A stretch of 64,000 bases of DNA. Origin: Flavobacteriaceae bacterium (lineage in GTDB: Bacteria > Bacteroidota > Bacteroidia > Flavobacteriales > Flavobacteriaceae). The notes beneath the pieces were generated by a model. The model was not told the DNA's origin and did no database searches. It saw only the letters and a list, made by a program, of their open reading frames with translations. The number at the start of each line of letters is the position of its first letter. Within the stretch, counting starts at the first letter, position 1. Of the stretch, positions 1 to 64,000 are shown piece by piece. The position numbers and the translations under genes are program-made. The DNA is taken from positions 1-64,000 of the forward strand of contig QXYU01000009.1 in the NCBI GenBank assembly GCA_009886755.1, read 5' to 3'.

Positions 1-1
1 A

Positions 2-301
2 ACAAGTATTACCAAATCAATAGACAGGGTTTCCAATGAATATGTAAGTATCATTTTTGATTTCAGAAACAACAATACACTACTTGTTAGCATAAAAGTA
101 AAGGATGAAGAAGAAGAAGAAAATGAGCATATCCGATGGTAACTAAACAACAACAAAATATATATTGATGATTCGGATAATGACGATCTAAATGTTAAAA
201 TAAACAGTGGAGAAGGCTATTAGATTTTGGAAAACAAAAACCTAGTGAAATACGGTAAGGATGGAACTAAAGTGAATGGCGGTTCCCTAATTAGAATATA
301 G
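2..301 (+). pseudogene. Decayed C-terminal fragment of an unknown protein
   Basis: One reading frame running from base 2 to a TAG at 299-301 gives a continuous protein-like translation of about 100 codons that is broken by only two stops, TAA at 140-142 and TAG at 221-223. The segments between the stops are polar and beta-prone, with an acidic run of five Glu after residue 38 and then Asp/Asn-rich strands ending in a Lys/Gly-rich tail, as in small Bacteroidota lipocalin-like or secreted proteins. I do not recognise the family. The 5' part lies outside the window. The reading as a pseudogene rests on frame continuity across the stops, so a chance open frame remains possible. Confidence 0.4.
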
Positions 302-318
302 TATCACCGATGTGATAC
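301..318. promoter_or_regulatory. Perfect 7-bp inverted repeat, operator or weak terminator stem
   Basis: GTATCAC (301-307) and GTGATAC (312-318) are exact reverse complements around the spacer CGAT. It starts on the last base of the decayed gene's stop codon. There is no T-run after it, so it is a poor intrinsic terminator; an operator or RNA stem are alternatives. Confidence 0.35.
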
Positions 319-393
319 ACGGAGAGTTATAATACACAATCTGCGTCCTGTTAATTTACAAAAACATCCCTTTTTGGCGTTTTTAATTTTCCT

Positions 394-411
394 TTTTAGA
401 TTTATCTAAAA
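394..411. promoter_or_regulatory. 8-bp inverted repeat upstream of the small membrane protein gene
   Basis: TTTTAGAT (394-401) and ATCTAAAA (404-411) are exact reverse complements separated by two T bases. It lies 48 bases before the called TTG start and just before the in-frame stop at 414-416. It could be an operator or the base of a transcript hairpin; it is AT-rich, so chance is not excluded. Confidence 0.3.
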
Positions 412-458
412 TTTAAGACCCCATAGAAACACTTAACAAAAACTGGTTTGCTTTTACT

Positions 459-710
459 TTGGTTGCCGTAATCTTCGGTCTCCTAGGATTTTTATTAGGA
501 CGTCAAGCCAATTCAACAAAAAAATGCGCTCAAATGAGCACCTCAAAATGCCACTCGGATGGGACTGCTCAAATGCCACATGCCACAATGATGAAAATGA
601 TGGGAGAGGACGGACTAATCATTATCCCGGAAGGTCATGAGAACATCGAAAACATTGACATCAAGGAAGAGACTGGTAAAGACGTGAAAAACGTATTGAA
701 GTACGCTTAA
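459..710 (+). CDS. Small single-pass membrane protein of unknown function
   Basis: The 83-residue frame starts with a hydrophobic segment (residues 1-14, ending LLGR) followed by a polar Met/His/Cys-containing tail, so it looks like a one-span inner-membrane protein with a soluble C-terminus. The called TTG start probably removes real N-terminal residues: the frame stays open upstream to a stop at 414-416 and encodes a natural-looking N-terminus (IETLNKNWFAFT) beginning at an ATA codon at 423-425, with no ATG available. Either TTG 459 is used or a former ATG has become ATA. It is convergent with the quinone oxidoreductase downstream. I do not recognise the family; Cys and Met/His residues in the tail (CAQMSTSKCHSD) could bind metal, which is inference only. 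Confidence 0.6.
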   Translation: MVAVIFGLLGFLLGRQANSTKKCAQMSTSKCHSDGTAQMPHATMMKMMGEDGLIIIPEGHENIENIDIKEETGKDVKNVLKYA

Positions 711-736
711 AAGGCAAGAAAAACTAGCCCCAAAAA

Positions 737-1714
737 CTAGTGACAAGCCACGACAAGTTTTCCTTTCACTTTTCGCGCCATCATCTCTTCCAATGCTTTA
801 GAAGTCTGGTCTAGGGGGTACACCGCGTGAATATGAGGGATGATTTTCCCCTCGGTCTGCCATTGCATTAACTGCATGGTATTAATCAAATTTTCGTTGG
901 GAAACTGCATCGCCCAAGAACCCCAAAAAACACCCACAATCGCGCAGGATTTTAGCAATGGAATGTTAAGCGGTATTTTAGGGATTTCTCCAGCAGCAAA
1001 TCCGACAACCAAATACCGACCTTCCCAAGCCATGGCGCGTAAGGCTGGTTCGGCAAAATGATCTCCTACCGGGTCATAGATTACATTGGCACCCTTGCCA
1101 TCAGTGAGTTCTTTGATTCGGGTTTTGAGATCTTCCTCCGTGTACTGAATCACTTCATCGGCTCCTTGTTCACGGCAAAAAGCAAGTTTTTCTTTGGTAG
1201 AAGCGCACGCAATAACACGGGCGCCCATTAATTTCCCTAATACGATGGCCGCTGAGCCAACCCCACCAGAAGCACCCAAAACAACCAAAGTCTCCCCTGC
1301 TTTGAGTTGAGCTCTGTCTTTTAGAGCGTGATAAGAAGTCCCAAAAGTCATTAAAAAAGAAGCCGCAACTTCATCAGACATACTAGAAGGCTTTGGAAAA
1401 ACACTCTTACTTGGAACTGCAACGTACTGCGCCAACCCTCCGTAAGGAAGTAAACCAAAAACTGGATCGCCCACTTTCAGGTGTTTTACCGCAGTGCCTA
1501 CAGCTTCAATTTCTCCTGCAATATCACTTCCCGGAGTAAAAGGAACAGGAGGTTTGAATTGGTATTTCCCCTGAATAATCAGCGTATCTGGAAAATTCAG
1601 GCTACAGACATTTACTTTTACAACCACTTCTTTTTCTCGCGGCTCGGGTTTTGGACACTCAAGATATTGAAGCGCAGAAGGAGGCCCCAATTTTTCACAT
1701 ACGATTGCTTTCAT
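737..1714 (-). CDS. NADPH:quinone oxidoreductase family protein (zinc-independent MDR)
   Basis: A 325-residue medium-chain dehydrogenase/reductase. It has the N-terminal GroES-like fold with the PGSDIAGEIEAVG signature (about residues 61-73) and a Rossmann domain with GASGGVG at about 147-153 for NADPH. It lacks the Cys-rich structural zinc lobe and the catalytic zinc Cys/His set of alcohol dehydrogenases, which places it with quinone reductases or acryloyl-CoA/enoyl reductase relatives. The likely role is cytosolic NADPH-dependent reduction of quinones or enones; the substrate cannot be told from sequence. It follows the DsrE-like gene on the same strand after 29 bases, so the two may share a transcript. 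Length is normal for the family. Confidence 0.88.
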   Translation of the reverse strand: MKAIVCEKLGPPSALQYLECPKPEPREKEVVVKVNVCSLNFPDTLIIQGKYQFKPPVPFTPGSDIAGEIEAVGTAVKHLKVGDPVFGLLPYGGLAQYVAVPSKSVFPKPSSMSDEVAASFLMTFGTSYHALKDRAQLKAGETLVVLGASGGVGSAAIVLGKLMGARVIACASTKEKLAFCREQGADEVIQYTEEDLKTRIKELTDGKGANVIYDPVGDHFAEPALRAMAWEGRYLVVGFAAGEIPKIPLNIPLLKSCAIVGVFWGSWAMQFPNENLINTMQLMQWQTEGKIIPHIHAVYPLDQTSKALEEMMARKVKGKLVVACH

Positions 1715-1743
1715 TCGAATTGTTTAAATGATCATTCTATCAA

Positions 1744-2322
1744 TTAGGGCATTAAAATGTAGCCCTTTTTTTGGTAATTAGCCACAACTGTGAGCGCTGA
1801 TAAGGCAGCCTTAACATTCGGATGCAACTGATCCAAGGGGTAGGATCGGGCAATCATTGCTTGGGAACACACAAAAAAGCGTACTTTATGCTGAGCCAAG
1901 ATCTCCAACAGTTTAACATCAGGGTTGTTTTTTTGAAACAACGATTGATAGGCTTCATTCGACAGAGCCATTTTGGTCGCGCCACCATGCAAAGCCACAA
2001 CAATCTCAATATTTTCTTGGGGAACACTAGAGGCGGCAAGCAAATTCAAAGTGCGAGCCACGCGCCATAAGCTACGATTGGCTCCGCCTTTTCTAGCTTC
2101 GGACGTGATGTCAAAAAGTAGTTGGTACCGTTCCTCGGCAGCAAAAGGCTCCGCAATCTCTTCTGAAAACTGAATACCACCGTAGCCTTTAATCAAAGGA
2201 TATTCCCATTGCTGGGCAAAAACCAATAGTGGAAATAACAAAAGAAAAACAAGCGCATCAGTCCGCTTTCTTTTTTTTGTCCCTGGACGGACTATCTTGT
2301 AGGCGTAATTGGAATGTATCAT
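1744..2322 (-). CDS. Exported DsrE/DsrF-like family protein
   Basis: The C-terminal 150 residues match the DsrE/F-like fold: a strand reading YQLLFDIT, a helix with ARTLNLL, then IEIVVALHGGAT (the usual 'vvvHG' strand), and FFVCSQAM, whose Cys sits where DsrE proteins carry their conserved Cys. Ahead of this is a basic stretch (KKRKR) and a hydrophobic run ending FAQ, so a Sec signal peptide and periplasmic location are likely. I chose the ATG at 2322 because the upstream ATG adds residues unlike a signal peptide; even so about 20 odd residues precede the KKRKR, and no in-frame ATG, GTG or TTG lies closer. DsrE proteins handle sulfur; the divergent TsdA-like cytochrome next door supports a sulfur link by inference. 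Confidence 0.75.
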   Translation of the reverse strand: MIHSNYAYKIVRPGTKKRKRTDALVFLLLFPLLVFAQQWEYPLIKGYGGIQFSEEIAEPFAAEERYQLLFDITSEARKGGANRSLWRVARTLNLLAASSVPQENIEIVVALHGGATKMALSNEAYQSLFQKNNPDVKLLEILAQHKVRFFVCSQAMIARSYPLDQLHPNVKAALSALTVVANYQKKGYILMP

Positions 2323-2334
2323 AGTATCGAAACT

Positions 2335-3342
2335 ATGGATTTTTATAACAAGAATACCGTCGTTCAAAAATTAATTCTTGGGATTCGGAACCTAAGCGCA
2401 CTGCTTGTCCTTATCCTTACAGGGGTTTTTATATGGCTTATAATACCTACAAATCAGAAGGTGTCTGATTTAAGAATGGCGGAAAACCCATGGCCAATTG
2501 CTTCCTTTATCGAAGCTACAAACCCTACTATTGAGGTGCGAAAGGGGTACCAGCTTTTGACAACAGAGGCCTCCCGTTGGGAATCTTCCAAAGGCCTATC
2601 GTCCAATCGCCTTGCTTGCACCAATTGTCATTTAAATGCGGGTACTCAGAATGGTGCTGCTTCTTTTTTAGGGGTCACAAGCCGCTACCCAAAATTCAGT
2701 GGTCGAGATGGTAAAATAAGTGATCTGGCAGATCGTATCAACGGTTGCATGGAACGGAGCATGAACCGCAAGCCACTAAACAAAAATAGCCCCAAAATGA
2801 CTGCTATGCTGGCCTATATGCAATGGCTCGATCAAAACTATACAACCTTAGAACCGCATCAGGCTGGATTTGTGCCAATCCGAATTCCCAATCGTGCGGT
2901 AGATCTCCAAAATGGAGCTGTTCTGTATCAACAAAAATGTGCGTTATGCCATGGTCAACAAGGTGAAGGGATCCAAACACAAGGTCGGTATCAGTATCCT
3001 CCTCTCTGGGGAAAAGAAGCCTATAACGAAGGAGCAGGAATGCATCGAATACTAACCGCCGCAGCCTTTATTAAAGCGAATATGCCTTATCTAGAGGCTC
3101 ACTGGAAACAACCCAAACTCAGTGACGAAGAAGCCTTTGACCTAGCCGGTTATATCAATAGTCAAAAGCGTCCATCGCTCAAAAAAACAAAATATGACTA
3201 CCCTGAAAATTTTCGGAAACCAGTTTCAACACCCTACGGACCTTGGGTGGATCCCTTTAGTGCCGAACAACACAAATACGGTCCTTTCCCTCCTATCATT
3301 CAATTTTATCAAAAGACGTTCAATACAAGAAAAAAGTATTAA
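2335..3342 (+). CDS. tsdA: Membrane-anchored dihaem cytochrome c, thiosulfate dehydrogenase (TsdA) type
   Basis: From the ATG at 2335 the protein has 335 residues: one N-terminal membrane span (about 20-36) and two c-type haem sites, CTNCH at 95-99 and CALCH at 202-206. Between them is RINGCMERSMN (135-145), the hallmark segment of TsdA, in which the Cys (138 here) is the known distal ligand of haem 1. TsdA enzymes oxidise thiosulfate to tetrathionate, or run the reverse reaction, in the periplasm. An in-frame ATG at 2314 would add seven residues but overlaps the divergent DsrE-like gene; the later ATG is preferred. Direction of catalysis and electron partner are not visible. Only 12 bases separate it from the divergent start. 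Confidence 0.8.
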   Translation: MDFYNKNTVVQKLILGIRNLSALLVLILTGVFIWLIIPTNQKVSDLRMAENPWPIASFIEATNPTIEVRKGYQLLTTEASRWESSKGLSSNRLACTNCHLNAGTQNGAASFLGVTSRYPKFSGRDGKISDLADRINGCMERSMNRKPLNKNSPKMTAMLAYMQWLDQNYTTLEPHQAGFVPIRIPNRAVDLQNGAVLYQQKCALCHGQQGEGIQTQGRYQYPPLWGKEAYNEGAGMHRILTAAAFIKANMPYLEAHWKQPKLSDEEAFDLAGYINSQKRPSLKKTKYDYPENFRKPVSTPYGPWVDPFSAEQHKYGPFPPIIQFYQKTFNTRKKY

Positions 3343-3345
3343 CCA

Positions 3346-4014
3346 TCAGGGCAAGTCCCAAAAGAGTATCGTAAACCAAATATTTTTTGCCAGCACTCCA
3401 TAATTTTTATTAACGGAGGTTCGCTGGTATCCGGTCTGAAGACGCAGGTTGGGTTTTAGCTTTTTACTAAATCCGATATAACTCCAATTTTGATTGAATA
3501 ATACGGGAAAGCTATTGCTAAAGTTCAAGAAAGTTTCGTTGTAAGCGATCAAACGAATTCCACCCTTATTAAGGGGGATGTTAAACCCATTTCGGAATCG
3601 TAATCGTGTACTGAAATCAACCGTTCCGGAGTCAATCCAGCGATGTTCTGCTCGAATCCAACCAAAAAGATTGATTCGTCGGGTAATGGGATAGCTAACG
3701 AACAACTGCTCCCAAAGGTTGTTTTCATTTACTTTGCTAGCCCCTACTCCATTACTGATAAACGTGTACCCAACAGATAGGGTTGCGTTTTTAGATATCT
3801 TTCTTCGGAAAGAAGGACGAATTAAAATTTGATCTTGTATTCCGTAAAATTCCTTTGTACGATAATGTGTCTCCAGCAGCAAACTATTGCTAGCCGTTAG
3901 GGAATAGCTTGTAAACAAAGCATTCCAGGCATTGTATTGTTGTTGTTCTTGTGCATGGACTCGAATACCAAAAGCCATAAACAACAACGCTAAAATTCCA
4001 ATGGTTTTTCTCAC
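3346..4014 (-). CDS. DUF2490 outer-membrane-type beta-barrel protein
   Basis: After a signal peptide ending VHAQ the chain is a series of amphipathic beta strands rich in Tyr, Arg and Asn (TLSVGYTFI, LRFRNGFNIPL, LRLQTGYQRT) and ends in an aromatic-rich strand, ILFWDLP, consistent with an outer-membrane barrel. The family is DUF2490, common in Bacteroidota and of unknown role. I prefer the GTG at 4014-4012 (MRKTIGIL when read as start), because it gives a clean signal peptide and lies one base after the rmuC stop; the longer frame from 4065 overlaps rmuC by about 50 bases. It is therefore probably translated together with rmuC. Confidence 0.75.
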   Translation of the reverse strand: MRKTIGILALLFMAFGIRVHAQEQQQYNAWNALFTSYSLTASNSLLLETHYRTKEFYGIQDQILIRPSFRRKISKNATLSVGYTFISNGVGASKVNENNLWEQLFVSYPITRRINLFGWIRAEHRWIDSGTVDFSTRLRFRNGFNIPLNKGGIRLIAYNETFLNFSNSFPVLFNQNWSYIGFSKKLKPNLRLQTGYQRTSVNKNYGVLAKNIWFTILFWDLP

Positions 4015-4015
4015 T

Positions 4016-5305
4016 CTATTCAGTTTTATTGGGGAGTCCCAAAGGGTTTTCATCTTCTGCATCACCTCGGTCTAGAGTTTCCACCTTCCGTAGTTTGGAA
4101 AGCATCATTTTTGTCCGTGTAGTTACCAGTTTATTAATTTCTTGATCGGCCTCACTGATTTTCTTTTGGGCTTTTTCCAATACCCCTCCGAACATTTGAA
4201 ATTCTTTCTTGACAGCAGCCAATATCTGCCAGACCTCACTACTTCGTTTTTGAATCGCGAGGGTTCTAAAGCCCATCTGCAAGCTATTGAGCATCGCTGC
4301 TAAGGTTGTAGGGCCTGTGATTACGATTTTAGACTCACGTTGCAATTGCGCAATCAAATCGGGATGGCGAACCACCTCAGCGTATAAACCTTCTATAGGT
4401 AAAAACAGAATCCCAAAATCAGTTGTATGGGGTGGATCAATATATTTCTGAGAAATGTCTCGAGCAAACTTTTTGATACTTTGCAGCAGTGCGCGAAGTG
4501 TGGTTTCTATCAGAACCGGATCACCATTTTCATAGGCTGACTGAAGGCGGATATAATCTTCCTGTGGAAACTTAGCATCTATGGGCAAATAGACGGGGCT
4601 TTCCCCATCGCTTTTTCCGGGGAGCTTCAATGCAAATTCGACAATAGCATCCGATCCTTTTTTGGTTTTGACATTGGTTTCGTATTGCTCAGGGGCAAGA
4701 ATCTGTTCCAATATATTGCCCAGCTGGATTTCTCCTAACACTCCTCGGGTCTTGACATTACTCAATACTTTCTTCAAATCGCCCACACCGGCAGCAAGGG
4801 TCTGCATTTCACCCAATCCTTTTTGAACTCGCAAGAGTTGTTGGGTAACAATTTCAAAAGATTTTCCTAAACGTTCCTCTAGGGTTTTATGGAGTTTTTC
4901 ATCCACGGTTTCCCGCATTTTTTCCAAGCGCAGTTCCGTCGTTTTCACCAATTCGTCTTGCTTTTGGCTCATTGCCTCAAACTTTTGCTTTTGCAATTCA
5001 TTAAAGGCCTGTACATTCTTAGAAAAAGCGTCCTGAAAATCTTTCAGGGTTGTGCGTTGCTCTTCACGATCTTCCTTGGCTTTTTTGGCAATCGTTTCAA
5101 TCAAACGATCAAGGCTTTGGCTAAGCTCCAACCGGTTTTCCCGCAGATTGCGTTGTAGTTCTTCTCGGTTTTTGGCAAATTCTTCTCGCAATTTTTCTTG
5201 AAGCTCCTGCCCAGAATGGGGGGACGGCTTGCGAAATACGAGAAAAAGCACCAATCCTAAATTGACCACTGACACCAAAACCCACAGAAGCTCCATAGCT
5301 AACAC
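4016..5305 (-). CDS. rmuC: DNA recombination protein RmuC
   Basis: A 429-residue protein with an N-terminal membrane span (about residues 3-22), a long coiled coil rich in Glu, Lys and Gln (about 30-160), and the RmuC nuclease-like domain (about 180-390) with signatures such as KTRGVLGEIQLGNILEQIL, YLPIDAKFPQEDY and FLPIEGLYAEV. RmuC limits recombination at inverted repeats in Escherichia coli; its exact biochemistry is unsettled, although the domain resembles PD-(D/E)XK nucleases. Length and domain order are normal. The stop codon is followed after one base by the likely start of the DUF2490 gene. Confidence 0.93.
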   Translation of the reverse strand: MLAMELLWVLVSVVNLGLVLFLVFRKPSPHSGQELQEKLREEFAKNREELQRNLRENRLELSQSLDRLIETIAKKAKEDREEQRTTLKDFQDAFSKNVQAFNELQKQKFEAMSQKQDELVKTTELRLEKMRETVDEKLHKTLEERLGKSFEIVTQQLLRVQKGLGEMQTLAAGVGDLKKVLSNVKTRGVLGEIQLGNILEQILAPEQYETNVKTKKGSDAIVEFALKLPGKSDGESPVYLPIDAKFPQEDYIRLQSAYENGDPVLIETTLRALLQSIKKFARDISQKYIDPPHTTDFGILFLPIEGLYAEVVRHPDLIAQLQRESKIVITGPTTLAAMLNSLQMGFRTLAIQKRSSEVWQILAAVKKEFQMFGGVLEKAQKKISEADQEINKLVTTRTKMMLSKLRKVETLDRGDAEDENPLGLPNKTE

Positions 5306-5663
5306 ATCTTTTTGTTGACAGTAAAAATAATGGAATAAGTGGTATTAAGAAAGTTCATAAAAGGCATTTAATTCCACGACTGTGAATTCGTACCCAACGG
5401 AGTACCGCCACAACAACAAACTACATTCTTAAAATATGAATCTTCAAAAGGGGCCTATATAAGGACTGACTGTCCACAAGCCTTCATCTTTTTTTCCTAA
5501 AAAGAAGATTGTTTTATCGGGGGCCCTTAGGCGCCTACACAATAACTAAATAATTCTTTCCACCAACGCATCTCAATCATTTTTATATTATTATAACTGT
5601 CTCAACTCCATTTTATTGCATAGCATTTATTTTTTTTTGTTTCTTTAGTCGAAAGAAATCAAA
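5306..5663. other. 358-base intergenic region before the sugar cassette
   Basis: No open frame here looks coding. It must hold the rmuC promoter (minus) and the sugar-porter promoter (plus), but I find no clean TTG/TAnnTTTG pair for either. A 10-bp perfect palindrome, TAGGCGCCTA, lies at 5528-5537, next to a GGGCCC at 5521-5526, and could be a binding site for a sugar-responsive regulator; that is inference. The last 80 bases are very T-rich. Confidence 0.4.
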
Positions 5664-7004
5664 ATGAAAAAAACACTCCTCTGGTCTATAACCGCTGCAA
5701 TTGCAGGCTTTTTATTTGGCTTTGACACTGTGGTCATCTCGGGTGCCAACCAACCCGTAAAGGAATTGTGGCAATTGAGTCCTTTATTTCATGGCACCTT
5801 TATAATGTCTATGGCTCTTTGGGGTACGGTCATTGGTTCCTTGATGGGAGGCTATCCTGTTCAGCGCTTTGGTCGTAAAAAAACGCTATTCTGGATTGGA
5901 CTACTCTATTTGGTTTCTGCCTTGGGCTCGGCCTTGGCACCGGATCCTTATATTTTTTCATTCATGCGATTTATCGGTGGTTTGGGTGTGGGGGCTTCTT
6001 CGGTCGCCGTCCCGGTGTATATATCAGAAATTTCATCGGCAGAAAGTCGTGGACAATATGTAGCCCTCTATCAGTTTAACCTTGTCTTTGGAATCTTCAT
6101 TGCATTTTTGTCCAACTATCTCCTCGATGGAATGGGTGGTGCCAGTGATTGGCGTTTTATGTTGGGTGTGGAAGCCCTTCCCGCCTTAGTCTATTGTATT
6201 TTGGTACTCAGAGTACCGGAAAGCCCTCGTTGGCTGATTCTATCAAAAAAAAATGATGCAGAAGGACTTCGAATTCTCAATTTTATTTATTCCGATACCG
6301 AAGCCCAACAAAAAGTCAATGAAATTAAAAATTCGGAAACGGTTCAAACAACAACCGAATCCCTATTTCAAAAAAAATATAGTCGAGTCTTAGGACTGGC
6401 TTTTATGTTAGCATTTTTCAATCAATGGTCGGGAATTAATTTTGTTCTCTACTATGCCCCTGAAATACTCGAACGCTCTGGTTTGGCATCCCAAGAGTCA
6501 CTGTTCAGCTCCATTTCCATTGGCACAATCAATTTGATTTTCACTATTATCGGTGTTCGCTTAATTGATACCCTCGGAAGACGGCAACTGATGACCATTG
6601 GATCCATCGGGTATGTGATTAGTTTGGCTTTGGTCGCTTGGTGTTTTTACTCCCAAGCAGAACCCACCCTTCTCATTAGTTTCATCCTTCTTTTTATTGC
6701 TTCTCATGCCATTGGACAGGGAGCCGTAATTTGGGTATTTATTTCTGAAATTTTTCCCAACAAAGTACGAGCCTATGGCCAAGCCTGGGGAACGGGCGTT
6801 CACTGGGTTTTTGCAGCCATCATAACACTTATCACCCCTTTGTTTTTGGATCAAAAAGAGGGTTTTTTTGGTGACAATCCCTGGCCTATTTTTGCCTTCT
6901 TCTCCTTTATGATGTTGGGGCAATTGCTGTGGACACGATTCCGAATGCCGGAAACCAAAGGAGTTTCCCTAGAAGACCTAAGCAAAAAACTCATTAAAGA
7001 ATAG
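5664..7004 (+). CDS. MFS sugar transporter, sugar-porter family
   Basis: A 446-residue, 12-span major facilitator. Sugar-porter signatures are all present: GFLFGFDTVVISGA in helix 1, RFGRKKT in the loop between helices 2 and 3, PESPRWLI before the central loop, a shortened central loop, QQ-less FNQWSGINFVLYYAP in helix 7, LGRRQLM in the loop between helices 8 and 9, and PETKGVSLEDL at the end. It should import a hexose or pentose with a proton at the inner membrane. The gene 30 bases downstream is a fructokinase-like kinase, so fructose (free or released from sucrose or mannitol) is the best guess. The N-terminus MKKTLLWSI is natural and the start is secure. Confidence 0.9.
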   Translation: MKKTLLWSITAAIAGFLFGFDTVVISGANQPVKELWQLSPLFHGTFIMSMALWGTVIGSLMGGYPVQRFGRKKTLFWIGLLYLVSALGSALAPDPYIFSFMRFIGGLGVGASSVAVPVYISEISSAESRGQYVALYQFNLVFGIFIAFLSNYLLDGMGGASDWRFMLGVEALPALVYCILVLRVPESPRWLILSKKNDAEGLRILNFIYSDTEAQQKVNEIKNSETVQTTTESLFQKKYSRVLGLAFMLAFFNQWSGINFVLYYAPEILERSGLASQESLFSSISIGTINLIFTIIGVRLIDTLGRRQLMTIGSIGYVISLALVAWCFYSQAEPTLLISFILLFIASHAIGQGAVIWVFISEIFPNKVRAYGQAWGTGVHWVFAAIITLITPLFLDQKEGFFGDNPWPIFAFFSFMMLGQLLWTRFRMPETKGVSLEDLSKKLIKE

Positions 7005-7033
7005 CCACTCTCTGATTAATATAGGACTGCGAA

Positions 7034-7924
7034 ATGAATACAAAAAAGGCGATCTGTTTTGGTGAAATCCTGTGGGATCTTTTTCCTAGTGGGAAAAAAA
7101 TCGGAGGAGCTCCCCTCAATGTTGCCTTTCGAATGACCCAACTCGGTATTCCGACCACTATGATCAGTGCCATTGGGTCCGATGCCTTGGGAGAAGATCT
7201 ACAACAAGCTGTTGCTGAAAAAGGTGTGGCCACAATGCTTCAAAAAAAGAAATCCTTTCCTACAGGAACCGTGGATGTGAGCCTAAACACAATGGGGTCG
7301 GCTCAGTACACCATTCCAATGCCTGTAGCTTGGGATCATATCAGCTATAACACTGCCATCGAAAAAAAGGTCCAAGAGGCCGATTGTTTTGTCTTTGGCA
7401 GCTTGGTCGCTCGAAGTCCAGAATCCAAAGAAACCTTGCAAAGATTGTTTCCCCTAGCCTCCTACAAAGTTTTTGATTTGAACCTGCGAAAACCTCATTA
7501 CAACCCAACCGAACTATTGGAATGGATGCAGCAAGCCGATCTGATCAAATGCAATGAGGAAGAATTGGCAGAGCTCGTTCGTGAATACGGTAGCAACGCC
7601 TCCGATATTGAACAACAAGTCGCTTTTTTGGCAGCACACACAAACAGTTCTCAACTATGCATCACACTAGGAAGCAATGGGGCTCTATGGTATGAAAACC
7701 AAAGTTTTTTGTATCAATCAGGTTTTTCGATTAAGGTAAAAGATACCGTTGGAGCCGGAGACAGCTTTTTAGCTACGCTCCTTAGCGGCATTCTTACAGA
7801 TCAACCCATGTCAGACAATCTCCAAAACGCCTGTGCAATCGGTGCATTGGTAGCCTGTAAAGTCGGAGCCAATCCAACCATCAACCCAACAGAATTGATA
7901 AACCTTACCTCTAATGGTTCATGA
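7034..7924 (+). CDS. PfkB-family carbohydrate kinase, probable fructokinase
   Basis: A 296-residue ribokinase-fold enzyme. The N-terminal CFGEILWDLFPSG with the following GGAPLNVAF is the pattern of bacterial fructokinases, and the C-terminal DTVGAGDSF (about residues 238-246) carries the catalytic Asp and anion hole. LNLRKPHY and KCNEEE match the middle of the family. It should phosphorylate fructose at C6 with ATP in the cytosol. It follows the sugar porter by 30 bases and is probably cotranscribed, which supports uptake followed by trapping. A different ketose or an aminosugar cannot be ruled out. Confidence 0.85.
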   Translation: MNTKKAICFGEILWDLFPSGKKIGGAPLNVAFRMTQLGIPTTMISAIGSDALGEDLQQAVAEKGVATMLQKKKSFPTGTVDVSLNTMGSAQYTIPMPVAWDHISYNTAIEKKVQEADCFVFGSLVARSPESKETLQRLFPLASYKVFDLNLRKPHYNPTELLEWMQQADLIKCNEEELAELVREYGSNASDIEQQVAFLAAHTNSSQLCITLGSNGALWYENQSFLYQSGFSIKVKDTVGAGDSFLATLLSGILTDQPMSDNLQNACAIGALVACKVGANPTINPTELINLTSNGS

Positions 7925-8012
7925 AAGGTTCGTTTCTGCATACGATAATAGTGCCTATTTAGAATTTGGTATTTTACATCTTATTTCAATCGCATTTGAT
8001 AAATCGTGATTC

Positions 8013-9143
8013 ATGCAAATTCTCATCGCTCCTGATTCGTTTAAAGGCAGCCTTACCGCTAGGGAGGTAGCAGAGGCGATGAAACTTGGAGTCAAAGCAC
8101 ACCTACCCAATGCCCAAACACATTGCATTCCTTTTTCCGATGGCGGTGAAGGTGCTTTGGATTTTCTAACACAGCATTTTCCCGGACAGCTTCATCAAGT
8201 AGCCACACAAAATGCACTGGGACACCCTATCGAAGCACCTTTCTATCGACAGAATTCAAAGGCTTGGATTGAACTCTCTCAAGCGGCGGGCTTAACCCAA
8301 ATTCCAGCGGCCAAACGAAACCCTTTAAAAACCTCCACCTATGGTGTTGGCCTTCTCATCAAAGCAGCACTTGAACAGGGTTGCCGTGAGGTATATCTTG
8401 GTATTGGTGGTAGCGCAACACATGATCTTGGCATGGGAATCTTTTGTGCTTTGGGAGGACTTGCTTTGGATACTAAAGGAGTCGCTTTTGTCCCTACAGG
8501 AGGGACCCTCGGAAAAGTTGATCAGCTGGACCTAAGTCAACTGCATCCTGCCACAGCAGATTGGACGCTTCGGGTGGTTTGTGATGTACCCAATCCATTA
8601 TTGGGGGCTACGGGAGCAGCGCAGGTTTTTGCCCCGCAGAAAGGAGCCCATTCCGTCCAACAAAAAACCTTAGAAACCAATACACTGCAATTGAGTAAAA
8701 AACTTCAAAAACGCACATCCCATCCCCTAGCAAGCCTGGAGGGTGGCGGTTCAGCAGGAGGAACTGCTGCTGGAATGCATGCACTGTTTGGAGCTTCTCT
8801 TCAGTCTGGATTTGAAACCTTTTACCACTGGGCTGATCTGGATACCCACTTCCAGAAAGCAACGCTTCTTATTACCGGAGAAGGCACATTAGACGCACAA
8901 AGTTTGGATGGAAAAGTAACTCTTTCTTTGGCTCAAAAAGCCCAAACCTACGGAGTCCCAACCTTGGCCGTTTGCGGTCAATTAAAACTCGATTTCAATA
9001 CTCTAAAAACAGCAGGAATATCTGGCTGTGAGAGTTTGTTAGCAACCACCGGATCGCTACAGGAAGCGCAAAAAAATGCATTTATAGAAGTCCAAAAAGC
9101 CACCCAAAAACTACTTGCCAATTATCTAAAAGCTAACCCATGA
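8013..9143 (+). CDS. Glycerate kinase, GlxK/GarK type
   Basis: A 376-residue member of glycerate kinase family type 1. It begins with the family hallmark IAPDSFKGSLTA (residues 4-15) and has SDGGEGALDFL, LGIGGSATHDLGMG and TGEGTLDAQSLDGK, all typical of the two-domain GlxK fold. It converts D-glycerate to 2-phosphoglycerate (or 3-phosphoglycerate) with ATP, feeding glycolysis. The next gene, a GntP permease, overlaps its stop by 4 bases, so the two are coupled; glycerate is then a plausible transported substrate. About 88 bases separate it from the fructokinase-like gene, long enough for a separate promoter, although I see none. Confidence 0.92.
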   Translation: MQILIAPDSFKGSLTAREVAEAMKLGVKAHLPNAQTHCIPFSDGGEGALDFLTQHFPGQLHQVATQNALGHPIEAPFYRQNSKAWIELSQAAGLTQIPAAKRNPLKTSTYGVGLLIKAALEQGCREVYLGIGGSATHDLGMGIFCALGGLALDTKGVAFVPTGGTLGKVDQLDLSQLHPATADWTLRVVCDVPNPLLGATGAAQVFAPQKGAHSVQQKTLETNTLQLSKKLQKRTSHPLASLEGGGSAGGTAAGMHALFGASLQSGFETFYHWADLDTHFQKATLLITGEGTLDAQSLDGKVTLSLAQKAQTYGVPTLAVCGQLKLDFNTLKTAGISGCESLLATTGSLQEAQKNAFIEVQKATQKLLANYLKANP

Positions 9144-10459
9144 AAACCGACATTCTTCTTTTGTTAGCCTTATTGCTCTGGATTGTTGTAGGAACTTCTT
9201 GGTTGCGTTGGCCTCCCTTTCTAGTATTGCTCCTAGCAACCCTTTTCGGTGCTCTAGGTTTTCGGATTCCTTTCGCAGATATCCCAATAGTGATCGGTTT
9301 GGGTTTTGGAAATACTGCCAAAAAAATAGGCGTATTGATTCTTATTGGAAGTTGGATTGGCGTGTGCCTGGAAGCCTCCGGCGCAACGCTTTCCATCGCC
9401 AGAGCTTTGCTACAAAAACTAGCGCGATGGCCACTTCATTTTGTAGTAGGATTCATTGGTTATTGGGTCTCTATTCCCGTTTTTTGTGATGCCGCTTTTG
9501 TGATTCTTAATTCCCTAAACGATCAATTGGCGCGGGAAAGCAACACTCCTAAAATTGGCTTAACCGTAGCCCTTTCCACGGGACTGTTTGCCACTCATGT
9601 TTTGGTGCCTCCAACGCCAGGACCATTGGCAGCCGCGGCCAATTTTCAACTGAACAATCTTTTTCTTCTTTTTGTTTGGGGTGCTTTTTTAGCACTGATC
9701 CTAACCCTTGCCGGAGCGGCTTATTCCTATTGGATAGGCAATAAAGCCAAAGAACCGATTTCACTTGCAGACTCCGAACCTGCTGCAATGACTGAAAAAC
9801 CACTCCCTGGAATCACCGCTGCATTAATGCCCATTATGCTGCCCATCATTTTAATGGCTCTGGGGACACTCCCAACGCGCAATCCTCTTCTAAAAGAAAT
9901 AATTTCAACGCTTTCCAATCCGAGTGTTGCTCTATTTGTGGGAGGCCTCTTGGGACTACCCTTATTGATTCGTTATACCGAAACATCTCTGTGGCAACAG
10001 CTACAAAAAAGCGGACAACAAGCCCTACCCATAATACTGATTACCGCCATGGGAGGTGCATTAGGGAAAGTACTTCAACAACTCCCCTTGGGCGATTATT
10101 TGTCGGCATTACCTTTTACCAAAAGCTTGGGATTGCTGGTTCCTTTTTTGCTTGCTGCTTTGATCAAAACCGCTCAAGGATCCTCTACCGTAGCCATACT
10201 AACGGCCTCGGCTATTGCCTTTCCTCTATTGCCCGCTTTGGGAATGGATAGTGAAATAGGGAAAGTATGGGGCATTCTTGCCATTGGAACCGGAGCGATG
10301 ACCGTCTCTCATGCCAACGACTCTTACTTTTGGATTGTTTCACAGGTAGGTGGAATTGAACCCAAAAAAGCATTGCGAACCCACACCTTAGCTACGCTAC
10401 TACAAGGCATTCTTGGAATTTTGTTGCTCTTGGCGAGCTATCAATTGATTGGAAAATAA
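9140..10459 (+). CDS. GntP-family permease, probable glycerate or gluconate:H+ symporter
   Basis: A 439-residue polytopic membrane protein with about 12 hydrophobic segments. GntP-family features include the N-terminal PF-type half, the loop THVLVPPTPGPLAAA (about residues 152-166), IKTAQGSSTVAILTASA and SHANDSYFWIVSQ, in the positions expected for gluconate permeases. Family members carry gluconate or related sugar acids into the cell with protons. Because the gene overlaps the glycerate kinase gene by 4 bases (ATGA), glycerate is at least as likely as gluconate here; no gluconate kinase is visible. Its stop codon touches the terminator of the opposite-strand tRNA gene. Confidence 0.88.
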   Translation: MKTDILLLLALLLWIVVGTSWLRWPPFLVLLLATLFGALGFRIPFADIPIVIGLGFGNTAKKIGVLILIGSWIGVCLEASGATLSIARALLQKLARWPLHFVVGFIGYWVSIPVFCDAAFVILNSLNDQLARESNTPKIGLTVALSTGLFATHVLVPPTPGPLAAAANFQLNNLFLLFVWGAFLALILTLAGAAYSYWIGNKAKEPISLADSEPAAMTEKPLPGITAALMPIMLPIILMALGTLPTRNPLLKEIISTLSNPSVALFVGGLLGLPLLIRYTETSLWQQLQKSGQQALPIILITAMGGALGKVLQQLPLGDYLSALPFTKSLGLLVPFLLAALIKTAQGSSTVAILTASAIAFPLLPALGMDSEIGKVWGILAIGTGAMTVSHANDSYFWIVSQVGGIEPKKALRTHTLATLLQGILGILLLLASYQLIGK

Positions 10460-10486
10460 AAAAGCCCTCCGTTTTACTGGAAAGCT
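10457..10486 (-). terminator. Intrinsic terminator of tRNA-Asp
   Basis: On the minus strand AGCTTTCC (10486-10479) pairs with GGAGGGCT (10470-10463) through eight base pairs including two G-U, around an 8-base loop, followed by TTTTT-A-TTTT. It lies about 50 bases past the tRNA 3' end and its T-run overlaps the stop codon of the opposite gntP-family gene. Confidence 0.6.
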
Positions 10487-10538
10487 TCTCATTAGTTGCG
10501 CAACTGAATCAGTTTCACAACACACAACTTTGTTAAAG

Positions 10539-10612
10539 CGGTCTGGACGGGACTCGAACCCGCGACCCCATGCGTGACAGGCATGTATTCTAACCAACTG
10601 AACTACCAGACC
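10539..10612 (-). tRNA. tRNA-Asp (anticodon GTC)
   Basis: The minus strand folds as a 74-base cloverleaf: the acceptor arms GGTCTGG and CCAGACC pair perfectly, the D-arm contains AGTTGGTTAGAA, the anticodon loop reads CTGTCAC with anticodon GTC, and the T-arm has the standard GGTTCGAGTCC. The discriminator base is G, as expected for tRNA-Asp. The CCA end is not encoded; the next bases are CTT. A strong promoter lies just upstream and a hairpin terminator downstream, so it appears to be a single-gene transcript. Confidence 0.96.
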
Positions 10613-10625
10613 AGGTTAGCGACTG

Positions 10626-10655
10626 CAAATATACATCCCTAATTTGAAATCCCAA
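10626..10655 (-). promoter_or_regulatory. Bacteroidota-type promoter of tRNA-Asp
   Basis: On the minus strand TTG (10655-10653), 19 bases, then a perfect TATATTTG -7 element (10633-10626), 14 bases before the tRNA 5' end. Both element sequence and spacing fit the consensus of the Bacteroidota primary sigma factor. Confidence 0.72.
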
Positions 10656-10684
10656 ACAATTGCTCGGGAAAGAAAACAGGGAAA

Positions 10685-11002
10685 TTACATTGCCGCATCT
10701 AGCGCGTCTGCATAAGCTTGCTTAGGAGCAACACCTACTTGACGGCCGACCAATTCTCCGTTTTTGAAAACCAATACGGTAGGAATATTGCGAACACCAT
10801 ATTTGGCGGCAAATTCTTGATTGGCATCCACATCCACTTTACCAACTACCGCCTTATCTTGGTATTCGGTACTGATTTCGTCAATGATGGGGCCAACCAT
10901 ACGACAAGGGCCGCACCAGGCTGCCCAAAAGTCAACCAATACGGGTTTGTCAGATTGTAAAACAACTTCGTCAAAGCTAGCATCTGTTATCTCTAGTGCC
11001 AT
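10685..11002 (-). CDS. trxA: Thioredoxin
   Basis: A 105-residue thioredoxin with the active site WCGPC (about residues 29-33) preceded by PVLVDFWA, a cis-Pro loop NIPTVLVFKNGE and the closing GVAPKQAY helix. It has no signal peptide, so it is cytosolic, reducing protein disulfides with electrons from thioredoxin reductase. Length equals that of housekeeping thioredoxin 1. It is transcribed from its own promoter between it and dnaE. Confidence 0.95.
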   Translation of the reverse strand: MALEITDASFDEVVLQSDKPVLVDFWAAWCGPCRMVGPIIDEISTEYQDKAVVGKVDVDANQEFAAKYGVRNIPTVLVFKNGELVGRQVGVAPKQAYADALDAAM

Positions 11003-11018
11003 AGTAATATATTTTTGC

Positions 11019-11026
11019 CAAAGGTA
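11019..11026 (-). promoter_or_regulatory. -7 element of the trxA promoter
   Basis: The minus strand reads TACCTTTG, a perfect TAnnTTTG -7 box, 16 bases before the trxA ATG. No TTG lies at the ideal upstream spacing, so the -33 element must be weak. Confidence 0.5.
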
Positions 11027-11089
11027 CAGTATTCATTGAATCTCTTTTAATGCTCCAGCATCAATTTATGTAATACATCTATAAACTTT

Positions 11090-14000
11090 CTAGTTAACCC
11101 GATAGCGAACCTGCTTTTCGTCCAAAAGGTCTAGGAGTTCATTGGTGATATCAAGTTTTAGTTTCCGACTTGTGGTTGTCAGTTTGATGTCTGGGTCCCT
11201 GTGAATCAAGTCCACCATCAGTGTTTTGTCGCCCTTGTGCGGTTGTAGATCGGCTGTCAATTGTTCGATAATTGCGGCATCCAACTGCAGTGCGGGCAAC
11301 TGTAAGGTGAGCTTTTTGGCATGATTCACCAAGGTACTTTGCAACTGTTCAAATTGGAGAAACTGAATTCGGGGTTCTCCTGCTTTTCCCGTTTCTTTAT
11401 TAGTCCAACCCGGCTTGACCATCAACTTGCAGCGCACAAATTGATTAATTCCAATAAAGTGGCGAAACTTCAAATATTCTTCCCCAAAAATTCGAAATTC
11501 AAACTGATCGTCAAAGTCTTCTAACTGGAATTTGGCCCAGCCTTTTCCGTTTTTAGTTTCCAAATGCTCCACGACATTCACAATCCCCGCTACATATATT
11601 TCACGCCCTACCAAAGGATAGAGATCTGACAATAAATGTAAACCCCCATTGGTAAACAAGGCCACCTCTCGCTTAAAATCATCCAAAGGATGGCCCGAAA
11701 TATAAATCCCCACCACTTCTTTTTCGCGCTTTAATCGCTCCAAATTCCCCCAGCTGTCACAAAAAGGAACTTTTAGTTCTTGATAGGTACTGTCATTGGC
11801 AGTACCAAAGAGATTCGTTTGAGACGAATTTTCATTTTCTTGGTACTTGGCTCCAAAACGAATGGCCTTTTCCAAAAACAAAACTCCATCCCCATCAGGA
11901 TTGAAATATTGCGCCCGGTGGATTCCTTTAAACGAATCAAAGCCTCCGGCCAGGGCCAAGTTTTCCATTGCTTTTTTATTGGCGGCACGCAGATCGACCC
12001 TTTTGGTCAAATCAAAAATTGAAGTATAGGGCTCTTCTTCTCGGTTTTCAATAATCGTTTCAACGGCCCCTTTTCCAACCCCTTTGATCCCTCCCATACC
12101 AAAGCGAATCGCTTGGTTGTTGTTAACCGTAAACTTATAAAATGACTCATTGACATCAGGCCCTAACACTTCTAAGCCCATACGGCGGCACTCCTCCATA
12201 AAGAAAGTCACCTGTTTGATGTCATTCATATTATTGGACAATACTGCGGCCATGTACTCCGCGGGATGATGTGCTTTGAGATAGGCTGTTTGGTATCCAA
12301 TCCAAGCATAGCAGGTGGAGTGGGATTTATTAAACGCATATGAGGCAAAGGCCTCCCAGTCTTTCCATATTTTTTCCAACACCTCCTCAGGATGGCCGTT
12401 TTCTTTTCCTCCATTGATAAACTGAGGTTTCAACTTTTCCAGCAGGGCAAAAATCTTTTTCCCCATCGCCTTCCTTAGCATATCGGCATCCCCCTTGGAA
12501 AAACCAGCCAACTGCTGCGACAAACGCATTACCTGCTCTTGGTACACCGTAATACCGTAGGTCTCCTTTAGAAACTCTTCCATCACTGGCAGGTCATAGG
12601 TAATCTCTTCCTGACCGTTTTTCCGAGCCACAAAACTGGGAATATATTCCAAAGGCCCCGGGCGGTAAAGAGCGTTCATGGCTATCAGATCAGCAAACTG
12701 GGTGGGTTTGAGGTCTTTCAAATACTTCTGCATCCCTGCTGATTCATACTGGAAAATTCCAACCGTTTCCCCACGCTGAAATAACTCATAGGTCTTGACA
12801 TCGTCCAATGGAAAGGCATCTGGATCCAGTGTGATGTCGTGTTTGTACTTGACCAGCTTTACCGTATCCTTGATGAGAGTCAGTGTTTTAAGACCCAAGA
12901 AATCCATTTTCAACAAGCCCGCATCTTCCACCACCGAGTTGTCAAATTGTGTCACAAAAAGCTCCGAATCTTTGGCCGTGGCAATAGGGACAAATTGAGT
13001 GATGTCATCTGGCGTAATAATGACCCCACAGGCGTGAATTCCTGTATTTCGAAGGGACCCTTCCAACACTTTGGCTTGCTGAATCATCTCGCCTTGCAGT
13101 CCTGTTTCCTCAGCAATGGCTTTAAACTCTTTGACACGTGTAAATTCATCCGCACGCAAGCTTTTTCGCAATGCCTCCTCTTCTAGGTCAAAAATCTTAG
13201 CCAGTTTCATATTGGGTAAAAGCTTGGCGATATGATCGGCTTCGTTCAGCGATAAGTCCAGTACCCGAGCTGTGTCCCGAATGGACGATTTGGCGGCCAT
13301 AGTTCCATAGGTGATGATTTGTGCCACTTGATTGGCGCCGTATTTATCAATCACATAGTCCATAACCTTGCCACGGCCTTCATCGTCAAAGTCAATATCA
13401 ATATCGGGCATGCTCACACGATCTGGGTTTAAGAAACGCTCAAAAAGCAAGTCGTATTCGATCGGATCCATATTGACAATCCCCAAGCAGTAGGCCACGA
13501 CAGAACCTGCCGCTGAACCACGCCCAGGTCCTACAGAAACATCCATGTCACGCGCAGCAGCGATAAGGTCTTGGACAATTAGAAAATAGCCCGGATATCC
13601 CGTGTTGGCAATAACTTCCAATTCAAAATTGAGACGCTCTTCAATTTCAGCAGTCAGTGATTCGTAGCGTTTTTTGGCCCCTTCATAGGTCAAATACCGT
13701 AAGTAATTGTTTTCTCCTTTTTTTCCATCGGTATCGTCAGCCACTTGGAATTTTTCAGGGATATCAAACTTGGGTAACAGCACCTCCCGGGCCAAGTCGT
13801 AGGGTTCAATTTTTTCAATCAGTGCTTCCAAGTTTAGAATGGCCTCCGGCACATCTCTAAAAAGTGCCTTCATTTCTTCGGGCGACTTGAAATAATATTC
13901 TTGATTGGGGAAACCATAGCGATACCCGCGACCCCTTCCAATAGGTGTGGCTTGTTTTTCCCCTTCTTTCAAGCAAAGTAAAATATCGTGAGCATTGGCC

Positions 14001-15415
14001 TCTTCCTTGGCCACATAGTACGTATTGTTGGTCGCAATCAGTGGGATTTGGTGTTTTTGAGACCATTCAATCAGTACGGTATTGACTCGTTCCTCGTCTT
14101 CTTGTCCGTGCCGCATCAATTCAATATAGAAATCTGCGCCAAACTCTTTTTGCCACCAAAGCAAGGCCTCTTCTGCTTGGGTGTTTCCCACATTCAACAC
14201 TTTGGAGGGCACCTCTCCGTAAAGATTCCCTGTCAACACAATCAGATCCTCTTTGTATTGCGCAACAATCTCCCTGTCAATCCGTGGCACATAATAAAAC
14301 CCATCGGTATAGGCCAAGGACGTCATTTTGATTAAATTCTGATAGCCTTTTTTGTTTTTTGCCAAAAAAACAATCTGATAGCCGTTGTCTTTTCGAGAAC
14401 GATCTTTGTGGTTTTCACACACATAAAATTCGCACCCCAGAATCGGTTTTATCTGCGCTTCGGGAGCCGTGTCTGCATTGTGATTTTTGATCGCCTTGAC
14501 AAAGTGGAACGCGCCCATCAAATTAGCGTGATCTGTAAGTGCTAAAGCGGGCATATTGTGAGCAGCCGCTGCATCTACAAGCTGTGAAACGCGCGAGGTC
14601 GCTTGAAGAACGGAAAACTGTGAATGGTTGTGCAAATGGGCAAAGGGCGCCGCTTCCAAAGCACTAAGAGCTTCTTGCGAAATAGGTCCTTTGGGGGTAG
14701 CTGCTGGAGCTGCTTCTGTAGCCAATTGCTTTGAGGCAGCCTTCAGATTTTGATGCTTTAACCCAATCAGAGGCACGCCCTCTGGAAACGTCGTTTCAAT
14801 GGGTGTGGCACTGTCTTCTCCTTCCAGTACTGCTGGGTGCAGTAGGGTCTGCCGTAGCAATTCCAAAAAGGCGCGGCTGGTAGCCTCTACATCTGCGGTG
14901 GCGTTGTGGGCTTCTTCAAAGCGACTTTGAAAAAGAAAATCATACAACTCGCTAAGGGTTGGGAGTTTAAATTTTCCCCCACGCCCTCCGGGCAATTCAC
15001 ACAAAGCAGCCGTTTCCTCCGTACAGGTGTCAATAAAAGAATGTTTCTCTAAAGGATCGGCTCCCAAAACCCGATGGAATTCTGCTCCCATAATATTGCG
15101 GTCAAACGAAATATTATGCCCTACCACATGAGTGGCTTGCCACAAAGCCGCAGTAAATTTTTCCAGCACTTCGGCCAAGGGAATACCTTCTGCAGTGGCC
15201 AGAGCCGTAGAGATACCATGCACCTGCTCTGACTCGTAAGGGATCGTAAAGCCTTCGGGTTGAATTAGATAGTCTTGATGATCGATGCATTCCCCAGCTG
15301 TATTGTGCAATTGCCAGGCAATCTGAATACAGCGCGGCCAGTTATCCGCATCCGTGAGCGGCGCATTCCAGCGTTTGGGCAAGCCCGTTGTTTCCGTATC
15401 AAAGATCAAATACAT
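11090..15415 (-). CDS. dnaE: DNA polymerase III alpha subunit with fused N-terminal DEDD exonuclease domain
   Basis: A 1441-residue replicative polymerase. Residues 1-190 form a DEDDh 3'-5' exonuclease: FDTETTGL (5-12), the HNISFDRNIM motif and HNATADVEAT with its His and Asp. A linker follows, then the PHP domain starting AHLHNHSQFSVL with ALTDHANLMG. The polymerase core has the SVGPGRGSAAGS loop, and PDIDIDFDDEGRG holds two of the catalytic Asp residues. C-terminal parts include the helix-hairpin-helix region (GMGGIKGVGKGA) and an OB domain (EIYVAGIVNVVE). Such an epsilon-like proofreading domain fused to DnaE is known in Bacteroidota; in E. coli it is a separate protein, DnaQ. A weak promoter (TTG, 18 bases, TATTTTCG) lies just before the ATG. 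Confidence 0.96.
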   Translation of the reverse strand: MYLIFDTETTGLPKRWNAPLTDADNWPRCIQIAWQLHNTAGECIDHQDYLIQPEGFTIPYESEQVHGISTALATAEGIPLAEVLEKFTAALWQATHVVGHNISFDRNIMGAEFHRVLGADPLEKHSFIDTCTEETAALCELPGGRGGKFKLPTLSELYDFLFQSRFEEAHNATADVEATSRAFLELLRQTLLHPAVLEGEDSATPIETTFPEGVPLIGLKHQNLKAASKQLATEAAPAATPKGPISQEALSALEAAPFAHLHNHSQFSVLQATSRVSQLVDAAAAHNMPALALTDHANLMGAFHFVKAIKNHNADTAPEAQIKPILGCEFYVCENHKDRSRKDNGYQIVFLAKNKKGYQNLIKMTSLAYTDGFYYVPRIDREIVAQYKEDLIVLTGNLYGEVPSKVLNVGNTQAEEALLWWQKEFGADFYIELMRHGQEDEERVNTVLIEWSQKHQIPLIATNNTYYVAKEEANAHDILLCLKEGEKQATPIGRGRGYRYGFPNQEYYFKSPEEMKALFRDVPEAILNLEALIEKIEPYDLAREVLLPKFDIPEKFQVADDTDGKKGENNYLRYLTYEGAKKRYESLTAEIEERLNFELEVIANTGYPGYFLIVQDLIAAARDMDVSVGPGRGSAAGSVVAYCLGIVNMDPIEYDLLFERFLNPDRVSMPDIDIDFDDEGRGKVMDYVIDKYGANQVAQIITYGTMAAKSSIRDTARVLDLSLNEADHIAKLLPNMKLAKIFDLEEEALRKSLRADEFTRVKEFKAIAEETGLQGEMIQQAKVLEGSLRNTGIHACGVIITPDDITQFVPIATAKDSELFVTQFDNSVVEDAGLLKMDFLGLKTLTLIKDTVKLVKYKHDITLDPDAFPLDDVKTYELFQRGETVGIFQYESAGMQKYLKDLKPTQFADLIAMNALYRPGPLEYIPSFVARKNGQEEITYDLPVMEEFLKETYGITVYQEQVMRLSQQLAGFSKGDADMLRKAMGKKIFALLEKLKPQFINGGKENGHPEEVLEKIWKDWEAFASYAFNKSHSTCYAWIGYQTAYLKAHHPAEYMAAVLSNNMNDIKQVTFFMEECRRMGLEVLGPDVNESFYKFTVNNNQAIRFGMGGIKGVGKGAVETIIENREEEPYTSIFDLTKRVDLRAANKKAMENLALAGGFDSFKGIHRAQYFNPDGDGVLFLEKAIRFGAKYQENENSSQTNLFGTANDSTYQELKVPFCDSWGNLERLKREKEVVGIYISGHPLDDFKREVALFTNGGLHLLSDLYPLVGREIYVAGIVNVVEHLETKNGKGWAKFQLEDFDDQFEFRIFGEEYLKFRHFIGINQFVRCKLMVKPGWTNKETGKAGEPRIQFLQFEQLQSTLVNHAKKLTLQLPALQLDAAIIEQLTADLQPHKGDKTLMVDLIHRDPDIKLTTTSRKLKLDITNELLDLLDEKQVRYRVN

Positions 15416-15534
15416 AAAAACGAAAATATGTATTCCTTTTGGCTTCCAAGACCTTCTTTGGCAGTACTTATCAACGATTTTGATAAAAATATAAACGCTT
15501 GATTTTGTACCTTTCCAAAAAAAGAAAAAGAAAA

Positions 15535-16536
15535 ATGCCGCTGCTGGAATTCACATCCCGTGGCATCTATTGTGCCGCGGCGGATGTTTATTTAGATCCC
15601 TGGAAAAAAGTTGCCAAAGCCCTCATCACGCATGGGCATTCTGATCATGCGCGCTGGGGTCATCAGCAATACATCACGCATCACGATAATGTACCCATCA
15701 TTCAACACCGTCTGGGGAAAATTGTTGTCGCTGGGAAAGCCTATGGGGAATGCTTTAAAGTTAATGGTGTAACATTTTCCTTTCATCCCGCTGGGCATGT
15801 GCCGGGTTCTTCGCAAATCCGTGTAGAACATCGAGGCGAAGTATGGGTCTTTACCGGAGATTACAAATTGGAAAACGACGGCATTTCCACTCCTTTTGAG
15901 CCTGTTCCCTGCCACACCTTTATCACCGAATGCACCTTTGGCCTTCCTGTATTTGACTGGCAAAACCCAACCTTGGTACACCAACAGATCAACCAATGGT
16001 GGGCGGCAAACAAAGCCGCCGGGGTCACCAGTCTTTTGATGGGCTACTCACTTGGAAAGATTCAGCGGTTACTCAAACACCTTGACCCGTGCATCGGTAA
16101 TATATTCACCCACGGAGCCCCAGAAAAAATGACTCAAGTTCTAAGAGCTCAAATTGATTTTCCAGACACCCAGCTTATTACGCGGGAAACCAATAAAAAA
16201 GAAATCCAAGGGAATATGGTCTTGGCTCCACCAGCAGTGATGGGCAGTGCTTGGGCCAAAAAACTTGGAACAATCAGCACGGGCTACGCGTCGGGCTGGA
16301 TGGCTTTTCGCGGAGCACGACGACGACGAGCAGTGGACAAAGCCTTTGTACTCTCTGACCATGCCGATTGGAAAGGGCTTCTCCAAGCCATTGAATCGAC
16401 AGCTTGCGAAAATGTGATCACTACCCACGGCTATACCGATATTTTCGCACAATATCTCCGAGAAAAGGGGTGGAATGCTCGCACTGAAAAAACCCAATAC
16501 GAAGCCGAAACCCCCGAAACGGCACTAACCGAATGA
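15535..16536 (+). CDS. Ligase-associated DNA exonuclease (metallo-beta-lactamase fold)
   Basis: A 333-residue MBL/beta-CASP-like hydrolase. Metal ligands are visible as THGHSDHARWG (the HxHxDH core), AGHVPGSSQI, the GDYK Asp and LSDHADW. It is the first gene of the conserved four-gene 'ligase-associated' set, in which it is annotated as an exonuclease related to mRNA 3'-processing factors. I use the ATG at 15535, since the frame-open start at 15499 only adds a Lys-rich stretch outside the fold. Its TGA overlaps the ATG of the ligase gene by 4 bases, so translation is coupled. Divergent from dnaE, with about 120 bases between the two starts. Confidence 0.9.
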   Translation: MPLLEFTSRGIYCAAADVYLDPWKKVAKALITHGHSDHARWGHQQYITHHDNVPIIQHRLGKIVVAGKAYGECFKVNGVTFSFHPAGHVPGSSQIRVEHRGEVWVFTGDYKLENDGISTPFEPVPCHTFITECTFGLPVFDWQNPTLVHQQINQWWAANKAAGVTSLLMGYSLGKIQRLLKHLDPCIGNIFTHGAPEKMTQVLRAQIDFPDTQLITRETNKKEIQGNMVLAPPAVMGSAWAKKLGTISTGYASGWMAFRGARRRRAVDKAFVLSDHADWKGLLQAIESTACENVITTHGYTDIFAQYLREKGWNARTEKTQYEAETPETALTE

Positions 16537-18119
16537 AAGCCTTTGCCCAACTTATAGACGCGCTGGACAGCACCAACAAAACCACCCAAAAAGTGGCTTT
16601 GCTTGCCGACTACTTTCGAACCACACCACGCACCGATGCCTTATGGGCCGTAGCTCTACTATCGCATCGTCGCCCTTCACGTCCTGTGACCACTACGCTC
16701 CTCCGCCAATGGGCAGCGGAAGTGGCTGGACTCTCGACTTGGCTTTTTGAAGAAGCCTATCATATCGTAGGGGATTTAGCAGAAACCATTGCACTACTGG
16801 TTCCCAATACACAAAGCCACTCGCAAGAATCCTTAGCCGAAACTATTGCCGCACTCATTGCGCTAAAAAACAAAGAAGAGCCCGAAAAAAAAGCCTATAT
16901 CCTAGCACGATGGCAACAGCTTTCCAGCACCGAACGTTTTGTTTTTAATAAAATTTTGACGGGTGGCTTTCGAATTGGCATCAGTCAAAAGTTAATGACC
17001 CGTGCACTGGGACAAGCCTTGGAACTTGACGAAAACACCCTCGCACATCGATTGATGGGACAGTGGTCTCCTGAAAACACCCGTTTTGAAGACCTACTGA
17101 TCACTCCCAAAGCGGCCGATCAATTGAGTCGACCCTATCCTTTTTATTTGGCCTATGCGGCAGAAGATGATTTCTTTGACAAACAGTCTGTTACCGAATA
17201 TCACATAGAACACAAGTGGGATGGCATGCGAGGGCAGTTGATTGTAAGAGAAGGACAGCTTTTCCTTTGGAGTCGTGGAGAAGAATTGATAACAAACAAG
17301 TTTCCAGAGTTTGCCCCCTTTGCCCAACAATTGCCATCGGGCACTGTTTTGGACGGGGAAATCCTTCCCTATCCCAAAGGGGTTATTGGAAATTTTAATG
17401 ACCTCCAAAAACGCATCGGTCGCAAGACGGTTGGCGCCAAGCTACTGCGCGATATTCCCACCCGATTTATGATCTATGATCTGCTAGAGTGGGAAGGCAA
17501 AGACTACCGAAATGAACCCCTTTGGAAAAGACAGCAACAGTTAGCGCATCTTTTTGAACGCTATTCTGAACAAGAACTGCCTTGGGAACATTCCAACGTA
17601 TTACAGTTTGATCATTGGGATGCGGTTGCTACAGAACGAAACAGAGCCCCTGAAATGCGCTCCGAAGGCTTGATGCTCAAAAAGCGGGATTCGATCTATG
17701 CCGTAGGACGTAAAAAAGGGGCTTGGTGGAAATGGAAATCAGATCCCAAAACTATTGATGCTGTGCTCACCTATGCCATGCGAGGTCACGGCCGCCGAAC
17801 CAACCTCTATACCGACTACACCTTTGGTTTATGGGATGAAGGGCAATTGGTCACCTTTGCAAAGGCCTATTCTGGATTGACGGATAAAGAGATTCGAGAA
17901 GTGGATCGTTTTGTAAAGCAAAACACCCTTGCTCGCTTTGGTCCTGTTCGAGAGGTGACTCCAAAACTTGTTTTTGAAATAGCCTTTGAGGGGATTGCCG
18001 CTTCCTCACGACACAAAAGTGGTGTTGCTGTGCGTTTTCCGCGAATTTTGCGGTGGCGGCACGACAAAAAAATTGAAGGAGCCAACAGTCTCTCGGATCT
18101 AAAAGAACTCCTTCCATGA
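16533..18119 (+). CDS. ATP-dependent DNA ligase of the ligase-associated repair cassette
   Basis: A 528-residue ATP-dependent ligase. The nucleotidyl-transferase motif I is EHKWDGMRG, with the AMP-accepting Lys near residue 228; SRGEELITNKFPEF and DGEILP are motifs Ia and III; EGLMLKKRDS is motif IV; WWKWK is motif V. An N-terminal all-helical DNA-binding domain (about 1-200) and a C-terminal OB domain with AYSGLTDKEI complete the usual order. Bacteria already have an NAD+-dependent LigA for replication; this enzyme belongs to the nick or break repair set with the flanking MBL exonuclease, helicase and PdeM. Both ends overlap neighbours by ATGA. Confidence 0.93.
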   Translation: MKAFAQLIDALDSTNKTTQKVALLADYFRTTPRTDALWAVALLSHRRPSRPVTTTLLRQWAAEVAGLSTWLFEEAYHIVGDLAETIALLVPNTQSHSQESLAETIAALIALKNKEEPEKKAYILARWQQLSSTERFVFNKILTGGFRIGISQKLMTRALGQALELDENTLAHRLMGQWSPENTRFEDLLITPKAADQLSRPYPFYLAYAAEDDFFDKQSVTEYHIEHKWDGMRGQLIVREGQLFLWSRGEELITNKFPEFAPFAQQLPSGTVLDGEILPYPKGVIGNFNDLQKRIGRKTVGAKLLRDIPTRFMIYDLLEWEGKDYRNEPLWKRQQQLAHLFERYSEQELPWEHSNVLQFDHWDAVATERNRAPEMRSEGLMLKKRDSIYAVGRKKGAWWKWKSDPKTIDAVLTYAMRGHGRRTNLYTDYTFGLWDEGQLVTFAKAYSGLTDKEIREVDRFVKQNTLARFGPVREVTPKLVFEIAFEGIAASSRHKSGVAVRFPRILRWRHDKKIEGANSLSDLKELLP

Positions 18120-20554
18120 GCGCAACATCAATCGACCAATGGTTTGCGGAACAGGGATGGAAACCCCTCCCCTTTCAAAAAAAAACTTGGAAAGCCTACG
18201 CGGCTGGAAAAAGTGGCTTTGTAAATGCACCCACAGGAAGCGGTAAAACCTATGCCCTTTGGGGTGGAATTATTCAAGAAGCACTCGCCAAGCCTCCCAA
18301 AAAAGGCGTACAGGCCCTTTGGATCACCCCCCTAAAAGCCTTGGCTGTGGAGATTCAGCAGAGCACACACCGAATGAGTCAGCATTTTGACCCCAAATGG
18401 AAGGTGGATCTCCGTACCGGAGATACCCCCTCAGCAGCACGAGCCAAGCAACGGAAAAGACCAAATTTTGGGCTGGTGACTACTCCCGAAAGCCTTCACC
18501 TACTGCTAGGTAGCAAAGAACACAAAGCCTATTTCTCAAACCTACAGTGCATTGTGATAGACGAATGGCATGAACTCATGGGCTCCAAACGCGGGGTGCA
18601 AATAGAACTTGCCCTAGCCTATTTGAAATCTTTTCTCCCCCAACTAAAAGTATGGGGAATTTCGGCTACCATTGGGAATTTGGACCTCGCACAAGAAATT
18701 CTGCTTGGCGCAGATGCTGAACAAGCTGTTCGGGTGGTTTCCCTGAGAAAGAAAACCATCAAAGTAAAGTCCTTGGTTCCCAAAAACATGGAACGATTTC
18801 CTTGGCGCGGTCATTTGGGCTTGCATTTGTTGAATGAGGTGGTTAAAGTGGTGGAGCGCTCTCGCTCCACCTTGGTATTTACCAACACCCGAGCCCAATG
18901 CGAAATATGGTTTCAACGGCTACTTGAAGCCCATCCCGATTGGGCTGGTCAGATGGCTATGCACCACGGGAGCATGAACAAAGAAACGCGGCTTTGGGTA
19001 GAAGAAGCACTGCAGAACGACCGTCTAAAATTAGTGGTTTGTACCTCTAGCTTGGATTTGGGTGTGGACTTCAGTCCTGTGGAAAGCTGTATTCAAATTG
19101 GCAGCCCCAAGGGAGTGGGGCGTTTTCTGCAACGCGCCGGACGCAGCGGCCACCAACCTGGCAAAGCCAGTATGATTTATTTTTTGCCCACCCATGCCAT
19201 GGAGCTCATTGAAGCCCTTGCTCTCCAAACCGCGATTGAGCAACAGATCATTGAAGATCGCATTCCCTACCTCAACAGTTATGATGTACTCATTCAATTC
19301 CTGATGACTTTGGCAGTGGGCGATGGCTTTTCCCCAAAAGCACTTTTTCCAATACTTCAAAATACGTTTTGCTTCCAAACCTTAGATCCAGATACTTGGC
19401 AGTGGTGCCTAAACTTTATCCGGCAAGGAAGTCAGAGCTTGGAGAATTATGACGAGTACAAAAAAGTGACCGTAGATGAAAACGACTGCTATCGCGTGGC
19501 CAATCGATCTATTGCCATGCGTCACCGAATGAATATTGGAACCATCGTCAGCGATGCTGATTTATTGGTCAAATACCGTAAAGGGGGCTTTATCGGAACC
19601 ATTGAAGAATGGTTTGTTTCCAAACTAATTCCCGGGGATGTGTTCACTTTTGGCGGGAAAAACTTAAAGCTGATTAAAATCCAAAACAACCAGGTGCTGG
19701 TCAAAAAATCCAAAGCCAAAAAAGCAAAAATTCCCGCTTGGATGGGTGGACGAATGAGTTTTAGCGCACATCTGAGCGAATTGCTTCGCAACACCTTCTA
19801 CCAATTGGAGACGAGCAACAGCCTAGAAAGTAAAGCCTTAGCACCCGTATTGACCCAGCAAAAAAAACAATCTCTGCTTCCTAGAGCTGAAGAATTACTG
19901 ATCGAAACCTTTCCCTCTCGTGAGGGGTATCATGCGGTGTTTTATCCTTTCGAAGGCTATGCCATACACATGGCCATGGCCAGTATCGTTTCCTACCGTT
20001 TGAGTTTGTTAGCACCCACCAGTTTTAGCTTGGCTTACAATGACTATGGCTTTGAACTGGTCTCGGATCGCCCTATTGATCTAGAAGGGCTTTTGGACAA
20101 CAATCTGCTATCGGCGACGGATGTTCTAGAAGATTTGAAAACAGGAATCAATGTGTCGGAAATAGCACGTCGAAAATTTAGAGACATCGCTGTGATTGGA
20201 GGCTTGGTCTTCCAAGGCACCCCCTCCCAGCCGATCAAAAGCAAGCACCTCCAGTCCAGCTCCCAATTGTTTTACGAAGTGTTTAAAGACTACGAGCCAG
20301 AAAATTTGCTCTATCAGCAAGCCCTTGCCGAAACTTTTGATCATGGCATGGAACAGGGACGACTAATGCAAGCCTTTGAACGCATGAATACGCAAGAGAT
20401 TCGTTGGGTAAAAACCCACCAACCTACACCCTTTTCGTTTCCTTTGATTACCGATCGACTACGTGCCAAAATGTCTTCCGAATCGGTGGAAGATCGGATT
20501 CGAAAAATGTATTTACAACTGGAAAAAGACCTGTCGGATGGAAGTACCCATTAA
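18116..20554 (+). CDS. Ligase-associated DEXH-box helicase (Lhr-like)
   Basis: An 812-residue superfamily 2 helicase. Walker A NAPTGSGKT is at about 37-45, TPLKALAVE is motif Ia, TTPESLHLLL motif Ib, DEWHEL the DExH box near 148, GISATIG motif III, TNTRAQCEIWFQ motif IV, and QRAGRSGH motif VI. A winged-helix and C-terminal beta region follow, as in Lhr. Lhr enzymes move 3' to 5' on single-stranded DNA and unwind DNA:RNA hybrids. In this cassette it is named ligase-associated DNA damage response helicase. Its end overlaps the pdeM start by 17 bases. Confidence 0.93.
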   Translation: MSATSIDQWFAEQGWKPLPFQKKTWKAYAAGKSGFVNAPTGSGKTYALWGGIIQEALAKPPKKGVQALWITPLKALAVEIQQSTHRMSQHFDPKWKVDLRTGDTPSAARAKQRKRPNFGLVTTPESLHLLLGSKEHKAYFSNLQCIVIDEWHELMGSKRGVQIELALAYLKSFLPQLKVWGISATIGNLDLAQEILLGADAEQAVRVVSLRKKTIKVKSLVPKNMERFPWRGHLGLHLLNEVVKVVERSRSTLVFTNTRAQCEIWFQRLLEAHPDWAGQMAMHHGSMNKETRLWVEEALQNDRLKLVVCTSSLDLGVDFSPVESCIQIGSPKGVGRFLQRAGRSGHQPGKASMIYFLPTHAMELIEALALQTAIEQQIIEDRIPYLNSYDVLIQFLMTLAVGDGFSPKALFPILQNTFCFQTLDPDTWQWCLNFIRQGSQSLENYDEYKKVTVDENDCYRVANRSIAMRHRMNIGTIVSDADLLVKYRKGGFIGTIEEWFVSKLIPGDVFTFGGKNLKLIKIQNNQVLVKKSKAKKAKIPAWMGGRMSFSAHLSELLRNTFYQLETSNSLESKALAPVLTQQKKQSLLPRAEELLIETFPSREGYHAVFYPFEGYAIHMAMASIVSYRLSLLAPTSFSLAYNDYGFELVSDRPIDLEGLLDNNLLSATDVLEDLKTGINVSEIARRKFRDIAVIGGLVFQGTPSQPIKSKHLQSSSQLFYEVFKDYEPENLLYQQALAETFDHGMEQGRLMQAFERMNTQEIRWVKTHQPTPFSFPLITDRLRAKMSSESVEDRIRKMYLQLEKDLSDGSTH

Positions 20555-21179
20555 CCAACATCGCATGCTGTTGCTTCCCGAGGGAGCAATCTACTGGATC
20601 AACACTCAGACACTACTGATTGCCGACGCGCATTTGGGTAAAGTCACTCACTTTCGCAAAAATGGTTTTGCCGTTCCTCCGCAGATTCAGTTTTCCTTTT
20701 ATAAAAAAATGGATTCCCTACTGGCAACCCATTCCATACACCGCATTTTCTTTTTAGGGGATTTGTTTCACAGCGCTCGCAATGCAGAATGGGATCGGTT
20801 TGTGAAATGGAATCAACAGTGCTCCATCCCAGCATACCTCGTCAAGGGAAATCATGACATTTTATCCCAAGACCTTTTGGCGGAAAGCGGTTTGGAGGTG
20901 GTGGACGAATGGCGAGAAGAAGGGCTTCTCCTGAGCCATCATCCTAAAGAACAAACAGGATTTTTCAATCTCTGTGGACATCTTCACCCGGGGGTTAGAA
21001 TGCAAGGCAAAGGTCGTCAGCGCCTAAAGATTCCCTGTTTTTTTCATCGTCCCAAACAAATGATTCTCCCCGCATTTGGTGACTTCACAGGCTTGTTTAT
21101 CCTACAACCTAAGGCCAACGACCAAGTGTATGCATTGGGAGAAAAGTCTGTTTTACCCATTTCCTTAAGGAAAAAATAG
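20538..21179 (+). CDS. pdeM: Ligase-associated metallophosphoesterase PdeM
   Basis: From the ATG at 20538 the protein has 213 residues, the size expected for PdeM. Calcineurin-type motifs are in order: IADAHLGK (28-35), LGDLFHS, KGNHD, LSHHP and CGHLHPG, which supply the two-metal site. The longer frame from 20463 lies entirely inside helicase codons and its extra residues do not resemble the family, so I reject that start. PdeM is the fourth member of the ligase-associated cassette and is expected to be a DNA or nucleotide phosphoesterase that trims ends before ligation; the precise substrate is not settled. Confidence 0.9.
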   Translation: MEVPINQHRMLLLPEGAIYWINTQTLLIADAHLGKVTHFRKNGFAVPPQIQFSFYKKMDSLLATHSIHRIFFLGDLFHSARNAEWDRFVKWNQQCSIPAYLVKGNHDILSQDLLAESGLEVVDEWREEGLLLSHHPKEQTGFFNLCGHLHPGVRMQGKGRQRLKIPCFFHRPKQMILPAFGDFTGLFILQPKANDQVYALGEKSVLPISLRKK

Positions 21180-21202
21180 CCTGTATATTTACCAAAAAAA
21201 AA

Positions 21203-24200
21203 TTGCCCAATTTTCCGCTTTCGATACTGTCCGAAACGCCGCTTCAAAAAAAGCTGAAGCAAGCACTAGACACCCCACAAGTCAATCACTTTAAAACCGC
21301 AGTAGGATCGGGACGTACGCTAGCATTGGCCAGTTGTTTTCAGCAAGAAGCTCATTCGTTACTCTGGGTTTTAGAAAATCCCGAACAAGCAGCCTACTAT
21401 CTCAACGATCTTGAAGAATTGTTGGGCACCACCACTGTTCTTTTTTTTCCAGCCAGCTACCGTCAAGCCTATGTGTCGGAAGCTACGGACAATGCCAATG
21501 TGCTGCTCCGTGCCGAAGTCTTGCGAAAACTTACCAACAGCAAGCGTCCACGAATCATTGTAACCTATCCACAGGCGGTTTTTGAAAAAGTCATTTCACA
21601 ACATACCCTTAAAAAAAACACATTAAAAGTTCAAAAAGGAACCGCATTAAGTCTGGATTTTATCAACGAAACCTTGTTTGAATACGGATTTGAACGAGCC
21701 GATTTTGTGACCGAACCAGGAACTTTTTCAGTTCGAGGTGGTATTATTGATGTCTTTTCCTATTCCAACCAGCACCCCTACCGAATCGAGTTTTTTGGAG
21801 ATGAAGTCGAAAGCCTTCGCTCTTTTGATGTTCGAACCCAACTGTCCATTCAGCAGTACGAACAGATTGAGCTCATCCCAAACACTTCCTCTCTGACATT
21901 TACCGACAAACGGAAAACCTTACTGGATTTGCTCCCCGAACAAAGCACGGTCTTGTTTGAAAATTTAGACGGTTGTTGCGATCGTTTGGAGCATCTTTTT
22001 GACAAAGCCACTTTGCAATACGAAGGCCTAGACACAACGACTCAGTTCCCCCCTGAAACCTTATTTTGTCAAAGCAAAGAATGGCTGGCAGCCCTACGAG
22101 AAAGACCCGTGGGCTTATTTCAAAATTCGGACCGCCTCCCCGCTACTAAAACCCTTCTCTGGGGGCAAGCCCCCCAGCCCAGTTTCAACAAGCAGTTCGA
22201 TCTGTTAGTGGCACATCTCAATAGCAATCACGAAAAAGCCTGGACCAACTACCTTTGCTGTTCCAACGAACAACAAGTCAAACGCTTTCACGATATTTTT
22301 CAGGAGATGGAAGAAACAGTGCATTACAAAACACTAGTTTGTCCTCTTTTTGAAGGTTTTGAAGATCCCGAAACCAAAATAGCGGTGTTTACCGATCACC
22401 AGATTTTTAATCGCTACCACAAATACCGACTCAAATCCCAAAAGACCAAAGCGGATGCCCTGACCTTGCAGGAACTCACCCTGATGGAGGTGGGTGACTA
22501 TGTAACACATATGGATCACGGAATCGGTCGTTTTGGAGGTCTCCAGCATATTGATGTGGAAGGGAAAAAACAAGAAGCCATCAAACTGGTCTATGGCGAA
22601 GGGGATGTCCTGTACCTGAGTATTCATTCCCTGCATAAAATCACCAAGTTTAACGGGAAAGACGGCAAGGTTCCCAAACTGCTAAAGCTCGGCTCCAAGG
22701 CTTGGAAAGCCCTGAAACAAAAGACCAAAAAACGGGTCAAAGAAGTTGCCTTCAATTTGATTCAACTCTATGCCGAACGACGAAAAAAAATCGGCTATGC
22801 CTTTGCCCCAGACAGCTATCTGCAATGGGAATTAGAAGCTTCTTTTATCTATGAGGATACACCCGATCAAGGAAAAACTACCGGCGCTATCAAAGCCGAT
22901 ATGGAAAGTGAACGCCCCATGGATCGTTTGGTTTGTGGCGATGTGGGCTTTGGTAAAACAGAGGTTGCCATCCGAGCCGCTTTTAAAGCGGTGGACAACA
23001 GCAAACAAGTAGCGGTTTTAGTACCGACCACCATATTGGCTTTTCAGCATTTTAGAACCTTTAGCAATCGGTTGAAAAACCTTCCCGTTCGTGTGGACTA
23101 TTTGAATCGTTTTCGCTCAACCAAAGACCGAAAGGCTATCATGGAAGATCTTAAAGCTGGAAAGATTGATATCCTTATAGGCACCCATCAAATTGCTGGG
23201 AAAACAATAGAATATGCCGATTTAGGATTACTGATTGTGGATGAAGAACAAAAATTTGGGGTAGGTGTCAAAGAAAAGATTCGTTCCTTGAAAAAAAACA
23301 TTGATGTCCTAACTCTCACCGCTACCCCCATTCCCCGCACCTTACAGTTCAGTCTGATGGCGGCACGGGACTTATCGGTAATTGCCACGCCGCCCCCCAA
23401 CCGCTATCCTATCCAAAGCGAAGTGGTTCGGTTTAATGAAACGGTAGTTCGAGATGGAATTTTGTATGAATTGCAGCGGGGTGGACAGGTTTATTTTGTT
23501 CACAATCGGGTGGAGAGTATCCAAGAAGTCGCGGGGATGCTTCAACGGTTGGTTCCTGATGCACGCATCGGAATTGGACATGGGCAAATGCAGGGTGATC
23601 GCCTAGAGCAGACACTGCTAAAATTCTTAGGAGGACAATACGATATATTGGTGGCCACCACCATCATTGAAAATGGACTGGACGTTCCCAACGCCAATAC
23701 CATTTTTATAAATAACGCCAACAATTTTGGTTTGAGTGACCTGCATCAGATGCGCGGTCGGGTGGGACGGAGTAACAAAAAGGCTTTTTGCTATTTTATG
23801 ACTCCACCGCGAGCAGCCATGAGTTCTGATGCGCAAAAAAGAATCCAAACCATTGAGCAATATGCCGAATTGGGATCTGGGATTCAGATCGCCAAGAAAG
23901 ATCTAGAAATTCGAGGGGCCGGTGATTTATTAGGTGGCGAACAAAGTGGCTTTATCAATGACATCGGATTCGATGCTTACCAAAAAATATTGGAAGAAGC
24001 CTTGTCAGAATTGAAAGAGAACGAGTTTAAAACCCTTTTTGAAAAAGAACGCAGTGAGCAAGAGGCGTTCACCAAAGAAGTGCAACTGGATACGGATTTG
24101 GAAATCATGCTCCCAGATTACTACGTGAATAGTGTTAAAGAACGCCTTTCGCTTTACAATCAACTAAGTCAGATAAAAGACGAAACAGAGCTACTCACTT

Positions 24201-24556
24201 TTGAAAAAAACCTAGAAGATCGGTTTGGGCCACTTCCAGACCCTGCAATGGAACTCATGGCCAGTGTGAAAATCAAATGGGCAGCAGCACAATTGGGATT
24301 GGAACGACTAGTGATCAAAAATGGAAAATGTGTGGGCTATTTTATGGCACAGGAAAATCATGCATTTTACGAATCGCTTCGCTTCCAAAACATCTTAACT
24401 CGGATTCAAGAAATGCCCGAACGCTTACAAATCAAACAAAAACAAACCCGTCAGGGCATGCGTTTACTTATCGTTGTGGAAGCCGTCACACAAACAGAAA
24501 CCATGTTGACTCTGATGGAACAACTACTTCAGACTAAAGGAGCTTCAAGTTCTTAA
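21203..24556 (+). CDS. mfd: Transcription-repair coupling factor Mfd
   Basis: A 1117-residue Mfd. The N-terminal UvrB-like module (about 1-330) includes GTFSVRGGIIDVFSY; the RNA-polymerase interaction domain begins GDYVTHMDHGIGRFGGL; the translocase has Walker A VCGDVGFGKTEVA, DEEQKFGV, LTATPIPRTL and QMRGRVGRS; the C-terminal TRCF domain ends the protein. It removes stalled RNA polymerase from damaged template and recruits UvrA. No ATG precedes the conserved region, so the start is a TTG at 21203. It follows pdeM by 23 bases on the same strand and may extend the repair operon, although TATATTTA about 20 bases upstream could be a weak promoter of its own. Confidence 0.95.
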   Translation: MPNFPLSILSETPLQKKLKQALDTPQVNHFKTAVGSGRTLALASCFQQEAHSLLWVLENPEQAAYYLNDLEELLGTTTVLFFPASYRQAYVSEATDNANVLLRAEVLRKLTNSKRPRIIVTYPQAVFEKVISQHTLKKNTLKVQKGTALSLDFINETLFEYGFERADFVTEPGTFSVRGGIIDVFSYSNQHPYRIEFFGDEVESLRSFDVRTQLSIQQYEQIELIPNTSSLTFTDKRKTLLDLLPEQSTVLFENLDGCCDRLEHLFDKATLQYEGLDTTTQFPPETLFCQSKEWLAALRERPVGLFQNSDRLPATKTLLWGQAPQPSFNKQFDLLVAHLNSNHEKAWTNYLCCSNEQQVKRFHDIFQEMEETVHYKTLVCPLFEGFEDPETKIAVFTDHQIFNRYHKYRLKSQKTKADALTLQELTLMEVGDYVTHMDHGIGRFGGLQHIDVEGKKQEAIKLVYGEGDVLYLSIHSLHKITKFNGKDGKVPKLLKLGSKAWKALKQKTKKRVKEVAFNLIQLYAERRKKIGYAFAPDSYLQWELEASFIYEDTPDQGKTTGAIKADMESERPMDRLVCGDVGFGKTEVAIRAAFKAVDNSKQVAVLVPTTILAFQHFRTFSNRLKNLPVRVDYLNRFRSTKDRKAIMEDLKAGKIDILIGTHQIAGKTIEYADLGLLIVDEEQKFGVGVKEKIRSLKKNIDVLTLTATPIPRTLQFSLMAARDLSVIATPPPNRYPIQSEVVRFNETVVRDGILYELQRGGQVYFVHNRVESIQEVAGMLQRLVPDARIGIGHGQMQGDRLEQTLLKFLGGQYDILVATTIIENGLDVPNANTIFINNANNFGLSDLHQMRGRVGRSNKKAFCYFMTPPRAAMSSDAQKRIQTIEQYAELGSGIQIAKKDLEIRGAGDLLGGEQSGFINDIGFDAYQKILEEALSELKENEFKTLFEKERSEQEAFTKEVQLDTDLEIMLPDYYVNSVKERLSLYNQLSQIKDETELLTFEKNLEDRFGPLPDPAMELMASVKIKWAAAQLGLERLVIKNGKCVGYFMAQENHAFYESLRFQNILTRIQEMPERLQIKQKQTRQGMRLLIVVEAVTQTETMLTLMEQLLQTKGASSS

Positions 24557-25193
24557 TTACTTCAAAAGCGACATTGACGGAGTTTTCATCCATCAGGATG
24601 GTAAATTCATTGGAAGTGGAAATCACTTCCTTGATATTGACCCCCTCCCAAGAAAGGCGCTGGAAAATAAAGTAATAAATCCCCGGAATTTGGACATTAT
24701 CGGTGGGTAATTTCACCGTAATAGCTGATAAATTCACTTCTTTGTCCAAACAAAATTCATTCTGGAAGATCGTGTCAACCGTATCAATCAAATTTTGACT
24801 AACAATAATATTGCATTCGGCTACTCCTCGAGAGGATGTATAAAAAGCATTGGGTTCTGACTTGATCTGATCCAAAAACTTGGCTTGTGACAAGAGTAAT
24901 GTATCTGTAATTTTAAAACAATAGTCCGCCAGCGAAGACCGCACAGTGATATCTCCTAAATTCTTTAAAACACGAACGATTTTGTGCGTAGAAAGAAATT
25001 CTTGATTGTCGGAAATCCGTTTGAGTGCCATAACAATCGCCCCGCTCTTAGCTGATTTTTTAAGTGATTTCTCAATATCTGGCTGGATTTCTCGAGCCAA
25101 AGAAGTCAAGTTAATAATCCCTTGCGATAAAGCGCTCATCAAAAAAGGCTTGGTCTTGATATAGTCCAATACCTCGGAGGCAATAGTCTTCAT
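24534..25193 (-). CDS. ACT-domain protein related to aspartate kinase regulatory regions
   Basis: A 219-residue soluble protein. Residues 1-90 are helical with no known motif; from about 95 there are two ACT-like units, the second ending FQRLSWEGVNIKEVISTSNEFTILM, which is the classic ACT helix-strand pattern of aspartate kinases. There is no kinase domain, so it cannot be an aspartate kinase itself. ACT domains bind amino acids, so it may sense an amino acid and act through partner contacts; this is inference. It has a textbook promoter and overlaps the end of mfd by 23 bases, convergently. Similar free-standing proteins occur in other Bacteroidota and are often labelled aspartate kinase. 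Confidence 0.7.
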   Translation of the reverse strand: MKTIASEVLDYIKTKPFLMSALSQGIINLTSLAREIQPDIEKSLKKSAKSGAIVMALKRISDNQEFLSTHKIVRVLKNLGDITVRSSLADYCFKITDTLLLSQAKFLDQIKSEPNAFYTSSRGVAECNIIVSQNLIDTVDTIFQNEFCLDKEVNLSAITVKLPTDNVQIPGIYYFIFQRLSWEGVNIKEVISTSNEFTILMDENSVNVAFEVIKNLKLL

Positions 25194-25208
25194 TGTTTAA
25201 AATTTTCA

Positions 25209-25237
25209 CAAATATATAAAAATACAACATTCAACAA
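25209..25237 (-). promoter_or_regulatory. Promoter of the ACT-domain gene
   Basis: Minus strand TTG (25237-25235), 18 bases, TATATTTG (25216-25209), then 15 bases to the ATG. It is a perfect match to the Bacteroidota promoter pattern. It begins 7 bases from the stop of the yraN pseudogene, so both were once separate units. Confidence 0.72.
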
Positions 25238-25243
25238 AGAATA

Positions 25244-25609
25244 CTAACTACCGTCAAAAGGATAAAACGCATTTTCGATGTGGTTGGCTTCCCATTTTCT
25301 ATTTTGTCGAAGGATGGCAAGAACATCAAATCGCACCTCCATATCTAAACTTTCTTGTTCGATTTAGTAATTGGCAGCCATAACAATCAGGCCTATTTTT
25401 TTGGGTGAAACAAAGCTTTCCGGAGTCCCATAAATATGGGTGGTTCTTGCTTTGACTCCAACGACTGCAAGGATGTTGTCTAATTCGGCAATAATATCAA
25501 TTTAGGCCTTTAGGTAACGGTAATTTCGCTTTCGAATTCGATACTCTTTTCGTTTGAGATAGTGTGTTGCAAAGTCTTCTGCGGCCGTACCCAAGGTTTG
25601 TGCATCCAC
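25244..25609 (-). pseudogene. yraN: yraN (UPF0102 endonuclease-like) pseudogene
   Basis: One minus-strand frame from a GTG at 25609 to a stop at 25246-25244 translates as a full-length UPF0102/YraN protein of about 121 codons: LGTAAEDFATHYL, RKRNYRYLKA, IDIIAELDNILAVV, TPESFVSPKK, MEVRFDVLAIL and ENAFYPF are all recognisable. It is broken by TAA at 25504-25502, exactly where the Glu of the EIDII motif should be, and by TAA at 25366-25364. The VEVK nuclease motif reads VGVK (GGA at 25459-25457). So it has two nonsense mutations plus loss of a catalytic residue, with no frameshift. The frame continues some codons upstream of the GTG to a stop, without an ATG. Confidence 0.88.
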
Positions 25610-25671
25610 GGTTTCAAATTTGGAGTCGATGGAAAGTTAAGGATTTCCTGCGTTACGGCTATTTTAATTAT

Positions 25672-25679
25672 TATTTTTG
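25672..25679 (+). promoter_or_regulatory. -7 element of the metG promoter
   Basis: TATTTTTG, a perfect TAnnTTTG box, 14 bases before the metG ATG. Only weak -33 candidates lie upstream (TTA at 25653-25655 or CTG at 25648-25650). Confidence 0.45.
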
Positions 25680-25693
25680 GTCAAATTTAAGCA

Positions 25694-27751
25694 ATGGGCC
25701 CATCCTTCAAACGACATACCATCACTGCGGCGCTCCCTTACACCAATGGCCCCGTTCATATTGGTCACTTGGCTGGGGTCTATGTCCCCGCGGATATCTA
25801 TGCGCGCTATTTACGCGCTCGCAACAAAGAAGTTGCTTTTATCTGCGGCAGTGATGAGCACGGAGTAGCCATTGCCATCAAAGCGAAAAAAGAAGGGAAA
25901 AGTCCTCAAGAAATCATCGATAAATACGATGGTATTATCCGAAAGTCATTTGCTGATTTTGGAATCTCTTTTGATAATTACTCTCGTACTTCAGCTCCGA
26001 TTCACCATGACACGGCGTCTGAATTTTTCAAAATACTGGCGGAAAAAAATGAATTTTTGGAGAAAGACTCCGAGCAGCTATTTGATCCCGAAGCGCAAGA
26101 ATTTTTAGCCGATCGTTTTGTGACCGGTCGCTGTCCCCATTGCTCCAATACAGAAGCCTATGGCGACCTTTGTGAGAATTGTGGAACTTCTCTGAACGCT
26201 ACCGATCTGATTGACCCTAAATCCACACTCTCTGGAGCCGCTCCTGTTTTGAAAAAAACCAAACACTGGTTTTTACCCTTGGATAAATACGAACCCTTTA
26301 TTCAAGACTGGCTCCTCAACCGACGAAAAAAAGACTGGAAGAGCAATGTTTACGGACAAGTAAAATCATGGATTGATAACGGTCTACAGCCCCGGGCTGT
26401 AACACGCGACTTGGATTGGGGAATCCCTGTTCCTTTGGAAGGAGCCAAAGGAAAAGTACTCTATGTTTGGTTTGATGCCCCCATTGGATACATTTCTTCT
26501 ACCAAAGAATGGGCCGCTCAAAAAGGGATTGACTGGGAGCCTTACTGGAAAGATCAAGACACCCAATTGGTTCACTTTATCGGAAAGGATAATATTGTCT
26601 TCCACTGTATTATTTTCCCCAGTATGTTGCATGCTCACGGGGACTATATTCTTCCTGATAATGTTCCAGCCAATGAGTTTTTGAATTTAGAAGGAAATAA
26701 AATATCGACTTCAAAAAATTGGGCTGTATGGCTCCATGAGTATTTGGAAGACTTTCCCAACCAGCAAGATGTCCTGCGTTATGTTATGACGGCGAATGCT
26801 CCAGAAACCAAAGACAACGACTTTACATGGAAAGAATTCCAAACTCGAAATAATAGTGAGCTAGTAGCCATTTTTGGCAACTTCGTCAACCGAGTGGCAG
26901 TACTGACCCAAAAATACTACGATGGTGCCTGTCCCAGAGGAGAACAACTAACGGCTATCGATCAGGAAACCCTTTCGGAACTGCCTGTTTTGGTTCAAAA
27001 AATAGAAACGGCTATTGAACAGTATAAATTCCGAGAAGCGAGCCAACTAATCCTTCAAATGGCTCGCCTCGGGAATAAATACTTGGCCGAGCAAGAGCCC
27101 TGGAAAAAAATCAAAACTGATCCTAAGAGGGTAGCAGCCATTATGTATACTGCCATTCAAATAACGGCCTACTTAACCCTTTACAGTGAACCCTTATTGC
27201 CCCACACAGCCGCTAAACTCAAAAAGAGTTTGCGCCTTGAAAACTGTGAATGGAATAGTGCGAATCAGCAATTCACACCCCTCGTCGAATCGGGAAAAAT
27301 CATCCAATCTCCGGGACTACTATTTGAAAAAGTAGAGGACAACGCGGTAGAAAAACAATTGGCTAAACTTGAGCAAAGCAAAGAACAAATGGAAGAAACA
27401 CCCTCCAAAACCCCAAGAAAAGAAGAAATAGACTTCGAAAGCTTTTCAAAAATGGAACTTCGTGTGGGTTTGATAAAGTCTGCAGTACGAGTACCCAAAA
27501 CAGACAAGCTACTTCAATTTGAAATTGACTTAGGTTTTGAAACGCGCACAATTCTTTCGGGTATTGCCGAGCATTACAACCCTGAGGATGTTATAGGTAA
27601 AAAAGTAACGGTTTTGGTCAATTTAGCTCCTCGAAAAATTCGTGGTGTGGTCAGCCAGGGAATGCTTCTCTTGGCGGAAAATACAGACGGATCGCTAACG
27701 TTTATTTCACCTGAAAATCCGGATATTGCCGCCGGTTCTGAAATCAGTTAG
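25694..27751 (+). CDS. metG: Methionyl-tRNA synthetase with C-terminal tRNA-binding domain
   Basis: A 685-residue class I synthetase. The HIGH motif is VHIGHLAG (21-28), the connective peptide carries a zinc knuckle with CPHC and CENCG, and the KMSKS loop reads KISTSKNW near 336. The anticodon-binding helix bundle follows, then a Lys/Glu-rich linker and an EMAP/Trbp111-type OB domain from about residue 580 ([28 protein letters not shown]). It charges tRNA-Met in the cytosol. The promoter -7 box is 14 bases upstream. The next gene starts 5 bases after its stop. Confidence 0.96.
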
Positions 27752-27756
27752 ACCGC

Positions 27757-28659
27757 TTGCTGTCCATTGCCTTTGACCCCATCTATCGGCTGCCACTCCC
27801 AGAGCGGCATCGTTTTCCAATGGACAAATACGACTTATTACCCCGACAATTACTTCACGAAGGCATTTGCAGCCCCGATGACTTTCACAGTCCTCAAAAA
27901 GCAACCCTAGAACAAGTCTGTGCCATACACCACTCCAACTATGTACAGCGCTTATTGGCAGAAAACTTAACGGCAAAAGAAGTACGATCCATTGGTTTTC
28001 CCCTGACTTCTCAGCTCATCACTCGAGAATTTGTCATTGCAGGAGGTACCCTCTGGGGTTGCCACCAAGCCCTAGAAAAAGGGATTGCCTTCAATATTGC
28101 TGGAGGAACACACCATGCTTTTAGGGGCCATGGAGAGGCTTTCTGCCTTCTCAACGACCAAGCCATTGCTGCGCAGTATTTACTTGACCAAAAACGGGCG
28201 CAAAAAATTTTAATAATTGATTTGGATGTCCATCAAGGCAATGGAACCGCTGCAATTTTCCAAGAAGAAACGCGCGTTTTTACTTTTTCCATGCACGGCG
28301 CAAAAAATTATCCTTTTCGGAAAGAAATAAGCGACTGGGATATTCCAATGGCAGACCATGCGGATGATGAACTCTTTTTGGCTGAACTTCAAAAAGCACT
28401 TCCAAAATTACTAGAAGATGTACAACCTGATTTTGTCTTTTATCTCAGCGGTGTTGATGTACTGGCCACAGACAAGCTCGGACGACTCGGGATGACCCTT
28501 GAGGGCTGTAAGGAAAGAGATCGCATGGTTTTGGATTTTTGCCATCAAAATCAACTGCCCGTCCAATGTAGTATGGGAGGTGGTTATTCAGAAGCATTAA
28601 ATATTATTATTGATGCACATGCCAACACCTACCATGTGGCACGGGAAATCTACACCTAA
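27757..28659 (+). CDS. Histone deacetylase-family zinc hydrolase
   Basis: A 300-residue arginase/deacetylase-fold enzyme. GGTHHAFRGHGEAFCLLND contains the tandem catalytic His, DLDVHQGNGTA the zinc Asp and His, and YLSGVDVLATDKLGRLGMT the second zinc Asp; GGGYS closes the active site. Bacterial members act on acetylated polyamines, acetoin-type metabolites or acetyl-lysine; the substrate cannot be told. The start must be TTG at 27757, five bases after the metG stop, since the family N-terminus (IAFDPIYRLPLPERHRFPM) begins right there and no ATG precedes it. Probably cotranscribed with metG. It overlaps the convergent CBS gene by 4 bases. Confidence 0.88.
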   Translation: MLSIAFDPIYRLPLPERHRFPMDKYDLLPRQLLHEGICSPDDFHSPQKATLEQVCAIHHSNYVQRLLAENLTAKEVRSIGFPLTSQLITREFVIAGGTLWGCHQALEKGIAFNIAGGTHHAFRGHGEAFCLLNDQAIAAQYLLDQKRAQKILIIDLDVHQGNGTAAIFQEETRVFTFSMHGAKNYPFRKEISDWDIPMADHADDELFLAELQKALPKLLEDVQPDFVFYLSGVDVLATDKLGRLGMTLEGCKERDRMVLDFCHQNQLPVQCSMGGGYSEALNIIIDAHANTYHVAREIYT

Positions 28660-29123
28660 GATCTCCAGGTGTTGCTTTTGAGATTCAGCGCTGCTAGAAC
28701 CACATCTTTACGGCTCAATTGACCGACCAACTTTCCTTTTTCCAATACAGGATACCGCCGACGACTCGACTTGTGAAATAGTGAGGCCGCTTCAAAAATG
28801 CTTTTGGACGCATCAATGGTATCTACCGTTTTGGTCATAAAATTTTGCACCGACTTATCCAATATCGGCATGTTGAAATAACGACTATCAGAAATTTCTT
28901 TCATACAGTCCGCTTCGGAAATAACGCCCATCAGTTTCCCCGCTTCGTTGACAACTGGACCTCCTGAAATACGGTATTTCACAAATTTTTGCATTACTTC
29001 GTGTATCGATTGTTGAGGATGGAATACGATTAGATTTTGGCACATAATATCACGTACCAATAAATTAGGTGCTTTGATTGTTGTTTTCTTAGCACGTGGT
29101 CCTTGGAAACTTTTTACTGCCAT
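28656..29123 (-). CDS. CBS-domain protein
   Basis: A 155-residue protein made of a basic N-terminus and one tandem CBS pair: LVRDIMCQNLIVFHPQQS with ISGGPVVNEAGKLMGVISEADC (first CBS, about 22-85) and NFMTKTVDTIDASKS with RRYPVLEKGKLVGQLSRKDV (second, about 90-148). A CBS pair of this kind binds adenosine nucleotides and senses energy state or regulates a partner. There is no attached enzyme or channel domain, so the partner is unknown. It is transcribed alone, convergent with the deacetylase-family gene. Confidence 0.88.
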   Translation of the reverse strand: MAVKSFQGPRAKKTTIKAPNLLVRDIMCQNLIVFHPQQSIHEVMQKFVKYRISGGPVVNEAGKLMGVISEADCMKEISDSRYFNMPILDKSVQNFMTKTVDTIDASKSIFEAASLFHKSSRRRYPVLEKGKLVGQLSRKDVVLAALNLKSNTWRS

Positions 29124-29216
29124 AATGCTATATTTTAAATGTTTACAGTAAGATAGTAATTATTTTATAAAACGATGGGAAGCCTGTTTTAACAAGGGTT
29201 AAAATTCATTAGATCT

Positions 29217-30029
29217 ATGCGAAAAGCGCGACTCGGAATCTTGGGATGTGGTTGGCTAGGAACAGCACTGGCATTGGAATTGCTACGCAGAGGAATTCCG
29301 GTCAAAGGAAGTCGAACCCAAGCAGAGAGAGTGACTGATCTCAATCATCTAGGGATTGAAGGCAGAATTCTATCACTCAGTGAAACAGGAATCGAAGGAG
29401 ATTTGAGTTTTTTTGAGGGATTACAGACTCTAGTGATTGCCATTCCTCCTGGACTTCGGAAAAATCCAAAAGCAAACTTTATCGCTAAAATCGATTCCTT
29501 GATTGCCCATCTTCACAAAACTGCTATTGAAAAAATTATTTTTACCAGCAGCACTTCTGTCTATGGTTCAGCCACTGGAATAGTTGATGAATTGAGCACA
29601 CCACAGCCCATCACTCCGGGTGGACGTCAATTATTGGAAGTCGAAAGGCGGCTTTTGAGTTCCTTTCCAAAAGAAACCATTATAATTCGTTTGGGTGGGC
29701 TTATAGGTTCAGATCGACATCCCATTTATCAGTTACAGCAACGATCACAAATTGATCAGGCATCCAATCCGATTAACCTTATTCATCAAACCGATGCCGT
29801 TGCCGCCCTCATATCCACTATTAAACATCCCAAAAAAAAAGACTGTTACAATTTGGTGACGCCTTTTCATCCAACCAAAGTCGGGTATTACACGCTGTTG
29901 GCTGAACAATGGGGAATGACACTTCCTAATTGTGTCCTTTCGGAGGTTGCCCCAAAGAAAATTAGCAGCCAATCTTATACTACCGACTACTTGTTTTCAT
30001 TTGTAGTTGACAAATTGTTGATAGAATAA
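29217..30029 (+). CDS. NAD(P)-binding SDR/epimerase-like protein (YeeZ type)
   Basis: A 270-residue Rossmann-fold protein. The N-terminal LGILGCGWLGTAL is a GxGxxG nucleotide site that resembles the YeeZ-like atypical SDR group; FTSSTSVYG provides the Ser of the active site, but the usual YxxxK is replaced by a degenerate region (LLEVERRLL), consistent with atypical SDRs. NPINLIHQTDAVAALI matches the later part of sugar-epimerase relatives. Role unknown; probably cytosolic redox or epimerisation of a nucleotide-linked or small metabolite. Divergent from the CBS gene. Confidence 0.78.
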   Translation: MRKARLGILGCGWLGTALALELLRRGIPVKGSRTQAERVTDLNHLGIEGRILSLSETGIEGDLSFFEGLQTLVIAIPPGLRKNPKANFIAKIDSLIAHLHKTAIEKIIFTSSTSVYGSATGIVDELSTPQPITPGGRQLLEVERRLLSSFPKETIIIRLGGLIGSDRHPIYQLQQRSQIDQASNPINLIHQTDAVAALISTIKHPKKKDCYNLVTPFHPTKVGYYTLLAEQWGMTLPNCVLSEVAPKKISSQSYTTDYLFSFVVDKLLIE

Positions 30030-30078
30030 AATCAGAAGCGGAGTAGCAAAGCCTTGATTGTCTTATTTTTAAGGAACG

Positions 30079-30513
30079 ATGACATCTAAAGCTACCTTTC
30101 GTCCCATTGTTCGGATTCTTGGTTTACTCAAGAGTTCCAAGTTGGAATACCTCAAAACTTCAGAAGGTAAACACAGTACCGAAGTCAAACGGTTCCTTCA
30201 TCGACAAGCCCGATTACGGCATCATTATTTTCAAAGCCTAGAAGTGAAAATACGCAATATCGCTCCAGATACTGAAGCACTCAATATAGCAGGAGTTCAA
30301 ATGGAACAACGTTTGGTGGCTTCCTTGAATGAATCCCAAAAAACCTCTTTTGAAAGTTGTTTAGAAGTTGATAACGAACTTTTAAGCCTGTTAGAAAATG
30401 TTGATATCTCCGAAATTCCAACCAAAGATCTGACCGGTAAACTCAAGGAAGCGATTCAAAGTTTAGAATCCATGCAGAAAAAAGCAGCTTCCAAAATTAA
30501 CTCTTGGTTTTAG
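30079..30513 (+). CDS. Small helical protein of unknown function
   Basis: A 144-residue soluble, nearly all-helical protein with four predicted amphipathic helices and many Leu, Lys, Glu and Gln residues. The second helix carries His residues (RFLHRQARLRHHYFQSLE). The pattern is compatible with a ferritin-like four-helix bundle of the DUF2383/PA2169 kind, but I see no convincing metal-binding ExxH motif and do not assign a family. It is convergent with the lipoprotein gene, overlapping its end by 4 bases. Confidence 0.6.
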   Translation: MTSKATFRPIVRILGLLKSSKLEYLKTSEGKHSTEVKRFLHRQARLRHHYFQSLEVKIRNIAPDTEALNIAGVQMEQRLVASLNESQKTSFESCLEVDNELLSLLENVDISEIPTKDLTGKLKEAIQSLESMQKKAASKINSWF

Positions 30514-31022
30514 TCAGAATTTAAAGTTTCCAGTGTTTCCTCATCCCCGATACTAATGATTCTATTCAGGAAATTGTTGTATTGCATGTACATCGTATCC
30601 AGAGCAGGAATAAGAAGTTCCATCTGTTGGGTTTTGGCATAAAATTTTGCCTTTTGAACATGCACCAATACTACCTTCAGTCGGCTACGAATTGGAAATG
30701 TCTGAAGTTTTTTGGGGAATTTAGTATTGTAAAAGGATCGCGTTTGAAGATCCAATCCGTTTAAAAACAACTCCACCCCTTTGGTGTCTAGCTTGGCGAA
30801 ATCCTCAAAATCATTTGTCCAACGTGTGAGGCGTTCCCATTCATCAATATCCAATTTCACATACAGGTCATCGGGAATTTTAACCAAAGTGGGCAACGCT
30901 TTGGATATTGGATCTGCAAGTGTATCGGAAACCACTATTTCTTTCGGCTCTGGAGTTGCTTTTTTGGAATTGCAACTCGCCAAAAAAAGAAGGCATAAGA
31001 AGATGCGTGCGGCGTTTTTCAT
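30510..31022 (-). CDS. Lipoprotein of unknown function
   Basis: From the ATG at 31022 the protein has 170 residues. It starts with a lipoprotein signal peptide whose lipobox is LASC (Cys about residue 17) followed by NSKK; lack of Asp at +2 suggests sorting beyond the inner membrane. The mature part is helical with Trp and Leu repeats (DEWERLTRWTNDFEDFAKL) and a late helix LLIPALDTMYMQYNNFL. The upstream ATG at 31037 adds MYFYF, which makes a poor signal N-region. I do not recognise the family. It sits between the carotenoid genes and the helical protein gene without clear link. Confidence 0.65.
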   Translation of the reverse strand: MKNAARIFLCLLFLASCNSKKATPEPKEIVVSDTLADPISKALPTLVKIPDDLYVKLDIDEWERLTRWTNDFEDFAKLDTKGVELFLNGLDLQTRSFYNTKFPKKLQTFPIRSRLKVVLVHVQKAKFYAKTQQMELLIPALDTMYMQYNNFLNRIISIGDEETLETLNSD

Positions 31023-31043
31023 GAAGTAAAAATACAAGTTCCT

Positions 31044-31706
31044 TTAGAAATTAGGCAGTGAATTCAAACGAAGCAGTAAAATCATAAAAAACAGCAGTTG
31101 CAATAGGTAAAGGTTGTGATAAAACCACCCTTTGAGTTCCAGTCGAGAAAAGTGAATTGTGCATTGAAGGGGAAAGGCAACCAGTGCCCACCCTAAATAA
31201 TTTTGATAGGGTGCATGCCCGCCATTGAAAGTCCAAAAATCCAATACCGGGGCGATTGGTTCAATCAACACATCCAAAAACACCATCAATAGGGTCGCCA
31301 ATAGGGCGCGTGCCCATAAATTGTCCGTAAATTCTTGAGCGATTCTTCCCGTACAAATAACCAAGATTACCCAATTGGCCCCAATCAACCAAGGGACCCC
31401 CTGGAATTTTGGTCCCAGCATATCGCCATAGCTGTAATCCCCAAAAATCAATCCGTAAGTTACCCCAAGCCATTCGGCGCCCATTCCAACCATAAAACAA
31501 AGGAGACATATTCCTAAAAACTTTATTTGACGGTATTCTTGCCAAATCAATAAAGTCATTGACACTCCTAGATTGATCGGGGTAGCTTCGACAAACCAAC
31601 GAGCATCGCCGTAAATAATCCCCAGAATTCCTGATATATGAAACAACCATATCAATCCAATAGAAAGTGAGTAGGGAGATAAAAATTTTTTATTCACCAT
31701 GAGCAT
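31044..31706 (-). CDS. cruF: Carotenoid 1',2'-hydratase, CruF family
   Basis: A 220-residue polytopic membrane protein with about seven spans. GMGAEWLGVTYGLIFGDYSYGDMLGPKFQGVPWLIGANW is cut here into its recognisable pieces GAEWLG, FGDYSYG and GVPWLIG, followed by LDVLIEPIAP and WTFNGG; this set is characteristic of the CruF/DUF422 carotenoid hydratases, including the Asp and Glu residues thought to be catalytic. CruF adds water to the psi end of gamma-carotene or lycopene derivatives. The start is either 31706 or the ATG at 31700; both overlap the crtD end. Third gene of the minus-strand crtA-like, crtD, cruF operon. Confidence 0.85.
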   Translation of the reverse strand: MLMVNKKFLSPYSLSIGLIWLFHISGILGIIYGDARWFVEATPINLGVSMTLLIWQEYRQIKFLGICLLCFMVGMGAEWLGVTYGLIFGDYSYGDMLGPKFQGVPWLIGANWVILVICTGRIAQEFTDNLWARALLATLLMVFLDVLIEPIAPVLDFWTFNGGHAPYQNYLGWALVAFPLQCTIHFSRLELKGWFYHNLYLLQLLFFMILLLRLNSLPNF

Positions 31707-33165
31707 CGGGGATCATTTGAGCTGTTATTTTGGCTGAGAGTAAACAAAGAGGAATACCCCCTCCAGGATGAACACTCCCCCCACAGAAAAAAAGATTTTC
31801 TATGGATCGAGAAAAATTGGGATGACGTAAAAAAGCACTCATTCGATTGTTACTGGAAGAACCATAAAGTGCGCCGCGAAAAGAAGCGGTTTTCTCGGCA
31901 ATTAAAGGCGGGGATAAATGGGTTTCTTCCACAATCAACGGTGCTATGTCCTCTCCTAAAATACGATTTAACTTTTGCAATACCACTTCTCTTGTTTTGG
32001 CCACAAGCGAATTCCATTCTTGCCCTGTATCGGCAGGAGCGTTGATCATAACAAACCAGTTTTCGCAGCCTTCAGGGGCATCCGAAGCAACATCCTTTGA
32101 ACTAATATTAACATAGACCGTAGGGTCTTCGGAGAGTGTTTTGTTTTTAAAAATATCTTTGAATTCCTGCTGATAATCCTTAGAAAAAAAGATGTTGTGA
32201 AGGTTGAGTTGTGGAAATGCTTTTTCAATACCCCAATAGAAGATTAAGGCCGAACTGGAACGTTCCTGTTCAAGTGTTCGCTTGGGTTGTTTTTGCAAAG
32301 GCATCAAATGGCGATACGTGGGTACCACATCCATATTACTAACTACCACATCGGCTTTCAACAACTGACCGTTTACTTCAATCCCTTTCGTTTTTTTATT
32401 GTTAACCACGATTCGGTCAACTGCTTGATTCATGTGGAAACGAACCCCTTTGCGCTTGGCCAATGCCACAAGACTTTCTGAGATAGCTCCCATTCCTTGG
32501 GCAGGAATGAAAGTTCCGTAGTGTTCTTCTAAATGCTGTACCAAGCTCATAATTCCCGAAGTTTGGTAAGGGTCAGAACCATTATAGGTGGCAAAACGAT
32601 CAAAAAATTGAACCAGATAGGGATTTTGAAGTTGTTCTTTGTTGACTCTATGGAGGCTTTTGAATAACTCCAACTGCCCAAGTCCAAGAATTGCTGTTCG
32701 TGTTTCTTTATTGAGGTAAGTGTCTAATTTATGGAGGGAACGTTCTAAAAATAGCGGCGCAGTTAAGTTGTATTTTTGTTGCGCATTGTCTAAGTAGTGA
32801 TGAACTCTTTGCGCAGGTACATTGAGTTGGGTTTCGACCGTATCACAGAACTGTTTGCGATCAGCATAGGCTGTAAGTCGTGTACCATCTTCCCAAAAAT
32901 ATTCACAATGAATGTCCTTTTTTTTATACTTAAAAAAGGAAGCTGCATCTTCACCGGCAAGGGAAAACAATTCGGTTACAAAATGAGGCATGGTAAACAG
33001 CGAAGGGCCTGCGTCAAAACGATACTTCCCAAGGGTGAAAGCGGACAACTTACCGCCTGGATAGTCGTTCTTTTCGAATACCGATACCTGATATCCTTTG
33101 GTCGCTAAGCGAATACTTGTCGCGATGCCGCCGATGCCTGCACCAATGATAAGGGCTTTTTTCAC
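31690..33165 (-). CDS. crtD: Carotenoid desaturase, CrtD type
   Basis: A 491-residue FAD-dependent CrtI-family flavoprotein. The dinucleotide site IIGAGIGGIATSIRLATKG is at about 6-24, followed by VFEKNDYPGGKLS; the C-terminal end has FFCGGSVHPGGGIPLCLLSA, the FAD-binding signature of the family. Of the two CrtI-like proteins in the window this one is taken as the 3',4'-desaturase because it is coupled to cruF and the crtA-like gene, a grouping known from myxol-making flavobacteria. It overlaps crtA by ATGA and cruF by 11-17 bases. Distinction between CrtD and CrtI by sequence reading is not absolute. Confidence 0.82.
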   Translation of the reverse strand: MKKALIIGAGIGGIATSIRLATKGYQVSVFEKNDYPGGKLSAFTLGKYRFDAGPSLFTMPHFVTELFSLAGEDAASFFKYKKKDIHCEYFWEDGTRLTAYADRKQFCDTVETQLNVPAQRVHHYLDNAQQKYNLTAPLFLERSLHKLDTYLNKETRTAILGLGQLELFKSLHRVNKEQLQNPYLVQFFDRFATYNGSDPYQTSGIMSLVQHLEEHYGTFIPAQGMGAISESLVALAKRKGVRFHMNQAVDRIVVNNKKTKGIEVNGQLLKADVVVSNMDVVPTYRHLMPLQKQPKRTLEQERSSSALIFYWGIEKAFPQLNLHNIFFSKDYQQEFKDIFKNKTLSEDPTVYVNISSKDVASDAPEGCENWFVMINAPADTGQEWNSLVAKTREVVLQKLNRILGEDIAPLIVEETHLSPPLIAEKTASFRGALYGSSSNNRMSAFLRHPNFSRSIENLFFCGGSVHPGGGIPLCLLSAKITAQMIPDAHGE

Positions 33166-33872
33166 TGTATAGTGGGTTGAAATTGGGTGTCTGACGCTAC
33201 TACAAATCTAGAAAAAAGATCTTCTTTGTACCATTTCTGCGCTTTGGTTTTTCGAACGATTTCAGCATGCCCGCGATGCTTGTAAGCAAATGTATTAACA
33301 GCTTCAAAATTCTCCCAAATGCTAACCGTAGCTTGTTGAACCCAAGGCCATTCGCCCACTCCTTTATAAAAAAGAACCCCTTTTGCGGTTTCTATGGTTC
33401 GAGCCGCATGGGGCACAGATCGCCAAAAAGAGAGTAAACGATTCCTGTTTAGTGTGGCGCGAGTTAATACAGCAACTGGGGCATAAGCAAGAGTACTGGT
33501 TGTTTTTTCAATATGATTAGCAAAAGGATTGTTCCCATTCCATTTTCCGTGACTATGAACGGGAACTAACCCAATAGTGCGCTGATAGGCGGCTTTTTTT
33601 TGATAGGTTTTCCAATACGGATGATTCGCTGTAAAATTTTGATAGTCTCTGGGACTATCCCACAAGGTCAAAACGGCATAAGTACCGAAATCTGGACGGA
33701 GACTAAAGCCATTACCTCCTCCTGTTCCAAGGAATTTAAAAAACTGTAAGCCCGATGTTTTTTGAATGGCAATAGGCCCCAATAACATTTGCTTGAATGC
33801 CCAATAGCGATTGGATTCAAATTGGAAGAAATCGATATACACTCTGGAGGGAGTTGTTGGTTCTAGTTTCAT
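33162..33872 (-). CDS. CrtA-family carotenoid oxygenase, probable 2-hydroxylase
   Basis: A 236-residue protein of the spheroidene monooxygenase (CrtA) family: GPIAIQKTSGLQFFKFLGTG, GFSLRPDFGTYAVLTLWDS and VLTRATLNRNRLLSFWRSVP are typical, and the C-terminal half repeats the ABM-like fold (GVGEWPWVQQATVSIWEN, FAYKHRGHAEIVRKT). In purple bacteria CrtA makes 2-keto carotenoids; a CrtA-related enzyme of a marine flavobacterium was described as a carotenoid 2-hydroxylase of myxol synthesis, which fits the crtD-cruF context here. First gene of the minus-strand operon, behind a structured leader. Confidence 0.83.
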   Translation of the reverse strand: MKLEPTTPSRVYIDFFQFESNRYWAFKQMLLGPIAIQKTSGLQFFKFLGTGGGNGFSLRPDFGTYAVLTLWDSPRDYQNFTANHPYWKTYQKKAAYQRTIGLVPVHSHGKWNGNNPFANHIEKTTSTLAYAPVAVLTRATLNRNRLLSFWRSVPHAARTIETAKGVLFYKGVGEWPWVQQATVSIWENFEAVNTFAYKHRGHAEIVRKTKAQKWYKEDLFSRFVVASDTQFQPTIQ

Positions 33873-33897
33873 TGCCTTTAAGTTAAGCAGAAAAAGA

Positions 33898-33956
33898 AAA
33901 CGCCTCTGACTTGGATTTTAGAATTTGACTTATGGAAGTAATAAGCAGAGGCGTTT
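33898..33956 (-). promoter_or_regulatory. Long-range 11-bp stem in the crtA-like leader
   Basis: AAACGCCTCTG (33898-33908) and CAGAGGCGTTT (33946-33956) are exact reverse complements around a 37-base interior, which itself has a 5-bp stem CTTAT/ATAAG (33929-33933 and 33941-33945) stacked directly under the outer arm. In the minus direction the stem is followed by TCTTTTTCT and, 25 bases on, the crtA ATG, so a leader transcript would carry a terminator-like or attenuator-like hairpin. No known riboswitch core is recognisable. Confidence 0.5.
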
Positions 33957-33969
33957 GAAACCAAATTGA

Positions 33970-34026
33970 ATTTAAACTTGTTTAAATGTAAATAAAAAAG
34001 TTTGTACAAAACAAATAAGTTTAAAC
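33970..34026. promoter_or_regulatory. Cluster of three palindromes between crtA-like and K+ channel genes
   Basis: In 57 bases there are ATTTAAAC-TT-GTTTAAAT (33970-33987, perfect), TTTGTACAAA (34001-34010, perfect) and GTTTAAAC (34019-34026, perfect); a further CTTAAACA lies at 34052-34059. Spacing of centres is about 27 and 17 bases. They look like operators for one dimeric regulator. MerR-type light or B12-responsive regulators (CarH/LitR) often accompany crt genes in Bacteroidota, but no such gene is in this window, so the regulator is unknown. The rest of 33873-34147 has no coding frame. Confidence 0.5.
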
Positions 34027-34147
34027 AAATTTTCATCTTTTTTTATTTTTTCTTAAACAAAACAGGTAAATCATTGATAAACATGGATTTATTTTGATGT
34101 GGTATGAATTCTTAATTTTAGTATTTTTACAACACTAATATTTATAC

Positions 34148-34231
34148 ATGACACCATTTTCCGTAGCCTTTGTAGTAATAGTGACCTCCGCTATCGTTTT
34201 GTTTGCAATCCTTAGAGACATGAGTCGCTAA
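34148..34231 (+). CDS. 27-residue membrane microprotein
   Basis: The frame MTPFSVAFVVIVTSAIVLFA (first 20 residues) continues ILRDMSR and stops at 34229-34231. It is a single hydrophobic helix of about 19 residues with a short basic/acidic C-terminus, like known bacterial membrane microproteins. The next ATG, of the K+ channel, is two bases after the stop, so the two would be translated together. Upstream TATTTTTA at 34122-34129 is one base away from a -7 box. No homolog is recognised; support is its shape, position and tight coupling. Confidence 0.55.
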   Translation: MTPFSVAFVVIVTSAIVLFAILRDMSR

Positions 34232-34233
34232 TT

Positions 34234-34938
34234 ATGAAGATTTCAGCCGCTTTTGATAAATTCATCTATGCTTTAATCATTGCAAACGTTTTAGCAATGA
34301 TTTTAGAATCGCATGTTTCCATACGAGAAGTCTACCATGCCTATTTTTATGTATTCGAGTTTGTATCCATTATTATTTTCTCTTTCGAATACCTATATCG
34401 TATTGGCGTTGGCTTTAGGGATGATGGAATGAAAGGGGTTTCTAAATACGTTTTTAGCACCTTTGGATTGATTGATTTGATATCCATACTTCCTTTCTAT
34501 CTGAACCAAGTAATAAGAGTTGATGGACGTTTTGTTCGGATCTTACGCTTGTTCCGATTGACTCGAATCTTTAAACTGGGGCGAGACAGTGCATCTCTCA
34601 AGCTTTTTGTTCAAGCGCTTTCTGCAGTTCGAAACGAATTAAAGTTCACGCTGTTTCTTTCCATTCTAACCATATTGTTCTCGGCTTCTGCTATTTACTT
34701 TTTGGAATCCGAAGCACAACCCGAAAAATTCAGTAGTATCACTGAGTCAATCTGGTGGGCAACCGTATCCCTAGCCACTGTAGGTTATGGTGATGTCTAT
34801 CCGATTACTGTTGGAGGTAAAGCCTTTGCCGCTGTGATCTCTCTTGTAGGTATTGGTGTGGTTGCCATCCCTACAGGTATTATCAGTGCCTCCTTTGTAG
34901 AAGAAATTATTGCCGCCAAACGAAGAAAAGAACGCTAG
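34234..34938 (+). CDS. Voltage-gated-type potassium channel (six-span ion transporter)
   Basis: A 234-residue channel of the ion-transport family. Spans S1-S3 precede the voltage-sensor-like S4, whose Arg repeat is seen in RFVRILRLFRLTRIFKLGR (about residues 107-125); S5, the pore helix SIWWATVSLATVGYGD with the selectivity filter TVGYGD (about 183-188), and S6 follow. The C-terminus is short with no RCK or cyclic-nucleotide domain. It should conduct K+ across the inner membrane. It starts 2 bases after the microprotein stop. About 60 bases separate it from crtI on the same strand. Confidence 0.92.
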   Translation: MKISAAFDKFIYALIIANVLAMILESHVSIREVYHAYFYVFEFVSIIIFSFEYLYRIGVGFRDDGMKGVSKYVFSTFGLIDLISILPFYLNQVIRVDGRFVRILRLFRLTRIFKLGRDSASLKLFVQALSAVRNELKFTLFLSILTILFSASAIYFLESEAQPEKFSSITESIWWATVSLATVGYGDVYPITVGGKAFAAVISLVGIGVVAIPTGIISASFVEEIIAAKRRKER

Positions 34939-34982
34939 CTCCGCATAATCAGCCCCAAACCTATCAACACTGTGTATTTACC

Positions 34983-34990
34983 TATATTTG
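34983..34990 (+). promoter_or_regulatory. -7 element of the crtI promoter
   Basis: TATATTTG, a perfect TAnnTTTG box, 7 bases before the crtI ATG. No TTG is found 18-21 bases upstream. The leader would be very short or absent. Confidence 0.4.
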
Positions 34991-34997
34991 TTCAACT

Positions 34998-36479
34998 ATG
35001 AAAAAAAAGATCCTAATTCTTGGGAGTGGTTTTTCGTCCCTCTCTGCCGCGAGCTATTTGGCCCAAATGGGACACCAAGTAGAAGTCTTCGAAAAAAATG
35101 ATACGTTGGGTGGCCGAGCTCGGCAACTAAAGCGCGATGGATTTACTTTTGATATGGGCCCTTCTTGGTATTGGATGCCAGATGTTTTCGAAAAATATTT
35201 TGCTGATTTTGGTAAAAAACCCTCTGATTATTACTCTTTAGAGCGCCTAGACCCAGGCTATCAAGTCTATTTTGGCGTCAATGACAGCATACCCATTGGA
35301 GACTCTCTTGATAAAATCTATAGAGTCTTTGAGAATGAAGAAAAAGGAAGTGGGAAAAAACTAAAAGCATTTATCGACGATGCAAAAACCAATTATGATA
35401 TTGCTATTTCCGACTTGGTTTACCGACCCGGGATTTCCCCTTTGGAACTCGTCACTCCTATAACCATCAAAAAAATACGCTATTTCCTTAGCAACATAAA
35501 AAATGAAGTGACGCGTGGCTTCAAAAATCCAAAGCTTCGACAGATTCTTCAATTCCCCGTTTTGTTTTTGGGAGCCAAACCCCAAAATACACCGGCCTTC
35601 TACAACTTTATGAATTTTGCCGATTTTGGATTGGGTACCTGGCATCCCGACAAAGGAATGTATGCTATAGTGAAAGCCATGGTGGCTGTTGCCAAAGAAC
35701 TTGGTGTTACCTTTCACACCAACAGCCCAGTGGAATCCATTCATGTTGAAAACGGTCGTGCTACAGGTATAACTACTAATGGAAAAAACATACAAGGAGA
35801 TTTCGTTTTGAGTGGTGCCGATTATCACCACACCGAAACCTTATTACCACAGCAATATCGTGTCTATAGTGAACGATACTGGGAGAAAAAGACCTTCGCG
35901 CCCAGTTCTCTTTTATTTTATGTAGGATTGGATAAAAAAGTTAAAAACGTTACCCATCACACCCTTTTCTTTGATGTTGATTTTGATCAGCATGCCCAGC
36001 AAATTTATGATCGCCCTGAATGGCCAACAGACCCTTTGTTCTATGCCAACTTCCCATCCATTACCGATCCCGACATGGCCCCAGAAGGAAAAGAAGCACT
36101 CTTCCTACTGATCCCGATTGCTCCGGGTATTGAAGACACCCAAGCCCATCGCAATCAGTATTTTGATATTGTAATTGATCGAATGGAACGCCTTACCAAG
36201 CAAACCATCCGCCCGCATATTCTTTTTCAGGAATCATTTTGTGTCAACGATTTTGTAAGTGAATACAACTCATACAAGGGCAATGCCTACGGAATGGCAA
36301 ACACGCTTCTGCAAACGGCTTTTCTTCGCCCAAAGCTTAAAAGCAAAAAAGTAGATGGCTTGTATTTCAGTGGTCAGCTTACGGTTCCAGGTCCTGGTGT
36401 GCCTCCAGCTCTAATTTCTGGAAAGCTCGTTTCGGGACTGATTGAAGAGGCTATTTATAATCAATCACCCACCAAATAA
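34998..36479 (+). CDS. crtI: Phytoene desaturase
   Basis: A 493-residue CrtI flavoprotein. The FAD site ILGSGFSSLSAASYLAQMGH is at 6-25 with VFEKNDTLGGRARQL next, then FDMGPSWYWMPDVF, and the C-terminal LYFSGQLTVPGPGVPPALISG, which is the bacterial phytoene desaturase signature in Bacteroidota form. It carries out the four desaturations from phytoene to lycopene at the membrane. In most flavobacteria crtI is followed directly by crtB; here the next gene is an unrelated convergent one whose end overlaps crtI by 29 bases. Confidence 0.93.
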   Translation: MKKKILILGSGFSSLSAASYLAQMGHQVEVFEKNDTLGGRARQLKRDGFTFDMGPSWYWMPDVFEKYFADFGKKPSDYYSLERLDPGYQVYFGVNDSIPIGDSLDKIYRVFENEEKGSGKKLKAFIDDAKTNYDIAISDLVYRPGISPLELVTPITIKKIRYFLSNIKNEVTRGFKNPKLRQILQFPVLFLGAKPQNTPAFYNFMNFADFGLGTWHPDKGMYAIVKAMVAVAKELGVTFHTNSPVESIHVENGRATGITTNGKNIQGDFVLSGADYHHTETLLPQQYRVYSERYWEKKTFAPSSLLFYVGLDKKVKNVTHHTLFFDVDFDQHAQQIYDRPEWPTDPLFYANFPSITDPDMAPEGKEALFLLIPIAPGIEDTQAHRNQYFDIVIDRMERLTKQTIRPHILFQESFCVNDFVSEYNSYKGNAYGMANTLLQTAFLRPKLKSKKVDGLYFSGQLTVPGPGVPPALISGKLVSGLIEEAIYNQSPTK

Positions 36480-37305
36480 TCTCAATTTCTTCGTCTTTTT
36501 CTGTGAGTACTGAGTCCAACATTTGAATGCTTTTTTCAAGTACAGCCAGATAATCTTTTGTCTGGGGTATGATGCTCTCACTCCACAAATTGAGCCTTTT
36601 GAATAGATTGTATTTAATGAATTTATCTTTCTGTATATAACTTCTGTTTTCTATCCAAAATAAAGGGTCGTCAACATCTACACTTTTCAAATCAAAAACC
36701 CAGTGGCTTCCAATTCTATCAGTAAATTGGTTAACATACGATTCTTCTATTTTACCCGTATTCTCAATTAAATATTGCAAATCACTTCCATCATAGGTCT
36801 CTGTCATTTGCTTGCCAATCTCCGTGTCCAATAATCGAAAAGTACCATCTAATTTTATGGCATCATAAGTAACTCTCGGCGGGTCAAAAGGCATTCTTTG
36901 TGTATACCCTCCCATTGGAGCATAAAGCTCAATACTTCCATCATCATCTTCGTAAAAATCAATAAAGATACTGTCGTTATCGGTTTCCCAACTGTCATAT
37001 TGGTATTTATACATCTCTTGAACGTAATCCATAATATCGGCATATTCCTCAGTATATGCTTTGATCTTTTCAATCTCCTCTCTGAGATTATTTAGGTTTT
37101 CAATTCCGTCTTGACGGTCTCCAAAACTCTCCCCCTGTCGTTCCACTGAAAAGGAAATCAATACGCCAAAAAATACAACTAAAAATTCTACAAAGGCTTT
37201 TTTAAAACGATCAAAGAAATCTTGAGCGTCAAAACGATCTCCTAAAGTAATGAGTTGAATGAACCAACTGGTATCCTCCTTTTTTATTCCTTTTTTATCG
37301 GACAT
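36451..37305 (-). CDS. Membrane protein of unknown function (DUF6090-like)
   Basis: A 284-residue protein with a soluble basic N-terminus, one hydrophobic span (FVEFLVVFFGVLISFSVER, about 37-55) and a long, acidic, mainly helical extracytoplasmic part with many Tyr, Glu and Asp. The FLVVFFGVLISF.VE pattern followed by a coiled region with EEIEKIKAY resembles the DUF6090 group of Bacteroidota membrane proteins, a low-confidence match. No catalytic motif is seen. Upstream TATATTTA may be a weak promoter. Its 3' end overlaps that of crtI by 29 bases. Confidence 0.6.
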   Translation of the reverse strand: MSDKKGIKKEDTSWFIQLITLGDRFDAQDFFDRFKKAFVEFLVVFFGVLISFSVERQGESFGDRQDGIENLNNLREEIEKIKAYTEEYADIMDYVQEMYKYQYDSWETDNDSIFIDFYEDDDGSIELYAPMGGYTQRMPFDPPRVTYDAIKLDGTFRLLDTEIGKQMTETYDGSDLQYLIENTGKIEESYVNQFTDRIGSHWVFDLKSVDVDDPLFWIENRSYIQKDKFIKYNLFKRLNLWSESIIPQTKDYLAVLEKSIQMLDSVLTEKDEEIEIIWWVIDYK

Positions 37306-37337
37306 AAATATAGTATTCAGTTATAGTAGCTAAAATA

Positions 37338-40064
37338 CTAATTTCCTTTTTTGTTTTGTAGAAAGCTCTTGTTTGGGGATAAAATCTCTGTTATCAGATC
37401 GTGAAGTAGTGCTTCAAAAGGCTGAATTTTTTCAAGTGTCAATATGGTTTCAGAACTTTTCCCCCAGCCCAAAGGCGCAAAGGTCTTTTTTGCTTTCAAG
37501 GCATACACTCCTGCTTGAACCTCTGCTTCAGGTTTTTGCTGGAGGTATTGGTAAGCATAAGTCAAAACCTGAAAAGCTACCGCTGTTTTGGGATCCTCAA
37601 AATCCAAAGCGGTAGGATCGAGTTTCAAAGCGTTGGTTGCCACATTACCCGTCTTGTAGTCTATAATTCGGACCTGACCATTAAGAACGTCAATTCGATC
37701 TATCGTTCCTCGTAAATGAATGGGGAAATCAAATCCTGGTAAGGGTATCTCCATCGAAAAGCGATCTTCCAATGCCAATACCTCTAAGGTGTTTCCTGAA
37801 GCAACCAAGGCTTTTTCATAATTCAAAAAGCGTTCACAATGCGCCCGTAGTACTTCAAAAATAAGATGATTTTTCCCTTGAAATGCACTATCCCTTCCAT
37901 ACACTTCTTTAAAATGTGCTCGAAGACAATCCAACAATTGGCTTTGCATTGTGATGTAGTCCTTTTCTGATAGTTTTTTGTTTACATAGGGGGTAAACAA
38001 CGTTTCTAAAACAGCATGTAATATCGTTCCTTGGTCTCTATGAGAAACTATGGCTTCGGCTTCTTTTAGTGTGGAAATTCCCAGAACCCGTTCTTCATAG
38101 AAGACTATCGGGTCTCGGAGATAAAGGGTTAATGCCGAAGGAGAAAAGCCCTGTGTTGCTATTTCTTGCAGGCGTTGTAGTAATAAGGGTGACTTCTGAA
38201 TTTCATGTTCTGCACTATCTGCGGCAGTGTATTCTGCTTGAAGTTGGGCTTTTTGGAATTGATGAGCCGGTTGACAAAAGTGCTCCAATTGATAGATAAA
38301 TCGACTGGGGGCTCCTCCACCCAATCCTTCTTGGGTAGCATTATATAATAAATAGATGTCGTGCGATCGCTGCAACAAACGATAGAAATGATAGGTGAAA
38401 ATGGCATCTTTTTCCTGATAAGTCGGAACTCCAAATTCTTTTTTCACCTCAAAAGGTAAAAAACTGTTATTCACTTTTCCAGCAGGCAACTGTCCTTCAT
38501 TAAGGTGGGTTACGATAACCCGGTCGAAATCCAACAAACGGGTTTCCAACAAGCCCATGATTTGCAATCCCTTGGTTGCATCGCCTTTCAAATCCTGTGT
38601 TTCGCGTTGCAGCAAATCCTTGAAAAATGTTTTTACAAGCGAAAGGCTGTCCAGAATATCAGTTGCACTGGTGGTGTCTAGCAGTTGGTTCAGTATAACT
38701 TCTAACGCATAGAAATTGGACTCATAGTTTGGATTGGGTTGGGTTTTATAAAAAAAGGCTTGAAGCTCAATGGAAAGCAAATGCATACGCATAAGTAATT
38801 CTGTGGCATTCTGAAACGGAGCAAAAAGGAATTGCCAGTCCGAATGATCAAACCATGCCAAAAGCTGAGAACGATTCAAAAAGGTTTGATTTCTTTTTAT
38901 AGCTCGTTCCAGAGGTTCTTTAACGGATATCCCTAAAGGACTCAAATAGTGATGAAAAAATGCCGAGTGCATCAATTTCTCCAAGGCATCCAAACGGAGA
39001 CGATCAGATTCAAGTGCCTCCAAGCAGTCCAACCATTGAATGAAAAGATCAGCCGCCGGAGTCTGGATAAGACTATATCCCATGGTCACATTCCAGTCTT
39101 GAAAAGAAGTCTCAAAACCTGAAAGGGTCGGTACCAAATAACTTTCATCACCCAAGACCAAAGCTATCTTCTCCTCTGGATAGGCTTGTGTTAATTGCTG
39201 TGCCAGTTGCGCTGCATATTTCACTTGACTGATGGAATGATCCGACGCAATACATTGGATGGATTTTTTTTCGGCAAAGGTGCTCTTCTGCCATTGGGGC
39301 TTTTTGCCGCGCAGAGACTTCCATTCTTGGAAATACCGTCGGATAAAATATCCACTGGCATGACTCGAATGCTCATAAAATACGGGGTCAATATCCCACA
39401 AGACTTGCCCGCGCTGCTGACTAATTATTTCTTGAAACAGCAGCGCCTCGGATTGGGTTAAGGCGTTGAATCCTATTAGATAATGGTATTGTTCTGTATG
39501 TTCGAGATAGAGTGAAAGGTTCTCCACCGATTCAGAAAATAAAAGGCCTAAAAATCCAAGTTTATCATGCAACAGCCCTTCCGTGAAATGGCGGAATAAA
39601 TCCGGGAGCTGTTTCCAAAACTGGATATAATTCTTCACCAAAGGCGTTTGCTGGTCTTTTTGCGCCCATTGTTTGAGGGTTTCCACCTCCGTTAGATAAC
39701 GGAAAATTTGATCTTGCGGAACACGATGCGCACATAAGTCGTTGAAATCCTGAAGCATTACAGGTGCCCAGTTCAAAAACTGCTCAAAATTATCTTGTTG
39801 TTTTCCAGGAACTACGGCACAGTAGCTTTCATAGCATCGTAAAAGCAACTGATGCGGCGCAAGCTTCTGTAATCCGGAAAGTTCCCCAACAAATTCGGTA
39901 ATGGAGTGAATCTCTGGACTCAAACTGGGTATTTCCAACGATTCCATTATGGCTTGTCGCAAAAAACGGGAAGCACGCTGGGAAGGCAATACAATCTTGA
40001 GTGAAGCCAATGGTTTTTCCGATTGGATCAGTTTTTTAGCGACATGCGTAAGAAAGGCTTCCAT
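37338..40064 (-). CDS. addB: AddB-like PD-(D/E)XK nuclease/helicase-like subunit
   Basis: A 908-residue protein. The N-terminus (LKIVLPSQRASRFLRQAI) has the altered Walker region of AddB-type proteins with no intact GxxGxGKT, the middle is a degenerate UvrD-like fold, and the C-terminus holds a RecB-type nuclease domain with RGTIDRIDVLNGQVRIIDYKTGN, in which the GTIDRID Asp and IIDYKTG Asp and Lys are the active-site residues. It pairs with the full UvrD-type helicase 8 bases upstream, so together they should form an AddAB-like double-strand-break processing enzyme. I see no obvious four-Cys iron-sulfur set around the nuclease domain. Confidence 0.82.
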   Translation of the reverse strand: MEAFLTHVAKKLIQSEKPLASLKIVLPSQRASRFLRQAIMESLEIPSLSPEIHSITEFVGELSGLQKLAPHQLLLRCYESYCAVVPGKQQDNFEQFLNWAPVMLQDFNDLCAHRVPQDQIFRYLTEVETLKQWAQKDQQTPLVKNYIQFWKQLPDLFRHFTEGLLHDKLGFLGLLFSESVENLSLYLEHTEQYHYLIGFNALTQSEALLFQEIISQQRGQVLWDIDPVFYEHSSHASGYFIRRYFQEWKSLRGKKPQWQKSTFAEKKSIQCIASDHSISQVKYAAQLAQQLTQAYPEEKIALVLGDESYLVPTLSGFETSFQDWNVTMGYSLIQTPAADLFIQWLDCLEALESDRLRLDALEKLMHSAFFHHYLSPLGISVKEPLERAIKRNQTFLNRSQLLAWFDHSDWQFLFAPFQNATELLMRMHLLSIELQAFFYKTQPNPNYESNFYALEVILNQLLDTTSATDILDSLSLVKTFFKDLLQRETQDLKGDATKGLQIMGLLETRLLDFDRVIVTHLNEGQLPAGKVNNSFLPFEVKKEFGVPTYQEKDAIFTYHFYRLLQRSHDIYLLYNATQEGLGGGAPSRFIYQLEHFCQPAHQFQKAQLQAEYTAADSAEHEIQKSPLLLQRLQEIATQGFSPSALTLYLRDPIVFYEERVLGISTLKEAEAIVSHRDQGTILHAVLETLFTPYVNKKLSEKDYITMQSQLLDCLRAHFKEVYGRDSAFQGKNHLIFEVLRAHCERFLNYEKALVASGNTLEVLALEDRFSMEIPLPGFDFPIHLRGTIDRIDVLNGQVRIIDYKTGNVATNALKLDPTALDFEDPKTAVAFQVLTYAYQYLQQKPEAEVQAGVYALKAKKTFAPLGWGKSSETILTLEKIQPFEALLHDLITEILSPNKSFLQNKKGN

Positions 40065-40072
40065 AGGGCTAA

Positions 40073-43000
40073 TTAGACAGATTCAACATTGACTTGGGAT
40101 TCCATATAAACTAAATAGCGAGCGCGAACTTCATATCCCATACGCTCAATGACATCCGCATAGGCGGCTATCTGCTTCCGGTCTTTGGCCTGTGGGCTTC
40201 CTGTTTTAAAATCAATCAACACCGCTTGATTTCCCTCAATCACTACCCGATCCGGACGAACCAATAGTCCTCCAGGAAGCAAAATATCTCGTTCTATCCA
40301 AAGTGTGGCAGCCGAATCAAAGGCCAGCGCTAATTTAGGATGAGTCATTACCTCGTGAACCAAAGCTTCTGTTTTATCTCTATTAGAAGCCTCCAGCCGC
40401 CCACTTCGAAGGGCTTCCGAGATTACATACTCCAACTGTTCCGGGACCTTTATTTTTCCTAATAAATCATGTATTAAAATTCCAAAATCGCGAGCAGCTT
40501 GGTCAAATCTTCGTTCAAACAGCAAACGATTCCGCCAATGAAGATTATTTTTCATTTTGACTTTCAGCAATAAATTTTCAGTGGACTCTTCTTCTGGAAG
40601 GGGCGCGACATCGCTCCAATAATAGATGTCGGGTAGGGTTTCTCCACCTTGTTGTTTTTCTAGAAAATCTTGAAGCAAGGAATCAAAACTAGGGTGGGAT
40701 GGTTTTTTCTCCACCGTTCGAGTAATCAAATGAAGTTGTGCCACCGCGCGGGTACATCCCACATACAATACATTCAACGCATCCAAAGCTGAAGCCCTTT
40801 GAGCCGACTCTTTTACCACCGCACCCATCGGACCGTATTGATCTAACGATTCGCTAAACGGAAAACGAGCCCAAGAGGTTTCTAAGTCGTCAAATTCTGC
40901 TAATGGATACCAAACCTGATCCCGTATGCTCGGCTGCAAAGAATCTTCTAAAAAAGGATAAATCACTACTTCAAACTCCAAGCCTTTGGACTTATGGACT
41001 GTCATCACTTGAATGGCTTCTGAGTTTTCCGGCAACTGAATTGTAAGCTTTTCGCTTTCCCGTTCCCAAAAAGTCAAAAAATCTCTGGGATGAGAAGAAA
41101 ACTGTTGGCTTTGTGAAAAAACAACGTCTAAAAAACGTTGCAAGTAAACATCACTTCTTAAGAGAAAATCAAAGTGTTCAATACTATACTCTATCGCTTC
41201 ATACACTGAAAGCGATCGAAGATGCTCCCAATTGAGCTTCAAGTTAAATTCTTTGTTGAGCCGCTTGAAAAAAAGACCGCTGCTTTGCTTAAGGTGGGAA
41301 CTTATAAAATCGTGATAATCTGTACTCGATTCTTTCTGCTCCCAAATCCAACCAAGGATCTCTTTCATGGCATTTCGATCTTTGGGAAAACATATCAATT
41401 GAAGCAACTGAATTAAAACGCCTACTTGTTTTGAATTTACCAGTAAAAGGGAATCCGTGGAGAGTACTGGTAGGGACTGCTCCTGTAGATGCTCAACCAA
41501 GATGCGTGCTTGCTTTTTATTACGTATCAAAACCACCATGTCCTTCCAAGCATACCCTTGCTTGCGTAATTCTTTGACCAATCCCACAACCTTTTCTCCA
41601 TAGAGCACTCCTCGTTCTGCTGCAGTTTTTACCGCTTCGATACGGTGAATGGCAACCGTTCCGCCTTTTTTGTCATTTGATTTTTGAATCACTGATTCTG
41701 AAAACAGTTTTTGGTGCTGCGGGTCTTTGAGTGCCTTCGCTGCATCGGTAAAAAATTGATTGTTAAAAGCTATCAGTTGATCGTAGCTCCGATAGTTTTT
41801 TTCCAAACGATGGATTTCTGGCGGTACTGAAAAGTTTGTTTTTTTATTGAGTAAATCAAAAAACTGCTGAACATCGCCCCCACGCCAACGATAAATGGCT
41901 TGCTTGGGATCTCCCACAAGAACAAGGGAGTTGTTAGGGTCGCTTTCAATCGCATTGGCTACAAGTGGCACTAAATTATGCCATTGTAAGACCGAAGTAT
42001 CTTGAAACTCATCAATGAAATAATGGCGATAGCGGCTTCCCAAACGCTCGTAAATAAAAGGGACGGGCTGTTCTTGTACAATGGCCGCAATCCGTTCGTT
42101 AAACCGACTCAGAAGACGTCGGTTTTGGAGCTGTTGCTCGGATTCGAGAGCCTGACCTAAAGCACCCAACAATGACAACGGTACCCACTGTCCTTCCAAA
42201 GCTCTCAAAAAAAGATATTCGAAGGTATCGGCCTGAGTCTGTTGATACGCTTCATGCAAAGCAGGTATAAGTTGTTGAATTTTACCTACTAAATCTGAGG
42301 ATGTATTTTTCTTGTAAAAGCCTTCGCCCTGTTCCAACTGTTTGCCCAATTGGTTCTTAGAAAATCCTTTTATCGTTTTTGTGTCATGCTGTCCCAAGGC
42401 ACTTAGCCTCTTAAAATGGTTGATCAGCAAGCCTCTTGGAAATTCTTTTTCTGTTAAGCCAGCCGCTCGTAAGCGATCCGAAATTCTTGTGGCTACCGCC
42501 ATGATTTGTTCAGCAAGACGCTGCTTCCGTTCTCGAATTCGACGTCGGTCCTCTTCAAAGGTTTGCAAAGACCTTTGCTGCAATACCTGCAGGGGGATAC
42601 GGTCATTTTCATTTAATAAGATGGGAGCAAATTCATTCAGATCAATACTGACATCCCAACTTTTTCCATCATTTATTTTTTGAAGGCTGAACTGTGTCAA
42701 CAACTGTGTGAGCTCCTTGGACACACCTACTTTTTCAATTAATTGATCTACAATTTCTCGGATAAATGACTTGCTATCGATGATGACTTCAAAACTATGC
42801 GAAAGACCCAAATCAAAAGCAAAGGTACGTATGACTCCATGGGTAAAACTGTCTAAAGTGGTTACTTCAAAGGCTCCAAAATTATGCAGCAGCGAATGTA
42901 ACTTGGTCTGGGCGCGCCATTGCAATTCGGTATCACTCAACTCCAAACTGCTCTTAAGATCTTGAGTCATTGAATGAGAATTACCCGTAGCCAATAGAGA

Positions 43001-43186
43001 CAATACTTCGAGAATTCGTTCTTTCATCTCGTTGACCGCCTTATTGGTAAAAGTCATGGCTAACATATATTGATAGCTGTCTTTTTGCGGTGTGGCCAAA
43101 AGCTGTTGCATATACTGGAAAACCAAGGTGTAGGTTTTTCCAGATCCAGCAGAGGCATTGATAATATGAAATCCTTTTTGTGGCAT
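40073..43186 (-). CDS. addA: AddA-like UvrD helicase-nuclease subunit
   Basis: A 1037-residue superfamily 1A helicase. Walker A is NASAGSGKTYTL (9-20), motif II DEFQDTSVLQW, motif III GDPKQAIYRWRGGD, motif V MTVHKSKGLEFEVV, and VLYVGCTRA motif VI. The C-terminus has a RecB-family nuclease domain with RPDRVVIEGNQAVLIDFKTGS. Together with the AddB-like protein it should resect double-strand breaks and load RecA. The two genes are 8 bases apart. TACATTTA about 20 bases before the ATG is a possible -7 element. Confidence 0.88.
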   Translation of the reverse strand: MPQKGFHIINASAGSGKTYTLVFQYMQQLLATPQKDSYQYMLAMTFTNKAVNEMKERILEVLSLLATGNSHSMTQDLKSSLELSDTELQWRAQTKLHSLLHNFGAFEVTTLDSFTHGVIRTFAFDLGLSHSFEVIIDSKSFIREIVDQLIEKVGVSKELTQLLTQFSLQKINDGKSWDVSIDLNEFAPILLNENDRIPLQVLQQRSLQTFEEDRRRIRERKQRLAEQIMAVATRISDRLRAAGLTEKEFPRGLLINHFKRLSALGQHDTKTIKGFSKNQLGKQLEQGEGFYKKNTSSDLVGKIQQLIPALHEAYQQTQADTFEYLFLRALEGQWVPLSLLGALGQALESEQQLQNRRLLSRFNERIAAIVQEQPVPFIYERLGSRYRHYFIDEFQDTSVLQWHNLVPLVANAIESDPNNSLVLVGDPKQAIYRWRGGDVQQFFDLLNKKTNFSVPPEIHRLEKNYRSYDQLIAFNNQFFTDAAKALKDPQHQKLFSESVIQKSNDKKGGTVAIHRIEAVKTAAERGVLYGEKVVGLVKELRKQGYAWKDMVVLIRNKKQARILVEHLQEQSLPVLSTDSLLLVNSKQVGVLIQLLQLICFPKDRNAMKEILGWIWEQKESSTDYHDFISSHLKQSSGLFFKRLNKEFNLKLNWEHLRSLSVYEAIEYSIEHFDFLLRSDVYLQRFLDVVFSQSQQFSSHPRDFLTFWERESEKLTIQLPENSEAIQVMTVHKSKGLEFEVVIYPFLEDSLQPSIRDQVWYPLAEFDDLETSWARFPFSESLDQYGPMGAVVKESAQRASALDALNVLYVGCTRAVAQLHLITRTVEKKPSHPSFDSLLQDFLEKQQGGETLPDIYYWSDVAPLPEEESTENLLLKVKMKNNLHWRNRLLFERRFDQAARDFGILIHDLLGKIKVPEQLEYVISEALRSGRLEASNRDKTEALVHEVMTHPKLALAFDSAATLWIERDILLPGGLLVRPDRVVIEGNQAVLIDFKTGSPQAKDRKQIAAYADVIERMGYEVRARYLVYMESQVNVESV

Positions 43187-43252
43187 TAGCGTTGGGTTCC
43201 TAAATGTACACTTTTTGAAAGCAGTCCACCAATGGCTTTATAAAAGAAGTTC

Positions 43253-43260
43253 TATTTTTG
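43253..43260 (+). promoter_or_regulatory. -7 element of the sodA promoter
   Basis: TATTTTTG, a perfect TAnnTTTG box, 22 bases before the sodA ATG. The -33 position is poor (ATG in place of TTG). Confidence 0.5.
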
Positions 43261-43282
43261 TAGAAACCTAAAAAAATAAATT

Positions 43283-43891
43283 ATGCCGTTTGAATTACCT
43301 GCGCTTCCCTATGCCCACGATGCATTGGAGCCACACATCGACACTAAGACTATGGAGATACACCATGGAAAACACCACCAAGGATACACCACAAAACTCA
43401 ATGCCGCTATTGAAGGAACAGCAGCAGCCGGTCAATTCATCGAGGAAATTCTCGGAGGACTGGACATGAGTAATGGTGCTGTTCGCAACAATGGAGGTGG
43501 CTATTACAACCACTGTTTGTTCTGGGAAATTCTAAGTCCCAACGGAGGAGGAACCCCTTCTGGAGATTTGGCTACTGCTATTGATCAGAGTTTTGGTTCT
43601 TTCGAAGCTTTCAAAACTGCTTTTTCTAACGCAGCAGCTACTCAATTTGGTTCGGGCTGGGCTTGGCTTTGCGTTGACAAAGATGGAACGCTTGAAGTCT
43701 GTGGCACACCCAACCAAGACAATCCACTCATGCCAGGTGTTGGCTGTGGAGGAACGCCTATTTTAGGAATTGATGTTTGGGAACACGCCTATTACTTGAA
43801 TTATCAGAATCGTCGTCCTGACTATATCAATGCTTTTTTCAGTGTTATTAACTGGGAGGAAGTAGGAAAACGCTTCGAGACAAACCGATAG
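43283..43891 (+). CDS. sodA: Superoxide dismutase, Fe/Mn type
   Basis: A 202-residue Fe/Mn superoxide dismutase. The first metal His is in [12 protein letters not shown] (about 26-37), the second in [14 protein letters not shown], and Asp and His of [19 protein letters not shown] complete the site. There is no signal peptide, so it is cytosolic; it removes superoxide. The Gly/Ala pattern GSGWAWL and the usual length match Bacteroidota enzymes, often of Mn type or able to use either metal; I cannot separate them. Single-gene transcript with its own -7 box and a strong terminator. Confidence 0.95.
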
Positions 43892-43896
43892 AAAAT

Positions 43897-43926
43897 AAAA
43901 AAGGAGGAATAAATTCCTCCTTTTTT
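43897..43926. terminator. Bidirectional intrinsic terminator for sodA and purF
   Basis: AAAAAAGGAGGAAT (43897-43910), loop AA, ATTCCTCCTTTTTT (43913-43926): 14 exact complementary bases, so a strong hairpin followed by T-run on either strand. It lies 5 bases after the sodA stop and 115 bases past the end of the opposite purF. Confidence 0.85.
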
Positions 43927-44040
43927 GCCCCAAATCTTACCATGAACTTAACCTACTTATGTTCTGGTTTTGTAAAGATCTGTTTTTACCCTTTCATACC
44001 CCTAAAATATCGTTGAAATACAGTTATTTCGGATTATCGG

Positions 44041-45930
44041 TCAATAAGCCCTTTTTACTTTCCCTTCGTAAAAGTTCATAAATGCCCGATTTACCATACG
44101 ATTTCCACCCGGTGTAGGGTACTCTCCAGAGAAATACCAATCCCCTAAATTCTCAGGGCAGGCCTGGTGTAAGGACTTAATCGGCTGATAGACAATAGAC
44201 AACTCGGCTTGCATCTCATCCCCTCGAAGTAGCGTAGCAATTTTTTGTGAAATCTGTTCGTCTGAAAAAGGGGCATAAAAGGTTTGTACATGGTTTTTTT
44301 CCATCTGCTCTTCATCAGCCTTACAACGATTGTAAATAGTATCCAGTACTTCTTGATAGTTACCATTGTCTTTGTGTAATTCAATCGCTGCTTGAAAGGC
44401 AATAAAATCTTGCAGCTTGGCCATATCAATCCCGTAACAATCTGGATAACGAATTTGTGGCGCGCTGGAAACAACAATAATCTTTTTAGGCCCCAGTCGA
44501 TCCAACATTTTTAAAATGCTCTTTTTAAGAGTGGTTCCCCGAACAATACTATCGTCAATAATAACCAAGTTGTCGGAGGGTTTTACAACTCCATACGTAA
44601 TATCATAGACATGAGCCACTAGATCGTCTCTGCTGGAGTCTTCCGTGATAAATGTGCGGAGTTTGGCATCTTTGATCGCAATCTTCTCAATGCGGGGCTG
44701 CAGGGTAATCAAATGCTCCAGCGTTTTGTGATTAACCTTGTCTTTGTCAATCAATGCATTTGTCAACATTTGCTTGACATAAGTTTGGGCGGCCCCTACC
44801 ATCCCGTAAAAAGAAGTTTCTGCTGTGTTGGGTATATACGAGAAAACTGTATTCTCAAGATCTTCATTGACTTCTTCCATTACTTTAGGAAAAAGCAAGC
44901 TTCCCAATTCCTTTCTTTCTTTATAAATCTCCGCATCACTCCCGCGAGAAAAATAGATTCGCTCAAAAGAACACGCTTTTTTGGGGAGCGGTGGAACAAT
45001 TTCTTTGATATTGGTTTCCCCTCCTTTTTTCATGAGCAAAGCATGACCAGGAGTCAATTCTTGAACAGATTCAAAAGGTACATTGAAAACAGTTTGGATC
45101 ACAGGGCGCTCAGAAGCCACCACAACTATCTCATCGTTTTCCATAAAGTAGGCCGGGCGAATCCCAGCAGGATCACGGAGCACAAAAGCATCACCATGAC
45201 CTAATAAGCCCGCCATAGCGTAGCCTCCATCCCAGTTTTTAGCAGCCTTACGCAGTACTTTGTGCATTTTCAATCGGGCTGCAATATGAGGCGAAGCTTC
45301 GGCCTTAGTATAGCCCTCCGCTTTCAGTTTTTTATAAATCTTAGCCACGGCAGAATCTAAAAAATGACCGATTTTTTCCATTACTGTAATGGTATCTGCC
45401 TGTTCTTTTGGATGCTGACCCAGATCCACTAGATTACTAAACAACTCGTGAACATTGGTCATGTTAAAATTCCCTGCTACAATCAGATTCCGGTGCATCC
45501 AATTGTTTTGGCGCAAAAAGGGATGGACACTTTCCAAGCTGTTTTTACCAAATGTTCCATAACGAACATGCCCCAAAAGCAATTCTCCTAGATAAGGCGC
45601 TTCCTGTTTGAGTTGTTCTGCATCTTCCAACAAGCTTGGATTTTCTTTTATGGCTAAAGAAATTCGTTTGTTGATTTTCTTGAATATCGACTGAATCGGT
45701 TGGTCATCATTGGAGCGAACACGGCTGATGTAGCGCTGTCCAGGGGACATATTGAATTTGATACTGGCAAAGCCTGCTCCATCTTGGCCCCGATTGTGTT
45801 GTTTCTCCATCATCAAATACATCTTGTTGATCCCATAGAGTGCCGTACCATACTTTTCTTGATAGTACGACAGAGGCTTTTTGAGGTGGATCAGGGCAAT
45901 TCCACATTCGTGTTTGATGATATCACTCAT
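44041..45930 (-). CDS. purF: Amidophosphoribosyltransferase
   Basis: A 629-residue class II glutamine amidotransferase/PRTase. The N-terminal region has HECGIALI, whose Cys (near residue 9) is the nucleophile, with the mature-like N-terminus SDIIKHE; the DDSIVRGTTLKK motif is the PRPP site. It makes 5-phosphoribosylamine, the first step of purine synthesis. At 629 residues it is longer than the about 505-residue E. coli enzyme, with extra helical segments (HFLDSAVAKIYKKLKAEGY), which is usual for one Bacteroidota form. Last gene of the purN-rnhA-pfkB-purF operon. Confidence 0.9.
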   Translation of the reverse strand: MSDIIKHECGIALIHLKKPLSYYQEKYGTALYGINKMYLMMEKQHNRGQDGAGFASIKFNMSPGQRYISRVRSNDDQPIQSIFKKINKRISLAIKENPSLLEDAEQLKQEAPYLGELLLGHVRYGTFGKNSLESVHPFLRQNNWMHRNLIVAGNFNMTNVHELFSNLVDLGQHPKEQADTITVMEKIGHFLDSAVAKIYKKLKAEGYTKAEASPHIAARLKMHKVLRKAAKNWDGGYAMAGLLGHGDAFVLRDPAGIRPAYFMENDEIVVVASERPVIQTVFNVPFESVQELTPGHALLMKKGGETNIKEIVPPLPKKACSFERIYFSRGSDAEIYKERKELGSLLFPKVMEEVNEDLENTVFSYIPNTAETSFYGMVGAAQTYVKQMLTNALIDKDKVNHKTLEHLITLQPRIEKIAIKDAKLRTFITEDSSRDDLVAHVYDITYGVVKPSDNLVIIDDSIVRGTTLKKSILKMLDRLGPKKIIVVSSAPQIRYPDCYGIDMAKLQDFIAFQAAIELHKDNGNYQEVLDTIYNRCKADEEQMEKNHVQTFYAPFSDEQISQKIATLLRGDEMQAELSIVYQPIKSLHQACPENLGDWYFSGEYPTPGGNRMVNRAFMNFYEGKVKRAY

Positions 45931-45943
45931 TCATTAAAGGTAT

Positions 45944-46873
45944 TTATGCAAGGTCGATTTCAAATTTTGTCAATTGATCAAAAGCCCGTAATCGTTGCTG
46001 GATTTTCTCTTCCGTTAGTGTCTCTAGGTTTTGAGGGCCAAATTTTTCTACCGTAAAAGAAGCCATAGCCGAAGCGTATACAATGGCTGATTTCATGGCT
46101 TCAAAAGAGATGGTTCCTGTTTGTGCCAAATAAGCTGCAAAGCCTCCTACAAAACTATCCCCGGCGCCTGTGGGATCAAATATTTCTTCCAAAGGAAGGG
46201 CTGGCGCACAAAAGACTTCTTCCTTGTGGAAAAGTAATGCTCCGTGCTCTCCTTTTTTGATAATCACATATTTGGGACCCATTTGCTGAATCATCTTCGC
46301 GGCTTTGACCAATGAATTTTGAGCCGTTAACTGTCGTGCTTCCTCATCATTAATACACAAGACATCCACACGAGGAATCACAGCATCAAGTTCCGAACGG
46401 AAACTGTCCATCCAGTAGTTCATCGTATCCATGATTACCAATTTCGGTCGCGATGTCATTTGATCCAATACAGCTGCTTGATTGAGAGGATTTAAGTTAC
46501 CTAGTAAAACAATCTCGGACTTAGTCCAAGCAGTTGGAACTTTTGGGTCAAACTGCATCAAAACATTCAAGTCTGTTTGAAGCGTTGTTCGTGTATTGAG
46601 ATCGTTGTGGTAGCGTCCGCTCCAGAAAAACGTTTTACCCCCAGCAATGGTTTCGACTCCCGATAAATCAATGTTTCGTTTCCGAAGCATTTCCAAATGG
46701 GCTTCTTCAAAATCGTCGCCAATGATCGAAATAACACTCACTTCAACATCCAACTGGCTTGCCGCCAATGCAATGTAGGTGGCGCAGCCTCCTAGGATTT
46801 TATCCACTTTATCAAAAGGGGTTTCGATGGCATCATAGGCCATCGTACCTACTACTAAGAGTTTGTTTTTCAT
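45944..46873 (-). CDS. PfkB-family kinase, probable nucleoside or ribose kinase
   Basis: From the ATG at 46873 the protein has 309 residues. The N-terminus is LLVVGTMAYDAIETPFDKVDKILGGCATYIA; cut here: GTMAYD, GGCATY. The C-terminal DPTGAGDSFVGG carries the catalytic Asp. It resembles adenosine-kinase or sugar-kinase-like members found next to purine genes. The ATG at 46882 adds only MYS and overlaps the -7 box TATATTTG (46887-46880), so the later one is preferred. Operon position between rnhA and purF, 13 bases before purF, suggests nucleoside salvage, by inference. Confidence 0.8.
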   Translation of the reverse strand: MKNKLLVVGTMAYDAIETPFDKVDKILGGCATYIALAASQLDVEVSVISIIGDDFEEAHLEMLRKRNIDLSGVETIAGGKTFFWSGRYHNDLNTRTTLQTDLNVLMQFDPKVPTAWTKSEIVLLGNLNPLNQAAVLDQMTSRPKLVIMDTMNYWMDSFRSELDAVIPRVDVLCINDEEARQLTAQNSLVKAAKMIQQMGPKYVIIKKGEHGALLFHKEEVFCAPALPLEEIFDPTGAGDSFVGGFAAYLAQTGTISFEAMKSAIVYASAMASFTVEKFGPQNLETLTEEKIQQRLRAFDQLTKFEIDLA

Positions 46874-46912
46874 AGAGTACAAATATACTATTTCTGTTGG
46901 GGCTCACTCATT

Positions 46913-47392
46913 TTATTCACGTTCTCGATGCAGTCGTTCGTAATAGCTGTCTTTGAGCTTTTCTTTTGACTTGGCTGCTTTCACTGCCAGCTGATCGCAC
47001 CACTCATTTTGAGGGTGTTGATTGTGGCCTTTGATCCACTGAAAATGAACTTTATGACGACGGTATACCTTTAAGAAACGTTGCCATAGGTCTTCATTTT
47101 TTTTCCCTTTAAATTGTTTTTTCTCCCAACCAAAAACCCATTTTTTTTCTACCGCATCCACGACATATTTTGAATCCGAATAAACGACGACTTCCAAAGG
47201 GGATTTTTGCAATAACTCCAAACCCACGATCACTGCCATTAACTCCATTCGATTGTTGGTTGTCAGTTCAAATCCTTGCGAAAAAGACTTTTGATATTGC
47301 TGTCCGGCCCATTCCAAATGAATTCCGTATCCTCCTGGACCGGGATTACCAAGGGCAGAACCGTCTGTGTAGAGATAGATCGTTTTAGACAT
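46913..47392 (-). CDS. rnhA: Ribonuclease HI
   Basis: A 159-residue RNase HI. The catalytic residues are visible: Asp in YTDGSALGNPGPGG (near residue 9), Glu in MELMAVI, Asp in YSDSKYVVD, and His/Asp in GHNQHPQNEWCDQLA. It cuts RNA in RNA:DNA hybrids in the cytosol. It overlaps the purN stop by 8 bases, so it is in the purine operon. The C-terminal extension KSKEKLKDSYYERLHRERE is basic-acidic and unremarkable. Confidence 0.94.
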   Translation of the reverse strand: MSKTIYLYTDGSALGNPGPGGYGIHLEWAGQQYQKSFSQGFELTTNNRMELMAVIVGLELLQKSPLEVVVYSDSKYVVDAVEKKWVFGWEKKQFKGKKNEDLWQRFLKVYRRHKVHFQWIKGHNQHPQNEWCDQLAVKAAKSKEKLKDSYYERLHRERE

Positions 47393-47954
47393 GACGCATA
47401 AATATCTTTTCGATCGTTTGTGGAAAGTGCTTGTATTCTAACTGATGTACCTTCTGGGCGATTGTTTCAGGGGTGTCGTTGGAATCAAGTGCTACAGACG
47501 CTTGATGGATGATCCCTCCTTCATCATAATGCTCATTTACGTAATGTATCGTAATTCCCGTTTGCTTGTCTCCTTGTTGATGAACCGCTTCATGAACACG
47601 GCTTCCATACATTCCTTTACCGCCGTATTTTGGCAATAAAGCCGGATGAATATTAATAATCTGATTGGGAAATGCTTCAACAAATGCAGCGGAAATCAAC
47701 AACAAAAAACCCGCTAGGACAATTCCATCGATGCCTCGTTCTTGAATTTGAGAAAGCACCTTTCCGGAATTAAAATCGGTTTTATTAAAGACAAAAACAG
47801 GACAACCATAAGGCTTCATCCGCTCGATAACCCCTGCTCTAGGGTTATTTGTCCATATGCTATCCACCTGCAACTGCTGGCTTTCTGAAAAATATTTTGC
47901 GATATTTTCCGCATTAGTTCCGCTTCCTGAAGCAAATATGGCTATTTTTTTCAC
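47385..47954 (-). CDS. purN: Phosphoribosylglycinamide formyltransferase
   Basis: From the GTG at 47954 the protein has 189 residues and starts [17 protein letters not shown], exactly as in the family; the ATG at 47999 adds 15 residues with no counterpart. The active-site Asn, His and Asp lie in [12 protein letters not shown] and [13 protein letters not shown]. It transfers formyl from 10-formyl-THF to GAR. First gene of purN-rnhA-pfkB-purF. The 139 bases to acpP hold divergent promoters. Confidence 0.92.
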
Positions 47955-48040
47955 AAAGAAAATGGTCTTTGGCACCCCCTTACACAAGGGTTCGTCCAAT
48001 TTTACACCACAAAGAAAAGTTATATTTTATAGTGCAGATG

Positions 48041-48069
48041 TTGTTTTCCTTCAAAGTTTTATATTTTTG
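48041..48069 (+). promoter_or_regulatory. Promoter of acpP
   Basis: TTG at 48041-48043, 18 bases, TATTTTTG at 48062-48069, then 24 bases to the ATG. Perfect Bacteroidota promoter geometry for a highly expressed gene. Confidence 0.75.
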
Positions 48070-48093
48070 TCCACAACATTTAAACTTAAAATC

Positions 48094-48327
48094 ATGTCAG
48101 ATATTTCTTCACGCGTCAAAGCAATCATTGTAGATAAGCTAGGCGTTGACGAAAATGAAGTTGTTTCCGAAGCCAATTTCACCAATGATCTAGGAGCAGA
48201 TTCACTAGATACAGTGGAACTAATTATGGAATTTGAGAAAGAATTTGATATTCAAATTCCTGACGACCAAGCCGAAAATATTGCAACGGTAGGTCAAGCT
48301 ATCCAATTTATTGAACAAGCACAGTAA
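48094..48327 (+). CDS. acpP: Acyl carrier protein
   Basis: A 77-residue acyl carrier protein. [12 protein letters not shown] has the Ser (near 38) that receives 4'-phosphopantetheine; the chain is acidic with the usual four helices. The ATG at 48094 gives the usual N-terminus [14 protein letters not shown]; the longer open frame from 47857 lies upstream of the promoter and is not coding. It carries growing fatty acyl chains in the cytosol. Followed after 12 bases by fabF, with which it forms an operon. Confidence 0.96.
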
Positions 48328-48339
48328 ACAACAAGTGCC

Positions 48340-49590
48340 ATGAATCCAAGACGTGTAGTCGTTACTGGATTGGGAGCACTTACCCCTATTGGTAACACCC
48401 TCCCAGCATACTGGGAGGGTTTGTTATCTGGTACTAGTGGGGCGGCCCCAATCACTTACTTTGACGCAAGCCTATTCAAAACAAAATTTGCTTGTGAACT
48501 AAAGGGATATGACCCTTTAGATCACTTTGATCGGAAAGAAGCGCGCAAAATCGACCGCTTTGCTCAATACGCCATAGTAGCGACCGACGAAGCTTTGCAG
48601 GACTCTGGTTTGGACCTTGACAAAATTGACAAGGACCGAGTCGGTGTTATCTGGGGGGCCGGAATTGGGGGCCTCGAGACCTTTCAAAATGAAGTTCTAA
48701 ACTTTGCTGCTGGAGATGGTAGCCCTCGTTTCAATCCATTCTTTATCCCCAAAATGATTGCGGATATTGCCCCTGGAATGATTTCTATAAAACATGGTTT
48801 TGCAGGGCCAAATTTTGCAACCGTATCGGCTTGTGCCTCCTCGGCCAATGCCTTGATTGATGCCTTAAACTATATCCGACTTGGCTATTCTGACATTATG
48901 GTCAGTGGCGGATCAGAGGCCTGTGTCACGATCGCTGGCATGGGAGGATTTAACGCTATGCATGCCCTGTCAACCCGAAATGATGATCCTAAAAAAGCTT
49001 CTCGACCCTTTGACAAAGACCGTGACGGTTTTGTCCTTGGAGAAGGTGCCGGATCAATAATACTCGAAGAATACGAACATGCCAAAGCACGTGGTGCCAC
49101 TATTTATGCCGAATTGGTTGGCGGTGGCTTGTCAGCCGATGCCCACCACATGACAGCTCCACACCCAGAAGGTTTAGGAGCGATCAAAGTAATGCAAAAC
49201 TGCTTAAGAGACTCTGGACTCGAAATTTCCGATGTGGATGCCATCAATATGCATGGAACCTCTACTCCTTTGGGTGATATCGCCGAGTCAAAAGCCCTTA
49301 AAGAAGTATTTGGGGAACATTTATACGACATGAATATTAACTCCACCAAATCCATGACAGGACACCTGTTGGGAGCGGCTGGAGCCATTGAAGCCATTGC
49401 TTCTATTTTGGCGATCAAACATCAAATCGTACCCCCTACTATCAACCACCAAACAGCAGACGAGAACATTGACCCAAAAATCAATTTTACCTTTGGAAAA
49501 GCACAAGAGCGAAAAATTGATGTGGCACTATCCAACACCTTTGGGTTTGGAGGACACAACGCCTGTGTTGCTTTCAAGAAAATTTCCTAA
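48340..49590 (+). CDS. fabF: Beta-ketoacyl-ACP synthase II
   Basis: A 416-residue condensing enzyme. The catalytic Cys is in VSACASSANAL, the two His in NMHGTSTPLGD and NSTKSMTGHLLGAAGA (His in GHLLG), and FGFGGHNACVAFK ends the protein. It elongates acyl-ACP in type II fatty-acid synthesis. The 5' part of the gene, codons about 18-30, contains an unusually strong hairpin (separate entry). It shares the acpP transcript and precedes rnc by 9 bases. Confidence 0.96.
   Translation: MNPRRVVVTGLGALTPIGNTLPAYWEGLLSGTSGAAPITYFDASLFKTKFACELKGYDPLDHFDRKEARKIDRFAQYAIVATDEALQDSGLDLDKIDKDRVGVIWGAGIGGLETFQNEVLNFAAGDGSPRFNPFFIPKMIADIAPGMISIKHGFAGPNFATVSACASSANALIDALNYIRLGYSDIMVSGGSEACVTIAGMGGFNAMHALSTRNDDPKKASRPFDKDRDGFVLGEGAGSIILEEYEHAKARGATIYAELVGGGLSADAHHMTAPHPEGLGAIKVMQNCLRDSGLEISDVDAINMHGTSTPLGDIAESKALKEVFGEHLYDMNINSTKSMTGHLLGAAGAIEAIASILAIKHQIVPPTINHQTADENIDPKINFTFGKAQERKIDVALSNTFGFGGHNACVAFKKIS
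48391..48428 (+). other. Strong mRNA hairpin inside the start of fabF
   Basis: ACCCTCCCAG (48397-48406), loop CATA, CTGGGAGGGT (48411-48420) pair perfectly over ten bases; GGTAAC (48391-48396) also pairs with GTTATC (48423-48428) past a two-base bulge, giving a 16-bp stem. It lies 63 bases after the acpP stop, in codons for NTLPAYWEGLLSG, which are themselves conserved. A role in acpP 3'-end formation, stability or RNase III cleavage is inference. Confidence 0.6.
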
Positions 49591-49599
49591 TTTGGGGGA

Positions 49600-50322
49600 G
49601 TGAATCTCTTTAGAACCATACTTAGACCCCGTTTGACCCCAAGCGGGGTTTTTTATACCCAATTGAAAAAGATTCTGGGGTTCAAACCAAAGGATTGGTC
49701 GATCTATGAAGAAGCCTTTACCCACCGCTCAATGAATATTCGCAACAATAACGGAATTACCGTCAATTATGAGCGCTTAGAGTTTCTTGGTGATGCCATG
49801 TTAGGTACCATCGTATCTGCTTTTCTCTATCGCCATTTTTCCGAAGCGAAAGAAGGGGAGTTAACCAATCTTCGAGCCAAAATTGTCAGTCGCGAAAATC
49901 TAAATGCCGTCGGTACTCATATGAAGCTACTGGAGCAAGTAGAAAGCACGCATCCCAAAGCTAGTTTTGGGATCGACATCAACGGAAATCTTCTTGAAGC
50001 ACTTATTGGAGCCGTATTTGTCGAAAAAGGCTATGAAGGTTGCAAACGCTTTGTATTAACCAAAATCATCGACAAATATGTGAATTTAGAGACCCTAGAC
50101 ACTCGCATTTTGAGCTATAAAAGCACCTTGATAGAATGGGGTCAGAAAAAGAAACTCCGAATCAAGTTCTATACCAAGAAAGATGCGGGTCTGGATCCTA
50201 AAATCAATTATGCTACCGTGATTATGATTGATGACCGTGTATTAGTCAAAGCACGTGGAATATCGAAGAAAAAATCCGAAGAAAAAGCAGCTAAACGCGC
50301 CTATTACAAATTGAATTTGTAG
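49600..50322 (+). CDS. rnc: Ribonuclease III
   Basis: A 240-residue RNase III. The endonuclease signature ERLEFLGDAML is at about 67-77, with Glu and Asp of the metal site, followed by LEALIGAVFVEKGY for the second acidic cluster; residues about 160-240 form the double-stranded-RNA-binding domain (YKSTLIEWGQKK, KKKSEEKAAKRAYYKL). It processes rRNA and other duplex RNA. The start is GTG at 49600 preceded by a purine-rich GGGGGAG. An intrinsic-terminator-like hairpin is inside codons 9-19. Part of the acpP-fabF-rnc run. Confidence 0.94.
   Translation: MNLFRTILRPRLTPSGVFYTQLKKILGFKPKDWSIYEEAFTHRSMNIRNNNGITVNYERLEFLGDAMLGTIVSAFLYRHFSEAKEGELTNLRAKIVSRENLNAVGTHMKLLEQVESTHPKASFGIDINGNLLEALIGAVFVEKGYEGCKRFVLTKIIDKYVNLETLDTRILSYKSTLIEWGQKKKLRIKFYTKKDAGLDPKINYATVIMIDDRVLVKARGISKKKSEEKAAKRAYYKLNL
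49626..49654 (+). terminator. Terminator-like hairpin within the 5' end of rnc
   Basis: ACCCCGTTT (49626-49634), loop GACCCC, AAGCGGGGT (49641-49649) pair over nine bases with one T-G, and are directly followed by a run of six T (49649-49654). It is a canonical intrinsic terminator by shape, 36 bases after the fabF stop, but it lies 26 bases inside rnc. It may end most acpP-fabF transcripts and let only some reach rnc. Confidence 0.6.
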
Positions 50323-50326
50323 TCCC

Positions 50327-50788
50327 ATGGGAAAACACTATTTGCTAGAATCTGTTACGGAAGATACCTTCGATCTGTGGGCTATTCACTCGAGTCTGGC
50401 GCCCTATCAGGTTGCTTTTGCACTTAATAAGTACTACCAAACGGGTTTTCGCCGCCATCGAAACCCTGTTTTATTAGAAACTAAAAAAGCCTCTTTTGAA
50501 CGTTTTCATTGGGAAGTCCCTAACAAAGATATTCACCTGGAATTAGTTTCCAATCGCTATTCGTATCAAGAAAAAAGTCAAGCCAGCTTTTCATTGTTTG
50601 ACATACCCCAAACAAAAGAAGTATATTTGGCACCGAAACTGAATACAATAGACTATTTTATTTTGCAATACGGTCACGCAAACCTCTCTAATTTAAGTGA
50701 GGAAAAAATCCGCTCTGCGCCTTTTGAAATGGTTTATAAAGTTGCTCTCGATGAGCAACCACCCGAATTGAATTTAATATTTGACTAA
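50327..50788 (+). CDS. IPExxxVDY-family protein of unknown function
   Basis: A 153-residue soluble protein, recognised by its place between rnc and pyk in Bacteroidota and by the motif APKLNTIDYFIL (about residues 104-115), a relaxed version of IPExxxVDYFL. No catalytic motif is visible. Charged beta-rich N-terminal half (YLLESVTEDTFDLWAIHS) and C-terminal helix. Its TAA overlaps the pyk ATG by one base, so the two are cotranscribed. Function unknown. Confidence 0.78.
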   Translation: MGKHYLLESVTEDTFDLWAIHSSLAPYQVAFALNKYYQTGFRRHRNPVLLETKKASFERFHWEVPNKDIHLELVSNRYSYQEKSQASFSLFDIPQTKEVYLAPKLNTIDYFILQYGHANLSNLSEEKIRSAPFEMVYKVALDEQPPELNLIFD

Positions 50789-52206
50789 TGCAAAAAAAAA
50801 CGAAGATAGTTGCCACACTGGGGCCTGCCTCAAGCAGTCCCGAGGTGATGGAGCAGATGATACGTAGTGGCGTGGATGTCTTTCGAATCAATTTTTCTCA
50901 TGCCGATTATGAGGATGTAACAGAACGAATCAAAATGATTCGAAGCCTCAATGAAAAACTAAATACCAACACTTCCATTTTAGCCGACCTCCAAGGACCC
51001 AAACTCCGCGTGGGTCAGATGGAAGAAGGAACAGAAGTTGATGAAGGCGATGAAGTACGCTTCCTAACAGATGCTCCCTTTTTAGGGAATCGGGAAAAAG
51101 CCTACATGACTTACAAGAATTTCCCTAATGACGTAAAAGCTGGAGAACGCATTCTTTTAGACGACGGGAAACTTATTTTTGAAGTTGTTCGCACCGAAGC
51201 CAGTGAAGTTGTAGCACGTGTCATTCAAGGAGGACCCTTCAAGTCCAAAAAAGGAGTAAACCTTCCCAATACGGACATTTCATTACCAGCACTTACGGCA
51301 AAAGATATTGAAGATGCCAAATTTGCGATCTCTCAAAATGTAGACTGGCTCGCACTTTCTTTTGTTCGTAACAGTCAAGACTTAAACGACCTCAGAACCC
51401 TGATTGAACAAGAAACAGACCAGAAAATCCCCATCATTTCTAAAATTGAAAAGCCTGAGGCCATTGAAAATATTGATAAAATCATTGCCTATAGTGACGG
51501 ACTGATGGTTGCACGTGGTGACTTGGGTGTAGAAATTCCAGCCGCGGAAGTCCCATTGATTCAGAAAAAACTGGTTCAAGCTGCCAAAAAAGCGCGAATC
51601 CCTGTCATTATTGCTACTCAAATGATGGAGACGATGATTGATAGTCGAACCGCTACTCGTGCAGAAGTAAATGATGTTGCCAACTCTGTAATGGACGGAG
51701 CTGATGCTGTGATGCTCTCCGGGGAAACCTCCGTAGGAAAATATCCTGTTCAAGTTATCGAGACCATGTCTGCTATTTTGCAAAGCGTGGAAAATTCCGA
51801 TCTTATCCAAGTGCCACATCAGCCACCAACGATTCGTACCAAACGCTATATCACCAAATCCGTTTGTTTTCATGCCGCCCACATGGCCAATGAAATCAAG
51901 GTAAAAGCCATTTGCACCCTGACCAATAGCGGCTATACCGCCTTCCAGATATCAGCGTGGCGCCCTCAATCGCATGTGTTGGTCTTTACTTCCAACAAAC
52001 GTATCCTTACACAGCTCAATTTACTTTGGGGTGTCAAAGCCTTTTATTATGATGCCTTTGAAAGCACTGACAATACGGTTCAGCAGATCAATGCCATCGC
52101 ACACGAAAAGGGATATGTCGAAAAAGGGGATATGTTGATTAACCTTGCAGCCATGCCTATCAAGGAAAAAGGAATGGTCAATACACTCCGTATATCGGTT
52201 GTTTAA
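50788..52206 (+). CDS. pyk: Pyruvate kinase
   Basis: A 472-residue pyruvate kinase. KTKIVATLGPASSS opens it, VFRINFSHA and LADLQGPKLRVG follow, the active-site Lys is in IISKIEKPEAIENI, MVARGDLGVEIP is the Mg site, and MLSGETSVGKYP lies after it. The C-terminal domain ends with VNTLRISVV. It makes pyruvate and ATP from PEP and ADP. Length fits the type II-like short bacterial form. Convergent with dinB, overlapping by 4 bases. Confidence 0.95.
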   Translation: MQKKTKIVATLGPASSSPEVMEQMIRSGVDVFRINFSHADYEDVTERIKMIRSLNEKLNTNTSILADLQGPKLRVGQMEEGTEVDEGDEVRFLTDAPFLGNREKAYMTYKNFPNDVKAGERILLDDGKLIFEVVRTEASEVVARVIQGGPFKSKKGVNLPNTDISLPALTAKDIEDAKFAISQNVDWLALSFVRNSQDLNDLRTLIEQETDQKIPIISKIEKPEAIENIDKIIAYSDGLMVARGDLGVEIPAAEVPLIQKKLVQAAKKARIPVIIATQMMETMIDSRTATRAEVNDVANSVMDGADAVMLSGETSVGKYPVQVIETMSAILQSVENSDLIQVPHQPPTIRTKRYITKSVCFHAAHMANEIKVKAICTLTNSGYTAFQISAWRPQSHVLVFTSNKRILTQLNLLWGVKAFYYDAFESTDNTVQQINAIAHEKGYVEKGDMLINLAAMPIKEKGMVNTLRISVV

Positions 52207-53309
52207 AACGGAAACTGAAGCTGTTCGATCAAGGGAGATGTTGTCTCTTGTTGTATACTAGTCTCACTGCCTTTGAGGTTGGAAAGAGAAACACCGATAA
52301 GACGAACAGAGTCTTTTAATTTTTCTTGATACAGCAAATCTTTGCTATGTTCCAAAATCAAACTTTGATCTGAGATATAATGTCCAAAGGTTTTGCTTCG
52401 AGTTTGTATGGTAAAGTCGCTGTATTTTATTTTTAGGGTAATGGTCTTACCACCTCCTTTATGGCGCTGAATACGTCGATCCAAAGCAGTCGTGATTTGC
52501 AATAATTTTTCTTCTAAAAAAATCTCACTTGTCAGGTTTTGTGAAAAAGTTCGTTCGGCACCAATCGATTTAGGAATCCGCTCAGGCTTTACTTCACTTG
52601 TGTGAACACCTCTAACAACACGATAGAAATGAGCTCCTGATTTGCCGAAGTTATCTGTTAAAAATGCTTCTGATTTGTGTTTTAAATCGGCTCCTGTGAA
52701 AATCCCCAATTGATACATCCGATCCTTGGTTTTCTTACCAACACCATAGAATTTTTTAATTTCTAACTGGGCTAAAAAAGGAAGTACTTCTTCAGGAGGA
52801 ATCGTTTTTTGTCCATTGGGTTTATTCCAATCACTAGCGATTTTGGCCATAAACTTATTGATGGAAATCCCCGCCGAAGCATGCAATTCTGTTTTTTCGA
52901 AAATCTGCTTTCTTATTTCTTCTGCTATGAGAGTGGCTGAAGGGTTTTTAAATTTATTTTCTGTTACGTCCAAATACGCTTCATCCAATGACAAAGGCTC
53001 TACCAAATCGGTATAACTATAAAATATTTGTCGAATCTTCTCAGAAACTTCTTTGTAGCGATCAAATCGGGGAGAGACAAAAACCAAATCGGGACACAAA
53101 CGTTTAGCCACCCGACCACTCATTGCAGACCGCACCCCAAAGGTTCGTGCTTCATAACTGGCCGCTGCCACAACCCCGCGTTCCATGCCCCCACCTACGG
53201 CCAAAGGAAGACCTCGTAGTTTCGGATTATCCCGCTGTTCTACAGATGCATAAAACGCATCCATATCCACATGAATAATTTTCCGATCGGCAACTATTTT
53301 CTCAGACAT
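52203..53309 (-). CDS. dinB: DNA polymerase IV
   Basis: A 368-residue Y-family polymerase. IIHVDMDAFYASVEQRDNP (12-30) has the first Asp pair; SLDEAYLDVT holds the catalytic Asp-Glu; SIGAERTFSQNL and a little-finger domain (KTITLKIKYSDFTIQTRS) follow. It ends with FPF-like QLQFPF, similar to a beta-clamp-binding tail. It copies damaged DNA with low fidelity. A -7 box TACTTTTG lies 21 bases upstream; no LexA box is recognised. Confidence 0.94.
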   Translation of the reverse strand: MSEKIVADRKIIHVDMDAFYASVEQRDNPKLRGLPLAVGGGMERGVVAAASYEARTFGVRSAMSGRVAKRLCPDLVFVSPRFDRYKEVSEKIRQIFYSYTDLVEPLSLDEAYLDVTENKFKNPSATLIAEEIRKQIFEKTELHASAGISINKFMAKIASDWNKPNGQKTIPPEEVLPFLAQLEIKKFYGVGKKTKDRMYQLGIFTGADLKHKSEAFLTDNFGKSGAHFYRVVRGVHTSEVKPERIPKSIGAERTFSQNLTSEIFLEEKLLQITTALDRRIQRHKGGGKTITLKIKYSDFTIQTRSKTFGHYISDQSLILEHSKDLLYQEKLKDSVRLIGVSLSNLKGSETSIQQETTSPLIEQLQFPF

Positions 53310-53319
53310 CGTTAGAGGA

Positions 53320-53355
53320 TTGGGTCATTCAAAAGTAAGCAGCTATTTTTGAATG
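53320..53355. promoter_or_regulatory. Overlapping divergent promoters of dinB and the CYTH gene
   Basis: Plus strand: TTG at 53320-53322, 21 bases, TATTTTTG at 53344-53351 for the CYTH gene. Minus strand: TACTTTTG at 53337-53330 for dinB. Both -7 boxes sit in a perfect 9-bp inverted repeat, CATTCAAAA (53326-53334) and TTTTGAATG (53347-53355), separated by 12 bases. One regulator or the two polymerases could exclude each other here. Confidence 0.55.
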
Positions 53356-53371
53356 AAATTGATCCAACAGC

Positions 53372-53815
53372 ATGAATACAGAAATTGAACGGAAGTTTTT
53401 GGTGTCCGCAGGCACGTATAGAAAACTCGCACGAGAATCCATGTGCATTCAACAAGCCTATCTAAACAAAGACGCGGAACGAACCGTCCGGATCCGAATT
53501 GCCAACCAGCAAGCGTGGATCACGGTCAAAGGAAAGTCCGATGCTTCTGGATTGGTTCGTTTGGAATGGGAAAAGGAAATCGCTGTGGAAGAAGCCCAAT
53601 CGCTTTTATCACTTTGCTTACCAAAGCCCATTTTAAAAACGCGTTTCTTGGTTCCCTATCACGATTTGGAAATTGTTGTGGATGAATTTGAAAAACCCAA
53701 AAAAATGATCTTGGCAGAAGTGGAACTCCCTTCCGAAGACACCCCTTTTAATCCCCCAGAGTGGTTGGGAAAAGAGGTTACAGGTGATCCAAGCTACTAC
53801 AACTCAAAAATCTGA
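53372..53815 (+). CDS. CYTH-domain triphosphate tunnel metalloenzyme
   Basis: A 147-residue CYTH protein starting with the hallmark EIERKFLV (residues 3-10), with RTVRIRIANQQAWITVKGK (charged tunnel strands), WEKEIAVEEA and VVDEFEKPKKMILAEVEL. The Glu and Arg/Lys residues line the tunnel that binds metal and a triphosphate. Bacterial members hydrolyse inorganic triphosphate or thiamine triphosphate or make cAMP; the short length fits an inorganic triphosphatase. It overlaps the end of the convergent monooxygenase gene by 12 bases. Confidence 0.9.
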   Translation: MNTEIERKFLVSAGTYRKLARESMCIQQAYLNKDAERTVRIRIANQQAWITVKGKSDASGLVRLEWEKEIAVEEAQSLLSLCLPKPILKTRFLVPYHDLEIVVDEFEKPKKMILAEVELPSEDTPFNPPEWLGKEVTGDPSYYNSKI

Positions 53816-54130
53816 ATCGTAACCGTAGGAACGTAGCACTTCGCACACTTGCACGCGATAGTGCTCATAGGCTTTTTCACGCCCATAATGCTGCGCGACT
53901 AGGTGTTCGCTATTCTTTTTCCAATTCAGGACATCCTCTTGCGTTTTCCAGTAGCTGATCGTGACCCCCGAACCGTCTGAATTGCGGTAGCTTTCCAAGC
54001 CAATATAGCCGTCTTGCTTCTTCGCAAGTTCTCGGAGGTTCGTCGATAACTGGGTATAAAACGCATCGCCCTGCTCCCGTAACTGATTACTAAAAATCAC
54101 CGCATAGCATCCTTTTTGCATGGGTTTCAT
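53804..54130 (-). CDS. Antibiotic biosynthesis monooxygenase-like protein
   Basis: A 108-residue single-domain ABM fold: YAVIFSNQL as strand 1, LRELAKKQDGYIGLESYR with the middle strand, VTISYWKTQEDVLNWKKNSEH with the Trp and His of the family. It probably acts on a small aromatic or haem-like compound or is a structural dimer; substrate unknown. Its start overlaps the isoaspartyl peptidase stop by ATGA, so the two are coupled. Confidence 0.82.
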   Translation of the reverse strand: MKPMQKGCYAVIFSNQLREQGDAFYTQLSTNLRELAKKQDGYIGLESYRNSDGSGVTISYWKTQEDVLNWKKNSEHLVAQHYGREKAYEHYRVQVCEVLRSYGYDSDF

Positions 54131-55161
54131 TCGTACTTATAGATTTTGATGGTTTGCTCCCCTTGGGCATTCATATGAGCGCGATACATTCCTTCCGTAT
54201 TCATTTCCATAGCGACATTGCCAAAACGATCCAAACCTACAATACCTCCATCGCCTCCAAGTTTGGCTACTTTTTCATGAATTACGATTCGAGCGGCTTC
54301 TGCAATACTAAGCCCTTTATATTCGACCAAGGCGGCGATATCATGTGCCACCACAGAACGAATAAAAAATTCGCCCCAACCTGTCGCCGAAATCCCACAA
54401 CTGGCATTGTTAGCATAGGTTCCCGCCCCAATAATGGGGGCATCGCCAATACGATTCCATTTTTTATTGGTCATTCCTCCTGTAGAAGTTCCTGCGGCAA
54501 TATTCCCCGCTTGATCAAGTGCTACGCAACCCACAGTCCCCATCCGCTGTTGCTCGTAAAAAGCTGTTTTTTTATCAAGGGAAGCTTGCCCGGAAGCTTT
54601 TTCGGCTTGTACCCGTTTTAAGGCATCAATTCGTCTTTCGGTCACGAAATAATCAGGCGGTGCTACCGCCAAGCCTTGTTCTTTGGCGAAACGATCGGCA
54701 CCGGCACTGGAAAGCATTACATGGGGTGAGTCATTCATCACAGCGATGGCTGCACTAATGGGATTTTTGATGGTTCGGGCACCAGCAATAGCTCCGGCAT
54801 CCAAACGCGCTCCATCCATAAACGACGCATCCAACTCTACTTCGCCTTCGGCATTTAAAACAGCTCCTTTACCCGCATTAAACAAAGGTGAGTTTTCCAT
54901 CACATGGATGGTCTTTTCAACAGCCGCTGTGCTTGTTCCACCCGCCGCCAAAATAGCGTGGCCAACGGCAATGGCTTCTGCCAAGGTTTTACGATACGCA
55001 GCATCCATTTCTGGAGTCATATTCTTCCGAAGAATGGTTCCGGCGCCACCGTGAATAACGATTCCAAAAGTATCTTTGGAAGCGTCTTTGGATGGTTTTT
55101 TGGGTGCTTCTTTGCAACTAAAAAAAAGTATTCCTAGGGATAGAAAAAGAAATTGTTTCAT
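54127..55161 (-). CDS. Isoaspartyl peptidase/L-asparaginase, lipoprotein form
   Basis: A 344-residue plant-type asparaginase (Ntn hydrolase). A lipobox ILFFSC places it in the cell envelope. IHGGAGTI opens the mature part, and the autocleavage site is GTVGCVALDQAGNIAAGTST; cut here: MGTVGCVALD, with Thr the nucleophile of the beta subunit. AAGTSTGGMTNKKWNRIGD has the substrate-binding residues. It removes beta-aspartyl dipeptides. Coupled to the ABM gene. Confidence 0.9.
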   Translation of the reverse strand: MKQFLFLSLGILFFSCKEAPKKPSKDASKDTFGIVIHGGAGTILRKNMTPEMDAAYRKTLAEAIAVGHAILAAGGTSTAAVEKTIHVMENSPLFNAGKGAVLNAEGEVELDASFMDGARLDAGAIAGARTIKNPISAAIAVMNDSPHVMLSSAGADRFAKEQGLAVAPPDYFVTERRIDALKRVQAEKASGQASLDKKTAFYEQQRMGTVGCVALDQAGNIAAGTSTGGMTNKKWNRIGDAPIIGAGTYANNASCGISATGWGEFFIRSVVAHDIAALVEYKGLSIAEAARIVIHEKVAKLGGDGGIVGLDRFGNVAMEMNTEGMYRAHMNAQGEQTIKIYKYE

Positions 55162-55375
55162 CTGTTTTACATTTTATTTTTTTGATACGTGACAGATAGA
55201 GTTCGATCATCGTCATTTCGTTGTTTATCAATCTTTTGCTGTACGCTTTTCAGGGAGTTGTTTTTTGTTTTTTCAAGATATAAAATATCCCTCATTTGAA
55301 GGTAAAAGCTTGCATCCATATCCGCCACAACAGACGTAAAAATTTATGTACCTTGCCCGTCAAATGTACCCAATT

Positions 55376-56914
55376 ATGAAAATAAACATACCTTCTGTGC
55401 TAAAAGAATTAGGACTTGAAGCCAACGAAAAAGGAGTTTCCACAGGAAGCCACTGGTCGGGTTCTGGGGCCTCTATCCATTCCTATTCTCCCGTCGATGG
55501 AAAGCAGATTGGCGCTGTTAGCGGTGCTTCCTTGGAAGACTATGACATGACCCTAAACAAGGCCACTGAAGCCTTTGAAACGTTTCGCAAAATACCGGCT
55601 CCCAAACGGGGAGAATTGGTACGGCAATTTGGAAATAAACTACGCATCAAAAAAGAAGCACTGGGCGCCTTGGTTTCCTACGAAATGGGGAAGTCCTATC
55701 AAGAAGGGCTTGGAGAAGTTCAGGAGATGATCGATATCTGTGATTTTGCCGTCGGTCTTTCCCGTCAACTACAAGGATTTACGATGCACTCGGAACGTCC
55801 CGAGCATCGGATGTACGAACAATACCACCCCTTAGGTGTGGTTGGGATTATATCCGCCTTCAATTTTCCCGTAGCGGTTTGGAGTTGGAATGTCGCTTTG
55901 GCCTGGGTCTGCGGAAATGTATGTGTTTGGAAACCTAGTGATAAAGCGCCTTTTTGCAGCCTCGCTTGCCAACGAATCATCAGCGAAGTATTAGAAGAAA
56001 ACAACATCCCTAACGGAGTCTCCTGTTTACTCAACGGAGGAGCCGATGTCGGTCAATGGATGGCGGAAGACCCGCGCGTTGCTTTGGTCTCTGCGACCGG
56101 TTCTACTGCCATGGGCAAAAGTGTAGCACAAACCGTAGGCGCCCGTTTAGGGAAAAGCTTATTGGAATTGGGTGGAAATAATGCCATCATCGTTACGCCT
56201 GATGCCGATTTGGAAATGACTCTAATGGGAACTGTCTTTGGAGCCGTGGGAACCTGCGGGCAACGCTGTACCTCCACCCGCCGTTTGATTGTTCACGAAG
56301 CAATCTATGATCAAGTCGTACAAAGTTTGCAAAAAGCCTACGGTCAATTGAAAATTGGCAACCCCCTAGAGGAAAGCAACCACGTGGGCCCCTTGATTGA
56401 TCCGGATTCAGTAGCGCAATATACTGCCACTCTGAAAGAAGTGGAAGCGCAGGGTGGAACCTGGATTGTAAAAGGAGGGGTTTTAGAAGGCAAAGGCTAT
56501 GAAAGTGGCTGCTATGTCAAACCAGCCATTGCAGCAGTTACTGCCGAAACAGCTATTGTACAAACAGAAACTTTTGCACCTCTGCTCTATGTCATTCCCT
56601 ACACTGGTAGTGTAGAAAACGCCATTGTGATTCAAAACGACGTTCCGCAAGGACTTTCCTCCGCTATTATGACGCAAAACCTAAGAGAAGCCGAAACCTT
56701 CTTGACACATTGGGGAAGTGATTGTGGCATTGCCAATGTCAATATTGGTACTTCTGGTGCTGAAATTGGAGGTGCCTTCGGAGGGGAAAAAGAAACTGGT
56801 GGAGGAAGAGAAAGTGGCTCTGATGCATGGAAAGCCTATATGCGTCGTCAGACCAACACCATAAATTACTCCACAGAATTACCACTTGCACAAGGAATAA
56901 AATTTGAACTCTAG
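55376..56914 (+). CDS. Aldehyde dehydrogenase, ALDH7-like (aminoadipate-semialdehyde type)
   Basis: From the ATG at 55376 the protein has 512 residues. The NAD site has FNFPVAVWSWNVALA, the general base is Glu in LELGGNNAI, and the catalytic Cys is in GTCGQRCTSTRRL. These and the C-terminal GGGRESGSDAWKAYMRRQTNT fit ALDH7, which oxidises alpha-aminoadipate semialdehyde in lysine breakdown or other semialdehydes. The ATG at 55346 lacks family support. The next gene's promoter overlaps the 3' end. Confidence 0.9.
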   Translation: MKINIPSVLKELGLEANEKGVSTGSHWSGSGASIHSYSPVDGKQIGAVSGASLEDYDMTLNKATEAFETFRKIPAPKRGELVRQFGNKLRIKKEALGALVSYEMGKSYQEGLGEVQEMIDICDFAVGLSRQLQGFTMHSERPEHRMYEQYHPLGVVGIISAFNFPVAVWSWNVALAWVCGNVCVWKPSDKAPFCSLACQRIISEVLEENNIPNGVSCLLNGGADVGQWMAEDPRVALVSATGSTAMGKSVAQTVGARLGKSLLELGGNNAIIVTPDADLEMTLMGTVFGAVGTCGQRCTSTRRLIVHEAIYDQVVQSLQKAYGQLKIGNPLEESNHVGPLIDPDSVAQYTATLKEVEAQGGTWIVKGGVLEGKGYESGCYVKPAIAAVTAETAIVQTETFAPLLYVIPYTGSVENAIVIQNDVPQGLSSAIMTQNLREAETFLTHWGSDCGIANVNIGTSGAEIGGAFGGEKETGGGRESGSDAWKAYMRRQTNTINYSTELPLAQGIKFEL

Positions 56915-56932
56915 TTAAATAAAATATCTTTG
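56904..56932 (+). promoter_or_regulatory. Promoter of the membrane protein-gpsA unit
   Basis: TTG at 56904-56906 (inside the aldehyde dehydrogenase gene), 18 bases, TATCTTTG at 56925-56932, then 16 bases to the ATG. Perfect consensus. Confidence 0.72.
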
Positions 56933-56948
56933 CATTAAATAACCATTT

Positions 56949-57389
56949 ATGTACGCTATTCTAAAAACCATACACTCTTATTGGGCTTTTTTAGTTCTTC
57001 TCATTCTTATTGTTGCTGCTGGAAATGCCTTGTTGGCTCGTGTTCGCGGCAATAATTTTGAAGCTCGAGATTTACGGATCGCTCTATTTGGGTTGATCTT
57101 TTCACACATCCAACTCCTGATTGGACTCATTCTTTACTTTGTATCTCCTTGGTTTGACCAGTGGTCGAGTATGGGAATGGGGGGAGTGATGAAGGATTCA
57201 GAAGCGCGGTTGTACCTAGTGGAACATCCCATTACAAATATCCTAGCCATCGTATTCATTACTCTTGGCTGGTCATTACACAAAAGACAAACGGAGGCAT
57301 CTAAGAAGTTCCTCCGGATAGGGATCTTTTACAGCTTGGGCCTTTTGCTATTGCTCAGCAGAATTCCTTGGCAATCTTGGCTTGGCTAA
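56949..57389 (+). CDS. Four-span membrane protein of unknown function
   Basis: A 146-residue integral membrane protein with four hydrophobic segments (about 10-28, 45-66, 92-110, 122-142). Conserved-looking His residues occur in three of them (IHSYWAFL, FSHIQLLIGL, VEHPITNILA), a spacing that could hold a haem as in small cytochrome b proteins; such proteins are often labelled cytochrome B in Flavobacteria. No firm assignment. Own strong promoter; gpsA starts 16 bases after the stop. Confidence 0.75.
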   Translation: MYAILKTIHSYWAFLVLLILIVAAGNALLARVRGNNFEARDLRIALFGLIFSHIQLLIGLILYFVSPWFDQWSSMGMGGVMKDSEARLYLVEHPITNILAIVFITLGWSLHKRQTEASKKFLRIGIFYSLGLLLLLSRIPWQSWLG

Positions 57390-57404
57390 CCAAAATTTAT
57401 TTTT

Positions 57405-58406
57405 TTGACTCACCTCAAATCAAAATCCACAACGATCGCCGTTTTAGGGGGCGGAAGCTGGGGCACGGCACTGGTAAAAATTTTGACCGACAACGGCCAT
57501 CAAGTCTATTGGTATATCCGTGACACCCATGTTATTGGTCATATTCAAAATACAGGACACAACCCCAACTATTTGACCTTTGCAAAACTCAACTTGAATT
57601 ATATCCAGCTCAGCAATGATGTCAAAGAAGTAGTCAACAAATCCCCAAACCTCCTCTTAGCGATCCCTTCAGCTTTTATTGGGCCTGTTCTTGAAACCAT
57701 TGGCGATACACTCCAAACCAAAACCATCTTGTCGGCTGTCAAAGGAATTGTCCCAGAAACCCAGTTGGTCGTTGGGGAGCACCTGCTCCATCTTCAGGTA
57801 CCCAAAAATCAAATTGGGGTGATCGGTGGACCCAGTCATGCCGAAGAAGTGGCCAATGAAAAACGTTCCTACCTGACCATCGCTTTTAGTCGAGGAAAAA
57901 CAGCTACTCTATGGGCCGATCGACTGGCTTGTCGCTACATCAGAACCAAGGCATCCAAAGATGTCATTGGCATTGAATATGCCGCCATGCTCAAAAACAT
58001 CTATGCGCTTGCCGCAGGTATTGCCCTAGGATTGGAGTATGGCGATAATTTCAACAGTGTGCTCATCAGTAATGCGGTTCGAGAAATGAAGCGATTTCTA
58101 CGCATCGTTTACGGTAAAAAAAGAAACATCAACCACTCGGCCTATTTAGGAGATTTGTTGGTTACCGCCTTTTCCAGCTACAGTCGTAATCGGAATTTTG
58201 GGGAATGGATTGGTAAAGGCCATTCGGTGAAAGAAACTCAGGCCATTTTAAAAATGGTAGCCGAAGGCTACTATGCGGTTGCCTCTGCCATTAAGATTAA
58301 TGATGGGCAAACCCATATTCCCATCATTGAAGCGGTTCATGAAATTTTATACCAAGGGGGGGCTCCCGAAAAAGTCTTCGCGCAACTCAGTGATCAACTC
58401 AGCTAG
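57405..58406 (+). CDS. gpsA: NAD(P)-dependent glycerol-3-phosphate dehydrogenase
   Basis: A 333-residue GpsA. IAVLGGGSWGTALVKIL is the NAD(P) site, SAVKGIVPETQ and GVIGGPSHAEEVA the middle, and KDVIGIEYAAMLKNIYALAAGIALG includes the catalytic Lys. It makes sn-glycerol-3-phosphate for phospholipids. The start is TTG at 57405 (or ATT 57399): the frame has no ATG or GTG after the upstream stop at 57387-57389. Convergent with pheS, overlapping by 4 bases (CTAG). Confidence 0.92.
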   Translation: MTHLKSKSTTIAVLGGGSWGTALVKILTDNGHQVYWYIRDTHVIGHIQNTGHNPNYLTFAKLNLNYIQLSNDVKEVVNKSPNLLLAIPSAFIGPVLETIGDTLQTKTILSAVKGIVPETQLVVGEHLLHLQVPKNQIGVIGGPSHAEEVANEKRSYLTIAFSRGKTATLWADRLACRYIRTKASKDVIGIEYAAMLKNIYALAAGIALGLEYGDNFNSVLISNAVREMKRFLRIVYGKKRNINHSAYLGDLLVTAFSSYSRNRNFGEWIGKGHSVKETQAILKMVAEGYYAVASAIKINDGQTHIPIIEAVHEILYQGGAPEKVFAQLSDQLS

Positions 58407-59419
58407 AGACTTCCTTTGAATTGCTTGAGAAAGCGGACATCGTTTTCGAAAAACATACGAATATCGCTAATTTGGTAAAGCAGCATCGCAATACGTTCAA
58501 TACCCATTCCAAAAGCATAGCCTGAGTATTTCTCAGGATCAATACCGCAGTTGGAAAGAACATTAGGATCAACCATTCCACAGCCCATTATTTCCAACCA
58601 GCCAGTTCCTTTGGTGATTCGATAATCCGTTTCCGTCTCCAAACCCCAATAGATATCAACCTCAGCACTAGGCTCTGTAAAAGGGAAATAAGAAGGCCGC
58701 AGTCGGATTTTGGATTTTCCAAACAACGACTTCGTGAAATACAACAGCATTTGCTTCAAATCGGCAAAAGACACTTTTTCATCTATATAAAGACCTTCGA
58801 TCTGATGAAAAATACAATGCGATCGGGCCGAAATAGCTTCGTTGCGAAATACACGCCCCGGGGAAAGGGTTCGAATGGGAGGGGTATTGTTTTCCATATA
58901 CCGTACCTGAACCGAAGAGGTGTGCGTTCGTAAAAGAATATCGGGATCCGTTTGAATAAAAAAAGTGTCTTGCATATCCCGGGCAGGGTGGTACTCGGGT
59001 AAATTCAAAGCGGTAAAGTTGTGCCAGTCATCTTCAATCTCTGGCCCTTCCGAAATGGAGAAGCCTACTTGTGAAAAAATATCAATAATGCGGTTTCGCA
59101 CTAATGACAGAGGATGACGACTCCCTATTTCAAGAGGAAAAGCAGGACGAAAAGGATCGGCAATGGTTCCCGTTTGGTTTCCTTGAAAAGTTTGTGTTTG
59201 CAAAGCCTTTACCTTGTCCGCAACGGCCTGTTTTAGTGTATTGAGCAGTTGACCATACTCTTTTTTCTCAGCAGGAGCCACTTCTCGAAAAGCCGCAAAT
59301 AAGGCATTGAGAATTCCTTTTTTTCCAGCATACGCAATGCGGAATGCTTCAACGGCTTCCGTGCTGTCTGCCTCAAAGGTCTCGACAGTTGCTAGATGTT
59401 TTTTCACCGGGTCTATCAT
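58403..59419 (-). CDS. pheS: Phenylalanyl-tRNA synthetase alpha subunit
   Basis: A 338-residue class II synthetase subunit. The coiled-coil arm occupies residues 1-100; motif 1 includes GSRHPLSLV, motif 2 GRVFRNEAISARSHCIFHQIEG, and motif 3 GFGMGIERIAML (present as AFGMGIERIAML). It forms the catalytic part of the alpha2-beta2 enzyme with PheT, whose gene is not in this window. Usual length. Unremarkable context. Confidence 0.95.
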   Translation of the reverse strand: MIDPVKKHLATVETFEADSTEAVEAFRIAYAGKKGILNALFAAFREVAPAEKKEYGQLLNTLKQAVADKVKALQTQTFQGNQTGTIADPFRPAFPLEIGSRHPLSLVRNRIIDIFSQVGFSISEGPEIEDDWHNFTALNLPEYHPARDMQDTFFIQTDPDILLRTHTSSVQVRYMENNTPPIRTLSPGRVFRNEAISARSHCIFHQIEGLYIDEKVSFADLKQMLLYFTKSLFGKSKIRLRPSYFPFTEPSAEVDIYWGLETETDYRITKGTGWLEIMGCGMVDPNVLSNCGIDPEKYSGYAFGMGIERIAMLLYQISDIRMFFENDVRFLKQFKGSL

Positions 59420-59437
59420 GCAGCAAAAATAAAGGTT

Positions 59438-59803
59438 TTATTGGATCAAACCACGCTCTAAAAAATAATCCACAATGGCTGATTTCATTAAAATTCCCTG
59501 CTCCCCAGGCTTGAGGTTTGGAAGTGCTTCTAACAGTTCAAAATGGGGCCATCCATCCGGGTCGTAGTATTCAAAACGATAGTAGCCATAGGGTTCCAAA
59601 ACACGACAAATACCAATGTGTATCAAATTGACATTGTCATTTTTTTTAAAATGCTTGTCCAATTGACCCAATTCCTGCAAACCGATCAAATACAAAACCC
59701 CCTCAACATCAAGGGGTTCCCCATCAGAAAAACGATCTGTAAGAAGAGAAATCAATGCTTCCCAATGTTCTTTGACTTGGTTTGGTTTTGAGGATACTGA
59801 CAT
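59438..59803 (-). CDS. Soluble protein of unknown function upstream of pheS
   Basis: From the ATG at 59803 the protein has 121 residues. The open frame runs back to 59887, but that would overlap the start of cvpA. Helices at the start (SKPNQVKEHWEALISLLTDR) and end (LMKSAIVDYFLERGL) flank a core rich in Tyr and Leu (GVLYLIGLQELGQL, YGYYRFEYYDPDGWPHFEL). No catalytic motif, no signal peptide. It sits 18 bases from pheS on the same strand and is likely cotranscribed. Family not recognised. Confidence 0.7.
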   Translation of the reverse strand: MSVSSKPNQVKEHWEALISLLTDRFSDGEPLDVEGVLYLIGLQELGQLDKHFKKNDNVNLIHIGICRVLEPYGYYRFEYYDPDGWPHFELLEALPNLKPGEQGILMKSAIVDYFLERGLIQ

Positions 59804-59870
59804 ACGGATACGAAGATAGTCCTTTTCTGTACTATTGTGGAATCCCAAAAAAAATCCCAACTTGCCGTTC

Positions 59871-60392
59871 ATGACAGTTAACCCCATTGATTTAATTCTC
59901 TGTATTTTACTTGGATACGGTGCCCTTCAAGGTTTTCGGAAAGGGCTTTTGGTTGAAGTAGCCTCCCTAGCCGCTCTGGTCTTTGGGCTTTGGGGTGCCT
60001 TTTTCTTTGCCGATTGGGCCAAAATCTATATCGAATCTTACATAAGCCTCAACCCTGCCGTCCTTAATGCTGTATCCTATCTATTGGTGTTTGTTGCGAT
60101 TGTCATTGGCATTTCTTTGGTAGCCAAGGCCGTCACAAAAGTCATTCAACTTGTCGCGCTGGGTTTTTTGAACCGTATTCTAGGAAGCGTCTTTGGAGCA
60201 CTAAAAGTAGGCATCTTGCTTAGTGCGGTATTGGTTGCCATTCAACGTGTCAATTTCCTTATTACGCTAATCGATCCAAGCCTTATTGAGGCATCGGTAT
60301 TGTATGAGCCGCTATTAGACTTGGGTAGTTTAATTTTTGATTGGGTGATGACTTCTGATTCTTTGGGAGAACTCCCCAGTAATTTGGTGTAA
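59871..60392 (+). CDS. CvpA-family membrane protein
   Basis: From the ATG at 59871 the protein has 173 residues. NPIDLILCILLGYGALQGFRKG with four hydrophobic spans and the second AFALGLWGAFFFA-like segment (LAALVFGLWGAFF) is the CvpA pattern; VAKAVTKVIQLVALGFLNRILGSVFGALKVGI follows. In E. coli CvpA is needed for colicin V export and envelope integrity. The longer open frame from 59835 lies over the opposite gene's promoter. Convergent with batE. Confidence 0.88.
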   Translation: MTVNPIDLILCILLGYGALQGFRKGLLVEVASLAALVFGLWGAFFFADWAKIYIESYISLNPAVLNAVSYLLVFVAIVIGISLVAKAVTKVIQLVALGFLNRILGSVFGALKVGILLSAVLVAIQRVNFLITLIDPSLIEASVLYEPLLDLGSLIFDWVMTSDSLGELPSNLV

Positions 60393-60396
60393 TACT

Positions 60397-61161
60397 TTAC
60401 AAAGACCGAATGTTGGCATCTGAGACCCAGCCTTCTGCACCATTAGCAATTCGTATCTTTTGCCACTCTTGAAACTGCTCTAGGATTTGAACCTTGGTTC
60501 CCTCATGCAAAGTAAATTGAATTTCGGAGCGACGATTGGGTTCATTATTTACCTCAATTCGTTCAGAAAAAACAATCCCATACTGTTCTGACTGAAGTTG
60601 GCTGTTTTTTGTGTTAGCTGCAAAATAAGCGGCAATTCCCAAAGTCCCAAAAAGCAATGCTGAGACAAAAAGTTGTTTTTTGACCCGAGAAGATTGAAAC
60701 CATAAATAGCCTGTCATAAAAAGGGCAAACAGCCAAAACAATAAGAGGCTTAACCACGTCCAATGCTGCAAACTCAATACGGATAAAAACTTGGATTGAA
60801 ACTGTGCTACTTGCGTCTGCGGCAGTTCTTCAATGGCATCCACTGTCATGTTTTTAGCAAAAAGAATATTGTTGTTCAAGTCCGGATCATCGGGAGCCAA
60901 GGCCAGCCCTTTTTCAAAATAGTATATGCTTTCCGCCACGGCATTCATACGGTAATAAACACTTCCTAGATTGTAATACAAGGCAGCACTGTGTTCGCCC
61001 TCTTCCAATGATTTTAGATAGGCTTCTACAGCTTGTTTGTAAGCAGCATTGGTGTAGGCGGTATTGCCTTTTTGAAACCATTCTTCAGCGGTTTGGGCAT
61101 TTCCCTGATAAAGCCCTAGGCCCAACAAAAGCATCCCAAAAAAAGTGAAATTCAGTCTCAT
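60397..61161 (-). CDS. batE: BatE, TPR protein with C-terminal SH3-like domain
   Basis: A 254-residue exported protein. After a signal peptide ending GNAQ come tetratricopeptide repeats (about 24-115; ALYYNLGSVYYRMN, ESIYYFEKGLALAPDDPD), then two membrane spans (about 135-180) and an SH3-like domain at the C-terminus (IQFTLHEGTKVQILEQFQEWQKIRI, split here after QILEQ). Last gene of the bat operon; it overlaps batD by ATGA. Bat proteins are linked to aerotolerance and virulence in Bacteroides, but their molecular job is unclear. Confidence 0.88.
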   Translation of the reverse strand: MRLNFTFFGMLLLGLGLYQGNAQTAEEWFQKGNTAYTNAAYKQAVEAYLKSLEEGEHSAALYYNLGSVYYRMNAVAESIYYFEKGLALAPDDPDLNNNILFAKNMTVDAIEELPQTQVAQFQSKFLSVLSLQHWTWLSLLLFWLFALFMTGYLWFQSSRVKKQLFVSALLFGTLGIAAYFAANTKNSQLQSEQYGIVFSERIEVNNEPNRRSEIQFTLHEGTKVQILEQFQEWQKIRIANGAEGWVSDANIRSL

Positions 61162-62933
61162 AACTTTCGATCTATTTGTGTGATTGTCCGAACGGCCGCT
61201 TCATAGTCGTTCTGTATTTGCACCTCTGAAGAAGGTGCATAACGCGCCTGCTCACAGTTGCCTAATAAGGCTACAAAGCCTTTTGACAAGTCGGCATCAA
61301 CACCTTTATCCCGAAGAAGCGTTTCGATCGTTTCTTTATTAAAATCAGTCGTTTCGATTTTCAACTTAGACTTCAAATAGTTGTGTAAGGCCGCTTCCAG
61401 TGCCTCGTAAAACAGGGTCTTGTTTACACTGTTTTTCTTTGCCCTAGCTAAGAATCTTCGGGCCCTTTTACTCGCTGCTTTCTGTTTTTGGGATTGCACA
61501 TCCGGCACATGGGATTGCTGCCAACGACGCAATGGAATCATCATCAATAAAAGAAAGATAGGACTAATCAAAAGCAAATAAAAACGTTTCGTTCCCCATA
61601 GCGGCTGCGAATTCATCTGCTGCCATTGGGCTTTGAGCTTGATAAACTTAAAGTTGGCATTGGTTGTTGGAATCACATTGGAGGGAGTAGACTGTGGAGC
61701 GTTGCCATTGGTCGCCAAAGGCCCTTCAAAGACATCCACTACAAAGTTCTGCGAAACGGCTTTTTCATAGCGTTTTGTTTTGGGGTTAAAATAGCTAAAC
61801 GTCAACGGACTAATGGGGTATTTCCCTTGATACTGGGGAACAATCGTATAGGTATCTTGGATGGTGCCTTGCATCCCACGTAAACTGGTTTTTACATCTT
61901 CCTTGTGCTCGGGTTCATAGACCTCTAGTGTGTTGGGGACTTTAAGCTTTGGAAGCTTAAAAAGGGTAAGATTCCCTGATCCAGACACTTTGATTCGCGC
62001 TTGAAAAGATTCAGAGGCTTTAAGCATTTTTTTGTTGAGCAAAACATCAAAATTGAAATCCCCAACAGCTCCGGTAAAATCATCGGGTTTGCCTTGTTCG
62101 GGTAAGGGCTTAACATTTAGGCGTAATTCCCCTGCCGTTACCACACGATTGACTTGTCGCATGATCCGATCTCCAAAAAAATCCCGGCGATTGGTCGGCA
62201 ATTCCGCCGTCACATTAAGGGTAAGGGGTTCCAAAACCAACTTGCCCGTTTTTTGGGGATATAAGACTGTTTTACGCCACACCACGACATTGTATGCCTC
62301 TCCCTTGTAGGAGCCTTGCTCAATCCGAAGTTGAGGGATTTTAATGTTTTGACTCCAAAAATCAACAAACTTTGGGCTTTCCATTTCTCTGGGAGCCTGT
62401 GATATTTTGATGGGATTCCGAAAGTATAATTTATACTGAACTGTTACCCGCTCGTTTAAATAGGGATTCCGTTTGGAGACCTCCGCCACCAAGTGCATAT
62501 TCTGATCAGCGAGGTACTCCACGCTGTTAGGATCTTTGGGCATGGCTACGGCCTCTGTAACTTGGACTTGTAGTGGAGTGGTTTTATACTGCTCACCTCC
62601 TATGTCCACCGTGGCTTGTTTGATGGTCAACTGCCCTTTTCGCATCGGGGTCAAAAAGTAGGTGAAGGACTTGGAAAAACTTCGCCGTCCGTTTACATAC
62701 GAATTGCTGATTGACTGGTTGGGCCCTCCCATCACTCGGAAACCTTCGAACTTCGGTGGTGTAAAATTGTCGCCGTTTTCATTCATCACAAAGTCGACCC
62801 GTAAACGCTCGTTTATCCCAAGTTTTTTGTTACTCACTCGTGCTTCGAAAGAAACCTGTCCCCAAAGCTGGGGCGCTGCCAATAGCAGTAGCCCGAGTTG
62901 GAGCCAATATCGAAAATGTAAAGCTCGTTGCAT
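61158..62933 (-). CDS. batD: BatD, oxygen-tolerance protein
   Basis: A 591-residue protein with a signal peptide (ending APQLWGQ), a large extracytoplasmic set of Ig-like or beta-sandwich domains (about 25-420; VSFEARVSNKKLGINERLRV, GPNQSISNSYVNGRRSFSK), one membrane span (about 440-458) and a cytosolic helical tail. This is the BatD/DUF4381-like layout. batD overlaps batE by 4 bases and starts 1 base after the batC stop. Confidence 0.9.
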   Translation of the reverse strand: MQRALHFRYWLQLGLLLLAAPQLWGQVSFEARVSNKKLGINERLRVDFVMNENGDNFTPPKFEGFRVMGGPNQSISNSYVNGRRSFSKSFTYFLTPMRKGQLTIKQATVDIGGEQYKTTPLQVQVTEAVAMPKDPNSVEYLADQNMHLVAEVSKRNPYLNERVTVQYKLYFRNPIKISQAPREMESPKFVDFWSQNIKIPQLRIEQGSYKGEAYNVVVWRKTVLYPQKTGKLVLEPLTLNVTAELPTNRRDFFGDRIMRQVNRVVTAGELRLNVKPLPEQGKPDDFTGAVGDFNFDVLLNKKMLKASESFQARIKVSGSGNLTLFKLPKLKVPNTLEVYEPEHKEDVKTSLRGMQGTIQDTYTIVPQYQGKYPISPLTFSYFNPKTKRYEKAVSQNFVVDVFEGPLATNGNAPQSTPSNVIPTTNANFKFIKLKAQWQQMNSQPLWGTKRFYLLLISPIFLLLMMIPLRRWQQSHVPDVQSQKQKAASKRARRFLARAKKNSVNKTLFYEALEAALHNYLKSKLKIETTDFNKETIETLLRDKGVDADLSKGFVALLGNCEQARYAPSSEVQIQNDYEAAVRTITQIDRKL

Positions 62934-62934
62934 C

Positions 62935-63804
62935 TTACCAGTCCTTCTTTCCTTTTACAGGAGTTCCTTTTACTTTTTTAGCTTTGATTTTATCTTGCAC
63001 TTTTTTCTCCTGATTATTCATCGCCTCTAAAAGGCTTTTAACCTGCTGGGGCGAGAGTTGTCCTTCTTTAGGCTTAGGAGGCTGTTGCGGATTGGGCTTG
63101 TCATCTTTTGAATCGTTCTCCTTGGGGTCATTCTTAGAATCCTTGCCTTCGTCCTTATCTTTATCACTGTCTTTTTCATCCTTTTTGGCATCATCACCCT
63201 CTCCTTTTTGATCGCCTTCCTGTTCCTTTTTGTCGCCCTTATCTTGATCTTTTTCAGAATCTTGGTCTTTATCCTGATCCTTATTTTGATCCTTGTTCTG
63301 GTCTTTATTTTGATCTTTGTTTTGTTGGTCTTGCTGCTGTTTTTCTTTCTCTAACAACTTTTTGGCCAAGGCGTAGTTGTAACGGGTTTCTTCGTCTGCA
63401 GGGTTGTTGCGCAACGCATTCTTATAGGCTTCTACCGCCTTGGCATAGTCTTTTTGCTCCATGCTTACATTCCCCATATTGTGAAAAGCCTGATGCCGCT
63501 CTGCACGGTTCGCTGTTTTTTTCTGCGTTTCAAAATAGCGTTGTGAAGCCTCGTCAAAATCACCCGATTCGTAATGATTATTCCCTAAGTTATAAAGGGC
63601 TTCAATGCGATTGGGGCTGTCGGAAAGCGCCTTTCGGTATTCCATCTCAGACACTACAGCTTCCTTATTTTTCAACAACTCATTGGCCGCCGCAATCGTA
63701 TTGGACACTTCTGATTGCTGGGACCATCCCCAGCTAAAAAAGACCAAAAAAACCCAATATTGTTTTTTCATGATGAATAATAGACGGTTTTCGATTTTAT
63801 GCAT
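62935..63804 (-). CDS. batC: BatC, TPR protein with long charged linker
   Basis: A 289-residue exported protein. The signal peptide ends near WSQQ; TPR units follow (about 33-150: NRIEALYNLGNNHYESGDFD, HQAFHNMGNVSMEQKDYAKA), then a long low-complexity linker of Lys, Asp, Gln, Asn and Glu (about 160-245) made of repeats of QNKD, and a short C-terminal helix (LSPQQVKSLLEAMNNQEKK). The ATG at 63771 (MKKQYWVF) is the more natural start for a signal peptide; that at 63804 overlaps batB by 8 bases. Bat operon member. Confidence 0.9.
   Translation of the reverse strand: MHKIENRLLFIMKKQYWVFLVFFSWGWSQQSEVSNTIAAANELLKNKEAVVSEMEYRKALSDSPNRIEALYNLGNNHYESGDFDEASQRYFETQKKTANRAERHQAFHNMGNVSMEQKDYAKAVEAYKNALRNNPADEETRYNYALAKKLLEKEKQQQDQQNKDQNKDQNKDQNKDQDKDQDSEKDQDKGDKKEQEGDQKGEGDDAKKDEKDSDKDKDEGKDSKNDPKENDSKDDKPNPQQPPKPKEGQLSPQQVKSLLEAMNNQEKKVQDKIKAKKVKGTPVKGKKDW
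63241..63340 (-). repeat. 12-bp tandem repeats in batC linker
   Basis: On the minus strand the codons for (QNKD)n form imperfect 12-base repeats, GATCAAAATAAG with variants, about six copies in this span. This is a slippage-prone region that codes for a flexible charged linker and is likely to vary in length between strains. Confidence 0.6.
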
Positions 63805-64000
63805 CTTTTTTCGTGTGCTGTTCTGTCATACTGGTTTCATTGAATAAATTCAATCGCTTTATCCATTGGGTTTGGGTTGAAAAAACCAAACGTTCTGCCA
63901 AAATTAAGAGGAATGCTGCAAATAGAAAAGCTTGAAATTGATCCTTATAACTCACAAACTTCTTGGCTTCAAACTCTTTTTTATCCATTTCTTTGAGACG
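63797..64000 (-). CDS. batB: BatB, VWA-domain protein, C-terminal end only
   Basis: The minus-strand frame is open to the window edge and its last 67 residues include FQAFLFAAFLLILAERLVF, a membrane span, then a polar tail ending TKKDA. Position ahead of batC and the C-terminal span fit BatB, a von Willebrand factor A domain protein with a second membrane span near its end. The VWA domain itself lies beyond the window, so the assignment rests on context. batC overlaps its stop by 8 bases if the ATG at 63804 is used. Confidence 0.7.
   Translation of the reverse strand, partial: RLKEMDKKEFEAKKFVSYKDQFQAFLFAAFLLILAERLVFSTQTQWIKRLNLFNETSMTEQHTKKDA

Follow-up and report, generated by a model that had tools for sequence, protein, structure and literature searches.

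A predicted small structured RNA next to carotenoid genes of marine Flavobacteriaceae

The region between crtA and the K+ channel unit, and its conserved element

The analysed stretch of DNA, referred to here as the window, comprises 64,000 nucleotides and belongs to an assembly of 1.78 Mb (G000) whose relatives are Flavobacteriaceae. A 275-bp region in the window separates a minus-strand operon, containing the crtA-like gene, crtD and cruF, from a plus-strand unit which encodes a microprotein, a K+ channel and a crtI-type phytoene desaturase (Table 1). The microprotein (34148–34231) has the sequence MTPFSVAFVVIVTSAIVLFAILRDMSR. Its reading frame is conserved in related genomes, including those without the RNA described below, and it has no match in NCBIfam. 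It is possibly a single-helix peptide associated with the channel.

A preliminary description of the intergenic region reported three perfect palindromes and an 11-bp stem followed by a T-rich run. The reported positions are correct. The palindromes are ATTTAAAC-TT-GTTTAAAT (33970–33987), TTTGTACAAA (34001–34010) and GTTTAAAC (34019–34026), the two stem arms enclose a loop of 37 nt, the T-rich stretch lies on the crtA side of the stem, and the crtA-like ATG is 25 nt away from the stem. Of 1000 dinucleotide shuffles, 58 contained an inverted repeat of 11 bp or longer, and none contained one of 10 bp or longer with six or more G/C. The z-score of RNA folding is about −3 on both strands. Eight palindromes of at least 8 bp were observed, compared with a mean of 9.3 in 1000 dinucleotide shuffles, showing that their number is not above chance. 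The evolutionary conservation of the stem-loop, as seen in the alignment of related loci, is stronger evidence than these chance tests on a single sequence.

The palindromes had been regarded as a possible operator array. This idea is not supported, since their count is at chance level, two of the three are not conserved and the third is found only once in the genome. Across the relatives, TTTGTACAAA is reduced to TTTTGTnnAA, which resembles a −33 promoter box, and GTTTAAAC shows no conservation. Of the three, only TTTAAAC-N-GTTTAA is largely kept among relatives. This motif coincides in part with the −7 box and with the predicted start of the RNA, and it has neither compensatory changes nor a second occurrence in the genome. 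Judged by the alignment, the stem is real and the palindromes are mostly incidental.

Table 1. Features of the region between crtA and the K+ channel unit and the adjoining genes (positions in the window)
Feature	Coordinates	Strand	Basis or remark
crtA-like gene (CrtA-type carotenoid oxygenase/hydroxylase), gene 1 of the crtA–crtD–cruF operon	33162..33872	−	NCBIfam spheroidene monooxygenase, 188.6 bits, under the 300-bit cut-off
T-run after the stem, intrinsic-terminator-like tail	33889..33897	−	5–9 T per 9 nt past the conserved stem core in 44/44 sequences
Predicted small structured RNA/crtA leader, ~90 nt	33889..33978	−	start predicted by way of the −7 box and end by way of the T-run
P1 3′ arm (CAGAGGCGTTT, minus strand)	33898..33908	−	same covariation as the 5′ arm; 96.9% of cells paired
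Near-invariant loop AAGTCAAATTCTAAAATCC	33913..33931	−	most columns 95–100% identical in 44 sequences
P1 5′ arm (AAACGCCTCTG, minus strand)	33946..33956	−	two pairs with compensatory changes, each arising independently at least twice on the K+ channel tree
Leader strand AATTTGGTTT, complementary to loop strand 33922–33931	33958..33967	−	possible pseudoknot or P1-competing helix
Putative −7 promoter box TACATTTA, consensus TAnnTTTA	33983..33990	−	TA and TTT at 1.8–2.0 bits in 40 sequences
Putative −33 promoter box TTTTG	34007..34011	−	G at 2.0 bits; fixed 16 nt from TTG to TA
27-aa hydrophobic microprotein, immediately 5′ of the K+ channel gene	34148..34231	+	translation; frame kept in relatives
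Six-helix K+ channel, voltage-gated type	34234..34938	+	Pfam Ion_trans, 112 bits
crtI-type phytoene desaturase	34998..36479	+	NCBIfam NF058655, 733 bits, over the cut-off

A DNA search and a pattern scan together yielded 44 distinct sequences from marine Flavobacteriaceae, which define a self-contained conserved unit at about 33889–34011 on the minus strand. The unit consists of the −33 box TTTTG, 16 nt, the box TAnnTTTA, a leader, the 11-bp stem (P1) around the near-invariant loop, and the T-run. As the alignment shows, the −33 box and the T-run are the limits of conservation; outside them it falls to background, except for a faint signal some 20 nt upstream of TTTTG. The arrangement TTG-N16-TAnnTTTA is found in nearly all sequences, and its 16-nt spacer is variable in sequence. 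Compared with the sigma-A consensus, the −7 box closes with A and not G, and the spacer falls one base below the usual range. In Flavobacterium psychrophilum the sigma-A box, TAnnTTTG, spans −12 to −5 (PMC9723704), which places the predicted start at about 33978. At the opposite end of the unit, a GC-rich hairpin and a T-run are present, but a loop of 37 nt exceeds what is usual for intrinsic terminators, and a standard terminator scan (loop 3–8) detected none at the element. L016, L020 and L021 have poor T-runs. A hidden reading frame was also considered. An ATG occurs in only three of the 44 sequences, the loop lengths vary by 1–3 nt and the indels are not multiples of three, which indicates that the element is not coding.

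Nearly every sequence shows complementarity between the leader AAUUUGG(UUU) and the loop strand (AAG)UCAAAUU, with 99.7% of the cells paired for the seven inner pairs and 96.8% for ten pairs. Such complementarity has a 0.5% chance by mononucleotide shuffling. When the nascent RNA was folded before the 3′ arm, pairing between leader and loop appeared in one of three sequences (in G068; not in the window and not in G142). The covariation of this helix is not above that of shuffles, and the pseudoknot, or the helix competing with P1, is thus treated here as a hypothetical structure.

Covariation, strand and distribution

Ten of the stem pairs were recovered by unguided RNAalifold. Covariation of the stem among relatives, named in the preliminary description as a check, was found in the form of compensatory changes at two pairs (21 cells). 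Both switch on the two sides, from G-C to A-U and from C-G to U-A, and no other column pair reaches the corrected mutual information of the C-G/U-A pair (columns 69/122). The 21 P1 cells changed on both sides compare with 7.6 in shuffles, and none of 500 shuffles was as high. On the K+ channel tree, at least two changes are required for each of the switching pairs (at least four independent events together), and five are needed for the outer A-U/G-U pair. The double changes are confined to two of the 11 stem pairs. When the partner is slid by +2, the covariation score is 0.148 versus 0.166 for P1, though just 67% of the cells pair in that register.

The strand is shown by the wobble pairs. Counted over the ten core pairs, G-U cells number 12 if the minus strand is read and one if the plus strand is read; one variant, L017, has better pairing in the plus-strand reading. 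This 12:1 asymmetry favours an RNA over a DNA site, and the minus strand over the plus strand. As far as base pairing in the alignment can tell, the element is an RNA read towards crtA from the minus strand.

In two further species of the genus, CrtA is only 67–68% identical, yet the stem, the loop and the adjacent leader are almost letter-identical. The DNA search of 397 genomes of the family found the element in 11 of them, that of the window included, which belong to several genera. The pattern scan of 84,980 bacterial and archaeal species, one genome each, gave 43 hits. Their record titles all read Flavobacteriaceae, Flavobacteriales, Arcticimaribacter or Bacteroidetes, and nearly all are metagenome-assembled or single-cell genomes. 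A covariance model applied to the 397 family genomes returned the same genomes and two weak, probably chance hits; it did not find the element in most of the sampled genera of the family. These comparisons indicate that the predicted ~90-nt RNA is more conserved than the flanking proteins in many open-ocean flavobacteria. Two cases that suggested multiple copies per genome have other explanations: L047 and L076 (NHDB01) resemble mixed strains in one metagenome-assembled genome, and L043 and L054 (CAJWGK) resemble one locus broken at contig ends within the element. Neither in the window nor in the loci of eight relatives did the element match an Rfam covariance model (E up to 5). This rules out a known RNA family and agrees with the earlier remark that no known riboswitch core is recognisable. 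Judged by titles and abstracts, no paper in the open-access collection searched was seen to describe an RNA at this locus, and none of its carotenoid papers describes RNA control in such flavobacteria.

Association with crtA and the proposed mode of action

The gene downstream of the element is crtA in 36 of the 43 scan loci and cruF in two; two loci have no carotenoid gene there, and the other three are truncated by the end of a contig or locus. Thus, crtA or cruF follows directly in 38 of the 40 loci with a visible downstream gene. The two cruF loci, L044 and L082, are both from Candidatus Arcticimaribacter, and their element is intact. The gap between stem and crtA is 25 nt in the window and ranges from 19 to about 100 nt in the relatives. 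Such a short gap leaves little room for another promoter, so that in most genomes the transcription of crtA has to run through the element or begin within it. On the other side, crtI lies one to three genes from the element at every locus where the contig shows it.

The association with crtA is not strict. The genomes G142 and G329, which represent two species of one genus, carry an intact element by the K+ channel gene and crtI, with a convergent transporter gene downstream. Their crtA is located on another contig. The covariance model detected a single copy of the element in each, and no copy was found near crtA with the filters off. The element of these genomes retains the promoter-like boxes, stem, loop and T-run, and its perfect stem and unchanged loop argue against relics. 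Conversely, in G023, G102, G274 and G357 crtA is divergent from the K+ channel gene and/or crtI, yet the element is absent; a diverged copy before crtA was not found in such loci with the filters off. Hence crtA does not need the element and the element does not need crtA, and the surveyed loci show the partial independence of the element from this gene.

As the simplest scheme in agreement with all these observations, we propose a small RNA gene whose hairpin serves as a leaky or conditional terminator, from which read-through would enter crtA and whose released RNA may act in trans. We hold this reading with moderate confidence. Transcription would begin at a sigma-A-type promoter of its own (TTTTG, 16 nt, TAnnTTTA), with the polymerase starting near 33978 on the minus strand. 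During RNA synthesis, the leader could pair with the hairpin loop. The 11-bp stem would then close and transcription would stop near 33889, setting free an RNA of about 90 nt with the near-invariant loop exposed. Where crtA or cruF is directly downstream, read-through past the terminator would yield the mRNA of the carotenoid operon, and a shift in the balance of the hairpin, for which a bound protein, a ligand or the pairing of another RNA might be the signal, would set the expression of the operon. The released RNA probably also acts by itself. In either way, the ~90-nt RNA probably controls pigment genes or serves as a small regulatory RNA.

The main rival is a leader that acts only in cis, as an attenuator or in a riboswitch-like manner, on crtA–crtD–cruF; the hairpin would be a conditional terminator without any trans action. 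The position of crtA or cruF in the 38 loci is what such a leader predicts, and the leader-loop complementarity could make an anti-terminator or an H-type pseudoknot. It fails for G142 and G329, where the intact element has no carotenoid gene downstream, unless these copies are recent relics, and the crtA genes of other genera, including those in loci of the same gene order, lack the element. We consider it rather unlikely. The preliminary description had offered an attenuator or a structured RNA as the function of the crt leader. The structured RNA control element is supported: it is directed towards crtA, lies outside the known families and has compensatory stem changes. The purely cis attenuator is incomplete, because the intact element persists away from crtA in G142 and G329. 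The same two genomes make the cis and trans roles experimentally separable.

Control at the DNA level, with the conserved bases and inverted repeats serving as sites of a regulator such as a CarH-like photoreceptor at a divergent promoter, appears improbable. The carotenoid promoters are indeed divergent, TTTAAAC-N-GTTTAA is largely conserved, and a CarH-like MerR protein carrying a B12-binding_2 domain is encoded in the genome together with crtB and crtZ. However, the wobble asymmetry is a property of RNA, the block in the 44 sequences begins at the −33 box and finishes at the T-run, and arms 37 nt apart would be unusual for a dimer site. In addition, the genome contains no further TTTAAACN(0-3)GTTTAAA, the region upstream of carH included, and genomes that lack the element have CarH just as often. 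An RNA of the opposite strand, either as part of the K+ channel/crtI transcript or as a plus-strand small RNA, would fit the constant neighbourhood of crtI and the pairing of L017, but it is very improbable, given the 12 to 1 wobble cells in favour of the minus strand, a T-run that turns into an upstream A-run, and conserved promoter-like boxes that point the other way.

With regard to the trans action of the proposed small RNA, the complement of the 19-nt loop gave about 39 non-self near matches in 12 genomes versus 22 for the reversed pattern, a small excess, and no target in these genomes recurred convincingly at a start codon. Matches at start codons were seen for nqrA in G302 (L178) and for one gene each in G329 (L192) and G251 (L187), approximately the level expected by chance. 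The nqrA-like leader, which belongs to the Na+-pumping NADH dehydrogenase, is complementary to 17 of the 19 loop bases (L178 1501–1519; G302:C2:764028–764046). The complementarity stops 8 nt before the ATG and is by itself at chance level. A wider reading, which we offer as a speculation of low probability, is that of a new RNA class of rhodopsin-bearing pelagic flavobacteria. It would combine a pseudoknot-controlled terminator of the myxol-type carotenoid operon, sensing a pigment, a retinal-related compound or the redox state, with a trans-acting small RNA which links pigment synthesis to membrane energetics through K+ flux or the Na+-pumping NADH dehydrogenase.

Relation to known systems and neighbouring genes

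The surface ocean is rich in pelagic flavobacteria, whose control by RNA is, to our knowledge, little explored. As a discrete RNA of about 90 nt outside Rfam, the predicted element offers a testable handle on how these bacteria set their pigment production. UpsM of Rhodobacter is a small RNA derived from a 5′-UTR and ending at a leader terminator. Similar to UpsM-type RNAs, the element has a promoter, a short leader RNA and a terminator hairpin, all of these predicted, and a protein operon which would be reached only by read-through. It has no sequence relation to them, has a very long, near-invariant loop and is, in the genomes scanned, confined to marine Flavobacteriaceae. SAM-II and preQ1-II are riboswitches of the H-type pseudoknot. 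They share with the element a leader strand that complements the loop of a hairpin further downstream, and a near-invariant A-rich joining strand. The element differs from them in lacking an Rfam match (E up to 5), in that its second stem is the predicted terminator itself, and in the hypothetical nature of its leader-loop helix.

Light control by CarH/LitR has the carotenoid pathway in common with the element. A CarH-like MerR protein is encoded upstream of crtB and crtZ in the genome of the window (L008 5027–7301; G000:C34). It contains the MerR_1 and B12-binding_2 domains as well as WQTGAISPSHEHF and NEIHELG motifs; the main B12-binding Pfam model is not matched, so its binding of B12 is uncertain. 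A common operator is lacking, and the presence of CarH does not track that of the element, so it was rejected as a discriminating partner. Rhodopsin is encoded in nearly all element-bearing genomes checked. It was likewise rejected as a partner, being found in 30 of 32 genomes regardless of the element.

Independent small RNAs have been mapped in F. psychrophilum (PMC9723704). They resemble the element in being small independent transcripts with sigma-A promoters (both predicted in the present case), and they come from the same family. No counterpart of the element was recognised, and the covariance model finds none in most of the sampled genera.

Across genera, the K+ channel gene is recurrently linked with crtI and the crtA operon (34234–36479 in the window). 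It is not seen in L052 and L077. In some loci, for example L045–L047, L051, L055, L062, L069, L078 and L083, a ThuA-like gene joins or replaces the K+ channel gene.
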